From Blepharisma japonicum (taxonomy: Eukaryota > Ciliophora > Heterotrichea > Heterotrichida > Blepharismidae), in NCBI GenBank assembly GCA_949751835.1, contig CATKHK010000046.1, forward strand, positions 186,001 to 250,000: a stretch of DNA of 64,000 nt. Reading direction: 5' to 3'. Positions 1-64,000 of this stretch are shown here, in pieces; positions within the stretch are counted from its first letter, which is position 1, and every line of letters starts with the position of its first letter. The position numbers were made by a program, and so were the translations under genes. Under the pieces are notes generated by a model. That model was not told where the DNA came from. It did no database searches and saw nothing but the letters and a program-made list of their open reading frames with translations.

Positions 1-3000
1 TTGACAGCAATTCTTTTGGAGGCCCGATTTCTACAGCAATTCCATCTTGCATAACTATAATAAGATCGCTTTCCATAACAGTACCTAGCCTATGTGCAAT
101 TGTAAGTATTGTACATCTCTCAAACCTATTTTTAATTAAATCTTGAATTTTCATATCAGAGTCTTGATCAATCCCAGCAGTCGCTTCATCGAAAAGAATA
201 ATTTTTGTATTGGCTAGCATTGCCCTTCCTAAGCTTAATAACTGCCTTTCACCTGCTGATAAATTAGAACCATTTTCTTTTATTTGGTAATCAATAGGGT
301 ATCTTGAGAGATTTACTTCTTTTAATGTATTTTTTATTTGCTCTTGGCTTTTTGTGTGGCAAGGATCTAAATTATTTTCAAAATTTCCATTAAATACAAG
401 AGGGTCTTGAGGGACTAATGTTATAGTTGATCGGAGCTTGTGCAATCCAATATTAGCAATGTTCACTCCATCTATTAAAATTGAGCCAGAAAAAAGCTCA
501 ACAATTCTTAGTAAGCAAAGATAAATTGTGGATTTTCCACTACCTGTTCTACCTACAATTCCTATCCTTTTACCTGCTTCTATATAAAAATTGACTCCTT
601 TGAGTATCATTTGTGTGTTGGGTCGATACTTCATTTTCACCTCTTTAAATTCAATAGTTGGCAACTCAGGCCAGTTTGCTAAATTTTTGTCAGTCGGCAA
701 TTCTTCTGGGTTTTCTTGAATTATGCTCATATATTGTCTAGCTCTTTCTACTGATATCATTGTATTTTCGTTAAGAGATAGATCGACCACAATATAAGCT
801 ACATATAATGGAAGCGGCCCTACATATGTAAGAGCAAGTCCTACCATTCCAAGCGAAACATCGTTTCGAAATACAATAACAGCTATATATAATAAGCACA
901 ACAAGGATGAGCTCAATAATTCCATATTCGTCATAAGCCAGCACTTGCAAGCTGCTATAGAATAAAGCAACCTTATGTTATTATCAACCAATTTTGAATT
1001 TTTTCTATGAAAATTTTCTGTTTGTTTAAAAGTCCTAATAATTTTTAGCCCTGATAAAGTTTCAGTAAAATGATTCAAAATAGGTGACATAGAAATTGCC
1101 TCAAGTCTTGTTAGCTCTCTTGATGCCCCTAAATATAGCCTTTGGATTTTAAGTGATAAATAAAATAGCACAGGTAAAACAATTGATATAACTGGGAAAT
1201 AAATCGATGCCATAATGACCATGGAAGAAATTTGGAAAACTTTATTAGTAATGCTAGAGATCGATTTTGAGACCATTTCGTCGATTGCGTTCAAATCTTT
1301 GCTGAGCCTATTAAGGAGCCTTCCTATAGGAGTAACGTCATAAAAAAGATTTACAGGAGCCCTGACAAAAACTTCGATTAATTTTGTGTGAATAAATCTT
1401 GATGCATTTATACCAAGGACTGCAAGAATAAAAAAGGCTCTAAAGAATATGAAAATATTTCCACCCACTCTTAAGGATAAATAGATTGGAAGATAGATGT
1501 TTATATCACTTGGATTATCACTTCATTGCTTAAGGACTATATCACCTGACATTTTTGCAATTGTGTAGAGCAGCATCATTAATAAGCTGAGATTTAGAGC
1601 TGTAAAGCCGCCTGAGTATTTGAAATAGTCCATTATTACTTGCCAATCGACTTTTCCTGTTTCTTTTTCTTCGTCTTGAATCAATTTCGGTTGGGAACTA
1701 GAAATTTCTTCTATTTGAGACTCCTGACTTATTATCAAATTTTCAGATATTTTAAATGCCTCAGGAGATGACTCTTTAGAGATTTTTCCATTTTCAAGGA
1801 CAATAATTTTATCGACCTTATTCAAAATATTCAGCCTATGAGTTACTAATATTCTAGTCTTTTTTTCCAAAAGCTTCAAAAAACATTTATTCATTATATG
1901 CTCAGCAACAAAAGTATCAACGGAACTTAATGGATCATCTAACAAATAGACATCCTTATCTGCATAAACAGCCCTTGCAAGGCAAATTCTTGCTTTTTGG
2001 CCTCCACTTAAATTGATTCCTCTTTCTCCTATTTCAGTAAAATCTTTATTTGGTAAGGAATTTATATCCTGAATTAAGCAGCAAGCTTCAATAACTTTTA
2101 AATATCACTTTTCAACATATGGTTTTCCAAATAAAATATTATTTCTTAATGTATCATTTTGTATCCAAGAATCAAGAGAAGGAGCATATGCAATTTCATT
2201 TGTTACCCGAATATTCCCTCTGAGAATATTAAGCTCTCCCATAATACTTGTTAACAGCGAGGATTTTCCAGACCCAACTGGCCCAATAACAGCTAAAAAT
2301 TCTCCTTTTTTAATATCAAGATTAATATCATGCAATACAGCCTTTTCTTTATAAGCAAATGTGCAGTTCTTTATTTCGACACATTCTGAAGATGGGAAGC
2401 CTTCTAGATCAGGAATATCAAGAAGTCCTTGAATTCTTTTGACACTTACAAGGCAGCCCATGAGCTGAGCTGCTAATCATGGCAAATCCTGAAGAGACTC
2501 TTGTAAAATGGTCACAGTTGCTAAGCTTACGAAGGCTTTTTCTGAAGTAAGTGGCTGATTCATTACTAGCGTATAATATAAAAACACTGAAGCCACTGTA
2601 ATGCTTGGGATAGCTCAAAAAAAGAAAATCCATACTGATGATAATAGCATGATAAATCTAAGCTCTTTTAGCTCTCTTTTTCTCACACTGTCAATATTAT
2701 TTTTGAAAAAAGTTTCCCAGACATAAGCTTTGATCATTTTTATATTCGTTAGCATTTGTGAGGATGCATCTATACGCTGGTCGCGGATTTTCATAAGCTG
2801 CTCACTGCATTTCCTCACTTTTTTGTTAATAAAATAGTTCATTGTAAAACATATAGTAAGAACTCCAATTGCAGCGTATACCGCATCTCCTACTTGCATA
2901 TAAATTAGAAAAATAGAAAAAAACCCTTGAATTGGACAGGAAATAAGGTTGCTAAAATTTCTAAAGCTCTGATCTATTTTTTTGACGTCAACTTGAATAA

Positions 3001-3547
3001 TGTTGACTCCTAATCCACTTGGGATATTTGTGGCTTTTAAAATTTTGCAGTAAACAATATTAGATAAAGAAGTTCTTACTCTTCTTTCTATTTGCAGCTT
3101 TACTCATTCATATTTTCCAGTTAATATTGGATTTAGCATAGTGATTACAGAAAAAATGATAGCTAAATAAATTCCTCATGATAAAGGCTTGTCACTTGTA
3201 TTTAGATATGCCATAAGCAATTTCATAAAAAAAGGTGAAGAAAAATCTAAAAGTGCTATCACATTACCAAGAATAATTGCAGCTATTATAAGTTTTAAAT
3301 TTGCTAAAAAGAGTGCTTTGAATAATTTGTGCCGACCTAAGTAATATGTTAATTTTTCATTTTCTGTAGATTCTTCTTCAGGCAAATCATAGCAATCTTC
3401 AATACTTACTTTAGATTTCTTTCCTATGTTTAGGATTTCTCTTACTCAAGAAAATAAAAGCCTTGAGAAAAATGATGGACGAGATCGGGAAAGGGGATAA
3501 TATGATCTAGCACTTGATGAGTCTTTTCCTAAAGGTTGTAATTCCAT
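1..3547 (-). CDS. ABCC (MRP-like) ABC transporter, C-terminus cut by window start
   Basis: This is a full-size ATP-driven membrane exporter of the ABCC subfamily, which typically moves organic anions or conjugates. About 1182 codons are visible from the ATG at 3547-3545. Reading is continuous with several TGA codons as Trp. The order is TMD1 (about residues 80-350), NBD1 (Walker A GPVGSGKSS near 422, signature LSGGQKAR, Walker B LLDDPLSSVD near 533), TMD2 (about 630-930) and NBD2 (Walker A GRTGSGKST near 998, signature LSAGERQLL, Walker B ILFDEATAGID near 1118). NBD1 has Asp where NBD2 has the catalytic Glu, the usual ABCC asymmetry. There is no extra N-terminal TMD0, so it is a short MRP type. 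The text at the window edge (PKELLS) is normally close to the C-terminus, so probably only some tens of residues are missing. The family is certain; the substrate is unknown. Confidence 0.95.
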
Positions 3548-3727
3548 TTTAAACTATACGATATATGCTATAAATTCTATATCCTTATATCTGGTAACTA
3601 TATAATTATTATTTATATCAGAAATATTATAAATCGGTCAAGATATCAATTTATTACTTTTGAAACAAAAAATTCATAAGCTAATCTACTCATTAATTCA
3701 GTATCTCTTATAAATTACCATCTCCGT

Positions 3728-4672
3728 CTATATGTGGAATAAGCAGAGATGCGACTTGAACATCATTTTTTCACTCATTGTTCTCAGTCTTCTTATATGC
3801 CTTTCCTTCTTGAAAATTTTAACAGGGGTTTCATCTTTCTTTACTCTTCTTACGAAGTCCTCTTCTTCCTCGTCACTTAAATTAATCAAAATATTATTCG
3901 TCCCATCTCCATCCACTAACTCTGAATCTGACTCAATCCCCAACAAGCTGCTTGCAAATAGCGAAGAATCATCATCAGCTTTTAGTACTGGTGACATCGG
4001 TATAATGGAAGGCCCATCGACAAACATGCTTTTTCTCAATGCAAAAGAGTTGATCATAAATGACATCTTGCTCCTGTCATTTTCGAAATCTCCTAAAAAA
4101 TTATTAAATTCTTCATTATCTTCGTTGGCTTCATGCACAATATACTGGAATTTCTGTAAAGCTTGTTCTTGGTTCTGAAAAACTTTTTTCAATTCTGCAA
4201 TTTGGGCTTTTAAAGCTTGGACTGTATTGGACTCGCTTTTTGAACTATCGTTACTTACTGTAGAAAAATTCTGCTCTGAAATGCTGGCAGAGGCATGGGT
4301 ACTTGCAGTGCGTTTTTGCGAGGACTGAAGCTGGTTGATATCTTTTTCCATGGCTTCGATTTTTTGTTTGGCTGATTCATTTTCAGATAAAAATGATTCG
4401 CTTTCTTGCTCAAGACTGAATAAATTTTACTTTTCAAGTTCCTTTTGATGCAGGAGTTTTTTTTGCTTTAGAGATTCAACGTATTCGTTGGCTTTGGAGA
4501 GTTTGAGAGAAACTTCATCCATGGCATTTTCGTATTCGATGAGATTTTCAGGCTTCTCGAGGCCATAGTTGTCATAGAGACTGTCGTGACTGTCTTGACT
4601 AGATGAAGACTCTTTATTTTCTGGGTCAATTTCGAGGTTTGGTTCAGGACAATTTTCGATAGCTTGTGACAT
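3728..4672 (-). CDS. coiled-coil protein of unknown function, two exons
   Basis: I do not recognise the family. Exon 1 is 4672-4431 and exon 2 is 4415-3728, joined across a 15-nt intron (4416-4430). The spliced frame is 309 residues and ends at TAG. The start is the ATG of MSQAIENCPEPN. The N-terminal 50 residues are acidic and Ser-rich. Heptad-like Leu/Lys/Glu stretches follow, one crossing the splice junction (KQKKLLHQKELE continuing into LEQESESF) and a second around VQALKAQIAELKKVF. The last third has Ser/Asp/Glu-rich patches (NLSDEEEEDFVRRVKKDE) and a basic tail. This suggests a structural or scaffold protein. Without splicing, the first exon would run into TAA at once, which supports the intron. 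Confidence 0.8.
4416..4430 (-). other. 15-nt spliceosomal intron
   Basis: The intron reads GTAAAATTTATTCAG on the minus strand. Removing it fuses ...KELE to N-LEQESESF and brings the downstream MEKDINQL frame into phase. Retention gives an immediate in-frame TAA. Confidence 0.9.
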
Positions 4673-5169
4673 TTGTTTATATTATATAAATGTTGTTTTG
4701 GATTTTCACTGAATATTATTATGTAGGGAAGATTAAGTAAAACTAGCAAGGAAACTAATTTTGAAAAGAAGATGGAGACTGGTAGCATTTATAGCAGGGT
4801 TTTGAGGGATAAATAAAGAATGGTGACATAAATGAATCTTCATTGATAGATTTTAGTGGATAAAAATTTTCCTATTTTTATTGTTAAATATCTATAATGT
4901 GTAAGATTAAAACAGCTAGGATTTTTATCAAAGATTAAAATTTAATATTCAAATCAAATTAATTTAATATTCCCTGAAAATATCATATTATTATAAAAAT
5001 TTTTTCACGTATGTCAATAAGAGGCTTCTATCAATTTTACCATTTCATTCAATATCACAAGCAACCTCACTCTAAACCCTTAAATTAATTTGCAAGTTAT
5101 TAAATTAAAAAATGCGGTTTCTATTAGACTGTGACTAAGATACTATTAAATTAATCCGATTTATTCTTC
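4673..5169. other. intergenic, AT-rich
   Basis: This spacer of about 500 bp lies between two minus-strand genes. No open frame or structured element is recognised. It should hold the promoter of the coiled-coil gene and the 3' end of the globin-fusion gene. Confidence 0.6.
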
Positions 5170-7233
5170 TTATACTTGTCGACATATAAGACTTTTCATA
5201 TTTCTTATTTGTGAGCTTATTCCTTGTCTATCATCTTCATCAAGATTAAACTCTGACAGCGAACTATCAAACAGGTCGCAATAGCAGTCAAACTCGATCC
5301 CCAGTATCCCTTTAATAGCGTGTGCTGCCCTAAGTTGTCTCCTAAACTCCAAATTAACTTTCCCATTCAGGATTTTAAACATCCCTACCACAATCATTTC
5401 AAAGCTTTCTAACTTTGAATTTTTGAAGTGTTTGTTTAATATTTCACTTGCTAATACTTTTTTGTACAACGATATAATAAATTTGTTTCAGAAATCAATT
5501 CCTCCGTACTTATCAATGATATCTTGCTCTTTAACTTTCGCTATTTTTACGTTGAGAGCCATTTCGTCGAAGTTATCGACGGTTTCTGTGAAGACTTTTC
5601 GTGAGTAGACGAGTCGCTTGTCGTCGTTCATGAGACGGTCTAAATGAGTTGTCGAACGAGATTGGATAAGACGGGGGGAAACGGGGCAAGGGGTAATTGG
5701 CTCTCGTATAGGACATTTGACAAAGTTGTAACTGTTGAGGTAGTCTTGGATGCTTTCTTCTTTATTTAGAGGACTGAGCCTTGTAGGGGACTTTTGAGCA
5801 TTAAGTCTGTCGATTTTTGCGTTGACTTTATTTAGGCGCTCCATTAGATCTTTTTCGGACACGGGATCGTGCTCTATTTTCTTAGGCTTTGTCCTTATTT
5901 TGAAGGGGCATGGCAAGCGGGATTCTTCTTCTTTTATTTCACACAAAGGACTGTCATTGACACAAGATTCTTGACGTCAAAGCTCAGAATCATTGCTGTG
6001 GGTGCTTGATTCTGATCTTTCATACAGATCAGGAGTCCTTGATTTTTCCATTATTACTGTTTTCCTCCTATTCTTTTCATGATCTGCAGGCACCATATAG
6101 TCAACGAAGTGCTCTTTGCATTCCAACAGAAACCAATTGTTGTTCTTGTCCTTGATAAAATCAAGGACAAGCCCTTTAAGTCCATGGTACTTAAACACTT
6201 CTCAGTTCAAAAACTCAACTATTTGATCTACCATCAGCTCGATTTCTGCTATTTTTGCATAACTTTCCATCGCATAGCAGCTTTCCACATCTTTAGTAAA
6301 AACAATGTACTCTTTATTATGATCTTCAGGACCAGAAGTGTCTGTTGAGGATGTAGGAGGCTCATATGAATCATAATTGTGCGTAAACTTTGCTACAGCT
6401 GCAGTAAATGATTTTTTAAAGCTTGATTCTTCACCAGAATGGTCGATTATTGTGAGATGTTTTTTGCTTCCAGGTGTTTTTGAGTTCGGTCTGAATGGGC
6501 AATTTGCTGATTGAGAGACAGGGTTCATCATCCCTGCATTCTTAAAATCTGTTGTCTTTCCTCGCTTGAAGGTCAGGCCTGGAATAATGGTCACGCTTTT
6601 CTTAAGTCTTCTTGATACCTTTTTGCGGTTTGTTATAGTAAAATACTTATTTTTCATGCCTTTCCTCCATAAAACCCTTGTAATTGTGGCAGGATTTGTC
6701 TTGCTTTGGATAAAATACTGCAAAACTGCATGATCTTCTGAAGAATTTCAAAGTTTTTCAGCAATGTCAGCTGAAAAAATAGCAACCACATCTTTGCCAG
6801 GGATTTTATAGCAAAAGGTGGGGAAGTCCGTGTCGTTTTTAACAGTTGTGAGGCTCATGAATTCTTCAAAGGTGCTTTCTTTTGATTGGACGATTTTTTC
6901 TCTTTTAGTTTGAATCATGTATAGCTCAGGGAGATGCTCGATTCTGACAAGACTTGTGGGGATATTCAAACTTAGCTTAGCAGAGTTTGCATATTTTGCA
7001 AGCAGACTGAAGAGACTGATTTCCTGGTGTTGGGAGGTCTTCGGAAGGAGATTGTTCAGCTTGGATATCATGGTGTTGGTTGTGAGATCAGAGTTGGCAC
7101 AGCTCAAGAGGGGTTTTTTGGAAGATTCTGATAGCATGGTCCTTAAATCTTCGGCAAAGTGAATGTATTCATTCTTCTCGGTCTCATTCTGATGAATGTC
7201 ATTCAGGTGCTCTAAAATCTTAGGGAGATCCAT
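5170..7233 (-). CDS. large protein with C-terminal group I truncated haemoglobin domain
   Basis: The single open frame of 687 residues contains at least four TGA codons read as Trp (for example at residue 582). The C-terminal part, about 574-687, matches group I truncated haemoglobins. It has an N-terminal DKYGG element (like DKIGG of TrHbN), Tyr590 in LYKKVLAS (B10 position), Phe603 in KHF (CD1 position) and a proximal-His element RAAHAIKGI with His638 followed by a GIEFD-like turn. Heme binding is therefore plausible, with a role in O2 or NO sensing or chemistry. The first 570 residues are not recognised. They include a basic segment (about 170-230), a short block with the pattern LVLDFIKDKNNNWFLLECK (about 350-375) and a proline/charge-rich linker. 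Free truncated globins are about 120-140 residues, so this is an unusual fusion. The start is the first ATG after AT-rich spacer. The globin call is strong; the overall function is unknown. Confidence 0.8.
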
Positions 7234-8518
7234 TTGTGTATATTATTAAAAGTTCATTATCGTATACCGTATTAAGATATAGGGACAAGTAAGTTTAATA
7301 TGTACAGTATTTACTATAAAAATCAGATTTTTTGAATTATGTAGAGATGCATGCATATCAACAATTAAAATTCACTATGGTCATAATTATAATAAGGAGT
7401 TTATAATAATATAGTGAAAACTTAAATTCAATATTCTAAGAAGAAAATTGCACTGATAATACAAAATGATTTATGGTAATGCCTAGAAATAATCTAAATT
7501 GTTGCATGCAAGCAAGTTTATTCAGCTAATCCAGTAGACAAAATGGCTGGATTATGTAATAGATTTAAGATGGAAAGTTTTGCGGCAAAGGTGATGCAGA
7601 GTTACGGATTAATATTATAAATAGTTAGCTATAATAAAACATTTTTATTTTTCTTAATTTTCCATGTGACTAAATAAGTTAAATGCCCTTTATAAAGTAA
7701 TTTAAATATCAAGCTTATTATTTTGACTCCCTTAACTTAATTCACAAAATTTATTATAATTTATAAGGATTTCAAAAATTAATATGTAGCTCAATGCTAA
7801 GGAGATACTTCGCTTTATTGCTCCAATAATGCCATTGGTTTAAAATATCTCTCCTGGCGCTATAGCTTTTTAAATCCATTGCCAAAACCATAATTGGTTA
7901 TTTCTTTAGCTGAATTTCATATATTTTGCTAATTAAATATATCAAAATTCTGGAGGGTAAAACATTTTTTCGATTAAAGTATTATCCAAATAACTGCCTT
8001 AAATGTTTGCTTCTTTTTATTAGCAAGATACCTAGAATAAATATTGCATAAAAACAAATTAATATCAATAACTATAAGTTAATTATGTGCTTTGACAGCT
8101 GTAATGTCTATATCAATATTATTGTTATAAATTTAAATTAATGCAATTGAGAGCAAGTAAACCTAGTGAAAATAGATAAATAACAAGAAAATACAATTAA
8201 TTGAATTTTTTTGATAAAATTGAATTGGAGAGTTATAGGTTATCTAAAATAATTTAATAATCTATCTAATCTACTTAAGTATTCTTTATTTCAATATACT
8301 GCTTGATAACTATAATTATTTTAAATTGTTCTAATTTATTACCTGCTGCCAATTTACATAATAGCGTAGGCGATAATAATTTAAATAATATTTTCAAATA
8401 AATAATTACGTTTGATCATGTTTGAAACTTTAATTTGTATTTCTATGAATAAAATAAGATCATAGTGAAGCTATAAATATAAATAACAACTAAGAGAGAT
8501 GATAAATGCTAATTAATT
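7234..8518. other. long intergenic region before the reductase array
   Basis: This AT-rich region of about 1.3 kb has no convincing ORF under the TGA=Trp code. The right-hand part (about 8230-8518) is homologous to the flank at about 10000-10404 and so belongs to the duplicated reductase unit. A small inverted repeat (TAATCCAG ... CTGGATTA, about 7536-7557) and a possible hairpin near 7802-7851 are visible. Neither can be assigned a role. Confidence 0.5.
8230..8518. repeat. duplicated 3' flank of reductase copy 1
   Basis: This stretch aligns by eye, with small indels, to about 10000-10404 downstream of copy 2. Shared blocks include TATCTAAAATA, CTTAAGTATTC and a CATAGTGAAGCTATAAATA element just before the stop codon. 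Copy 2 has about 22 extra bases near its stop. It shows that the duplication unit includes non-coding DNA. Confidence 0.7.
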
Positions 8519-9559
8519 CTATCTTCTTGGAGGATTTGGTGTAAAATCTCTCCAGTGCATTGAAGGGGCTGGACGATTTCCAAGTAAGTCTTCAATTCGA
8601 GCAAGAATTTCAGGTGTTAATTTTTTCATAACATCTACTGCACCAAGATTATCATCAAGATGATGAGAAGCACTCGCACCCATAATTGCAGTCGTAACAT
8701 CAGGATTTTTGATTACCCAAGAAAGAGCCAGTTGTGCTTGTGAACATCCTAGCTCATCTGCTAAAGTTTTTAATCCGGTTAAAGTTTTAATTGCCGCTTC
8801 TTTTCTGCTTCCAATATATTTGCCAAATCATTGTTTATACATAGCAGAAAAAGGACTGTTTTCGAGTCTTCCAGCAGGAATATTTCCATCATTATATCTT
8901 CCAGATAAAAGTCCTCCACATAAAGGAGACCAAACAGTTGTTCCTAATCCATATTGGTCGAATAAAGGCACATAATCTCTCTCAACAATTCCTCGTTCGA
9001 ACATATGATATTCGCATTGCTCAACAATTGGAGGAATCCATCCATGCTTTTCGCAAATTGCAAAACACTCAGAGATCTGCTGAGGAGTAAAGGAAGAAGT
9101 TCCCCAATAAAACGCTTTATCGTTGTCTATAATTTCATTGATAACTCTGATAGACTCTTTAAGTGGGACTTCATGATCAAATCTGTGAAGATAAAGCACA
9201 TCTACATAATCAAGCTGCATTCTTTCTAAGGAATGATTAATTGCTTGTCTCATCCTTTTGCGACTCAAACCTTGGATTCCGAATCCAGAGGATCTTAACT
9301 TAGTAGTTATAATGAGATCATCTCTATCATATCCTCCTTGCTTAAAATTCCTTCCAAGAATTGTTTCAGCGATTCCGAGACCATAAAACTCAGCTGTATC
9401 AAAAAAATTGACTCCTCGTCTGATGCATTTGTCAACACACTCAAAGTTCCATTGTTCAGTACCATCAGCCCATCCACTCGTCATATTACCAAAGCTGAGA
9501 ACTGAAACTTTAAGTCCTGACCTTCCAAGATATCGATATTCCATTGATTCAGACTCCAT
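8519..9559 (-). CDS. aldo/keto reductase, Kv-beta-like (array copy 1)
   Basis: This encodes a 346-residue NAD(P)H-dependent oxidoreductase of the AKR6/potassium-channel beta-subunit type, with a TIM-barrel fold. Visible hallmarks are the N-terminal YRYLGRSGLKVS, Asp/Tyr of the tetrad in FFDTAEFYGLG, Lys in IITTKL, His in LYLHRFD, and the cofactor-side segments YWGTS, WSPLCGGLLSGRY and GASASHHLDDN. The Trp before FGKYIGSRK is encoded by TGA, while copy 2 has TGG at the same place (KQWYDKHIGSRK), so the two codons are interchangeable here. It is nearly identical to copy 2, so the duplication is recent. The substrate is unknown. It could also act as a channel-associated subunit, but no channel gene for such a partner is visible nearby. 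Confidence 0.95.
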
Positions 9560-10404
9560 TTTTCCTTTATTGATTTATTCTCCCTCAATCCTTGAAGTTT
9601 GTTAAAAATGATTTTCTGCAACAAATATTTTCATAATTATAATTGCCCAATCTAACTTATTTATAAAACAATAAAATTTTCCATTTATAATAATTTTGCA
9701 TTTACTTATTAAATTAAATTAATTATGCATCAATTATATGATTGTTCTAAAAATATTTTCCTAGTCTCTAGTGAGTAAAATTAATATTACTGGATTGAAT
9801 TTTAGTATGCCAGAAATTTCATTGCCAAACATTAGATTAAAAATGTATGTGTATAATAATTTTTCAGAGACTGAATTTTATTATTAAACTGCATAATTTC
9901 AAATATATTTAATTTTCTATAATAATTTCTCATTATAAATTATTCAAATGAGATAAGTCAATTTTTCTATTAATACAAAATTCTGGATTTTCTCTTAGAG
10001 AGGATAGGCTATCTAAAATATTTTAATAATTTATCTAAGACTCTTAATTGCTTAAGTATTCCTTATACAAATATATTATTTGATATCTTTAATTATTTTA
10101 AATAGTTCCAATCTATTATCTGCATCCAATTAGCATATCCAATATAGGCAATAATAATTTATATCCTTCATCCTTAAATATTTATGATGGCTTTTATTAT
10201 TTAAATCCCAAAATGATAAAATCATAAATAAAATTTTCATTATTTGTTTTATAAATAATTTGTTTAAATAAAAATTATGTTGAATTACATTTGGAGTTTA
10301 ATTATATATCAATGAATAAATAAGCCATAGTGAAGCTATAAATATAAATAACTATTAATCGCAATTAATTTGATTCTAAGAGAAATGATAAATACTAATT
10401 AATT
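9560..10404. other. intergenic, reductase array spacer 1/2
   Basis: The left end (upstream of copy 1) resembles the upstream flank of copy 2 (TCTCCCTCAA..CCTTGAAGTTTG, then a related AT-rich stretch). The right end is the duplicated 3' flank of copy 2. No gene is seen. Confidence 0.6.
10000..10404. repeat. duplicated 3' flank of reductase copy 2
   Basis: This is the partner of the repeat at about 8230-8518. Together with the shared 5' flanks it defines a duplication unit of about 1.9 kb (the stop codons of copies 1 and 2 are 1886 bp apart). Confidence 0.7.
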
Positions 10405-11445
10405 CTATCTTCTTGGAGGATTTGGTGTAAAATCTCTCCAGTGCATTGAAGGGGCTGGACGATTTCCAAGTAAGTCTTCAATTCGAGCAAGAATTTCAGG
10501 TGTTAATTTTTTCATAACATCTACTGCACCAAGATTATCATCAAGATGATGAGAAGCACTCGCACCCATAATTGCAGTCGTAACATCAGGATTTTTGATT
10601 ACCCAAGAAAGAGCCAGTTGTGCTTGTGAACATCCTAGCTCATCTGCTAAAGTTTTTAATCCGGTTAAAGTTTTAATTGCCGCTTCTTTTCTGCTTCCAA
10701 TATGTTTGTCATACCATTGTTTAAACACAGCAGTAAATGGGCTGCTTTCGAGTCTTCCAGCAGGAATATTTCCATCATTATATCTTCCAGATAAAAGTCC
10801 TCCACATAAAGGAGACCAAACAGTTGTACCTAATCCATATTGGTCGAATAAAGGCACATAATCTCTCTCAACAATTCCTCGTTCGAACATATGATATTCG
10901 CATTGCTCAACAATTGGAGGAATCCATCCATGCTTTTCGCAAATTGCAAAACATTCAGAGATTTGCTGAGGAGTAAAGGCAGAAGTTCCCCAATAAAAGG
11001 CTTTATCGTTGTCTATGATTTCATTGATTACTCTGATAGACTCTTCAAGTGGGACTTCAGGATCAAATCTGTGAAGATAAAGTACATCAACGTAGTCAAG
11101 CTGCATTCTTTCTAAGGAATGATTAATTGCTTGTCTCATCCTTTTGCGACTCAATCCTTGGATTCCGAATCCATAGGGGTTTAACTTAGTAGTTATAATG
11201 AGATCATCTCTATCATATCCCCCTTGCTTAAAATTCCTTCCAAGAACTGTTTCAGCAATTCCAAGACCATAAAACTCAGCTGTATCGAAAAAGTTGACTC
11301 CTCGTCTGATGCATTTGTCGACACACTCAAAGTTCCATTGTTCAGTACCATCAGCCCATCCACTCGTCATATTACCAAAGCTGAGAACTGAAACTTTAAG
11401 TCCTGACCTTCCAAGATACCGATATTCCATTGATTCAGACTCCAT
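10405..11445 (-). CDS. aldo/keto reductase, Kv-beta-like (array copy 2)
   Basis: This 346-residue member has no TGA in its frame, so it reads through even with the standard code. The tetrad residues are present (DTAEFYGLG, TTKL, LYLHRFD). It differs from copy 1 at few positions, mainly in the TTKLNPYGF loop and the region after PAGRLES (FTAVFKQWYDKHIG). The loop after TTK varies most between copies, which fits variation near the active site. The start is MESESMEYRYLG, shared by all copies. It is transcribed in the same direction as the rest of the array. Confidence 0.96.
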   Translation of the reverse strand: MESESMEYRYLGRSGLKVSVLSFGNMTSGWADGTEQWNFECVDKCIRRGVNFFDTAEFYGLGIAETVLGRNFKQGGYDRDDLIITTKLNPYGFGIQGLSRKRMRQAINHSLERMQLDYVDVLYLHRFDPEVPLEESIRVINEIIDNDKAFYWGTSAFTPQQISECFAICEKHGWIPPIVEQCEYHMFERGIVERDYVPLFDQYGLGTTVWSPLCGGLLSGRYNDGNIPAGRLESSPFTAVFKQWYDKHIGSRKEAAIKTLTGLKTLADELGCSQAQLALSWVIKNPDVTTAIMGASASHHLDDNLGAVDVMKKLTPEILARIEDLLGNRPAPSMHWRDFTPNPPRR

Positions 11446-12103
11446 TTTTCCTTTATTAATTTACTCTCCCTCAACCCTTGAAGTTTGTTAAAAATGGCTT
11501 TCCGCAGCAAAAATCCTCATTATTATACTTGCTCGATCTTAACTGATATTATAAAATAGTAAAATGTTAATTTATAATCAAAGTATTTTGCATTTGCTTA
11601 ATAGATTCAAATTAATTATGGATCAAAATGAAATTATATTATTGTTTTAAAAATATTATTCTAGGCTAGGTGGGTGAAATAATTTTACTGGATTAAATTC
11701 TCGACTTCAGCATACAAAGAATTTTCATTGCCAGAAATTAGAATAAAAATGTATGACTCCTATAGTTTTTCAGAAACTGAATTTTCATATTACGTTGCAT
11801 GGTTTCAAATTTATTAGATTTTCTATCATTATTTCTCATTAAAACCTACTCAAAGTGAGATAAATCAATTTTTCTATTAATTACAAATTTCTGGATTTTC
11901 TCTTAGCATTTAAAGAAGATGGCAAGCTATTAAAATTATAAAAATGCCAGTTTTAATAAAAATACGACTTTCAGCATATTCTTTTTATAATCTATATCAA
12001 AGCTATAAAGAAATGTTTATCAGTATTAGTCCTTCTATTATTAGCATTAATGTAAGACTGCATTATTGATTATGGGGGTTTAATATACCTAATTTTATTG
12101 ATT
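11446..12103. other. intergenic, reductase array spacer 2/3
   Basis: The spacer is AT-rich. The first 150 bp match the 5' flank of copy 1. No ORF, RNA or repeat beyond that is seen. Confidence 0.6.
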
Positions 12104-13144
12104 TTATCTTCTTGGAGGATTTGGCGTGAAATTCCTCCAGTGCATTGATGCTGTTGGCCTATTACCAAGAATATCCTCAATTCTTGCAAGAATATCTGGT
12201 GTTAATTTTTTCATAACATTAACTGCGCCAAGGTTGTCATCAAGGTGACTAGGCGAGCTAGCTCCCATAATTGCAGTAGACACATCCGGATTTTTAATTA
12301 CTCATCCTATTGCTAATTGAGCTTGAGAGCAGCCTAATTCATCTGCTAAAGTTTTTAATCCAGTCAAAATTCTAACAGCTGCTTCTTTTCTACTTCCAAT
12401 ATATTTTTCATAGCAATCCTTAAAATAATCAAGAAATGGACTATTTATTAGTCTTCCTTCAGGAATATTTCCATCATTATATTTTCCAGACAAAAATCCT
12501 CCACATAAAGGAGACCAAACTGTAGTTCCTAGCCCATATTGATCAAAAACAGGAGCATAATTTCTTTCAAACATTCCTCTTTCAAACATATGATATTCAC
12601 ATTGTTCGACAATTGGAGGGATCCATCCATGATTTTCGCAAATTGCAAAACACTCAGAGATTTGTTGAGGTGTAAAATCAGATGTACCCCAATAAAATGC
12701 TTTATCATTATCTATAATTTCATTAATTACTCTTATAGATTCTTCAAGTGGGACTTCTGGATCAAATTTATGAATATAGAGTACATCAACATAATCAAGC
12801 TGCATTCTTTCTAAAGAGTGATCGATTGCTTGTCTCATCCTTTTACGACTGAGCCCTTGTAATCCGAATCCAGATGGATTCAGCTTTGTAGTGATAATAA
12901 GATCATCTCTATCATATCCTCCTTGCTTTATATTTTTTCCAAGAATTGTTTCAGCAACTCCAAGGCCATAAATTTCAGCAGTGTCAAAAAAGTTGACTCC
13001 ATTTCGTATACATTTATCTGTGCATTGAAAATTTCAATCCTCAGAACCTTCTGTTCAGCTGCTTGTCATATTTCCGAAGCTGAGTACTGAAACTTTTAAG
13101 CCTGACCTACCAAGATATCGATATTCCATAGACTCGGTTTCCAT
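12104..13144 (-). CDS. aldo/keto reductase, Kv-beta-like (array copy 3)
   Basis: The frame of 346 codons plus TAA stays open when TGA is Trp. TGA codons are seen in EDWNF near the N-terminus and in AIGWVIKNPDV. It keeps DTAEIYGLG, TTKLNPSGF and LYIHKFD, so the catalytic Asp, Tyr, Lys and His are all present. It is more diverged than copies 1 and 2 (MFERNYAPVFDQ, FLSGKYNDGNIPEGR, TASMHWRNF tail). The start is METESMEYRYLG. The length is identical to the other intact copies. Confidence 0.93.
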
Positions 13145-13503
13145 TTTTGCTCTATTTTATTTCTCCTATTTCTAAAGTTTTGTTAAAAAATGGAAATTCG
13201 CAACATATCTAAATTATATTTTTATACTTACTATACTTTCATATGATTTTGGCTAATCCATTAATTAAATTAAATAAAATTAGTTAAAAAAGCCTTAGCA
13301 AATAAGTAATTAAATTACACCCCAAAAATAATAAAATATAATAGCTCATGAAGAACTTGCTTAAGTTTTTGGGGAAATATTTATTAAACTAAAATACTTG
13401 TATGCTTGTATTGGATTCATTGACAAGCTCGTCTAAGATTAACTTTGAAAGTTATTTTAATATCTAATCATTTTTTAGGAAATATAATTAATGCTTCCTA
13501 ATT
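13145..13503. other. intergenic, reductase array spacer 3/4
   Basis: A short AT-rich spacer in which nothing else is recognised. Confidence 0.6.
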
Positions 13504-14544
13504 TTATCTTCTAGGAGGATTTGGTGAGAATGTTCGCCAGTGCATTGATGGAGTTGGCCTATTACCAAGCAATTCTTCAATTCTAGCAAGAACTTCTGGG
13601 GTCAATTTTTTAATAACTTCAATAGCGCCAATATTATCATCCATATGACTAGGAGCACTGGCACCCACAATAGCAGTAGATACATCAGGATTTTTAATTA
13701 CCCATGCAAGTGAAAGCTGTGCTTGAGAGCAGCCTAGTTCATCTGCTAAAGCTTTTAATCCGGTCAAAGTTTTAACAGCATCTTCTTTTCTACTCCCAAT
13801 AAATTTATCATACCTTTGCTTAAAAAAGTTAGCAAATGGATTGCTTTCAAGTCTTCCAGCTGGTATGTTTCCATCATTATATCTTCCAGATAAAAGACCT
13901 CCACATAGAGGTGACCAAACTGTAGTTCCTAGCCCATATTGATCAAATAATGAAACATAGTCTTTTTCAACAATTTCTCTTTCAAACATGTGATATTCGC
14001 ATTGCTCAACAATTGGAGGAATCCATCCATGTTTTTCACAGATTGTGAAACATTCAGAAATTTGCTGGGGAGTAAAGGCAGAAGTTCCCCAGTAGAACGC
14101 TTTATCATTTTCTATGATTTCATTAATAATCCTAATTGTCTCTTCAAGAGGAACTACAGGATCAAATCTGTGAAGATAAAGTACATCAACATAGTCAAGT
14201 TGAAGCCTTTCCAAACAGTGATTAATTGCTTGTCTTATCCTCTTGCGACTTAGGCCTTGAATCCCAAATCTACCAGGATTTAACTTAGTTGTTATAATAA
14301 GATCGTCTCTATCCCATTCTCCCTGCTTTAAATTCTTTCCTAATACTGTTTCAGCAGCTCCAAGACCATAACCTTCAGCAGTATCAAAAAAATTGACACC
14401 TCCTCTTATGCATTTATCCATACATTGAAAATTTCACTCTTCAGCTCCTTTATCCCAACTACTTGTCAGATTTCCAAAGCTTAAAACTGAAACTTTAAGT
14501 CCTGATCTTCCAAGATACCGATATTCCATTGACTCAGACTCCAT
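13504..14544 (-). CDS. aldo/keto reductase, Kv-beta-like (array copy 4)
   Basis: This has 346 residues with the start at 14544 (MESESMEYRYLG). The N-terminal part needs TGA as Trp (EEWNFQCMDKC). The tetrad context differs slightly: FFDTAEGYGLG has Gly where the others have Phe or Ile, followed by the conserved Tyr. TTKLNPGRFG and LYLHRFD follow. The substrate loop is FANFFKQRYDKFIGSRKED. All conserved motifs are intact, so it is probably functional. Confidence 0.93.
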
Positions 14545-15182
14545 TTTTACTTTATCATTCATCAATAAATTTAATAATAAAAATATGAGATGAGAAATCT
14601 GAAAAGAATTTCTAAAGCAGTTATTTAAAAATTTTTATTCCAGAAGGAAAGCTTTTTATTTTCATTAGCTAATTTAGACTTTGTTAGCTTTCTAAGGCTT
14701 TTTATATAAGTTTGCATTGGATCTCTAGCAAACTAAAACTAAGATTTAATAAAGTCTATAAAGTGAATGCACTTTAAAGATAAGCTATGAGTACTCAACT
14801 TTTAAAAATTTAAAATTATTTCTAAAAAAGCCTAGATAGTGCTCAAATACAAAATAATACTAATTAGAATAAGGCAAGAATAAATGATAATTTTTTATTT
14901 AACAAAGAAAGAAAAAGCTATCGGAATTTTGGTCTAACACCCCTATTTTTAAATTTAATATTTTTCTATTTGCGATTATTTCCTTTATAGTAAATGGCTT
15001 CATAATAATTTACTATTAGCATTAAATAATCTTATATCTTGCTATAAAATTAATATTAGTCATAAGAAAAACTTAAGTTAATTAAAAGAAGTTTGATATA
15101 TATGAAGCTAAGCCAAACAATTTTATTAAAGAAATGCAATATCATATTTTTATAACTCAATTACTCAGAAGTATATTATTAA
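14545..15182. other. intergenic, reductase array spacer 4/5
   Basis: About 640 bp of AT-rich sequence with no supported gene. Confidence 0.6.
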
Positions 15183-16223
15183 TTATCTTCTTGGAGGATT
15201 TGGTGTGAAATTTCTCCAGTGCATTGATGGAGCTGGTCTATTATCAAGAAGCTCTTCAATTCTTGCTAAAATCTCTGGAGACAATTTGTCTAAGACATCA
15301 ACAGAGTTAAGATTATTATCAAGATGATGAGGAGCACTAGCGCCCATAATAGCAGTAGAAACATCAGGATTTTTAATTACCCATGCAAGTGCAAGTTGTG
15401 CTTGGCTACATCCAAGCTCATCTGCAATAGCTTTTAGCCCATTTAGAGTTCTTAGGGCTGCTTCTTTCCTGCTTCCAATATATTTATCCCAATATTGTTT
15501 CATCATTGGAGCAAATGGACTGCTTTCAACTCTGCCAGGAGGAATAGTTCCATCATTATATTTACCAGATAAAAGGCCTCCACACAAAGGAGACCAAACC
15601 GTAGTTCCTAACCCATATTGGTCGAATAAAGGCACATAATCTCTCTCAATAATATCTCTCCTAAACATATGGTATTCGCATTGCTCAACAATTGGTGGAA
15701 TCCATCCATGTTTTTCGCAAATCGTGAAACATTCAGAAATTTGTTGTGGAGTAAAATTAGAAGTTCCCCAATAAAACGCTTTATCATTGTCAATAATTTC
15801 ATTAGCAATTCTAATAGTTTCCTCAAGTGGAACTTCAGAGTCAAACCTGTGAAGGTAAATTACATCAATATAGTCGAGCTGCATTCTTTCTAAAGAGTGG
15901 TCGATAGCTTGTCGAAGTCTTTTGCGGCTGAGACCTTGAATTCCAAACTGTGAAGGGAAAAATTTAGTTGTAATAATGAGATCATCTCTATCATAGCCTC
16001 CTTGTTTTATATTTCTACCAAGAACTGTTTCAGCTATTCCAAGACCATAGAATTCAGCTGTGTCAAAAAAATTAACACCTCTTCTAATGCATTTGTCAAC
16101 ACATTGGAAGTTCCACTCTTCAGTTCCATCAGCCCATCCACTAGTCATATTTCCAAAACTAATGACAGAAACTTTAAGCCCTGATCTTCCAAGGTAACGA
16201 TATTTCATTGATTCAGCCTCCAT
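15183..16223 (-). CDS. aldo/keto reductase, Kv-beta-like (array copy 5)
   Basis: This intact frame of 346 residues has no TGA. It begins MEAESMKYRYLG and belongs with copies 6 and 7 by the shared TTKFFPS loop and by KRLRQAIDH in place of KRMRQA. The catalytic context is DTAEFYGLG, TTKFF, IYLHRFD. Copies 5-7 thus form a second subgroup in the downstream half of the array, which suggests at least two rounds of duplication. Confidence 0.96.
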   Translation of the reverse strand: MEAESMKYRYLGRSGLKVSVISFGNMTSGWADGTEEWNFQCVDKCIRRGVNFFDTAEFYGLGIAETVLGRNIKQGGYDRDDLIITTKFFPSQFGIQGLSRKRLRQAIDHSLERMQLDYIDVIYLHRFDSEVPLEETIRIANEIIDNDKAFYWGTSNFTPQQISECFTICEKHGWIPPIVEQCEYHMFRRDIIERDYVPLFDQYGLGTTVWSPLCGGLLSGKYNDGTIPPGRVESSPFAPMMKQYWDKYIGSRKEAALRTLNGLKAIADELGCSQAQLALAWVIKNPDVSTAIMGASAPHHLDNNLNSVDVLDKLSPEILARIEELLDNRPAPSMHWRNFTPNPPRR

Positions 16224-16705
16224 TTTCTAATTACACATTTTCTCCTTTGGACATAAAATATGTTTGATAGTAAAATTTATTATTAAAAGTGATGGATCAC
16301 ATGAATATTATAATTCAATAACTTTAATTGAGATAAGATTAGTTGCCTGAATAAAAGAGCATAATTTATTTGCATATTTGATCTTTTATACATATCAAAT
16401 TTATGTTTAAAGACAGAGCTAATTAATTAACTTTTAATTATTTTATTGAAATTTAATATATTCTAAGAAAGTATTTTGGAAATTTTTATTATTCTAAGAT
16501 TTGGTAAACACTTACCACTAACTAATAAGAAAATTTCCTCTCTTTATCTTATCTATAGTAAAAATCTTAAAAAATAAATAACCTAAAACTTAATATTTAA
16601 TGCATCATTTTAAGAAAAGCTTCAATTTGAAACTTAGATTTCAATAAAATTATTCTAAAGATGCATTTGGCATATTAAAATTAGTCACCATCATAAAATT
16701 TATTT
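16224..16705. other. intergenic, reductase array spacer 5/6
   Basis: AT-rich spacer; no gene is seen. Confidence 0.6.
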
Positions 16706-17747
16706 TTATCTTCTTGAATGATTTGGTGAAAAAGTTCTTCAATTCATAGATGGTATTGGCCTATTGTTAAGGATATCTTCAATTTTCAACAAAATTTCTG
16801 GAGATAGCTTGTCTAGCACTTCAATTGAACCAAGATTATCATTCATATGGTCAATGCTGCTAGCACCCATAATAGCAGTAGATACATCTGGATTTTTAAT
16901 TACTCATGCGAGTGCAAGTTGAGCCTGAGAACAGCCCAGGTCATCTGCCAAAGACTTTAACCCATCTAAACTTTTAAGAACGGCTTCTTTTTTGCTTCCA
17001 ATATATTTGTCTCACTTTTGTTTAAATTGTGAAGCAAATGGGCCGCTTTCAAATCTTCCAGCAGGAATATTTCCATCATTATATCTTCCGGATAAGAGAC
17101 CTCCGCACAAAGGAGACCAAACTGAAGTTCCTAAGCCATATTGCTCAAATAAAGGCACATAATCTTTCTCGATAATTTCTCTTTGGAGCATATGGTATTC
17201 GGATTGCTCAACAATTGGTGAGACTCATCCATATTTTTCACAAATTGCGAAACATTCAGAAATTTGTTGAGGTGTAAAATTAGAAGTTCCTCAGTAGAAT
17301 GCTTTGCCACTATCTATAATTTCATTAATAATTCTTATGGATTCTTCAAGTGGTGTTTCTGGGTCAGGTCTATGAAGATAAATTACATCAGCATAATCAA
17401 GCTGCATTCTTTCTAAAGAATGATCAATGGCTTGTCTAAGTCTTTTGCGACTAAGGCCTTGAATTCCAAGTTTAGAAGGAAAAAATTTAGTTGTAATTAT
17501 AAGATCATCTCTATCATAGCCTCCTTGTTTTATATTTTTGCCAAGAACCGTTTCAGCAATTCCAAATCCATAAAATTCAGCTGTATCAAAAAAGTTAACA
17601 CCTCTTCTTACACACTTTATCTACGCATTGAAAATTTCACTCTTCAGTATCATCAGCCCATCCACTAGTCATATTTCCGAAGCCTAGGATTGAAACTTTA
17701 AGCCCTGACCTTCCAAGGTGCCGATATTTTATTGACTCAGTCTCCAT
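16706..17747 (-). pseudogene. aldo/keto reductase copy 6, frameshifted
   Basis: The whole reductase can be followed from METESIKYRHLG to the tail SPNHSRR, with DTAEFYGFG, TTKFF and YLHRPD conserved and several TGA codons as Trp. The length is 1042 bp where its neighbours have exactly 1041. The extra base lies at about 17615, in the codons after CVDK (expected CVRRGVNFF), and it shifts the frame about 45 codons after the start. A 15-nt intron cannot correct a +1 shift. No other stop is seen, so inactivation is recent or the base is an assembly error. It also has more unusual substitutions than the other copies (EQSEYHMLQRE, EKYGWVSPIV). Confidence 0.8.
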
Positions 17748-18114
17748 TCCTCTTTATAATTCTGGGCAATGTAAAATCTTTTTAGGATATGATTTATTAT
17801 TAAAATTGATGGATCATAAATAATTCAGAATATTTAGCTATTTTATTAATACAAATAAATATCTTTCTTTTATTTTGGTATTGTACATTTTATATGCAAG
17901 GAGTATGCATGTGTATTCGCACAAGTATGAAGACTCCTCATGTGGGAAATATTTTAGAATGAAGAGATGACTTTATATGCCAAGGAATTCATGCAATATA
18001 CAAGACATTATAATATAGCATATTATAGCAAACAACAAGAATTTAATTAATATTATTAGTTACAATTAATTTAAATGAGAGTTTAAAAAAAATTAAAGTC
18101 AATAATTAATTAGT
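17748..18114. other. intergenic, reductase array spacer 6/7
   Basis: AT-rich spacer; no gene is seen. Confidence 0.6.
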
Positions 18115-19155
18115 TTATCTTCTTGGAGTATTTGGTGAGAAATTCCTCCAATTCATTGATGGTGTTGGTCTGTTTCCAAGGAGATCTTCAATTCTTGATA
18201 AAACACCAGGGGATAATTTGTCAATCACTTCAACTGAGCCAAGATTGTCTTCAAGCTGAGCAGTGGAACTAGCTCCAGTAATAGCAGTTGATACATCAGG
18301 GTTTTTCATCACCCATGCAATAGCTAATTGTGCTTGGCTACATCCTAATTCGTCTGCAATAGTTTTTAATCCCGTTAAAATCTTGACTGCTGCTTCTTTT
18401 CTGTTCCCAATATATTTATCCCATTTTGGTTTAGTAAATGAAGCAAATAAGCTATTGTCAAATCTTCCTGCCGAAACATTTCCGTCGTTATATCTTCCAG
18501 ACAAAATTCCTCCACACAAAGGAGACCAAACGCTTGTGCCTAATCCGTATTGATTAAACGAAGGAACATAGTCTCTTTCAACAATTTCTCTTTCAAACAT
18601 GTGGTATTCGCACTGCTCTACAATGGGCGGGATCCATCCATGTTTTTCACAAATTGTGAAACATTCAGAAATTTGTTGCGGAGTAAAATTAGAAGTTCCC
18701 CAATAGAATGCTTTATCGCTGTCTATAATCTCATTAGCAATTCTAATAGATTCCTCAAGTGGAGTTTCAGGATCAAATCTATGCAGGTAAATTATATCAA
18801 CATAATCGAGCTGCATTCTTTCTAATGAGTGGTCGATCGCTTGTCGGAGCCTTTTGCGACTGAGGCCTTGAATCCCAAATCTTGAAGGGAAAAACTTAGT
18901 TGTGATAATCAGATCATCTCTATCATAACCTCCTTGCTTTATATTTCTGCCAAGAATTGTTTCGGCAACTCCTGAGCCGTATAATTCAGCAGTATCAAAA
19001 AAGTTAACTCCTTTTCTGATGCATTTATCAATACATTGAAAGTTTCATTCTTCTGCTCCATCAGCCCAACCGCTTGTCATATTTCCAAAACCAAGAACTG
19101 AAACTTTGAGCCCTGATCGTCCAAGGTAGCGATATTTCATCGACTCAGTCTCCAT
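18115..19155 (-). CDS. aldo/keto reductase, Kv-beta-like (array copy 7)
   Basis: This has 346 residues, starting METESMKYRYLG at 19155, with TGA as Trp in EEWNFQC. The tetrad region is DTAELYGSG, TTKFFPSRFG and IYLHRFD. It carries changes in otherwise constant places (GILSGRYNDGNVSAGR, GASSTAQLEDN). As the most upstream gene in transcription order, it has the long AT-rich spacer 19156-19714 as its 5' region. Confidence 0.93.
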
Positions 19156-19714
19156 TTATAATTATTAGATTTCTCTACTCGGCATGATATTAAAATTTTA
19201 TTATTAAAAGTGATGGATAATGTGAGTTAGATTGGAGAATTATTTTTGAATTTAAATGTAATTAGAATTTGCTAGAAGGATATATAGTGCTAATATCGCA
19301 CAGCCAATACTTAAAGTAATAAGTTTTAATGAGAATACCTTACCCTCTTGAAATCTATTACCTAATTAGTAATAAGATGTAAAATTATTTATTTATATAT
19401 CGCATGCACTTTTTATTTATTTATTTAATATTCTTTTATTTTTTTAATAATTCCTTATAAAATCAACATAAATTTCATAGAATCTGTCTTTTTTCTTATT
19501 ATTAATTCTTAAATATCTTTTCTGCTTGAAATCATCAAAAATGAAAGCACATGCATAATTATTTTTATAAACATTAAGGAATCGATATTTTTGTACAATT
19601 TATTGCAGAAGCTATGAAACATCAGAATTCAACACTATCAATGCTGAATACTACTATCCTCATATTTATCACACTACAAAAATTAACCTTTAATTAACCA
19701 AAATAGTTACAATC
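19156..19714. other. intergenic, AT-rich
   Basis: The spacer lies between the reductase array and the deubiquitinase gene. It includes a TTTA-type low-complexity run near 19408-19430. No gene is seen. Confidence 0.6.
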
Positions 19715-22700
19715 TTAATTTAATGCAAAAAGATTGACTACATTACTTGGAGCAAACCTTTGTCTTCTATAAAACAAAATATAAGCCCTAGGAGTTACAA
19801 TTTCTTTTTCAGCATCATCAGTTACTGAATAAACTCTGTCGTCATCATAATAAAGCCAAGTGGATTTTTCTTCAGATTTATGCAAGCAATAGCATGTATA
19901 ATGCCCACCTTCTACAGTTCCACCAGAATGATTTACTACAGCGAATAAATCATACATATAATTTTCTCTTGTAGTACTAACTGTATTTCCAACAGTTTTC
20001 TCTGAGCTAAGCATCCATGAGCTGATATCAAGTGACTCTAATGGAAAATTTATTTTATTGCATATTTTTTCCAGCCTATTTTTATTATATCTAAACCTTT
20101 TCAAATGGATAATCAAAATGTCCGGAACCCTTCATATTTCAGTTTGCCCAACTATTTTCTGCTCTGGACATTTTTTGCACATCATATCTAGCGTTTCCTG
20201 CTGAGTGAACTGATGCAAACAGTCATAAATGCTGAAAACATCATAATCTTCAATTTCTCTAGGAATTACCTGCTTATTATACAATGACATCTTCCAATAT
20301 ACACAAATAAAAACTTCTTCTGATTTCTCTTCAAACCACTTAATAGTGTCGCTATTATCTCAGAACTTGCAGCCATTGCAATTTTTCTTCGTACATAGTG
20401 CACATGCCATTGTTTCACTGCTGAGTACGAATAAGGTTATGCTGTCTCTTAAGTTTTCAGGAGGATTTTTTACCATAGTTGTGCAGAGCTCAATAACTTT
20501 CGCGTACAATTCCTTCCATGTGTACCAATTTCCAATGGATAATAAAATAGGGACGCTAAAATACTCATTGGTTTTGGCTCTTCTTGCATGTATTAATTTG
20601 ATTTCCAAAATATTATCTTCATTTGTAGTATGGGACCTAAATGGAGCTATATTACTGCTGTTATATCTAGCTATAGTAGGAGGTGCAGTGTCGTCTTCTA
20701 GCGCGATTTCTATATGTCTGTCTTTAATCTGTTGTATTTCACCCACAATTCATCCTTTCCCAATACATAAATAATCAACGAGCTGACCAGGCTTTAGCGT
20801 TTCTCTTCAATTTTCTTCTGCATGCTTTCTTATTGTAGGCTTTCCATCATTTTCACCTTCTTCAATAGAAGTGATAACTTCATAAGCGAATATGCTGACT
20901 GATTTTTTGGGTGGGATGCATTCATTGATTTCTATAGGCTGAAATAATTTTATAATAAATGAGTCTTCTATAAGTCCAAATTTAAGCTTGCTTGGATGAA
21001 CTTGAGTTTTATTTTGGATGTTTAGTAGCAATGCTTCTATGGGGTCATCTTTCGCTATTCTTATTTTAAGTTTCCTATATTTAATTGAATTCCTGGGGAT
21101 GAATATCAAGATTATGGATAAGTCATTATCTTTTATTGGAATTGGGACGCTTAAATCCATGAAGTGCTCAAATCTTACTTTTTTGTCATTGCAAGAAGGA
21201 CATATTAGGCAATTACGAATTTGACCACCACATAAATCTGAAATTACGCTCCCACGCTCACCTTGACGCTGCTCCCATTGTTCTCTGCTTGATTGGATTT
21301 CTTGCTGTTGTGAAGGATTTTTTAACTTTATTGATTGGGTAATTTTTTCTTCTTCCGATCTTCTATTTAAATCCTCATGGAGACCATCAAGTAGCATGCT
21401 TAAAAACTCATGACTATCATGCTGGTCATTTCCTTTAAACATATCGTAAACCTTTATGAATTCAGAAATAAACTTAGCAGGCTTAATGCATTTGACCTTG
21501 CTTTGCTTTAGCTCTCTTAATAACCCTCCGAACTCTTTCGCTATTTTTCCTTTAGATCCATTAGGATTTGTGGCGTTTATGTGTGCAGTATGAGCTTCAC
21601 TGGAAAAAAATTCCGAAAAAAGAGGGGTATGTGATAAAGGTTGCACAATAGCATTTACATAGCAAGTATTCCCAATATTTCATAGTCCAGTTGCTCCTGA
21701 TACTTCATCATTAGAAATGCAGATTCTCGAAGGCTTTCTCAGCCTATTAATGTCTTTTTTCAAAATTTCAATAGGTGTAGGCTTTCAGCTAATTGTGATT
21801 ATGTATTTATTTTCTCTAATCTCTTTAATATTTCCTGACATCCAATTATCATGCTCTTGATATTCCACAGGATCGCCTTCTTTATATTCTTCAATTATTA
21901 GATCTGAAGGCACATATTCCTCATCTGATTTTTTGTCTACTAGTTCGAATGCACATTTTTTAATATCAACTAAACCACATTGTTCTAAGGTTCAATTAGG
22001 CTCAAGGGCTTTAAAACCGTCTCCTTCGATCAGACATAGTCTTGGCTCTCCTTCTAAATTTAATTTCGACATAAGTTTATCAAGCACTGCTTGAACTCTT
22101 TTCTTTTTCGAAAAAATTAGCACAATTGGCTCCTTTGAAAATGAGGATGCATTGCTCTTTTTAACAAGAATATTCAATATTGCAGGATACAGCTCTATTG
22201 TCGGCCTATTATCTTCTATTATAACTTCTCTTACAAATTCAGGTCCTCCTCCATACCAGCTCACTAATTTAGTCCACGCTTCATTAGGTATGCACAAATA
22301 CTCTCCTCCATCTCTAATATTTTCAGCTAACTTGAGTGGGTTTTCAAAACTTCTTAATTCATGATTATTAATTTCAATTGGCCTTGATCCATACATTGCT
22401 GATTTCGACCTAATTTTTACATTAGGTGGTGAGTCAATATCTTCAGCCTCTTCATACTCAAAATCTACATATTTTCTCCAAGCTTCAAATCATTTATAAG
22501 AAATAATATTCCATTTATCGCCTTCTCTGAGCCCAATTCTCTCATATTCTCTCAAAATATTTTTAATTATTTCTTTTTCGCTGATTGGTGAAGGAATAAT
22601 TTCAAAATATTCCATAACTTTCTGCAGTTCTAAATGTTCAGTCGCTCAGAGCTTGAAATCGTCGAACATCAGAGGTTTTCCATCTTTTAAGCAGGCTTCA

Positions 22701-23179
22701 AAAATATTTGTCACGTCTGAAGCAGAAGAAGAGGTCGGTAGCCTTATGGCATTGGAGCAGTGTCTTTGTAAAGCTTGGAGGTCTTTTCCTTGCAGATAGC
22801 CTTTGCCAGTAATATCAAAAATTTTGAAAATAAACCGACATTTGTCTTCGCTTCGGCCTAATACATATTGAGAGATCGTCAAACAGAAATTTTGTCAGGT
22901 GATTTTGTCGATATTGTTGGAACAAAAAAGTTGAAAAGCAGATTTGACAACTGGAATAGGGAGTTGAGAGATAAGAGGGAGCATACTTTTGAATCCTTTG
23001 AGATCTAGACCACCGTTGAGTTGGATTGCTTTGAATTTATCTTGCAAAAGTTTTACTTGGGCAGTTCCTAAGCGGTCTAATAAAGCGTTTTGCTCCCCTG
23101 CTTTGACTTGGAGTGGAGGGTTAATTGGCTTTTGGTTGGATTTAGGCTTGGGTTTAGCACAAGAACAAACATTTCCCAT
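19715..23179 (-). CDS. USP32-like ubiquitin C-terminal hydrolase with EF-hand-like and DUSP-like regions
   Basis: This 1154-residue cysteine protease should remove ubiquitin from proteins. One continuous frame runs across many TGA=Trp codons with no intron. The N-terminus MGNVCSCAKPK has Gly2 and Cys5/Cys7, a typical myristoylation plus palmitoylation signal, so membrane attachment is likely. Residues of about 60-200 resemble the EF-hand region of USP32, though the Ca-binding loops look incomplete. A DUSP-like segment follows (REGDKWNIISYKWFEAWRKY). The catalytic core has the Cys box GLWNIGNTCYVNA (Cys506), the QHDSHEFLSMLLDGLHEDLN motif, zinc-type Cys pairs (CLICPSC), the His box GGHYTCYC (His1093) and YYDDDRV. 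Two short SH3/tudor-like stretches are seen, one just before the core (DPVEYQEHDNWMSGNIKEI) and one inside it (QLVDYLCIGKGWIVGEI). The domain order matches human USP32. Confidence 0.92.
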
Positions 23180-23350
23180 GTTTTAGTCTGAGATAAATTA
23201 TTATAGTATATTAGAGTTTTCACTCAAGCAAAATTTGAGTTTTGAAATCAAATTCTTTATGCTAATTGCTTACATAATTTTTTGATAGATGAGAATAAAG
23301 GGGAAAAGTTTCAAATCCATAACATGAAATTATTAGTAAAAGTATTGATT

Positions 23351-25150
23351 TTAAAGTGTGTCTTTTCTTTGAGAATAGTCGAGTTGATCATGGACAATTT
23401 TTTCCATGTGATTTTTTAGCTGTTCTCTATTTACTTCTTCTTTTCTCAGTGGAAACGCAAGAGTTTGAAGCTTGTGAAGGAGCTCTTCTATTTCTGCTGC
23501 ATTTTCGTCCATTTTGTCGATGATTTTTTGAGTATTTTCTTCAGTATCAATTAAAGGAGTTTTCGCTTCTCCGATGATCAATTTTTTAAATACCTCTTTA
23601 GATCTTCTTTCTGCTTAGCTTTTACCCTTAACTTCTTTGTCAATTTCTCTTACAGTCTGCCTTCTTTTTTTGATGAGTACTGAAGATGAAGGAGATGACG
23701 GAGTTCCAGCCTCTTTTTGCAAATCTTGCTCTTCATCAGACTCACCTTCCTTCTTCGGAGGTCTCTCTGAAAGCGAGCCAAATCCTGACTGTATAATTGC
23801 AATAAAAATATTATGGACACAGCTGCGTAAATATTACCAAATAAAGAATACAATAAAAGTATACATATAAAGCTGCCCTAAGAAGCTATTCACATCATAA
23901 GCTCCACTGAAAAACAAATAGACTGAGTCACCATTGATTAAAGCAAAAGCAGCGACCATTGATTGAGTTGTCGTTGTATAAACGCCTGATTTCCAAAATA
24001 AGCACATAGCTAAAAAGACATATGCCATGAATATTGGAAGAATTCCAACTAAATATGGGCCAAGTGTAGAAAAGCTTCGCTTTAATGTATTTATTATTGT
24101 ATAAGTTTTAGAAGTATGATCAAGATACTGAACAATCCCTACCCATGCACAAAATGTCCCAAGACCAATTAGAACATCATGAACCTTTAAAAATGTCCCA
24201 TCATCAATTACTGTGATAATTCCTGAAAAAAATTGGGTTATATTTCCGATAATATTAAATAAAATCCAAAAATTTGCAAGTTTAAGCTTATCATGAAAGC
24301 TCAAACTTTCCCAGGCATATCGAAAATCTGTAGGGCCTTGTCTAACTTTAGATATAATCATCACACGCTTCATGATATAGTACCATATAGATACCATAGA
24401 GATAATTGAAAGTAAAATTACAGAGAATCCAATTCATACGTATTTTTTCATAGGGTTGACTGCTTATTAATTACATATTTCACTCTTGCAAAAGCTTCTA
24501 TCTGTTGCCATAGAGACATCAATAGGTCCATGATTGGAATAATCATATTCTTGCCTAATAGTCCATAAATAGCAGGTTGAAGCTGTTGGGATTTGTGAAT
24601 TCAAATGATGGTAAAATGAAAAACTCAGCTCAAATCTCTTCACTTTTTTTAAAAAATCTTTTGTACTTTCTTTAGATGTAAATGGTCCGAGATATTGCGG
24701 AGTAAGCTTATATTCATGAGTATACCCATTGCTGTGTGCATTTTCGTAGTTTATATATTTCACCATCAGTTTTACAGGCTTTTTGTCTCCGTCATCTGTA
24801 TAGTCGTAAGAGTAATTATCAATGGTGAAGCTATTGATGTCGAAATATCGTGTGACTGTTTGGTCAACATAACTCATAAGTTCTTCAGGGCTAAATATAT
24901 TATATGAATTTGTTATGCTTGTATCGCTGCCCTGAACATTATCATTACAAAACAATTTATTCCACTGAAGGTATTGAGAATATGAATAGGTGGAATTTTC
25001 AAGGACGATCAATAAGGTTTGACATGTAGTCATAGCAACTAACAAAAAGTGAATTACAATTTTTCAGGGAAAAATCCCGTATTTTTCGTATTTTTCAATA
25101 GGTGGCATGTAAAGCCGCTCCTTAAGAGTCATATGCTCTTTAGAAGACAT
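23351..25150 (-). CDS. mucolipin (TRPML)-like cation channel, four exons
   Basis: This is a six-transmembrane, non-selective cation channel of the TRPML/polycystin superfamily, typically in endolysosomal membranes. The exons are 25150-24475, 24459-23838, 23822-23626 and 23610-23351. They total 1755 nt, exactly 584 residues, which is the usual TRPML length. The N-terminal PPIEKYEKYGIFPWKIVIHFLL leads into TM1 and a large luminal domain (about residues 55-210). The helices include KLANFWILFNIIGNITQF and CAWVGIVQYLDHTSKTYTII (compare WLGVIRYL in TRPML). The pore region is VAAFALINGDSVYLFF, closely like FSLINGDDMFSTF of mucolipins. The C-terminal tail after TM6 is acidic and Ser-rich, then a short coiled coil. 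All three introns are 15 nt and removing each restores phase. Confidence 0.9.
23611..23625 (-). other. 15-nt intron (third of the channel gene)
   Basis: Reads GTAAAAGCTAAGCAG. Retention gives TAA in frame. Removal joins EVK to ERRSKEVFKKLIIGEAK. Confidence 0.9.
23823..23837 (-). other. 15-nt intron (second of the channel gene)
   Basis: Reads GTAATATTTACGCAG. Removal joins the end of TM6 (IVFFI) to CCVHNIFIAIIQSGFGS. Retention gives TGG then TAA. Confidence 0.9.
24460..24474 (-). other. 15-nt intron (first of the channel gene)
   Basis: Reads GTAATTAATAAGCAG. Removal joins FCKSEI to FNPMKKYVWIGF, restoring the frame into the next transmembrane segment. Retention gives TAA. Confidence 0.92.
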
Positions 25151-25592
25151 TTTATTGAAAATTGCAACAAAATAAAGTGGTTCGCATTTATTATGAAATC
25201 AATAAAAATTTAAGCAACCTCTTTTACTATTTCTTATAGTTTATTAAATAAAAAATATAATTTTGATGAATTTAAGTTATTAATTTTTGAATAGTTAATT
25301 TAAATAATTTATTATAAAAATATAAACATTTTAATTTTTCTGCTAGTGATATAATGATTAATCATTTTTATCTGATTAGCTTAACGAATATAAATTTAAA
25401 AAGACATAAAGATTTCATTTAGCTTTTTCATTAAATTTAAATCAAACAATAGCTATAGTATGTGATTTAAATAATAATAACAATAATAATTTTATGCTGA
25501 ACTTTAATTTTGATTACTTATGCTTTATAAAAGACTAAAACACTTTCTCTCCTTAACTCCCTTGATTTTTTAAAAATAGCTATAATTGATAA
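25151..25592. other. divergent intergenic region
   Basis: This region of about 440 bp, very AT-rich, lies between the divergently transcribed channel and SET genes and should hold both promoters. An AAT/AAC low-complexity run lies near 25470-25492. No known motif is recognised. Confidence 0.6.
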
Positions 25593-26909
25593 ATGAATTA
25601 TTTTTGCTTTTTATTAGTATCTGCAATAGCCTATATTATTCCCAATACTTTCACACAAAAAGATTGAGAAATAATTCTCTACACTTTTCAAGAGCTTGCT
25701 CCAGATCTCGAGATAAGCCAGTGCGGGAACAAATTTTGCGTAAAGGCGGAAAGAGATATATCAGCAGGAGAGCTCTTACTAGGCCTCCCCTTTAAATATG
25801 TTATATCTCCATTTGATTATAATCCGCTTATTCATATCAACGCAACAGTTGAAGATGCTTTGGCCCTATATATCCTACACGAGAAATTCAGCGGAAATAG
25901 AGGGAATTTCATTAATGCCTATATCCATTCGTTGCCAACAGAAACTTACTTACCCTTAAATTGGACTTCACAGCAGCATGAATTGTACCAAAATCTCAGC
26001 TTAAGACGATGGCCAGTCCAAAACTCTGATGAGTACTTGAAGAGATGCGAAGTTTTCACTGAAATGTTCAAATCTGCTAAAAGTGCCTTACCAAGTGATT
26101 TATTTGAATGCGAAGCTTGGAAATGGGCATATTCCATTAAATCCATGAGAACTTTTAAAACTCACATAAGAGAACTCCAAGCATTTGGCAGAGGGGGAAA
26201 ATCCAAAGAAAACGGAGTTGTACGGATCTTTCTTCCTGGAATTGATTTTATAGGATATGATAAGAAACGACTTGGAGATCAGAGTGTAGAATTTTTTGTG
26301 AATTTTAATAAATATCCTGAATCAATGAATTTATTTGCGATGAGAAATTTTTATGAAGATTATGAAGTTTATAACTATTATGGAGCAAAATCAAATTTCG
26401 ATATGATGAATGAGTTAGGAGTTGTTTTCGAGAGAAATCCAAATGATATTTTTGTCATCAGCATAAACAACACTGAAAATTGTTTAGGGAGTAATTCTGA
26501 TGACGCCTGTCATTATCAGCTTGGTGTAAAAGAAATAAATTGGAACTTATTTATGTATTTAGTTAGTGCCAATGACAATTTTGGTTCAGATTTAAATAGA
26601 TATAAGTCTATTGCAACTTATTTCAATATAAAGACTGAGCATGCTGAATTTCCGAAAGAAGATGAAGAGATTATACTAAGTTTTGAAAAAGCTATGAAAA
26701 CATACCATTTGATTTTAAGCCAAACTTATGCCAATTTTAATGCTATCAGCTGAAGGGAATTAAGAAGAAAATCATCAGAATATACGCAACCTGCTGAAAA
26801 ACTAATATGGGATTATAGTGTTTCAGAAAGAGCTTCATTTTTTGAGCATTTTAAAAACTACGATAGATCTTATTTATTCTATCTACTAGGGAGCTTAAAA
26901 TTATTTTAA
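25593..26909 (+). CDS. SET-domain protein, SETD3/Rubisco-LSMT-like
   Basis: This encodes 438 residues with TGA as Trp in QKDWEII and AISWRELRR. The family comprises SAM-dependent methyltransferases that modify lysine or histidine on non-histone proteins. Support comes from the N-terminal SET half (LEISQCGNKFCVKAERDISAGELLLGLPFKYVIS), the inserted helical region, and the C-terminal SET signature with YNYYGAKSNFDMMNELGVVFERNPND, which matches the YGxxSN...GF...N..D pattern of SETD3-like enzymes. The start (ATG at 25593) gives MNYFCFLLVSAIAYIIPNTFT, which looks like a signal peptide or membrane anchor. That is atypical for SET enzymes, which are cytosolic, nuclear or plastid. No later ATG precedes the SET half, so the hydrophobic start belongs to the protein. 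The substrate is unknown. Confidence 0.82.
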
Positions 26910-26988
26910 TTTAAAGATAGTTTAAGACTAGATTAACTTAAATAAAGAATATGCATGGTATCATAATAAGAAAAATGATTTAACATAA

Positions 26989-29451
26989 TTACCGACAAGT
27001 CTTAGGAGGAGACCAAACTCCTTCAAAATCCATCTTATGCCTCCGCTCTTCATTTCGTAGCTTTAGCTGTCTATATTTTCTTGAAGTGATTATTTGGTCA
27101 ATTTCTTGAGAATGCAGACTTGGATCGCATTTATAAAATACTGTACTTTTTCTATTTAGATAAAGATCGATTGGATCATCAGGAATCGGAGCATAACTTC
27201 TTGAAGTCATTGGTTCTGAATATCTGACTTGGCTTGGTTCTGAGTATCTAATTTCACCAGATTTATTTTGCTCTTCTTTAAGCTCTCTAATCTTGCTTTT
27301 TAATTCGATATTTTCAAATTTTAGTTCTTTATATTGATTTGCCCAATACTCATTTACTTTATTAAGCCTCTCTGATTCTTGAGTTTGATATTGAATCATT
27401 TTCTCTATTTGATTTTTCAATTTATTATGCTCAGCTAAAGTTTCGCTAAGACTGATGTCAGTAAATGTATATTGGTCACAAGTTGAAGTTTTTTTATGGA
27501 AAGAAAAATCTAAATCTGTCTGTGTTGATTTTATAGAAGTCATAGAATCGTCTGTTTGGATTCCGGTATTAGATGGTTTCTCTTCATTTGTTTGAGTAAA
27601 AGTTGAATGTGAAAGAGAATTGTCTGTCTGACATGAAATTGAAATAAAGTGCTTGGATCTTTCGGTTATTGAAATTTTTAGGTCACTAAGTGTTAGCTTT
27701 GAATCAATTTTAACAGATGATACAGAATTTTGATCGGCATATGTATTTTGAGGTGTAAATGGTAAAGACTCAGCTTTTTGATACATGTCTCTATGGAATT
27801 CATTTTCATAATCAGGTCTTTCTGGACTTTTTATCCTAGGCTCATGCTGCTCTTGATGCTTAAAAATATCAGGAGGTGCGATTTGAAGAACTGGGACAGT
27901 TTGATGATTTTCTGCTATAATTTCTTCAATAATTTCTTTATGCTTCTCAAAAGTGAAAGAATTTTCTTTGAAACTTGGGGATCTTTTAGGAGGTCTTTTT
28001 TGATATATTGCCTCTTCAACGCTCTGATCAATTTTTATTTTTGGTTTTCTCGGCTTCCTTGGCATTTCTATACTTTCTGGGCATTTTTTTCATTCAAAAT
28101 TCTTCATCCTGCTTTGAATTTGACATAAATCACTCAAAATTAACGTTTTCGGGAGTATCAATCCTTTACTAATGGTCTTTTTTGAATGATACATTTTTTC
28201 AAAAGACATTTGTAGCTCTCCTTTCCATTTAAGTAATTCTGTATTAATTCACTTAAGTTCTCCAAGTTCACCATTATCAACTAGTGCGCCAACCCATGCT
28301 CCCTGAACGATTTTTGCCGTATAGGTCAGCAGTTGGATGGAATTCAAATCCACACGCTCAACTATTCCTACAAGGGCTGGATTAAAAATATAAGGTGCTA
28401 ATAGCCTAACTATTAATAGTCCATTCATTTCATTTCAATAATCATCCCTTCCTTTAATTTCTTTTATAATTTCACAGATTTCGCAGATATATTTACATAA
28501 TCATGGACTAATTGTATTTAGGTGCTCCAATGTATAGTTCAAAGAAGAAATTAAATCATAAACGCATGCTTTATATTGCTCAGTTTTAATAAATGTGGAA
28601 ATATCAAATTTGGATGTTGTAAGTAGCTGGATTAAAGTTCTTACATTAGAGGCTACGCTGCTTTCTATAAATGATGAAGCATGCATAGCAGTAAAAACGT
28701 GTGGGATTAAGGCTAATTTATCATTTTGTATGTTTCTAAACGCATAATTTTTTGCATCTAATGAACCTATTGAAGAAATTAAATATCTCTTCGTTAAATT
28801 CATAAGGGAAGTCCATCCTTCTCCTTTGACAGCTGTATAGATCATTTTTTTATAAGGATCCTTATTTGGCTCGGTATTTCTATATGAATATTCAAAAATT
28901 CTTAATAAATTTGTTACTATCGCTTCTGTTCCTTTATCTCTAAGATACAATGCTATCATTTCATCTTCTTCTATTAAAGTAAAATGAGTATCTTTAAGAT
29001 ACAAGGTTTCTTCTCCTTTGCTATTGACCGATGATAAAAGAATTGGACTTAACCTATTTTCTATTTTATAATTCAATTTCCATTCAAAAAGGGTTCATAA
29101 GAGTTGATTTTCCCAGTCTTTTCAGTTTCTTGACAAATTTCTTTCCATTACACCTATCCCATCATCGAGGATTTTCCCAAGAAACAATACATCTGAGGAT
29201 CCTTTTGAATTCTTCCGAAAATTCAGCACTATTGTGTTTATTATATGGAGGGTTATGATTGCCGCGCATTCTTTTTCTGTTTCTAATGATCCTATTAGGA
29301 GTGGAATAAATAAATCTTTGGAATCGGGATTATTGATCACTATCGCAGTTAACTTATTAAGAGCTGATATATCAATCAGATATTTATCAGATCTTGATGT
29401 TAAATAGCGCAACCAGATTTGGAAGTCTTGTTGGATACTTGCTTCATGCAT
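26989..29451 (-). CDS. RasGAP-domain-like protein with coiled-coil tail
   Basis: This 820-residue frame is continuous with numerous TGA=Trp codons. Residues of about 130-420 are all-helical and resemble a Ras GTPase-activating domain. LYLRDKGTEAIVTNLLRIF occupies the place of the arginine-finger segment (usually LFRxNSLxTK). GLLIVRLLAPYIFNPALVGI with TYTAKIVQG corresponds to the FLRFxxPAIxxP...SKxLQ block. From MPRKPRKPKIKI on, the protein is basic, then low-complexity with repeated TQT/QTD motifs, then a coiled coil (LAEHNKLKNQIEKMI ... ELKSKIRELKEEQNK), and it ends in KTCR. The finger loop is not canonical, so GAP activity is uncertain. It could act as a scaffold with a degenerate RasGAP fold. 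The start is the ATG of MHEASIQQDFQIWLRYL. Confidence 0.6.
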
Positions 29452-29853
29452 TGAATTTTATGAAGATAAATGGTTTTTATTATCTTAAAACTTCAGTAAT
29501 GGACATGAAAAGAGATAAAATGTGCTGGATAAATAATTTTTAGACTCTAAAATATCAAAATACATCAGATTAGTAGTCAAAATTCATGATTAGATAGCTT
29601 AAAGTGATTCAAACTTAATATAAAGGTCAGGGCAATAATTTTAAACATGAAGAAATAAAACAAAGAATTTCGAATTTATTATTATGACATTAAATTGATA
29701 TTAGTTTCTCTGGTTAGGCTTCTTCATTGACTTATTCTTGAAGCGCTGCATGTATGCATTTATTAATTTATTTGGGTACATTACTACTGATTAACATCAA
29801 AAATTGCTTAGAAGATACAAAAACTGTTTGAAATATAAATATTTTATTTACAA
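29452..29853. other. intergenic
   Basis: AT-rich; no gene is seen. Confidence 0.55.
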
Positions 29854-30468
29854 TTACATTGATTTCAAAAGATTTTCAGTTTTTACATACACTTCCCACA
29901 GCTCTGCATTGTTTATTCCTACAATCTTCGGTTTTTCTCGAATTGAAGCTATTTTTGCTATTATCATTTCCTTTTCAAAATCTTCTATCAGTCCTTTTGC
30001 TAAAATTTCATTCAAACTTTCATATAGTTTTTCATACTCTCTTATTTTCGATTTATAGACTTCTTTTTCTTTATTGATACTTTCAATCCTCTTTTTTATT
30101 ACTTCAATGCTTTTTTGATTATTTGACTTCGCGTTTGTCAGTATATCAAAATTTCCTTTAGCTTCTTGAAATTTTGAAATTTGTGGAATAAATCTGGTTT
30201 TTTCTTCATCGGGTTTTGAATCTTTACGTTTGCTTGGCTTGGGGTTTTTAGGCTTAAAAAACGAGCCTTTTATCCGTTGAGTTTTTGTTAGATTTTGTAG
30301 AGATAAAGTTTCAAAAAACTTTGGTTTTGCTGTCATTGGGAATATTGGAGTTAGAAGCTTGGTTGATAACTCTTCATCAATTAATTGAATTGACATTCTT
30401 TTGCGATGATGGGGCTTTAAATGCGATAAAGAATTGTCTCTAAATGCAGATGATGGGCGTGCTGACAT
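29854..30468 (-). CDS. small basic coiled-coil protein, unknown
   Basis: This 204-residue protein has an N-terminal half that is Ser/Lys/Pro-rich and basic (MSARPSSAFRDNSLSHLKPH, SFFKPKNPKPSKRK). The C-terminal half has a helical Lys/Glu-rich segment (KKRIESINKEKEVYKSKIREYEKLYE) likely to form a coiled coil. There is no catalytic motif. The composition is typical of ciliate cytoskeletal or basal-body-associated proteins, but this is only an impression. No intron is needed and TAA ends the frame. Confidence 0.7.
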   Translation of the reverse strand: MSARPSSAFRDNSLSHLKPHHRKRMSIQLIDEELSTKLLTPIFPMTAKPKFFETLSLQNLTKTQRIKGSFFKPKNPKPSKRKDSKPDEEKTRFIPQISKFQEAKGNFDILTNAKSNNQKSIEVIKKRIESINKEKEVYKSKIREYEKLYESLNEILAKGLIEDFEKEMIIAKIASIREKPKIVGINNAELWEVYVKTENLLKSM

Positions 30469-30922
30469 ATTTTATTCAACGTCTTAAAAATTATATGGAA
30501 GTTTTATCCATTATTATTTTAGTAAGGAGATTAGGACTATATTAATTAAGCGTAATAAATTAAGAATTAATCGTGGTAAACTTAAAATAGTAAATAAAGT
30601 TTAAAGTTTTTTAAAATTATCATCCATATATTATAAGGTAATATCTTCAAATGAAATGGAAAAATAAATTGCAAAAACAACAAAAATGGTAAAATAATAA
30701 GAGAAAATACATAAGTGAATTTGATAATTTCAAGAATTAGTGTTTCTACGAATAGTCTTTAATAAATATAAACTTAAAAATGAAAAGTAGTTTTAATGAG
30801 AATTTTTTTTTCTAATATAGCTTAGATGCAAATTTTATAGATAAAAACGAGAATTTTAGGAATAAGGCTCTATTTTTGGAATATATTTAATAAATAATCT
30901 AAATGATAATCTAGATTTATAA
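30469..30922. other. divergent intergenic region
   Basis: An AT-rich spacer between divergently oriented genes that should hold both promoters. Nothing recognisable is seen. Confidence 0.55.
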
Positions 30923-31936
30923 ATGAAAAAATCTAGGTCACAAGTAAGAAGATCAACTTGCAGTATTTCGCATGTTCTGCATAAAATAGATACTTTAGAG
31001 TCAAAAACAAAGCGAGTTTTATATGCTTTGGGGTATAGAAGCAGTGAAATTTCGAAGACTTTTCGGCAAATGATAACGGTGTGTAATTCTGTATCAATTG
31101 TATTTCTTCAATTTGATTTATTGCATGAAGCTCTGTACGTTCTTCAAAAAGCTGTGCAAACTGATACTTGCATGTTTTTTGAAGGAGAATTTGAAGACAG
31201 GACATGGCAGAGCAGGCCATTAATATATTGCAACTTGGGATATTTACTTCTAAGAGTTAAAGATTATACAGGCAGTTTAAAATTTTTATATGACGCAGAA
31301 AGCCTATTGATTGAAATAAAGCAAATGTCAAACGTCGGGCAAGAAGCTAACTTAGGTGACATGGCCTTATCACATGCTGCTATAACATTTCTTGTTCTTT
31401 GTAGCATTCAAAGATATGAGCAAGCAGAAAAATATTTAGAATCTGCAACCGAACAGCTAAATTTAATTATTAGAGGTGATCGGCAAAGCAGGATAAATCG
31501 AGCAGGTTGCTCAAACTTATATTGCCTTTTCACATTGGCTATTGAGATTATCCAGCTTACTCATGGTGAAGACCTTGCTGCTGCTTTATCAAGATGCAAA
31601 AGTACATTAAAACAAATAAAAGAAGAAAAATCAGCATCAACAGCTTTACTAGAAAAATTTGTAAAATCTGGGAGCTATGATGAAGGAATCAATATTTTAC
31701 TATCAGACGAATACAGAAGCATAATGTTTATCACTACATTTTTCCCTTTTATTGCCCCAAGAACTCCTGTAATTAATTTTTCAGAACTTTCACGAGCACA
31801 AGAGAAAGCCAGGGCAAATCCACTTACAAAAAGAGAAATGGCAAGTATAATAAGCGCTACAGCTCGCCATGAAGGACAAGATAATTATGCATTAATTATG
31901 AAAGATGCTTTAGCTAACGCTAAAAAAACAATATAA
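30923..31936 (+). CDS. TPR-like helical repeat protein
   Basis: This 337-residue protein has repeating helix pairs of the tetratricopeptide type: ALYVLQKAVQTDTCMFFEG, PLIYCNLGYLLLRVKDYTGSLKFLYDAESLL, then ALSHAAITFLVLCSIQRYEQAEKYLESATEQL. The N-terminus MKKSRSQVRRST is basic. No enzyme motif is present. It is probably a protein-interaction scaffold. It lies only about 50 bp upstream of the next plus-strand gene, so it has a very short 3' region. Confidence 0.75.
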   Translation: MKKSRSQVRRSTCSISHVLHKIDTLESKTKRVLYALGYRSSEISKTFRQMITVCNSVSIVFLQFDLLHEALYVLQKAVQTDTCMFFEGEFEDRTWQSRPLIYCNLGYLLLRVKDYTGSLKFLYDAESLLIEIKQMSNVGQEANLGDMALSHAAITFLVLCSIQRYEQAEKYLESATEQLNLIIRGDRQSRINRAGCSNLYCLFTLAIEIIQLTHGEDLAAALSRCKSTLKQIKEEKSASTALLEKFVKSGSYDEGINILLSDEYRSIMFITTFFPFIAPRTPVINFSELSRAQEKARANPLTKREMASIISATARHEGQDNYALIMKDALANAKKTI

Positions 31937-31985
31937 TTATTATGTAATTTTCCAGTTAAATAAACCAATTAATTTAACAATTCTA

Positions 31986-33332
31986 ATGGATTATTTACTT
32001 TCACCAAAACTTGAGTTTTGTGCTGTAGGAAAATCAAATATTTCAAGGTCAAGATTTAATTGTGCGCAAACTGATTATTTTAATCCTTTGACACATAAAG
32101 TAAAGCTTGCACTTGAACAACTTTATGGAAATTTGCAAACAGCTTGAACTTATCTTAAACATTGGCTACCTGAAGAGCTGAGTATCAGTGATATTGAAGT
32201 ACTTCTTGATTTTCTAAAAATAAATAGCACTGAAAACGACCTAAAATCACTATTAGGACCAAATTTTAAAAAAACAATTTCATTTGATTCCTTTCAAAAA
32301 CTTTTTGCATCAGAGGACTTCAAAGGCCAAGGTTTGTTAATAACCGAAACAGACACAAATAAAAATTCTAATGCTATCATCAAGTTAATCACCCATTTAA
32401 AAGGAAAATTCGAAAACATGAGGGAAATGTCCACATCAATTTTTGGCAGCCATATGTTTTTGTCAATCCATGAGTTTTTTAAAGTGTGTGAAGTGCTTCA
32501 TATTGATTTTGACATGATAGAAAAAACTGAGCTTCAAAACTTGCTTGACCCTGGAGAATTGGGAATTGTTGAAAAAGATTTATTAATGATTTTATTTAAG
32601 AAATATGAAAGCAGTGAAGAAGCTGCTCATTTAAACCCAGTAGATGAAGAATTTAAAGAAAAAATTAAAAAAGCGTTCCCTAATTTTGAATCTGCCTTTA
32701 TATGAGCAACTTCAGGGAGAAAAATAAATTATTTTCAACTGCAGAATTTATTTGATTATTTAGGGATCCCTTATAATGAATATACCCTTAAAACTTTTTT
32801 AAAGAAACATTCATCTACTGGAAATTTGAAAATTCAAGATCTAAAGAAAATTTGGGAAGGATCTGGACTCTGCTCAAGATCGCATTGCCGCTCTCCTGCA
32901 AAGCAATTTACTGATTATTGTAATATTCATAGCCGAAATTTTAGTGAAAGAGGTAAAATGGCTATTGGGAAATTGCTGAAGGAAAGTGATCATATGAAAT
33001 CGAAGAAAATTGTCAAATCTTTAGATAAGCTGAGAGTAAAATCAGGATTTAAATTAAGTGTTGGGGAGCTCAAATATAATCTTTCACCTTTTGTCAAGTC
33101 AAAAGCAGATTTATTTGTACATGACTGAAAAGGAATTATTGAATATTTGAAAACGTCTCGAAATACGTCACCTAAAAGAATTTTAGTGAAGCCAATTGAA
33201 AAAAGGCATCATTCATTGACACCAATACCAAAAGCAGGAGGATTTCACCCAAGTCCAATAAAACAAAATAAATCACAAATTGCAGAAGGGACTTTACCTT
33301 CAATATCTGTAAACGCATCTGTAAGTAATTAA
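31986..33332 (+). CDS. hypothetical protein with helical repeats and a Cys/His cluster
   Basis: This encodes 448 residues, read with TGA as Trp in LQTAWTYLKHW, FIWATSGRK and HDWKGIIEY. I do not recognise the family. The first 300 residues contain helix-loop-helix segments reminiscent of degenerate EF-hands (PEELSISDIEVLLDFLKI, GRKINYFQLQNLFDYLGI, GNLKIQDLKKIWEG) but lack the acidic Ca ligands. At about residues 295-320 a cluster CSRSHCRSPAKQFTDYCNIH has spacing that could bind zinc. The C-terminal 100 residues are basic and disordered. The start is the first ATG after a TAA in frame. Confidence 0.75.
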
Positions 33333-33581
33333 ATTATTATTTAAATAAATATTAATTTAGAAAAATTTGTAATTTTCATTATTTAAATATAATAATAAAT
33401 TTTTAATAAATAGCATTTTTAACAAGGAGGCAAGATGATTTTTATCAATCTCGATAATTAAGAAAATTAATTTTTGAAATTTTACATAAATTAATCACTT
33501 TTCTTTATATAATTAAATTTGAATGAGTTCATTAATTTCGCACTAAATTCACCAAATACTAATTTTAAATTGTTATAATTT

Positions 33582-34571
33582 ATGGTCTCCAATCCTTCTG
33601 ATTTAAACATAGACAGCATTATTGATAAGCTTTTAGAAGTAAGAGGTTCGAGACCAGGAAAGCAAGTAAATCTTACAGAGCAAGAAGTCAGAGGATTATG
33701 CATCAGATCTCGAGAAGTTTTTATGTCACAGCCTATTTTATTAGAGCTTGAAGCACCTTTGAAAATCTGTGGAGACATTCACGGGCAATATTATGATTTG
33801 CTTCGATTATTTGAATACGGTGGATTCCCTCCTGAATCCAATTATCTTTTTCTTGGAGATTATGTTGATAGAGGTAAACAAAGCCTAGAAACAATTTGCC
33901 TGCTACTTGCTTACAAAATAAAATACCCAGAAAATTTCTTTTTACTTCGTGGAAACCACGAATGTGCATCAATAAATCGAATTTACGGGTTTTATGATGA
34001 ATGCAAAAGGAGATACAACATAAAGCTATGAAAAACCTTTACAGACTGCTTTAACTGTATGCCAGTTGCAGGACTTATTGATGATAAAATATTTTGTATG
34101 CATGGAGGCTTGTCTCCAGACCTTACGAATATGGAACAAGTAAGACGAATTATGAGACCAATTGACGTCCCTGATACTGGACTTCTATGTGATTTATTAT
34201 GGAGTGACCCTGATAAAGAAGCACAAGGCTGGGGAGAAAATGAAAGAGGAGTGTCATTTACATTTGGCGCTGAAATTGTTAATCAATTTTTGAAAAGGCA
34301 AGATTTAGATTTAATTTGTAGAGCTCACCAAGTTGTGGAAGATGGCTACGAATTTTTTGCAAAAAGACAGCTAGTTACACTATTTTCGGCACCAAATTAT
34401 TGTGGAGAGTTTGATAATGCAGGAGCAATGATGAGTATCGATGAAAGTTTGATGTGCAGCTTTCAAATTTTGAAGCCAGCTGAAAAAAAATTGGGAGCAC
34501 TTGCTGGAATGACAGCTGGAAGACCTTATACTCCTCCAAGAGCAAAAATACCACAAAAGAGTTTTACTTAA
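33582..34571 (+). CDS. protein phosphatase 1 catalytic subunit (PP1c)
   Basis: This 329-residue metallophosphatase removes phosphate from Ser/Thr. All PPP motifs are present: [26 protein letters not shown] and the [13 protein letters not shown] and [16 protein letters not shown] blocks. The hydrophobic and acidic docking surface ([16 protein letters not shown]) matches PP1 rather than PP2A or calcineurin. The TGA at 34029-34031 falls exactly on the near-invariant Trp of [17 protein letters not shown], giving the best single proof of the code. One small oddity is [10 protein letters not shown], where most PP1 enzymes have CCHGG. The C-terminus ends in a basic TPPRAKIPQ tail like the PP1 TPPR site. 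Confidence 0.97.
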
Positions 34572-34826
34572 ATAATAAACTAACATACAAGCTAAAATTC
34601 AAAATAACTACAAAAATAATTTTTTTTAATTTTATATCTTTTGTTTAAGTCTATATCACATATTAATCTTAACTAGCAATCACTAATGCTTTGGGTAATT
34701 TTGCATTTCACTTTTGCAATAAGTTTAAATAGCACATTATTGCTGTAGAAATAAAATGCACTTACGATTAATTTAAGAATCTAATTTTTATTGGTAAATT
34801 TTTGGATATAAATATTATAAATTTGA

Positions 34827-36932
34827 ATGGAAGTCAAGCAAAACTGGTGGAAAGAAGAAGTTGAAACTGCTTACAAAGTATTAATAATAACATCTGCCAT
34901 GGGTGTTGGATCAGCTATGCTGAGGGTTGTTAAAGAACTTCTAAATCCTACAAACTCTCATTGGACAACTTTTATACCTTTCACTCTGTCATATATATTG
35001 GTTTGAGCATTGATAACTTGCGCTTCAAAATCGAGTAGCAAACATAAATGCTTAATTTTGATATTCATGGCAGAGTTTTATAATATCGCTTTGTCTTATT
35101 ATTCTAAAAGACTTATACAAGGCTCTTTTTTTGAAATGTTTGCATTTATTCTTAGAGCCCAGTATCAATTTCCTATAACACATACAAAATTCGGATACTC
35201 TTGTATTATATTTACTCATATGTATATTTGGCATTATGAAGCTTATGAGGATTTTTCGAAATTAGTTTTTCATACACTAATTTTTCTTTTTACCTGTGGG
35301 GTTTTTTGAACTCATTCCTTAAAAATTTCATATGAACATTTTGCTTATAGGAATGAACTTGAAATTACTGCGAACCGATTAAAAACAATTACACAGTCAC
35401 TTTTTGATGGAATAGTTATTGTTTCATTATCAGGTGAAATTAAATTTTATAATGAAAAGTCTTTACACCTATTGAACATAGAAGAAAGCAGTTTAAAAAA
35501 TCTACTTTGTGAAATTCAATATATAAATAAAAAAAAATTTTCACATTTTAGTGTTACAAATCTGCTATGAGATGATATTAATTATCTTCTTAAAAATCCA
35601 AATGCCCAAGAAAATGAACTAGGAATAACATTATCTGCTACCAATAACCTTGAATGAAAAGCTTGCAATACAATTTGGGAAGGACAGCCTGCACTATTTC
35701 TTTCAATTAAAAATGCAAATCACATTATAATTTTAGAAGAAGATATTGCTAAAGAAAACCTAAAAAACTTAATACTGCGCTCTGCATCCCATGAGCTAAA
35801 AACACCCCTGAACTCAATTCTTCATTTTACTAATGAACTTCTTGAAAATTTTAGTTTAAAAAGCGAAGAAATAAAGAAAAAACTAATGACTATATCAGTC
35901 TCAAGCAAATTGATGGTGTCTTTGATAAATGACCTTCTTGACTATTCAAAAATTTTAGCAGAAGAACTTAAGATCAATAAAATACATTGCGACATTCGAA
36001 GTATTATTAGCAATACTTGCGATTTAATTCATCTACAAGCTGAACGAAAAGGTATTTCGGTAATATGCAGAATTGATCCAATATTGCCCTCACAATTTTT
36101 TATTGACCCCATGAGGTTTAGCCAAATCCTTTTAAATTTGGCAACAAATGCAGTAAGGCACACTTTGAAAGGAAAAATTGAAATATCTTGTGTTATGACA
36201 CATAAAAATAAATTTAAATTTTCCGTCGAAGATTCAGGAATTGGGATAGAAAAAAGTGCATTAGAAAAAATGTTCAAAAATTTAAATTCCCAAGCAATGC
36301 CTTGAATTGATCTAAAAGGGAATGGGCTTGGACTATATATTTCAAATTTGTTGATTAAGCTTATGGGTGGAAAAGGAATTAAAGCCAAATCGGTGCTTGG
36401 CAAAGGATCGATTTTTTATTTTTCAATCAATTGTAATGGGTTAAGCATAGCAGACTGCTTTGATTTTAAAATTAATAGCAGTGAGCTTGAAGAAGATGTG
36501 TCCCCTGAAAAATCATTCAGAATGCAAAGTTTTAAGGAAATTGAAAAAGGTTCAGTACTAATAGTTGATGACGTTGAATTTAATCTTGAAGTTTTAGCTA
36601 CAATTTTGAAAGAATATCAAATTTCTTTCATAGAAGCTTCAAATGGGCAAATTGCTGTTGATAAAGTTATGGAGAAAGATGCTGCTGGGATACCATTTAA
36701 AGCAATAATAATGGATTGCAATATGCCTGTAATGGATGGATGAAATGCAGCAAAAATCATAAATGCATATTATAAGGAAAATAAAATTAAGCACCTCCCA
36801 AATATTATTGGGTATTCTGCATATGACTCTGATGAAGATAGAAAATTGTGCTATGAAAACGGAATGGTTGATTTTTTACAAAAGCCATGCAAATCAGAAG
36901 ATTTGATAAGAACAATTATAAAATATTTATAA
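34827..36932 (+). CDS. hybrid histidine kinase 1
   Basis: This 701-residue two-component sensor carries its own receiver. It begins MEVKQNWWKEEVE, the WW-x-EE start shared by several copies. Residues of about 15-175 hold about six hydrophobic helices. A PAS-like sensor (ITQSLFDGIVIVSLSG, about 185-290) follows. The HisKA box RSASHELKTPLNSI has the phospho-accepting His322. The HATPase has the N box ILLNLATNAVRHTLKG, G1 EDSGIGI and G2 GNGLGLYIS. The receiver has acidic IVDD, phospho-acceptor Asp630 in IIMDCNMPVMDG, GYSAY and the QKPC lysine. Many Trp codons are TGA (for example WDDINYLL). It belongs to subfamily A with copies 4, 6 and 8 (RHT-KGKIEISC, DG/NGW-A-K). Confidence 0.95.
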
Positions 36933-37440
36933 TAGTGGTTGCAAGAATTAGATTATTGCATAGCAAGCTATGAGTTATTGTTAAGTAAATTAATATAATA
37001 AATTTAATAATTCTAGCAAATCAATTCAGCTGAAATAGATTTTAATAAATCGATCAAAATTCACAAAAAATAACAAAAATTCAAAGAAATTCACAGAATT
37101 TGAAATACAACTATATAAACAAATTTATAAGATAGAAAATCATGCAAATTTGCATTAACATAATTAATCAAATTTTAAAATATAGTTCGCACTTTATCAT
37201 ATAATGATTATACATACTCAAAATGCCCTGATATTTTTTTTTAATTTAAATCAAATCTATTTATTTTATAATTGATACAAAAATGAGTATTTTTGATTGA
37301 GGGAGGAGATTAATACATTGATACACATATTTTTATTTAAAATTATGCTATTTTTTAATATAAAAATAAATTTTACTAGTAAAATTCGTACAATGGATTT
37401 TCGTCACTTAAAAGCAGTTTTATGTGGCCTTATAATAATT
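36933..37440. other. intergenic between kinases 1 and 2
   Basis: AT-rich. A short open stretch from about 37282 (MSIFDWGRRLIHWY) dies after about 26 codons. An ATG at 37393 is in frame with kinase 2 and could extend it by 16 codons. Confidence 0.5.
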
Positions 37441-39576
37441 ATGTCCAGTGATAAAAAAATTTGATGGGATTCAGAGCTCAATGATATGTATGGCTTGTTG
37501 TATAGCTTCAGTATATCATTTGCTTTATTTTCAATAGCTTCTAGGATGCTTTACTACATACTTATAGGAAATGACTTTTCCATTTGCCAATTGTGATACT
37601 TGCCTTTTCATTTTATCGTAATATTATTAATCAAGCAATACCAGTTGAAAGACTCAAATTCAAAAGCAGCTATGGCAGTTGTTGTGGCAGAAATTTATAA
37701 CATTGCTTATATTTTTACTAATATTACTAGTCAGGAACAATTTGGAATTTTGCATTCATTTTCAATTTTATTATTAACCAATTTAGAATTGCCAATGATA
37801 AGAAGCAGAATAGTTTTTAATCTTGCAATTCTCAAGCATATTTACATATGATTTTTCCATCCTCTTATTCTTGATAGAAAATCTATTTCTCTTACAATGA
37901 TGCAATTTAATTCACTTTTTGCAATTATTCTCATTTGCAATGCAGCAAGTATTTATAGAAAAAAGATATCATTTGACAAATATATTCTTATGAAGGAAAT
38001 TAACTCATCTAAAGAAAGATTTGAAATTATCACACAAGCGTTTTCAGATGGGATTATCATTATTTCTGAAGATCAGAAGAATATAGAGTTTTTTAATTCT
38101 AATATTTTATCATTATTACAGTGCAATTCAGATAATATCTATCCTGAGTTGATGAAGTGCCAGTACCTTCCTAATAGAAAAGTATCAGAATTTACATCCT
38201 CGAATTATCTAATAGACGATGTAAATCATCTTTATAATAACCCTACAGCATCAGAAATTACGTTAGGAATAACACTTTCTAATGAGATCAATTTAGAATG
38301 AAAAGCCAGAAAAATTATTTGGGAAAATAAAAAGGCAATTTTTTTGTCAACTAGAAATGTAAACCAAATAATTGAGCTAGAAAAAAGCTCTGCAAATGAT
38401 CGCATGAAAACAATGCTTCTGAGGTCTGTGTCTCATGACCTAAGAACTCCTCTAAACGCAATAATATTTTTTACTAATGAGCTGCTATTGCAAGCATCAT
38501 GAAAAAATGAAGAAAAAAATAAATTGCAAATTATTTCAGCTTCTTCGAGGTTAATGCTATCACTTGTAGATGACTTGCTGGATTTTTCAAAAATAGTGTC
38601 CGATGTATTTTCAATTCATAAAATACATTGCACTGTACGAAATATCATTTATGGTGCTTGTGAGCTGATAAGTTTGCAGGCTAATAAAAAAAACTTGAAA
38701 TTAGATTGCAGGATTGATCCGTTAATTCCCAATTTTGTATATACTGATCCACTTAGATTAAGCCAAATTCTTCTTAATTTGCTAAGCAATGCTTTAAAAT
38801 TCACTCTGAAAGGAACAATTGAGATTTGCTGTGTTTTAAGCTCTAAAAACAAGCTAAAATGTTATGTTGAGGATACTGGAATTGGAATGTCTGAGCAATC
38901 AAGAAGTAAATTATTTACAGAATACAGCACTTCTTATATACCAAGCATAAATCCTCAAGGCTCAGGACTGGGTCTTTGAATTTCAAATTTTTTAGCAAAA
39001 GAGCTTGGTAGTCGCCCAATAAAAGTAACTTCGACATTGGGAAGAGGTACCACATTCAGATTTTCCATAGATATATTTGAAAACCCATTTCCTTCTCCGA
39101 ACTGTGAGAAATTTATTCCAATAGAATCAGAAAACATTAAATCAATTCATTTAGAAAAATATTTAGAGCTCAAGCATTCAGAATCATATGATATACTGAT
39201 AGTAGACGATAATGATTTCAATAGGATTGTATTAGGTTCAATTTTTTCACAAAACCAAATAACATTTGAAGAGGCATGCAATGGCGATGAAGCAGTTAAA
39301 AAAGTAGTGTCCTATGATAAGCGAGGAAAAATGTACAGTGCTGTTATCATGGACTGTGACATGCCAGTTCTTGATGGATTTGAAGCTACAAAACTGATTA
39401 GAAAATTATATCGAGATGGAAATATAAAAAAACTTCCAAATATTATAGGCTATTCTGCTTATAGCTCTGATAAAGATAGAATTGCTTGTTCAGAATGCGG
39501 GATGGTGGACCAATTAATTAAACCTTGCTCATCTGAAAGAATAATAAGCACCGTCAAAAAGTATATGCCATGCTAA
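37441..39576 (+). CDS. hybrid histidine kinase 2
   Basis: This has 711 residues. I chose the ATG at 37441 because it gives MSSDKKIWWDSELNDMYG, aligning with the WW start of the other copies. The layout is as in copy 1. The H-box here is RSVSHDLRTPLNAI (His332), with Asp instead of Glu after the His. N box ILLNLLSNALKFTLKG, G1 EDTGIGM and G2 GSGLGLWIS follow. The receiver Asp638 lies in VIMDCDMPVLDG. It belongs to subfamily B with copies 3, 5 and 7, marked by LFTE(F/Y)STSYIP-INPQGSGLGL. Confidence 0.94.
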
Positions 39577-39855
39577 AAATAAATTAATATTGAAAAAATT
39601 TTAATACAAATAGATATTTTAATAAATTATGTTAAATCATTCATTTAACTCTATCAACACTTTAAATATATCTTTCTGTTTTGTTATTATTTATACTAAT
39701 TTTAATATAATCATATCTTTGCTGATTGAAAACAATCTTTTCATATTTATTTATTTATAAATATATCAATTTATTGTTGAAAAGTTATAATATTCTTTTG
39801 TAATATCTATTGCTCAATAATAAGTAAACTTTATCTAATCTTAACTTAGTTTTAA

Positions 39856-40611
39856 TTAGAAATTATTGATTAAAAAATTCTCATTTTTTATTGACTCAAG
39901 TTCAAAAATAAGCTGCTTTTCCATATCATTCAAAAATTCATCTTCATTAGAAACTTCTTTTTGAATAATTTTAAAGCCATTTTGATTGCTTTGTATAATT
40001 TTGTCAACAATTTCATTATAATCAACTTTTTTCTCAATTTTAATATCCCTGCAAATCAATTCATTGTATTTATCATTTAAATCTTTTGCAGAAATATTGA
40101 TAGTTTCTAATTCAACATTCCAAAAATATCTAAATGAAACAATGAACTCAGGAACAATACAACAAAGAATGAAAGTGAAGATTTCTGAATTCTCATTTAG
40201 ATCTATTTTTGCTCGCAATCCAGAAATAGCCAACACTAATTCTGGGTTTGAAATAATTTTTGACGCCGAAATAGACTCAATAATGAGTAGTCAATAAATA
40301 ATTTCTACTTCACTCATCATTAAGACTGTAGAGAGATAGAATACTTTCTTGTAGAAATTTGGAATTTGCTCTGATAAATTCGTTTTATTTGAAAAATGAT
40401 GAAGAAAATATTGACGAAAATAGGAAACAGGCTGAATTAAGTAATTTCGAAGATTTCTTTGATAAGCAGCGTAATGCATTTCCATTGAGTGTGAATTACC
40501 AAATAAATCAGAAGCTTCATTACTGCTTAAGATTTCTTGATGCGCTTTGAGAGAAAAGTCTTCAGACAATATGCACTTTTCCATTTTACAATAAGATTTT
40601 TCGATTCTCAT
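39856..40611 (-). CDS. hypothetical protein inside the kinase cluster
   Basis: This has 251 residues from the ATG at 40611 (MRIEKSYCKMEKC), with one TGA=Trp in EIIYWLLIIES. The frame is open for a further 11 or more codons upstream, but without an ATG. It is mostly helical with hydrophobic segments (YLSTVLMMSEVEIIYWLLII, TFILCCIVPEFIVSF) and a Lys/Glu-rich C-terminal third. It has no similarity to the kinases around it and is on the opposite strand. I recognise no family. The low-complexity AT-rich composition lowers confidence that it is expressed. Confidence 0.55.
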
Positions 40612-41956
40612 AAATATATAAGCTGGATGTTTAATAGCGAACAAAATATAAATTAAGATCTGCTTTATTATAAAATTCTAATAAAATAAAGTTCATTTGA
40701 AATTTAGCAAAATAAGCTTAAAAAAAAATTGATCCTTCTTATTAATCAGGCTCCTTCACTTATTTTCACTTGCAAATGTGTATATTTATCATTTAAGGAG
40801 CTTCTTTTATGTGCGAAATTATTAGCTATTAGATTTCTTGAAAATAAAAATTTTCGTATATAAAATTTTAAACTTATAGATTGGTATTCCAGATCAGTTT
40901 ATTACGAGATATGACTTCTCAGATAAAGAAGAAAGAAAGTAATGTGTACAGTTTTACATAATTGAATTTGAAGTTTCGATAATCTGTATGTTGACTTTTT
41001 ATTCGTTATATTGGCAGAATCGATATATATTAATATTTTTATAAAAATGAAAATTTCTCATCAAAAAAATGCCAAAATAAATATACCTAACCTTATGTTC
41101 GTTTATTTAAATAAAAGCTCAATTTATTTTAAATTAAAATAAAATATTTGTGTTAAGTCAGTAAAAAATAAAAATGACGACTTTCCTTTCTCAGCAAAAT
41201 AAGTAGTCATTAAAATCTATTTTAATAATTAAAATAAGATAATTTTTTACATAGAAAATTTTTATCATATTAATATTTAGGTAAACAATGCTCATTACGC
41301 TACTTAGATCATTTATTTATGAAATTAAAATTTTTATATTTTAAAATCTCTATCAAAGGAAAATTATGCCTCTTAAAACCTACTAAATAGCTTGGCCTCC
41401 TCTTTTCGTATGAGTTAATAAATATACTTTGATTAATAAGACTCTCTATTGTTAATTGGCTTATTTCTAAATAATTTTGCAAATTATTCAAATTCTAAAT
41501 TATTTAATAAAGCCTACACCTTATTTATTTAGATTTTCAAAAGCTTATGTGAACCTAATATTTCATAGTTAGCTTCTTTACGGAGCTAATAATATTTTAT
41601 AACATAAAATTTCTATATCTAAATAATAAAAATCCATTTTATTTTCTTATCATTAAGAAGCCCATATTTAATGATAGATCATTAGATAATATATTATTTA
41701 TCATATTCAAAGCTAAACATAGTATTCTTATTTTATTTAAAATTGCCTATTATAAATATATTTTCAATAAAAGTTACATATTTTAACAGTTCATTTCATT
41801 CATTAACAATTTTTGCTTTTTTATTTGTAAGTTTAGTTTACCAAAAAATAATTACAAAATCCTCAAAAATAAGTCTATTTCTATTAACAATCCTAAGCTC
41901 AATTTTTCACCTTCAGCCACAAATTATACCGTTCGAGCTGAACAAGGTTTTAATAA
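40612..41956. other. long intergenic region in the kinase cluster
   Basis: About 1.3 kb of very AT-rich sequence. Two open stretches of 60-75 codons (41309-41491 minus, 41743-41970 plus) look like chance frames. No kinase remnant is visible. Confidence 0.5.
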
Positions 41957-44092
41957 ATGGCAGTATATAAGAAGCTTTGGTGAAGAGAAGAAGTCAAAGA
42001 CATGTATGGTCTTTTATTAATGTTCAGTCATATTTTCGCAGCTTTTTCAATGAGTTCAAGAGCAATTTATCTTTGCTTTGCAAGATGTCCTTTGTCAATT
42101 GATCATCTAGCATATTTTATAACTCACATTGCAATTATATGTATTGTTAAATATTTTGAGAAAAAGAATTGGAAAATACAAGTGGTAATTGCTGTTTTTG
42201 TAACAGAAATCTATCACACTATGTATATATTATCTTATTTGGAAGACCCTGGAAACCCCTCAATGCTCCAAGCATTTATTATGATTCTCTTGACAACACT
42301 GGAGCTTCCAATGGTCAAAAACAAAATTCTTTTCAATTTATTATTAGCAAAGCATATATATATTTGGTTTTTGCATCCCCTGATATTTGAGTTAGGTCTC
42401 TTTTCAATGACAGTGATTCAATTTAATTCAATTTTTGCAATTTTTCTACTTGGAAATGTTGCGATTTATTGCAAACATAAAGTATCATTTGAAAAATTTG
42501 AGCTTCTTAAAGAAGTCAAACTATCGAAAGAGAGATTTGAAATTATTACGCAAGCTTTTTGCCATGGAATCATTATAATAACTGGCGAAGGCAAAATTGA
42601 GTATTTTAATTCAAGCGTTTTAAATTTCTTACAGTGTCTGCCTGATTATATTTATTCCGAAATTTCAAAATATGAATATTCGCCAGGGCGAAAAGTATCA
42701 AATTACAATACTTCAAATTTTTTAATTGACGACATAAATTATTCATATTATAATCTAAATTCTCAAGAAGCCACACTGGGAGTAACATTTTATAATGGAA
42801 TCAACCTTGAGTGAAAGGTAAGGAAAATCGTTTGAGAAAATAAAACAGCGATTTTCCTCACTGCAAGAAACGTGAATGAAATTATGGAACTTGAAAAAAC
42901 CATTACAAATGATCATATGAAATCCGTACTTTTAAGATCAGTATCGCATGAATTAAGAACACCTCTTAATGCCATTAGCTTTTTTACAAGTGAATTATTG
43001 GTCCGCTCAGGATTTTCTAAAGCCCAAGAAGAAATGGGAAAGCTGAAAATGATTTTGACATCATCAAAATTAATGCTATCTCTTATTGATGACTTGCTTG
43101 ATTATTCTAAAATAATATCTGGAGTTTTTACTATAAGAAAAACTCATTTTGATATAAGAAATGTAATACAGAGTGCATGTGAGCTTATAAGTTTGCAAGC
43201 GAATAAGAAAAATTTGAGGCTCAGTTATAGAATTGATCCAATGATACCCGAAGTTGTATATACAGATTCGTTAAGAGTCAATCAAATTTTGCTCAATTTA
43301 TTAAGCAATGCTTTAAAATTTACTCTGAAAGGCTCAATTGAAGTTTGCTGCAATATTAATTCCAAAAATATGTTGAAAGTTTGCGTTGAAGATACAGGAA
43401 TTGGTATGTCAGAGCAAACAACCTGCGAATTATTCACAGAGTTTAGCACATCATACATTCCAAATATAAATCCTCAAGGCTCTGGGCTTGGCCTTTGAAT
43501 ATCAAATTTCTTAGCTAAACAGCTTGGAGATAAGTCTATCAAAGTAAAATCATCTCTTGGAAAAGGTTCTAAATTTCAATTTTCCGTTGATATTTTTCAA
43601 GTTACTCCTATCGAAACTAGGTATTATAAAGCGTTACCTGAAGAAATAGAAAAATCTCAAGCAATTGAAATTTCAAAATATTGTGAATTCGAAGCTTTAA
43701 GAAACGTTGACGTCCTAGTTGTCGACGATAATGAATTTAATAGAGTAATACTCGCATCAATACTTTCCCAAAGTCATATAAGCTGTGATGAAGCTTGCAA
43801 TGGAAAAGATGCCTTAAATAAAGTACTTGCATATAATAAAAAAGGGGGAACGTATAAAGCAATAATAATGGATTGTAATATGCCTGAAATTAATGGATTT
43901 GAGGCGACAAAATTAATTATAAAATTGCAAAGGGATGGAGATATCAAAAGCTTGCCAAATATTATTGGATATTCAGCATATAGCTCCGATGAAGATAAAA
44001 ACGCATGCTATGAGTGCGGGATGATTGATTTTTTAACTAAACCGTGCCCACCTGAAGTTGTTATAAATACAATCAAAAAATATATCCAATAA
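41957..44092 (+). CDS. hybrid histidine kinase 3
   Basis: This has 711 residues, starting MAVYKKLWWREEVKDMYG. The membrane region (about 15-175) has helices such as LAYFITHIAIICIV and HIYIWFLHPLIFELGLFSM. The PAS-like sensor is ITQAFCHGIIIITGEG. His331 lies in RSVSHELRTPLNAI, N box ILLNLLSNALKFTLKG, G1 EDTGIGM and G2 GSGLGLWIS. The receiver has VVDDNEFN and Asp639 in IIMDCNMPEING. It is a subfamily B member, close to copies 2, 5 and 7, and it looks intact. Confidence 0.95.
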
Positions 44093-44269
44093 CAATTTGG
44101 CGATGTAAATAATTCTTTAAAATAAATTTATAATAGTTTGAAATAAGATATTATTTAACCTCAACTATGCATTATTTATTAAATTCAAATTCGTGCCTAA
44201 TGTAATGTAAATTTTTATGATTAAACAAATATTTACAACTACAGATAAAATCACATTAATATTTTTAGA

Positions 44270-46021
44270 TTATAAATATCCTCGAACCATATTTATAATC
44301 TTTTCAGGAGGAGAAGGCTTTGGTAAATATCCTATCATTCCAGATTCAAAACAAAGCTTAACATCTTCATCAGAATTATAAGCAGTGTAGCCAATAATTC
44401 TTGGCATATTACGTAATTTACCTTCTCTAAACATTTGATCGATTGCCCTTGATGCTTCTCAGCCATTCATCTCAGGCATATCGCAGTCCATGATTATAAC
44501 TTTAAATGGTTGATCTTTAATATCTCAAGCTAAAACTTTTTCTATTGCAATTTTGCCATTAGAAGCTTCTTCATATCCAACTCCGTATTTTTTAAATATT
44601 GAGCCTAATATTTCTAAGTTAAATTCCATATCATCAACAATAAGAATTTCTTGTGAATTTAACGATTTTGAATAGTTTTGGTTTGAAATTATGATTTCTG
44701 GTCTTGAATCATCCTTATCTCCATTTCTCAAAATTTCACCAACTTCACTAATAGGATTTGATTCAAAAATTTCAATTGAGAATTGAAAAGTTGATCCTTT
44801 ATTAGGAACTGAATTAGCTTTAATTTTCTTTCCACCTAGTTGTTTAACAAGTAAGTTAGAAATGTATAGTCCTAAGCCGCTCCCTTGTTTTTTAATAGTC
44901 GGGATATGCTGACTACCGAAACTTGTAAATATTTTCTGAATGATATCATTATCAATACCAACACCTGAGTCCTCAATATAGCATTTCATCTTCATTTTGG
45001 CAGTAGTTACGCAACAGATTTCAATTGCACCTTTATAAGTGAATTTTAAGGCATTGCTCAATAAGTTCAGAAAAATTTGACTGAGCCTAAGAGGATCAGT
45101 GTAAATTTCATTAGGAAGGTCTGGATCAATCCTGCAGATAATATCTAAACCTTTTTTTTTGGCTTGAATTTCTAGGAGTTCGTGAGTATTTTTTATTATT
45201 TCACGAATATTGCAATAGGATTTTTGTACAGAAAATGCCCCTGAAAGAATTTTTGAATAATCAAGCAGATTATTTATCATGGAAAGCATCAATTTGCTTG
45301 AAACAGCAATAATTCCTAATTTTTTGTGCTCCTCTTCAGAGCATACAAGCGTAGGACTGTTCAAGAGCTCATATGTGAAGGAAATAATTGAGTTTAGAGG
45401 AGTTCTCAGCTCATGGGAAACAGATCTCAATAATAGTGTTTTCATCTTATCATTGGCGATTTTATTTTCAAGCTCAATAATTTCATTTGCTTTCACTAAT
45501 GATAAAAATATTGAATGCTTATTTTCTCACAAAATACATTTGGCTCTGCATTCTAAACTTAAAGAGCCAATTAAAGCAATTCCCAAACTTATATCTTCAG
45601 AGATACGATTCTGAAGTAAATAGTTTATATCAGCAATTAAAAAATTAGATGAAGTGAAGTTTGATAATTTTTTATTATTGCAATATTCAATCATTTGAAT
45701 CGTTGAAGCTAGATTTTCTGAAGTTGTTGATAAAAGTTCAAGTGTCCGATTTGAAAAATATTCGATGGAATTTGTTTCTGACATAATAATTATGCCAGTA
45801 TTAAGAATTTCTGAAAGTGTTTTGAATCGATTTTTAGATTCTGTTATTTCTTTCTGGCATGAACTGCAATTTCTAGTCATTTGTGATCTGTTTGTAAGAG
45901 TACAGTAAATGAGTATGAGCAGAAATATGGCATAGAAACTCACAGCTCTTCCCATAATAATCCAAATAAATACTGCAGCCCTATAATACCAATAGTTTTC
46001 TTGTGAACAAAAATCCGCCAT
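44270..46021 (-). CDS. hybrid histidine kinase 4, inverted and N-terminally short
   Basis: This has 583 residues and is the only kinase on the minus strand. The first ATG after an in-frame TAA is at 46021 (MADFCSQENYWYY). Only about two hydrophobic helices precede the PAS-like sensor, against about six in the other copies, so roughly 115-120 residues of the membrane region are absent. The rest is complete: His203 in RSVSHELRTPLNSI, N box FLNLLSNALKFTYKG, G1 EDSGVGI, G2 GSGLGLYIS, receiver IVDDMEFN and Asp512 in IIMDCDMPEMNGW. It groups with subfamily A (YISNLLVKQLGG, NGW-A). It could still signal, but membrane sensing would differ from its paralogs. Confidence 0.88.
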
Positions 46022-47561
46022 TAAGCAGAAATTTATATAAGGATCTTTTGTTGAGATCAATTATAATAGCAGATTTTGAAATTAATAAATTTAATACTAA
46101 GATTAGTAATTTTTACATTTAATAAATATTTTTATACTTAAAGCGATTCTTGTTGACTGCAGTTGGTGATAATTATTATCAGTAAATTAAAACAATTGGA
46201 AATAAATAAATAAAATTACTTTAATCAGTCTTACATTTAAAAACATAAAAATTAAGTTACCTAACAAAATTTCGTGGCTACTCGTAGAATTATTAAATTC
46301 CATATTAATTTATTATTTTATTGGTCATGCATTAATTTGATTCAAAATAAGTGCAAGATTCAATGATCTTCGCAAAATTTAATCTTAAAGCTTAAGAGCA
46401 GATATGGTTAACACCAGGCACCTTCAGCCCCTTACATCTCATCCCTAGCAGATTATCATGCTAGTAACATAATAAATGAAATAGAATTATTTTAAAGAGC
46501 AAATCTCCCGTGAGCAAATAAAAAATTGTGCTCAAGGAATTAATTAAGTTTTATAGAAATTAATGAAAGGAAAAATTTATTCAATCAACAAACTTCTATT
46601 TCTTCATGATATTCAGAAAGCTTAGGATCTCATAGATCTTAGGTGAGTGCAATTTTAAAGGAATGTGAAATTTCATATCATCAGATTTTTAATTTAGCTA
46701 ACAGAAAATATGTAAATTTAGTCGGATCATTTATTTTAAAGACAATATGTTTAATTAGCAATTAAAATTTCTGATTAATTTAAGCATCTATTTTACCATA
46801 CTTTGAATGAATGAATGAATGAAAGAATTGTAGTTTCATGAGGATAATAGATCAATAAATCCTTTTTATAATTATATCAAAGCTGCAATCAATCTGAATA
46901 AAATTCAGGAACAAAACAGAAAATAATGAAAATAGTAATCTTTTGGGAAATTATCAGATAATTTATCAAGGTTCATAAACTGCTTTTTGCTATTTTTTAA
47001 AACTTTAAACATTTTCAGATCAATCCTTATTTTCCACAGACAAATTTTCTCATATTTAAAATTCATTGAGAAAAAATAATTAATAAAACTGCTGATAAAT
47101 AAATGTTAGACAATAATAAATAATTCATCTGCTAAGATGTAATAGTGATCATTAATTTTTAAATTATTTTCTATTAGTGCACTTCTGATCATTTTTACCC
47201 TTAAGAATCAATTAGTTAATATTAATGAACCCTTGGTCATTTTTATACTAGCTATGCTTGTGTCTATTAATTTTTTGTGTTTAAACTTGAAAGCTGCTTT
47301 CAAGAAGCCTATGCTAACTTAATTCAATTATCAAATTTGCTTGTAATTCAAGAAGTTTCAAATAAAAAAGAATTCTGACAAAATTAGAACATATTTTAGG
47401 TGTATAAGAAAATGATTAAAACTTATTAGAAAATCATTGATTAATATAAAATTTTTTGATTTTTTTTGTGATGCAGATTTTTTACAAGCTTCAACAAATT
47501 TCGATTTATTAATTTCTCTACACCTATAATCTCATAAAAGAATTATGATTAATAGTAATAA
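46022..47561. other. long intergenic region, divergent
   Basis: This is the longest gene-free stretch, about 1.5 kb, between divergent kinases 4 and 5. I found no remnant of the missing kinase 4 membrane region. A locally GC-richer patch lies at about 46390-46465 and a TGAA-type tandem run at about 46804-46825. Confidence 0.5.
46804..46825. repeat. short tetranucleotide tandem repeat
   Basis: About five copies of TGAA or GAAT in a row. A simple repeat without visible context. Confidence 0.7.
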
Positions 47562-49687
47562 ATGTCTAATTATACATATCTGTGGTGAGAAGAAGAAATT
47601 AAGTATAAATATCAGCTATTGGTGTATTTCAGCTATGGATTTGTTGCAATTTCAACAATGTCAAGACTTCCTTTTATATTATTTTCTCCTTTACCAATTT
47701 GAAGAGAATTTTTGAAGAGGACTATCCATCACTTTCTTGCTGTTATCTTTTTAAAAATTTTTGAAAGAAAATCTCCGAATATTAAAGCAGTATCAGGAAT
47801 TATTGCAATAGAATACTATCATTTATTACTATTTTTATCAACATGAATCATTAATCCTTATATATTAGAGCTATTTTCATTCTCACTGACAATAAAGTTG
47901 GAACTCCCATTTATACAAAATCGAATAATTGCAAATTTAATTTTGTTTAAGCACTTTTATGTTTGATGCTTTCATGGAATACTCTTTGGAGAAAACTCAA
48001 CAAGCCTTGATATGTCTTTTTTAAGGTCATTTTTATCAATATTTATAATTTGTAATATTGGAGAGTTTTATTTAGACAAAGTATCTTATGAGAAATTTAA
48101 TTTCAGCAAAGAGCTAGAGACATCAAAAAAAAGATTGAAAATAATAACTGATGCCTTTCCTGATGGCATAACTGTAATTTCCAGGAATCGAACAATTGAG
48201 TTTTTCAATGACAACATAATAAGTTTGCTAAATTGCGAAAGTATCAACCTTTATTACGAAATATCTCAATATGAATATTGTCCAAATCGAAAAGTTTCAA
48301 GTTTCTCTTCATCAAATTTGCTTATTGATGATATTTCTGAAGCATTTGATTATCTCGAAAATGATGAAATAACACTAGGAATCACATATTTAAATAATAT
48401 ATATTTGGAGTGGAAAATAAAAAAAATCACTTGAGAAGACACCCCAATGCTTTTCTTGACTGTGAGAAATGTAAATCAAATCATTGAGCTTGAAAAAAGT
48501 ATAGCTGCTGACGATATGAAAACTGTGCTACTAAGGTCAGTTTCTCATGAACTAAGAACTCCTTTAAACTCAATTGAGTATTTTATCAAAGAAATAAGCG
48601 AAAACTCCGAATTTGAAAGAACTGAAGAAGAAAAACAAAACTTGAAGATAGTTTCTGTTTCTTCAAAATTAATGCTTTCGCTTATAGATGATTTACTTGA
48701 CTACTCAAAAATTCTTTCTGGAGTTTTTACAGTAAAAAAAGCTCAATGTGATCCAATACACATAATTAAAAATTGCTGCGAACTTGTTAGTATGCAAGTG
48801 ACCAAGAAAAATTTGTATTTGATTTGTAGACTAGATCCAAGCATCCCCCGAGTAATAATCACTGACCCTATTAGATTAAGCCAGATTTTATTGAATTTGC
48901 TCAGCAATGCTTTAAAATTTACATTAAAAGGGTCTATAGAAATTTGTTGTACCTTTACATTGAAAAATAAACTTAAATTTTATGTAGAAGATACTGGAAT
49001 TGGGATGACAAAAGAAATAAGAAAAAGGCTTTTCACCGAATTCAGCACGTCTTATATTCCAAGCATTAACCCTAGGGGCTCAGGACTTGGCCTTTGTATA
49101 TCTAACTTTTTAGCAAAGCAGCTTGGAGAGAAGCCAATTAAAGTTAAATCTATACCTGGAATTGGCTCACCTTTTGGTTTTCAATTGATGTTTTCAATAA
49201 AAATTCTTCGTCCCTAAGATGTGAAAAGCTGCTTCAGGTAGGAAATGAAGGCAAAACACCCTTTGATATGGACAAATATAAATCTTTAAAAAATTCAGGA
49301 CTCTCAGATATTCTCATTGTCGATGATAATGAATTTAATCGTATTGTTCTTTCAGCTATAATTGGACAGCAAAACTGGTCTATTGAAGAGGCATGCAATG
49401 GTAAAGATGCATTAAATAAAGTCATTGCATGCAATAAGAGAAATCACATGTATAAAGTCATTGTTATGGATTGCAGCATGCCTGAGATGTCAGGATTTGA
49501 GGCTACAATGGAAATTGTAAATTACTATAAAAATGGGGAAATCTCTAAAATACCCTCAATCATAGGGTATTCAGCATTCAACACAGATGAAGATAAAAAT
49601 ATCTGTTTTGAATGTGGGATGATTGACTATTTAACTAAACCTTGCCCACCAGAGAAAATTATATCAACTATAAAAAAATATTTATAG
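47562..49687 (+). pseudogene. hybrid histidine kinase 5, frameshifted before the receiver
   Basis: This starts MSNYTYLWWEEEIKYKYQ and stays in one frame through the membrane region, PAS-like sensor (TDAFPDGITVIS), His329 in RSVSHELRTPLNSI, N box NLLSNALKFTLKG, G1 EDTGIGM and G2 GSGLGLCIS. It ends at a TAA at 49217. The receiver (FSIDVFNKNSS... then LIVDDNEFN and VMDCSMPEMSG) continues in another frame. The switch lies at about 49174-49187, inside the G2-to-end strand (GIGSPFGF, expected GKGSxFxFSID). The total length is 2126 nt, one less than a multiple of three, so one base is missing. No 15-nt GT-AG intron fits. It is either a real mutation that leaves a receiver-less kinase, or an assembly error. 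Subfamily B. Confidence 0.75.
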
Positions 49688-50386
49688 GAAGATAACAGAA
49701 AAATTTCAATAAATTTCTTGAATAGGTAATGATCAATTTTCTCTTCATTAGCAGAATGCTGAGCCTATAATCTCAAGTACTTTAAATTTATTAAAAACTT
49801 TAAATTTCTTAAAGTAAAAAAATTAATCTTCAAAACATAATAGAGTTATTTATTAAGAAAAAATTATATCCATTTTTGCTTGCTATGAGATATAGTCTAT
49901 CGATTTAAGTGACTAACTGCTATCATTAATGCTTTTTTTCTGGAAATTGGCAATTTAGCATATGAATTTATCATACTTTAGTCCATCAACTATTGCTATT
50001 TAATGCCAATTTGAAATTTAATTGTAGCAACCTTTTAATTTTAATTATAAAAAAGCTATAGAGCGATCCAACTATATAAGATTAAAAACATAAAAATTAT
50101 CTATATGGAAAATCATTTTTATTAATTAATCCAACTAGTATTTTTATTTCTTCAAAAAGGAAAGAAAAATAAACAGATTGAAATTTATTATCAATTAAAT
50201 TGGAAAAGAATTAATTGAGATATATTTAATAACCAGTTTTAAAGCTTATATTTAATTATTGTATTTATCAGTAGTATAAAGCTAATTATTATAAGCCCTT
50301 TTTGGAAAAGTCCTTGAAGAGGAGTTAATTATATTGGAATGAAATCATCGTATATGGGTTCCACAATCAGTAAAATTAAATATTAA
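49688..50386. other. intergenic between kinases 5 and 6
   Basis: About 700 bp, AT-rich, with nothing recognised. Confidence 0.55.
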
Positions 50387-52531
50387 ATGAGTGATCTAAG
50401 AACGCTGTGATGGCAAGAAGAAACAGAGGATATCTTCAGATTTCTTTCTAAAGTAGTAAAATTGACAATTATAGTAGATGGGCTTGCGTTTATGCTTAAT
50501 TGGATACTTGAATCTCCCTATTGAAAAACAATTTTTATACCAGTTATGATCTGCCACTTCTTAATTGCTATCTTTATTTGAATAGAACCATGAAAAAAGA
50601 CTATCCATAAAAGCATCACTCTAATAATAGTTACTGAGTATTGAAATATTATATTTTTATGTTTTTCTTGAACTTATTCTACTGACTCCAAATATTTATT
50701 TGAATTGTGCAGCTTAATAACTCGATTCCATATTCAGTTTCCTTGTATTAAGTCAAAATTGCTTTTCAATGCAGTGATGATTAATCATATCTATATTTGA
50801 CATATGCATTATCTGATAATAAGTAAAAACATAGAGCTATCTATTCTTATTCCATTTATGAGGATTCTCATTCTAATGTTTATGTCAAACAAATGGCATT
50901 CACATATTTTAAGTGCTTCTTATGATCGGTTTTGTACAAGAAAAGAACTAGAGATAACGTCGAATAAACTTAACTCAATATCTAGAGCCTGTTTTGATGG
51001 AATACTAATAATATCCCAATGCAAGAAAATAAATTTTTTTAACAACCGATTTTTGGAACTTTTGGAGATTACTTCTGATGATTTGTATACTTTTTTGACC
51101 AAAATTGAATACTGTAAAGATAGAAAAGCTTCAACTTTTACTTCATCAAATATTCTAATTGATGACATTGATTATTTATTAAATGATCCACATCAAGAAG
51201 AGATAACCCTTGGAATTTCACTTATTAATACTTTGTATTTAGAATGAAAAGTAAGGAGCATTGTTTGAGAGGATCAGCCAGCAATTTTTTTGGTAGTCAG
51301 AAATGTAAATAAAATAATTGAATTGGAAAACAATATAGCAAACAATAAAATGAAAAATTTCATTTTCAGGTCTGCATCACATGAACTCAAAACTCCATTG
51401 AATTCTATCATATATTTCACAAACGAATTATTAGGAAATCTTACGATTCAACAATCCTTAGATGGCATGAGAAAAAACCTTAAAATTGTTTCTATTTCTA
51501 GCAATGTTATGCTAACACTTATTAATGATCTCCTTGATTATTCAAAGATATTATCGGGTGTTTTTAAGATTCAAAAGAAATATTGTGAACTAAATTTTCT
51601 GATTCAGAACACTTTTGAGCTAATGCAACCACAATCAGATAAGAAAGGATTATTATTTATAAAAAGAATTGATCCTTCTATCCCAAAAGAAATTTTTATA
51701 GATCCTGTGAGATTTGGACAAATTCTGTTAAATTTGGTTAATAACGCTGTCAGACACACAATAAAAGGCAAGATAGAAATATCTTGTGTTATGACCACGA
51801 GAAACGCCATGAAATGTTATGTTGAAGATACAGGAATTGGAATTGACCAGCAAAAATTAAACAAAATTATTAAGGATTTTGAATCTAATAGTATCATATA
51901 TTCATGCTCAAAGGAGATAGGGCTTGGCTTAGGGATATCTAATCTACTAGTTAAACAATTAGGGGGAAAATGCATTAAGGCAAAATCACAAATAGGTAAA
52001 GGCTCTAGATTCAGCTTTGATATAAAAATTTTTGAAGAAAGTATGCTTTCATCTGATTTCGAAAAATGCTATTCTCAGCTTGACAACGAAGATATTAACA
52101 CTGAAATGATTACTAAAATTAGATCATTTAAAGAAGCTCAAAAGCATGATATTTTGGTTGTTGATGACACAGAGTTCAATTTAGAAATAGTCGGATCTGT
52201 TTTAAAAACCTATGGAATTTCTTTTTCTGAAGCCTTAAATGGTAGAATTGCTGTAGAAAAAATAATAAAAGAGGATCTAAGATGTATTCCATATAAAGTC
52301 GTTATTATGGATTGTGATATGCCTGAAATGAATGGGTGAGAAGCCACAAAACGGATTTATGAACTCTACAATGAAGGAAGAATTAAATATCTACCGAAAA
52401 TCATTGGATATTCTGCCTATACATCTGATGAAGATATTAAACTCTGCCATGAAAGTGGGATGATTGAGTATTTGCCAAAGCCTTGCCCTTCTGAAGACAT
52501 TATCAAAGCTATTGTTAAATATTTATATTAA
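50387..52531 (+). CDS. hybrid histidine kinase 6
   Basis: This has 714 residues, starting MSDLRTLWWQEETEDIFR, with a Trp-rich membrane region in which many Trp codons are TGA. The sensor region is ISRACFDGILIISQ. His332 lies in RSASHELKTPLNSI, N box ILLNLVNNAVRHTIKG and G1 EDTGIGI. The G2 region is altered to EIGLGLGIS, without the usual GSGLGL, so ATP-lid behaviour may differ. The receiver has VVDDTEFN, Asp642 in VIMDCDMPEMNGW and PKPC. Subfamily A; the closest neighbour in sequence is copy 1. Confidence 0.94.
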
Positions 52532-52734
52532 TTTAGCAAAATTATATCGATGAATTTCAAATAAAAGATGTTATTTTGCAACAATTATTTATGTTAAATT
52601 AATATTGATGCATATTAAATGATTTTAAGCATAATCCTCAATGATTTTGTAATAACCTGGTATAAGCCAGATCATCCATTTACTCAGTAGCAGTGAATCA
52701 GTAATCAATATTATCAATTATTTAAATTAAATTA

Positions 52735-54858
52735 ATGGAAAAGTTCCGCAGGCTGTGGTGGGCAGAAGAAGTTGAGTATCTCTTCAAACTGTTACTTTAT
52801 TTCAACTATATTTTTTCGTTTATTTCTATTACTACAAGAATTTCAGATGCAATGTGAAATTTCAATACTCTCATAGAAAACTCCATATATATTATCACAC
52901 ACTCGCTTGGGTGCATGACGCTGGTACTTGTTAGTAATAAAAGCTGGCAAACAAAGATGCTCGTGGCTTTTGCAGTCACTGAAGTTTACAATATATGCTG
53001 CTTTATATCGAAGAGTGTCATAAAGGAGCACCCGTGCATGTTTCAGTCGTTTTCCTTTATTTTAATAACACAACTTCAAGTTCCTATGGTGCGGAACAAA
53101 TATATTTTGAATTTATTGCTGCTCAAATATGTTTATATGTGGTTTGTGCACGATATTCTATTCAACTCATCAACAGCTAATGTTATTCAGTTCAATACAA
53201 TTTTAGCAATCTTGTTGATGTGCAATGTAAATAGTTACTACAAACGGAAGGTCTCTTATGAGAGATTTTTATACTTTAAAGAGCTTGAAGAGTCGAAAGA
53301 CCGATTTAAGGTTATTTCTCAAGCATTTTCTGATGGAGTCCTTATTTTATCAGAAGGAAACACTATTGAATTCACTAATGAAAATATTCTGACTTTGTTG
53401 CACTGCAGTCAAGACGAGATCTATCAAGAGGTCTCGAAATATGAATACCTCGCTGATAAAAAAGTCTCAGGATTTAATACCTCAAATTTTCTCATTGATG
53501 ACATTCACTTTGCCTTTCACCATTTAGAGGCTGCAGAAATTACTCTTGGGATCACTCAACTAGGAACTGTTAAACTAGAATGAAAAGCCAGAAAAATTGC
53601 ATGAGAAAACCATCAGGCTTTGTTTTTAACTGCAAGAAATGTAAATCATATAATTGAACTTGAAAAAAGAATTGCCGACGACAACATGAAGACTGTTTTA
53701 TTGAGATCTGTTTCGCATGAATTAAGGACACCATTAAACTCTATCAATTTTTTTGTAAATAATTTAATTACCAAAGCAATAGATAATAAATCAGAAGAAG
53801 AGAAAAATAAGCTGAAAATCATTTCAATTTCATCGAAATTAATGCTTTCACTTATTGATGATTTACTTGACTACTCAAAAATGCTGGCTGGAGTTTTTGC
53901 AGTAAAGAAAATTCCTTGCAACTTTAAAAAAATCCTAATGAATGCATGTGAACTCATTAGCTTGCAAGCAAACAAAAAGAATTTAAGCTTAAGAGTTAGA
54001 ATTGACCCTGAAATTCCAGAAAATCTCTATACAGATCCACTTAGACTTAGTCAGATATTTCTGAATTTATTAAGTAATGCCTTGAAATTTACTTTGAAAG
54101 GATGAATTGAAATAAGCTGTGTTCTTTCCTGCAAAAATAGATTAAAGATATATGTAGAAGACACAGGTATTGGGATGACTGAAGAAGTCAGGCATAGGCT
54201 TTTCACAGAGTTCAGCACATCCTATATTCCTACTATTAATCCTCAAGGAAGTGGGCTTGGGCTTTGCATTTCTAATATGTTAGTAAAAGTTTTAGGCGGA
54301 AAACCAATAAAAGTTTCCTCGCAGTTAGGAAAGGGTTCAATTTTTCATTTTGCAATAAATATCCATCATGATAGCCAAACTTACGAAAAATATGAAAAAA
54401 TAGTCGAAGTAAACGATGAACGAGTGGATTATATTGACATGGATAAATACAAAGAAAAAAGCTCTATAAAAGCTTTAGATGTTCTAATTGTAGATGATAA
54501 TGATTTTAATAGGATTGTTCTTGGTTCAATTTTGGCTCAGTATAATATTACTTATGGAGAAGCTTGTGATGGAAAGGATGCCATTAATAAAATTCTCGCT
54601 TATGAGAAAAGTGAAAAAATGTGCAAAGTTGTTATCATGGATTGCAATATGCCAGAAATTAGTGGTTTTGAAGCCACTAAAATATTATTAAAAGCACATA
54701 GAGATGGAGAAATCAAAAAAATACCAACGATTATTGGGTACTCAGCATATACCTCTGACGAAGATAAAAATGCTTGCTTTGAGTGCGGAATGTCAGATTA
54801 TTTGACAAAGCCATGCCCTCCGGAGAGTATAATAACTACAGTGAGAAAATATTTGTAA
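52735..54858 (+). CDS. hybrid histidine kinase 7
   Basis: This has 707 residues, starting MEKFRRLWWAEEVEYLFK. Its base composition in the first 250 codons is less AT-biased than its neighbours. The sensor is ISQAFSDGVLILSEG, with His328 in RSVSHELRTPLNSI, N box FLNLLSNALKFTLKG followed by a TGA-coded Trp (GWIEISC), G1 EDTGIGM and G2 GSGLGLCIS. The receiver has IVDDNDFN and Asp636 in VIMDCNMPEISG, then TKPCPPE. Subfamily B. It is intact throughout. Confidence 0.95.
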
Positions 54859-55499
54859 ATTAAATCGGATATGAAATTTAGCATATTTGGTTAGCTAAAC
54901 TTTATATAGAATTTTTTTGTTTGATAATTTATTTATTTAATTTTTATTCTAGCTTCATTACTTTTCCATTATTTACAGATACTTAAAGAGTGAAAATATT
55001 TATATAAAATCTAACATCAAGACATTTTGTCTTTATTTTTAATTTTAAAAAATAACTAAAAACTCATTAAAATTAAAAATGTTATCTGAACATGTGCTAT
55101 AAACAATTTTGCAGGGTTGTGACTAATAATCTCATCCTTTATAACTCTGGTGTAGTTTTAGTATGTCATCACGCTTAGTCTTTCTGCATTACTTTGAGCT
55201 TTGAGGGGAAAATTGTATCTGATTTCCCAACACATTTGATTTGCTGTCTGAAAGCAACCCAAATTTTCTAATTGCCCAGAAATAGCAAAGTGCAAGGCTA
55301 TACACTTGGCTCGTCGTGCAACACCGAATAAAATCACATTCAAGAGGTATAATTTATAAGTTGCTTTTAAAATAAATGAGCGTAGTAATTATTAATAAAT
55401 TTTAAGCTCTTCAATGATTATTAAATTATAGTCTTCTCTTTGAATCCGTTAAATTATTGAATGTGAAAAAGCAACAAATTCCTGATTTTTTGCATAAAA
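54859..55499. other. intergenic with a GC-richer island
   Basis: The spacer between kinases 7 and 8. The stretch of about 55110-55345 is visibly richer in G and C than any other spacer in the window. A minus-strand frame of 61 codons (55343-55158) and a plus-strand frame of about 40 codons lie in it, but neither resembles a known protein. It could be an RNA gene or a small coding gene. Confidence 0.5.
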
Positions 55500-57625
55500 A
55501 TGAGAGAGGACAAATCAAATTGACTTCAAGAAGAAATTGAAGGCATTTACTCATGCCTGATTCGCTTCAGCAAATTTTTCATGTATTATTTTCTGCTTTC
55601 TATCATCTGGAATGTATTTTTGCAGCAATGGCAGTTTTGAAAGTATATTTTTGCTCCAATATTTATATTTACAGGGCTTATCACTGTACTTATCCGATAT
55701 GCCTCACGCAAAGATATAAAATACAAAGCAATTGCATCAATAATATATGCTGAATATTTCAACTTATCATTAAACTTTATTTCACTTTATATAAAAGAGC
55801 AAAAGTCTACTTTAGAAATTATCGCCTTACTTATGGTAACTTTTTTCCAGCTCACAATGATAAGAAACAAGTGAGTTTTTAATATTATGGTTTTAAAATT
55901 TTTGTATTTGTGGGAATATCACGGGATTTTCTTTAGAAATGAACAAAGATCTTTGCCTTTGAATTCAACATGCCTTTTCATTGGAATTTTAAATTATGGG
56001 CATTCTCATTTGATGAAGATCACATATGAGCGCTATGCTTATCGAAAAGAACTAGAGTCTTCAAGAAATAGACTTGATACAATCACTCAATCAATTTCTG
56101 ACGGAATTCTTATTATTTCTTACCACAAAGTAATTGAGTTTTATAATTCGTATACAATAAATTTACTTGGGACGAGCTCAGAAAATCTTTTCGAGACTTT
56201 ATCAAAAATACATTATTGTGAAAATAAAAAAGTATCAAATTTAACCACTACAGAGTTTCTAACAGATGATATTGATTATCTATTAGAAAATTATATAAAC
56301 GAAGAAATTACGCTTGGAATCACACTTATTGGAAATAATAATTTGGTATGAAAAGCATGCAAAATTCAATGAGAAGGAAAAGCTGCTCTCTTTTTGACAA
56401 TTAAAAATTCTAATCAAATCATTGAGCTGGAAAAAAAGCTTTCCAATGATCAAATGAAAAATCTGCTATTAAGATCAGTGTCTCATGAATTAAAAACGCC
56501 ACTTAACTCTATAACATATTTCACAAATGACTTACTCTCTAACTTTCAGAAAGAAGTAAATGAAGAATTTAAAAAATTGAAAATTATTTCTGTTTCAAGC
56601 AAGCTTATGCTTTCATTAACAAATGATTTGCTCGATTATTCAAAAATCTTAGCTGGAACATTTTCGATCCAAAAAAGCTATTTTAATCTACGGGAAAGTA
56701 TAAAAAGCATATGTGAGTTATTTCATTACCAAGCAGAAAAGAAAAAATTGCAGTTTATTATTCGACTATCCCCTGAGTTGCCTGAATTTATTTATACTGA
56801 CCCATTACGATTCAATCAAATAATTTTAAATTTGCTAAGTAATGCAATAAAATATACATTGAGAGGGAAAATTGAAATCTGCATTATTTCAACAGTTGAG
56901 AATAAATTGAAGTGCTTTGTAGAAGATTCAGGAATTGGTATAGAAAAAAATCAGCCACTAATTTGTTTAATTCTAATAGCTGTACAAGTATCCCCGTCCT
57001 TACACCAAACGGCTGCGGGCTTGGATTATATATATCGAATCTTTTAGTGAAAGAATTAGGAGGCAACTCAATTGAAGTAAGCTCAATTCCTGGAAAAGGT
57101 TCAGTATTTTATTTTAGCATTGATTATTTTGAAAATAGCCTCCCAAATGAATTTTGCGAAACAATTGAAGATTTTGGCAACGAGGAAGCTTCAACGTTTG
57201 TGATGTCTGGCCAAGATTATGTAGATTCTTCAGAAAAAGAAGTCCTCATAGTAGATGATATGGAATTAAATTTAGAAATTTTAGCATCAATTTTATCAAG
57301 AAATTGTATCACTTATGACGAAGCTTTAAATGGAAAATGTGCTGTCGAAAAAGTGATTTCTCAAGACTTGAAAGATAAACCTTATAAAGTAATCATAATG
57401 GACTGTGAAATGCCTGAAATGAATGGCTGAGAAGCAGCAAAGACTATTGACCAGCTTTTTCGGCAAGGAAAATTAAGAACTAGTCCCCGCATAATAGGAT
57501 ACTCTGCATATACTTCAGATGAGGATATCAGATTATGCTTTCAGTCAGGAATGGTAAATTTTTTACCAAAGCCATCAACACCTGATAGCATTATCAAAGC
57601 AATTAAAACCCATCTGCAAAGCTAA
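55500..57625 (+). pseudogene. hybrid histidine kinase 8, frameshifted in the ATPase domain
   Basis: This starts MREDKSNWLQEEIEGIYS and is followed by the membrane region, PAS-like sensor (ITQSISDGILIIS), His329 in RSVSHELKTPLNSI and N box ILNLLSNAIKYTLRG. After G1 (EDSGIGIEK) the frame is lost within a run of seven A at 56944-56950. The second half (TPNGCGLGLYISNLL, receiver IVDDMELN, IIMDCEMPEMNGW) continues in another frame to TAA. The length of 2126 nt is one base short of a whole number of codons. Because the change is in a homopolymer, an assembly error is a real possibility. If true, the gene would make a kinase without a complete ATP site or receiver. Subfamily A. Confidence 0.75.
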
Positions 57626-57669
57626 GTCTGATTTTGTTTTTAAAATATTTTAATTAATATTATTCTACA

Positions 57670-59448
57670 TTAGCATGCTACATTCATAGCAGTTTTGTCA
57701 AAATACACGTTGTTTCTATGATATACATTGACCTTTCCTTTTTTCTTTAAATCATCAAGTCTATGTAAATCGACTTCGCTGGTTCTTCTCCGAGTATTTC
57801 TTTTAATTCCTAATCTTAATGGCTTAGGCTGAATTTTAATCGACATCATTTCAGGGCCTAATGGAGATTTTTTGATATGGTGAACTTCCTCAAAGTCCTC
57901 TTTTCGTCGTTTCGTTACCTTTTCGACTGACATGATTTCATCTTTCTTTAAAGACTGTGTGGCTTGTTGTTCTATATTTATATTTGAAATTGATTTTAAA
58001 TGATTAGATTCTTTTGCGAAAAGAGATGATAAGGAATGTTTGATCTGCTTGTGGGCTGAAGAACCACTCGTTTCTGTGGAAAGAAATGACATGTTTTCAG
58101 TTTTGCTTCGTTGTTTGTGCATATTTTCATTATAATCGAATCCAAAAAACTCATCTTTTGCAACAATTTTTTGGTTTCCAAGAGATAAAGGCTTAGAAAG
58201 CTGGTTTTCCGCATTCATATAGGATAAATCAAAATTGGAGCCATGAATGCTTGGCTTAAAGGGTGGCTGGATTTTTTTTTCATAGAATTTAAACCAATCA
58301 ATTCCTGAGCACCAGGGATGGTTTTTTATTTCTTCACTTCCCTGCACAGATCCAAGCCTGTTTTCAGGAATCTTGATTAGTAATCGCTGCAATAAATCTC
58401 TGCCTGCTTTGCTAATGTAGCCTGGAATCAATGCAGGCTCATTTAGTATTTTCCAATACATTTTTGCGCGATTTTCTTCGTAAAATGGTGGTAGGCCAGT
58501 GAGCATTTCATATAATAGTGATCCTAAGCTATAAAAATCAACACTTCGATTGTGTCCAAAGCCTGTCAACATTTCTGGGCTCATGTACTCAGGTGACCCA
58601 CAAAAACTATAGCTTCTTTCACTTTTTCCTAAATTTTCTTTAGAAAGCCCAAAGTCGGTTAGCCTTACATGGCCATCAATATCCAGCAAGACATTTTCTG
58701 GTTTTAAATCTCTATAAGCTATATCTCGAGTGTGCAAATACTCAATCCCCAGCAAAATTTCTGCAAAGTAAAATCTTGCTTGATCCTCAGTAAATCTTCC
58801 TGCATTATGCAAATGGTAAAACAATTCCCCACCAGGGCAGAAATCCATTACTAAATGCAGCTCTGAGGCAGTTTGGTATGCCCAATGCATTTTAATTATA
58901 AAAGGGTGATTTACAGTGCTCATAATGTTTCGCTCAGCAAAAATTTGGTTGACTTTATCTTCACTTCTAACGAAATCTTTATTCATAATTTTGATTGCAT
59001 AGAGTAAACCGTTATCCTTTTTTCTTGCTTCAACTACATGAGAGAACCCTCCTTTGCCAATGATTTTTATTACTTCGAAATGTGACACGCTGATTTCCCC
59101 ATTAAGAGCTTCCCCAAAGTTTGCTATTAATTCTTCATGGTGTTTAATTGGCTGCAAAGGTCGCTCGAATGAATTTAATCAATGATCGAGTATTTCGATG
59201 TTGTTTTTAGTTCTTAGTGTGACTATATGTTGATCGCCTTTATATCTTCTTATAACTTCTGACAGTAATCAGCCACATGTAAGAGAATCATCTGGCACGG
59301 AAATATGGAAAACTTCATTTGAAATGAAAATTTTGATAATTTTGGGGAATAGCAAGGATTTTGACTTTTCGACAATTTCGTAAGAGTAATGATTAGCATT
59401 TGACTTCAATTGGCTGTGAATTATTGATTTAGGCTGCGTTTGACCCAT
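57670..59448 (-). CDS. AGC-family Ser/Thr protein kinase with N-terminal extension
   Basis: This encodes 592 residues. The start at 59448 (MGQTQPKS) is supported by open frame with TGA=Trp (TCGWLLSEV, LDHWLNSFERP), and it predicts N-myristoylation. Residues of about 30-95 look like a ubiquitin-like fold. The kinase domain (about 123-380) has GKGGFSHVV, the Lys153 of AIKIM, YRDLKPEN (Asp247), DFG (265-267) and the AGC-type activation loop SYSFCGSPEYMSPE, with Ser281 where Thr is common. After the AGC tail comes the hydrophobic motif FFGFDY (434-439), in which Asp438 replaces the usual regulatory Ser/Thr. A long basic, Ser-rich C-terminus follows. The family (S6K/PKB/PKA-like AGC) is certain; the exact orthology is not. 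Confidence 0.92.
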
Positions 59449-59954
59449 TCTTTGAAAATGGATTAATTAATATAAGTAATTATGTCTTAACTATGTCACG
59501 CCATTATGAGAAATACTCAGATTCCTTACCATATCAAAAGTTTTAAAATTTAATTTAAATTTACAACAGTTTATGGTTAAAATAAAATTTTGTAATTTGT
59601 AATTCTAATTAAAGGAAGCTAGACCATAAATTCTATTTTTTGCTCAGCTCAAATTTCGAATAAATTCCTTGAATGATTATATAAAAAAATATTACTTTTG
59701 CTATTTTTAGTATTTTCAAATATCAAAATAACTGTAAAAGTTTGATTTTCCAATAAAATCACAAATCGCTTTAATTGAAAGAATTTTGATTAAAATTAGT
59801 TAAATAGATTCACTATTTTATTATGTGAGTATACTCTTATTAAAAGTACCTAATTTTTGTCATTTTTTATGTATTTAATTAATATAAAAAAATATAAATA
59901 AAATTTTATTTTCAAAAGATAAAAAGATTTAGATTATAAATCTTTGTAATCATA
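59449..59954. other. intergenic
   Basis: AT-rich spacer; no gene is seen. Confidence 0.55.
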
Positions 59955-60530
59955 TTAAATTTTTCTAATAAATAAAGCTTTGCTTTTTGTTTTTTTCATC
60001 AATGATGTTTTTCTACTGGAAGATGTATTGCTGGGGAGTGATGGTACCCGGTTCAAATTTAGAGGTACAATCTTTAGATTTTCTGGTTTTTTATATACAC
60101 CCACACTTTTTTGCTTTCCGTATACAGATTTTACTCTATCAAAGATAGTCTTTCGCTCTGTTGAAGGGCCACTCATCTGCAATTGTGATAAATTCCTAAC
60201 TGATCCACTTGAGTTTCTCAGAATTAGTTTTTGCTTCTTAGGCTTTAGGAAATTTGCATCGAATCAATTTCCATCATGGATGTATCTAACCCTATCACTC
60301 TTAATCTCAGTTGGAACAGCGGTAATGAATTCTAATCCAATCAAATTTGGGATTTTATTTGGTTTGTTTTTTTGGTTTTCTTTTTGATTTTGTGATTCTA
60401 GAGTGTTTTGTAGCGCAAGAAGTCGGGCACATAAATCGTGGTACTCAAAATGGACGCCATAGCTATCTTTCACAGTTGGCTGTCTTTGACAACTTGCTAT
60501 TAGCTGTTTATGTAGACGATCAGGGAACAT
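59955..60530 (-). CDS. small basic hypothetical protein
   Basis: This has 191 residues from MFPDRLHKQLIASCQ, with TGA=Trp in DGNWFDANFLKPKKQK. The frame stays open upstream to an ATG at 60647, which would add 39 residues with a hydrophobic stretch (MLINFAFIAIIAKSLFIL). I prefer the shorter start because the added part is AT-rich and looks like leader DNA, but a membrane anchor cannot be excluded. The protein is Lys/Ser-rich, with a short helical segment (HDLCARLLALQNTLESQNQ). No family is recognised. Confidence 0.65.
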
Positions 60531-60921
60531 ATTTTTATGTCTTAAAATAAATAAACTCTTAGCAATAATGGCGATAAAAGCAAAATTTATTAGCATTTTA
60601 TGTAGATATAAGTTACCTAATATATAAAAATATTCATTTTTTATCATGAAATATGCTAGAGCAGAAACAAGAGTTTAATGAAGAAAAATTTTATCAATAA
60701 CTATATATTACAAAATACGTTTTAGGCTCCATTATATGTTTTTAAATTTGATATCTCTCCAAGAATAATAAGATCTTAATTGCATTCTTTATTTAGAAAG
60801 GCTAAAATCAATTTTATTAATGTCATAGCTTTATATTTTTTAAACAGAATATTGAATCAATAAAAAAAATTTATCAAATAAAATTTCTTTCAAATAAAAA
60901 TTTAGGTCTATATCAGTTAAA
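60531..60921. other. divergent intergenic region
   Basis: AT-rich; it may include an alternative upstream start of the minus-strand gene (60647). Nothing else is seen. Confidence 0.5.
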
Positions 60922-61503
60922 ATGTCCGAAGTTCAAGAGATTGTTAAGCATATGCAAAGTTTGAGGGAAGAATATCTTGGTTGAAGAAATAACCTTGATC
61001 TTGATGGCCCGAAAAAGCACAAAATCGTAATATTAAATTAGGAAAAAAGAAGAACAAAACCAAAACCTAAAACTTTAGAAGAATTAAAAAATCAAGCAAA
61101 ATACAAAAAACGATGAAAAGGGGCTGGTGCACAGAATTCTGAATTTTCATCAATTGCTTCTCTGAAACCTTGTCTCCTATCCACATGGGAAACTGCCAAA
61201 GCAATGGCACCCGAAAGAAGCTTCAAAGCTCCTCCAGGCTCAAAACCAATTCTAGTTCCTCAAGCCGGCAGAGAATTTGGGCAGCCTTCTATGGATCAAG
61301 TTTCAAAGCGTTATAAAACAGTTTTGCTTACCAATATTGAAAAATTCAATGATTATGTACAAAGACCATCGCATTACCAAAAACCTCCTCCAGAGCTTAC
61401 TATTCTGCATCCTCGAGGCTTCACTCCAGCTGGAACTTTGATGAAAGAATTTGGATTCCCTACAACTCATTTGCTGCCTAAAAGCATGACTATGAAAAAA
61501 TAA
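60922..61503 (+). CDS. hypothetical protein, two exons
   Basis: This has 188 residues. Exon 1 (60922-61026) gives MSEVQEIVKHMQSLREEY and continues through TGA=Trp (LGWRNN). Exon 2 (61042-61503) carries a basic stretch (EKRRTKPKPKTLEELKNQ) and a proline-rich conserved-looking C-terminal part (KAPPGSKPILVPQAGREFGQ, HYQKPPPELTILHPRGFTPAG). The codon pattern and GC content are clearly coding. I do not recognise the family. Extended Pro-rich proteins of this size are common among microtubule-associated proteins, but that is only an impression. It converges with the actin-related gene, with 18 bp between the stops. Confidence 0.8.
61027..61041 (+). other. 15-nt intron
   Basis: Reads GTAATATTAAATTAG, in phase 0 between KKHKI and EKRRT. 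Retention gives TAG in frame. Confidence 0.9.
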
Positions 61504-61521
61504 TCTAAATTCATTAACTTA

Positions 61522-62805
61522 TTATGGGCACTTTCTTTCAATTAAAATAGCTCCATGCTCATCATATTCTTGTTTTGACATCCACATCTGTTGGAAGCTC
61601 CCCAAAGAAGCCAAAATTGATCCTCCGATCCATGAGCTGAATCTTCTTTCAATAGTGCTTTGAGGTGCAATTAATTTTACTTTCATATTCTGAGTTGTGA
61701 GCTCTGTCAATTTCTTGTGTAATCTATCTGTAAAGCCTCCGAAAAGCGAATTCCCTCCTGTTACCACTACGTTTCCATATAGTTCTCTTCTGATATCCAT
61801 ATCACATCTTGTAATTGAGTCATAAACCATTTGATGAACCCCTGAAAACCCAATAATTCCTTCTATACCTGATGAAAATAATAATTCAGGAATTCTATAT
61901 CTTTCATTCCCAAGCTGAACTTGTGTGCCATCAGGCAGCTCATAGCTTGACGAAGGTACATTTGCAAAAGAAGTTTCAGAAAATGTGTTATCACTCACCT
62001 TAAAAGTTGTTTCTTTTATATCTCTGACGATTTCCCTTATTGCGAAATCTTGATATGATGGGTCCACATTTGGGCGGGGGACATCTTCAAGTGTAAACTC
62101 AGGGTTTCCTTGCACTTCGCCGCCTTCCACAAAGCACTTGACAGTTTTATTAAAAGTATAATGTGGCCTTATGTTTACCCCCAGACCCGCTAAATGGTTA
62201 AGCAAAACATCTGTGATTGTTTCCCCTCCAATATTGAATTTCACAATAGATTTTTGTAATACATATCCATCGTGCACTGGGACTGCCCAAGTTGTATAAG
62301 CGCCTGAGTCTAGGACTAAACTTGTAGATCTCCCTGATGCAAATGATGAAAGTACTGCACTTTTTACTATGTAAAATGCAGGGATCTGGAACTTCTCAAA
62401 CATCATTTCTGTTAAAGCCACGCGGGATTCTCGGTCATGGATGCTAGGTTCTGATAGCAAAAATGGATGCTCTCTTGGATTGAGTTTTAGCTCGTTCTCT
62501 ATCGCTTCTCTGCAGATTTCTTCAAGTTTTTCTGATTTGTCTCCGCCTTCGGCGAAGACTTGTTCGACTTTCATAAAGTCGCGGTATTTCATGATTTTTT
62601 CGCCCGCGAAAGGTGCGATACCTTCAACATCCATTTGGTTTGGGTCAGGATTTTCAATCATTCCGATGTACTAATTAGGGTTTACTGAAGGAATGACAAC
62701 TTTTGGTGTGTCTTCTCCTGCGTAGCCTGCTCTTGTAAGATGGCAGCCAATATCAAGCACTATTCCAGATACCTCGTCTGCATAATAATTACCTCCTCCA
62801 TACAT
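61522..62805 (-). CDS. actin-related protein, Arp4/BAF53 (ACTL6)-like
   Basis: This has 422 residues from two exons, 62805-62686 and 62670-61522. The start [20 protein letters not shown] and [14 protein letters not shown] followed by YIGM match the N-terminus of Arp4/BAF53 proteins (GGDEV...FDIG...[11 protein letters not shown]). Actin-fold phosphate loops are visible ([38 protein letters not shown]), with the C-terminal [25 protein letters not shown] typical of the family. Arp4 is a nuclear subunit of chromatin remodelling (SWI/SNF, INO80) and NuA4-type acetyltransferase complexes. The conserved extension before the intron proves that the upstream exon is real. Confidence 0.93.
62671..62685 (-). 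other. 15-nt intron in the actin-related gene
   Basis: Reads GTAAACCCTAATTAG in phase 0, between VVIPS and YIGMIENP. Retention gives TAG. This is the best supported intron, as both sides are conserved in the Arp4 family. Confidence 0.96.
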
Positions 62806-63013
62806 CTTTTATTTTACAATCTCAATGAAGTAATCTTAATTTAAAAATATTATTAAAATAGCAATAATCTATTAATGTCACTTAAGAAATGCTCTGAATA
62901 AGCTTGAGTCAAAAATAATTTTTTATGAAAAAGCTTGAATTTGGAATAGTGAAGCATAAAAATGCGAGATTGAAAACAAAGCACACAGCGAGAAATTTCA
63001 CCAATATTTTAAT

Positions 63014-63523
63014 TTAGCTTAATTTATAATGCATACTTTGTGGTGGGATATTTTCTTTATTGAAATCCAACGGGCAGAAGCTTTGGGCAAATGCACTCAA
63101 TTTTTTTTGTTTATTTACAAATAAATTGATTTTTTTGAGTACTTCATCAAAGAAATCTTGGCTAATTTCATCACAAAGCTTTACTTTATGCGAACATCCA
63201 GCGACTTCTTTTTCAACCTCTTTTTCCAAATTTAAGTCTTCAAATAAAGAAGCAAGTTTTAGAGAAATTGAGTCTTCATGGTGCTGCTTTTTGAATAAAT
63301 ATGAATGAAGTCTGCTTTCTAGTGGAGCAATTTGAGGAGATGGAGTGAAAGGGCTCTTTGAAGATTGTTCAGGAGAAGAGTAGCTATATAATGAGGTAGT
63401 GCTACGATATGATGGTGTTAAATCAAGACTTTTTCCTTCTAAAGCATCGTCAATTACAATCTGTGGAAGAAACAAGCTAAGCTGCTCTGTAGTGAGATCG
63501 ATCATTTTTAAATTTAAATTCAT
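63014..63523 (-). CDS. hypothetical Ser-rich protein
   Basis: This has 169 residues with no TGA needed. The N-terminal third is hydrophobic/acidic (LTTEQLSLFLPQIVIDDALEG). A Ser/Pro-rich stretch follows (SSPEQSSKSPFTPSPQ, with SP/TP sites), then a helical Lys/Glu-rich part (LFEDLNLEKEVEKEV). No family is recognised. The SP/TP-rich middle suggests phosphorylation by proline-directed kinases, which is inference only. Confidence 0.65.
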   Translation of the reverse strand: MNLNLKMIDLTTEQLSLFLPQIVIDDALEGKSLDLTPSYRSTTSLYSYSSPEQSSKSPFTPSPQIAPLESRLHSYLFKKQHHEDSISLKLASLFEDLNLEKEVEKEVAGCSHKVKLCDEISQDFFDEVLKKINLFVNKQKKLSAFAQSFCPLDFNKENIPPQSMHYKLS

Positions 63524-63755
63524 ATTTTGAATAAACCCTTTTTATTATGTTTCGCAGGTTTCGAAATATGCCGTTAGAAAGCAGGAGAGCCATAAAAATA
63601 GCTATTTCTTTGAATGGTAAAGTCGACGTAAAGATAATTTTCAATTAATGATATGCTTGAGATATCGAATAAAATAAAATGAATCTTAAAAAAAGCTATT
63701 TATATCATTAGCGAAAACTGCTTTATTAATATCATGCAAAAAGGGATCGCTATGT

Positions 63756-64000
63756 CTAAAATCTTGATTGGAGGAAATTTTCTTCCAAATTGGTCTTATA
63801 GTTTTCCAAAAAGCTATCATTATTATACGAATCTTCAGTTTCATTCAAATTTTCTTCGGGAAAATGGGTGAAACTTCTTGAGCTTCTCAGCTCATTATTT
63901 TCTCTTTTCATTTTTGTTGCATGCTTTGCATTTCCTAGCTTTTTACTATTTCTCTTAAATAGTAAAGTAAGCCTATTCCTTAAAATTGGGCTCTTTTTCA
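63756..64000 (-). CDS. C-terminal fragment of a further gene, cut by window end
   Basis: An open frame runs from the window edge to a TAG at 63758-63756, giving the last 81 or so residues of a protein (KKSPILRNRLTLLFKRNSKK ... LENYKTNLEENFLQSRF). It is basic at first and acidic later, and its codon use resembles the genes nearby. No family can be assigned from this piece. Confidence 0.55.
   Translation of the reverse strand, partial: KKSPILRNRLTLLFKRNSKKLGNAKHATKMKRENNELRSSRSFTHFPEENLNETEDSYNNDSFLENYKTNLEENFLQSRF

Follow-up and report, generated by a model that had tools for sequence, protein, structure and literature searches.

The window, a 64,000-nucleotide stretch of the Blepharisma japonicum genome (45.2 Mb assembly, 224 contigs), carries on its minus strand, at 5170–7233, a gene (P0001) whose single frame of 687 residues runs from Met to a TAA stop with TGA read as Trp. 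Four TGA codons lie within this frame, at W162, W344, W419 and W582. Among 48 aligned paralogs, Trp was present at the position of W162 in 45 and at that of W582 in all 48, and W344 and W419 showed no conservation across the alignment. Over the 48 paralog frames, Trp was encoded by 127 TGA and 137 TGG codons, and the stop codons were 37 TAA and 11 TAG. The conserved TGA-encoded Trp residues and these codon and stop counts indicated that reading TGA as Trp is sound. In Blepharisma stoltei, UGA encodes Trp and introns are mostly of 15 and 16 bases, according to excerpts of PMC9942806. A 15-base stretch with an in-frame TAA inside, GTAAAATTTATATAG, interrupts the CDC123 gene of the B. japonicum genome (near 1600–1614 of locus L058); judging from its GT...AG sequence, it is probably a tiny intron.

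The protein begins with an N-terminal domain (residues 55–385; 6079–7071, on the minus strand like all features given below), which is common to a wider family and has a possible, faint relative in the docking-complex subunit dDC4. It is followed by a poorly conserved linker (residues 386–555; 5569–6078) and, at the C-terminus, by a truncated globin domain together with the residues that lead into it (556–687; 5173–5568), the globin being recognized by sequence profiles and by a low-confidence structural model, and weakly by Pfam.

The sequence-only reading had proposed that a group I truncated globin closes the 687-residue protein, and this was borne out by several lines of comparison. In a phmmer search of the PDB, P0001 matched the Tetrahymena group 1 truncated haemoglobin over residues 568–664 (E 0.0066), and a profile built from the 48 paralog C-termini matched the same protein (3aq5) with an E value of 7.1e-8. 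At E ≤ 10 this profile found 25 distinct PDB sequences, of which 24 were globins with the names group 1 truncated haemoglobin, HbN, cyanoglobin, THB1, THB11, LI637 and haemoglobin, and we assume that those plainly named haemoglobins are truncated globins; the lone non-globin was AFG3-like protein 2 (E 0.82). When 1,429 local frames were searched, the family C-terminal profile identified the free truncated globins L005 (4.2e-17), L007 (3.4e-15) and L008 (2.2e-14) as well as L001 and L002, with E values of 4e-17 to 2e-8 over the five, and these free globins themselves exceed the Pfam Bac_globin cut-off.

Scans of whole P0001 against NCBIfam and Pfam returned no useful family, and Bac_globin was absent from the Pfam scan even at E ≤ 10. 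The last 136 residues scored 14.7–14.8 bits against Bac_globin (E 0.036), such that the match anticipated near residues 560–687 is present but lies under the curated cut-off of 21. At E ≤ 0.05, Bac_globin was found in 29 of the 48 paralogs cut to the C-terminus and in 9 of the 48 as whole proteins, and one paralog (C12:58547) scored 24.6 bits, above the cut-off. Structure prediction, likewise suggested at the outset as a way to see the 2-over-2 fold, gave a mixed outcome: the blind single-sequence AlphaFold2 model of the last 132 residues was of low confidence (pLDDT 57.8, pTM 0.54), yet Foldseek returned haemoglobins in all of its best 20 rows (best 6cii, TMq 0.66, probability 1.00), with TMq values of 0.55–0.68 and a best E value of 0.025, none being ≤ 0.001. 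Together, the sequence comparisons confirmed the C-terminus of P0001 as a group I-type truncated globin, and the low-confidence model agrees with this.

The best PDB sequence match of this domain is the group 1 truncated haemoglobin of Tetrahymena pyriformis (3aq5–3aq9), a free protein of 121 residues, whereas the P0001 globin is the C-terminal part of a fusion. The two aligned across the heme pocket without gaps at an offset of 565, which placed Tyr590 (5464–5466), Phe603 (5425–5427) and His638 (5320–5322) on the Tetrahymena residues Tyr25, Phe38 and His73 (3aq8 for the Tyr and the His), positions that we take to be B10, CD1 and the proximal His. All three residues had been named from the sequence alone, and they proved to be retained in 45, 48 and 48 of the 48 paralogs, respectively. 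Conservation was similarly high at Tyr576-Gly577-Gly578 (5500–5508), where the Tyr is found in 48 members and the two Gly in 46 and 47. On the distal side, Phe611 and Val615 of P0001 stand where the Tetrahymena globin has Gln46 and Gln50, the distal Gln residues according to the titles of mutant structures. Column 611 holds Phe in 28 of the 48 and a gap in 20, leaving the helix E register unsure for those 20 members; with the same reservation on register, a distal Gln of the Tetrahymena type (E7/E11), a usual feature of group I truncated globins though not one that defines them, occurred at column 615 in none of the 48. Since the distal Gln appears to be replaced, ligand handling would be expected to differ from that of the Tetrahymena protein. 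Given the conserved pocket residues, it is most likely that this globin carries heme, with His638 as the point of attachment.

The fusion is not confined to the window. A tblastn search of P0001 against its own genome matched 74 places (one gene may give several), and the C-terminal 132 residues matched 62; at 54 of these the match is to a family member (E ≤ 3.2e-24), the other 8 being more distant globins. At 51 of the 54 family places, one long frame spans both halves. To enter the alignment of 48, a frame had to reach 560 residues counted from its first Met and to be uncut by a locus end, a choice by length that makes the presence of both halves in the 48 partly a selection effect; the three spanning places that were left unaligned (C36:35533, C34:239322 and C34:229100) lie in frames of 688–753 residues cut by locus ends. 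The places that lack a long frame are C13:102279 (132 residues), C95:140378 (325 residues) and C51:314631 (split into two frames). The genome contains about fifty paralogous fusions, many of them in two head-to-tail arrays of about 16 copies each, on C34 and C51.

The median pairwise identity of the 48 members was 0.32 over the whole protein; taken by part, the globin reached 0.50, the N-terminal domain 0.32 and the linker 0.19. Because one open frame is kept across a hardly conserved linker, the two halves appear to form one protein, and a separate globin transcript is unlikely, since 51 of 54 places retain the frame in spite of so low a linker identity. The proposal that a long N-terminal part and a globin share one ciliate gene was thereby upheld. 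In the 12 closest pairs, dN was 0.15–0.24, and dS was saturated in 7 and 2.1–3.1 in 4; the one pair with unsaturated dS gave a dN/dS of 0.165/0.65. On average, dN lay far below dS in the closest pairs, indicating purifying rather than diversifying selection. When the 48 members were scanned with Pfam, seventeen non-globin families were each found in one member; SIN1, at E 0.0003, was set aside as a chance match, as no second member of the 48 shared it. A pattern scan of viral contigs gave 44 pattern matches and no relatives.

Eight sister pairs in the tree connect C34:212821–247861 with C51:276707–314026 in the same order and in opposite orientation (array loci L029–L033 and L036–L040), and further contig pairings are C21/C36, C99/C35 and C95/C145. 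The paired arrays look like the product of a segmental or whole-genome duplication. Degenerate, stop-ridden copies close in sequence to P0001 were seen at C12:613768 (of 615521), C90:1513, C99:5378, C135:2, C108:4528–6317 (L048) and C95:147978–149270 (L042). Several of them lie near contig ends, and the stops in these copies occur at a variety of residues rather than at Gln only.

In the N-terminal domain, six residues (Q172, R186, W189, F341, F359 and W367) are invariant in the 48 paralogs. Three of these fall in residues 172–189 (6667–6720), and F359 and W367 belong to a D(E)-F-...-W-...-C-K-E motif at residues 358–374 (6112–6162). A search of the genome with residues 56–390 found distant places with long frames beyond the family itself, and the N-terminal part is by sequence a member of a wider family in this genome. 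Nine distant members (L049–L057) were taken for comparison, and in a 14-sequence alignment that includes them a Q, an R, a P, a D and an F are invariant.

Searched against the PDB, the profile of these 14 sequences gave 'distal DC4 / ODA dDC4' as its best match (E 0.01; next 0.61), and the same protein came first (E 0.0055; next 0.38) with another profile, of 34 sequences, that overlaps this one. This protein, chain 5K of 9e78, is the dDC4 subunit of the trypanosomatid outer-dynein-arm docking complex. The match is short, with 18–19 bits and i-Evalues of 0.027 and 0.15 for the best stretch, and rests on a single stretch, profile 98–138 against chain 121–161, to which residues 172–189 of P0001 contribute. 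An LQkFI..K....RVvW stretch is common to the N-terminal domain and dDC4; the stretches IP.T and D..W.LL.C occur in the same order in both, each singly below significance. dDC4 was not listed in searches with P0001 alone (phmmer), with the full-length family profile or with L056, and in the phmmer results for L057 a protein called TbDC65 came last of four (E 0.92), outranked by unrelated proteins, the best of which had an E value of 0.039. These data are suggestive only of a kinship between the N-terminal domain and dDC4. The earlier statement that the first part of the protein matches nothing holds for the family libraries but not for the profile comparison, with its faint dDC4 match.

In the parts of PMC7617938 that concern dDC4, this subunit is LtaP31.0090 (tied to 9e78 chain 5K by name), its structure resembles ATP-grasp domain proteins, it sits on the DC1/2 coiled coil in contact with the heavy chain of the outer arm, and cells that lose it swim more slowly; the text mentions no globin, unlike the ciliate fusion. 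The docking-complex pair consists of pDC4 and dDC4, as given in an excerpt of PMC11971395. A single-sequence model of the N-terminal domain had a pLDDT of 33.7, too low for structural matches to carry meaning. The metal-binding pattern of ATP-grasp proteins is D-x12-[DE]-x-N, and we take the motif at 358–374 to have ATP-grasp-like spacing, with residue 373 as the third ligand position. In the 48 paralogs, D358 is found in 45, D or E at 371 in 33 and Asn373 in only 2, such that the pattern is not preserved. If the dDC4/ATP-grasp relation holds, the N-terminal domain would have lost a catalytic residue. CDC123, an idea that came from weak PDB rows (E 0.73–1.0) and visual likeness, was rejected as a relative of this domain: hhalign against the genome's own CDC123 exon gave a probability of 0.2 and an E value of 0.27 (a single-sequence comparison and a weak test), like the ten unrelated window proteins used as controls (probability 0.1–0.2, E 0.31–0.54). 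This negative comparison and the poor model of the N-terminal domain count against an ATP-grasp relation.

The nine distant members differ in what follows the N-terminal domain. By the family profile, L049 (43.7 bits) and L054 (42.9 bits) carry a C-terminal globin, both with the proximal His, and L053 has a globin-like C-terminus of 18.8 bits with Asn in the proximal-His column; the remaining six gave no globin at E < 1e-3 with this profile, and L051 and L052 end ahead of the globin. In a globin tree of 60 rows, examined for a single origin of the fusion, the 48 family globins formed one group (support 97/98), and the distant fusions L049 and L054 fell outside it, beside free globins, at support values of 84/25 and 87/72 and in placements that carry long-branch warnings. 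A tblastn search with L054 gave alignments that cover the two halves of several members of the family, such as one over residues 65–696. Three free truncated globins, L001, L003 and L004, stand in a row within 2.2 kb (C44:211724–213912). A KYGGDPFW stretch is common to the free globins L005 (C20) and L007 (C56) and the fused family, and is not shared by the L001–L003 type.

Two known kinds of chimeric globin bear comparison with the fusion. Androglobin (Adgb) is, like P0001, a large chimeric protein that includes a globin, and Adgb is tied to cilia: excerpts of PMC8175508 place Tetrahymena Adgb in the C1b/C1f projection of the central apparatus. A portion of PMC13331133 describes a calpain domain in Adgb and, for metazoans, a permuted order of its globin. 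By comparison, the P0001 globin is in ordinary order, and Pfam found no calpain family in P0001 or the 48 members. Bacterial globin-coupled sensors also combine a heme globin with another domain in one chain. Their globin is N-terminal and of the 3-over-3 type and is joined to a known output domain, whereas that of P0001 is C-terminal and truncated, and no output family was matched in P0001 or the 48 members. A globin fusion of this build was unreported in the open-licence PMC literature searched, and for B. stoltei the excerpted text of PMC9942806 has one mention of a bacteria-like globin. The fusion is a chimeric globin, unusual in scale, with a front part of faint kinship.

We tentatively read this protein as a heme-based sensor in which a loose linker joins a docking-type N-terminal scaffold to a truncated globin of group I type, plausibly in cilia; we give this reading a little less than an even chance. 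Heme would be held by the globin via His638, and a ligand (O2 or NO) or a redox change at the heme would alter the hold of the N-terminal domain on a partner. The N-terminal domain would itself be an adaptor of ATP-grasp-like build, kin to DC4 but devoid of catalytic activity, and its site of action might be on or near the ciliary axoneme. A sensor joined to an adaptor is preferred because the heme pocket is invariant and the N-terminal domain is constrained and probably non-catalytic. About fifty copies would be odd for a core axonemal part, which counts against the ciliary docking component of this reading.

The strongest rival, which we rate as unlikely though deserving serious weight, is that the globin is an enzyme or a scavenger (an NO dioxygenase, or a store of O2 or NO) for which the N-terminal domain is a mere anchor without signalling. 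Globins commonly carry out NO dioxygenation, Tyr B10 and the proximal His are retained, and the genome encodes free truncated globins as well; on the other hand, a reductase domain was found in none of the 48 members (Pfam, E ≤ 0.05), and the constraint on the N-terminal domain, with its six invariant residues, fits a mere anchor less well. Less probable still is that the globin fold serves as a protein-protein module in which heme is dispensable, as the Asn that replaces the proximal His in the globin-like C-terminus of L053 might suggest; the proximal His and Phe CD1 of all 48 paralogs point instead to heme. We regard as improbable a diversifying family, related to recognition or mating, in which tandem expansion carried the globin along incidentally: the arrays on C34 and C51, the variable linker and the degenerate copies elsewhere would accord with it, whereas the averages in the closest pairs are purifying. 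That two adjacent genes were read as one, or that the globin resemblance arose by chance, is scarcely credible, for although P0001 by itself falls under the Pfam cut-off, 51 of 54 places keep the long frame, and profile and model both identify a globin.

The interest of the protein lies in the small number of chimeric globins among eukaryotes; androglobin, the only one whose place in the cell is clear, is ciliary. A second chimera, unrelated to Adgb, present in about fifty constrained copies in a single ciliate and with a hint of kinship to a dynein-docking protein in its front part, would offer a system in which to study heme sensing in protists, whether in cilia or in the cytoplasm. The N-terminal domain may in addition represent a ciliate sequence relative of a docking subunit that is called trypanosomatid-specific in the excerpted text of PMC7617938. 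A bolder version, to which we attach a low likelihood, is that heterotrich cilia contain many DC4-like docking adaptors, each with a heme globin at its end, through which oxygen, NO or the redox state adjusts the outer dynein arms, the paralogs marking different cilia or different positions along a cilium; if true, this would be a heme sensor inside the dynein docking machinery that arose apart from androglobin.

Elsewhere in the window, two further clusters of similar genes were observed. Seven adjacent minus-strand frames of similar sequence occupy 8519–19155, and the two that were scanned are aldo/keto reductases by Pfam. At 34827–57625 there are about eight similar frames, two of which were scanned and proved to be hybrid histidine kinases with a receiver domain, making this a sizeable cluster of that type for a ciliate.
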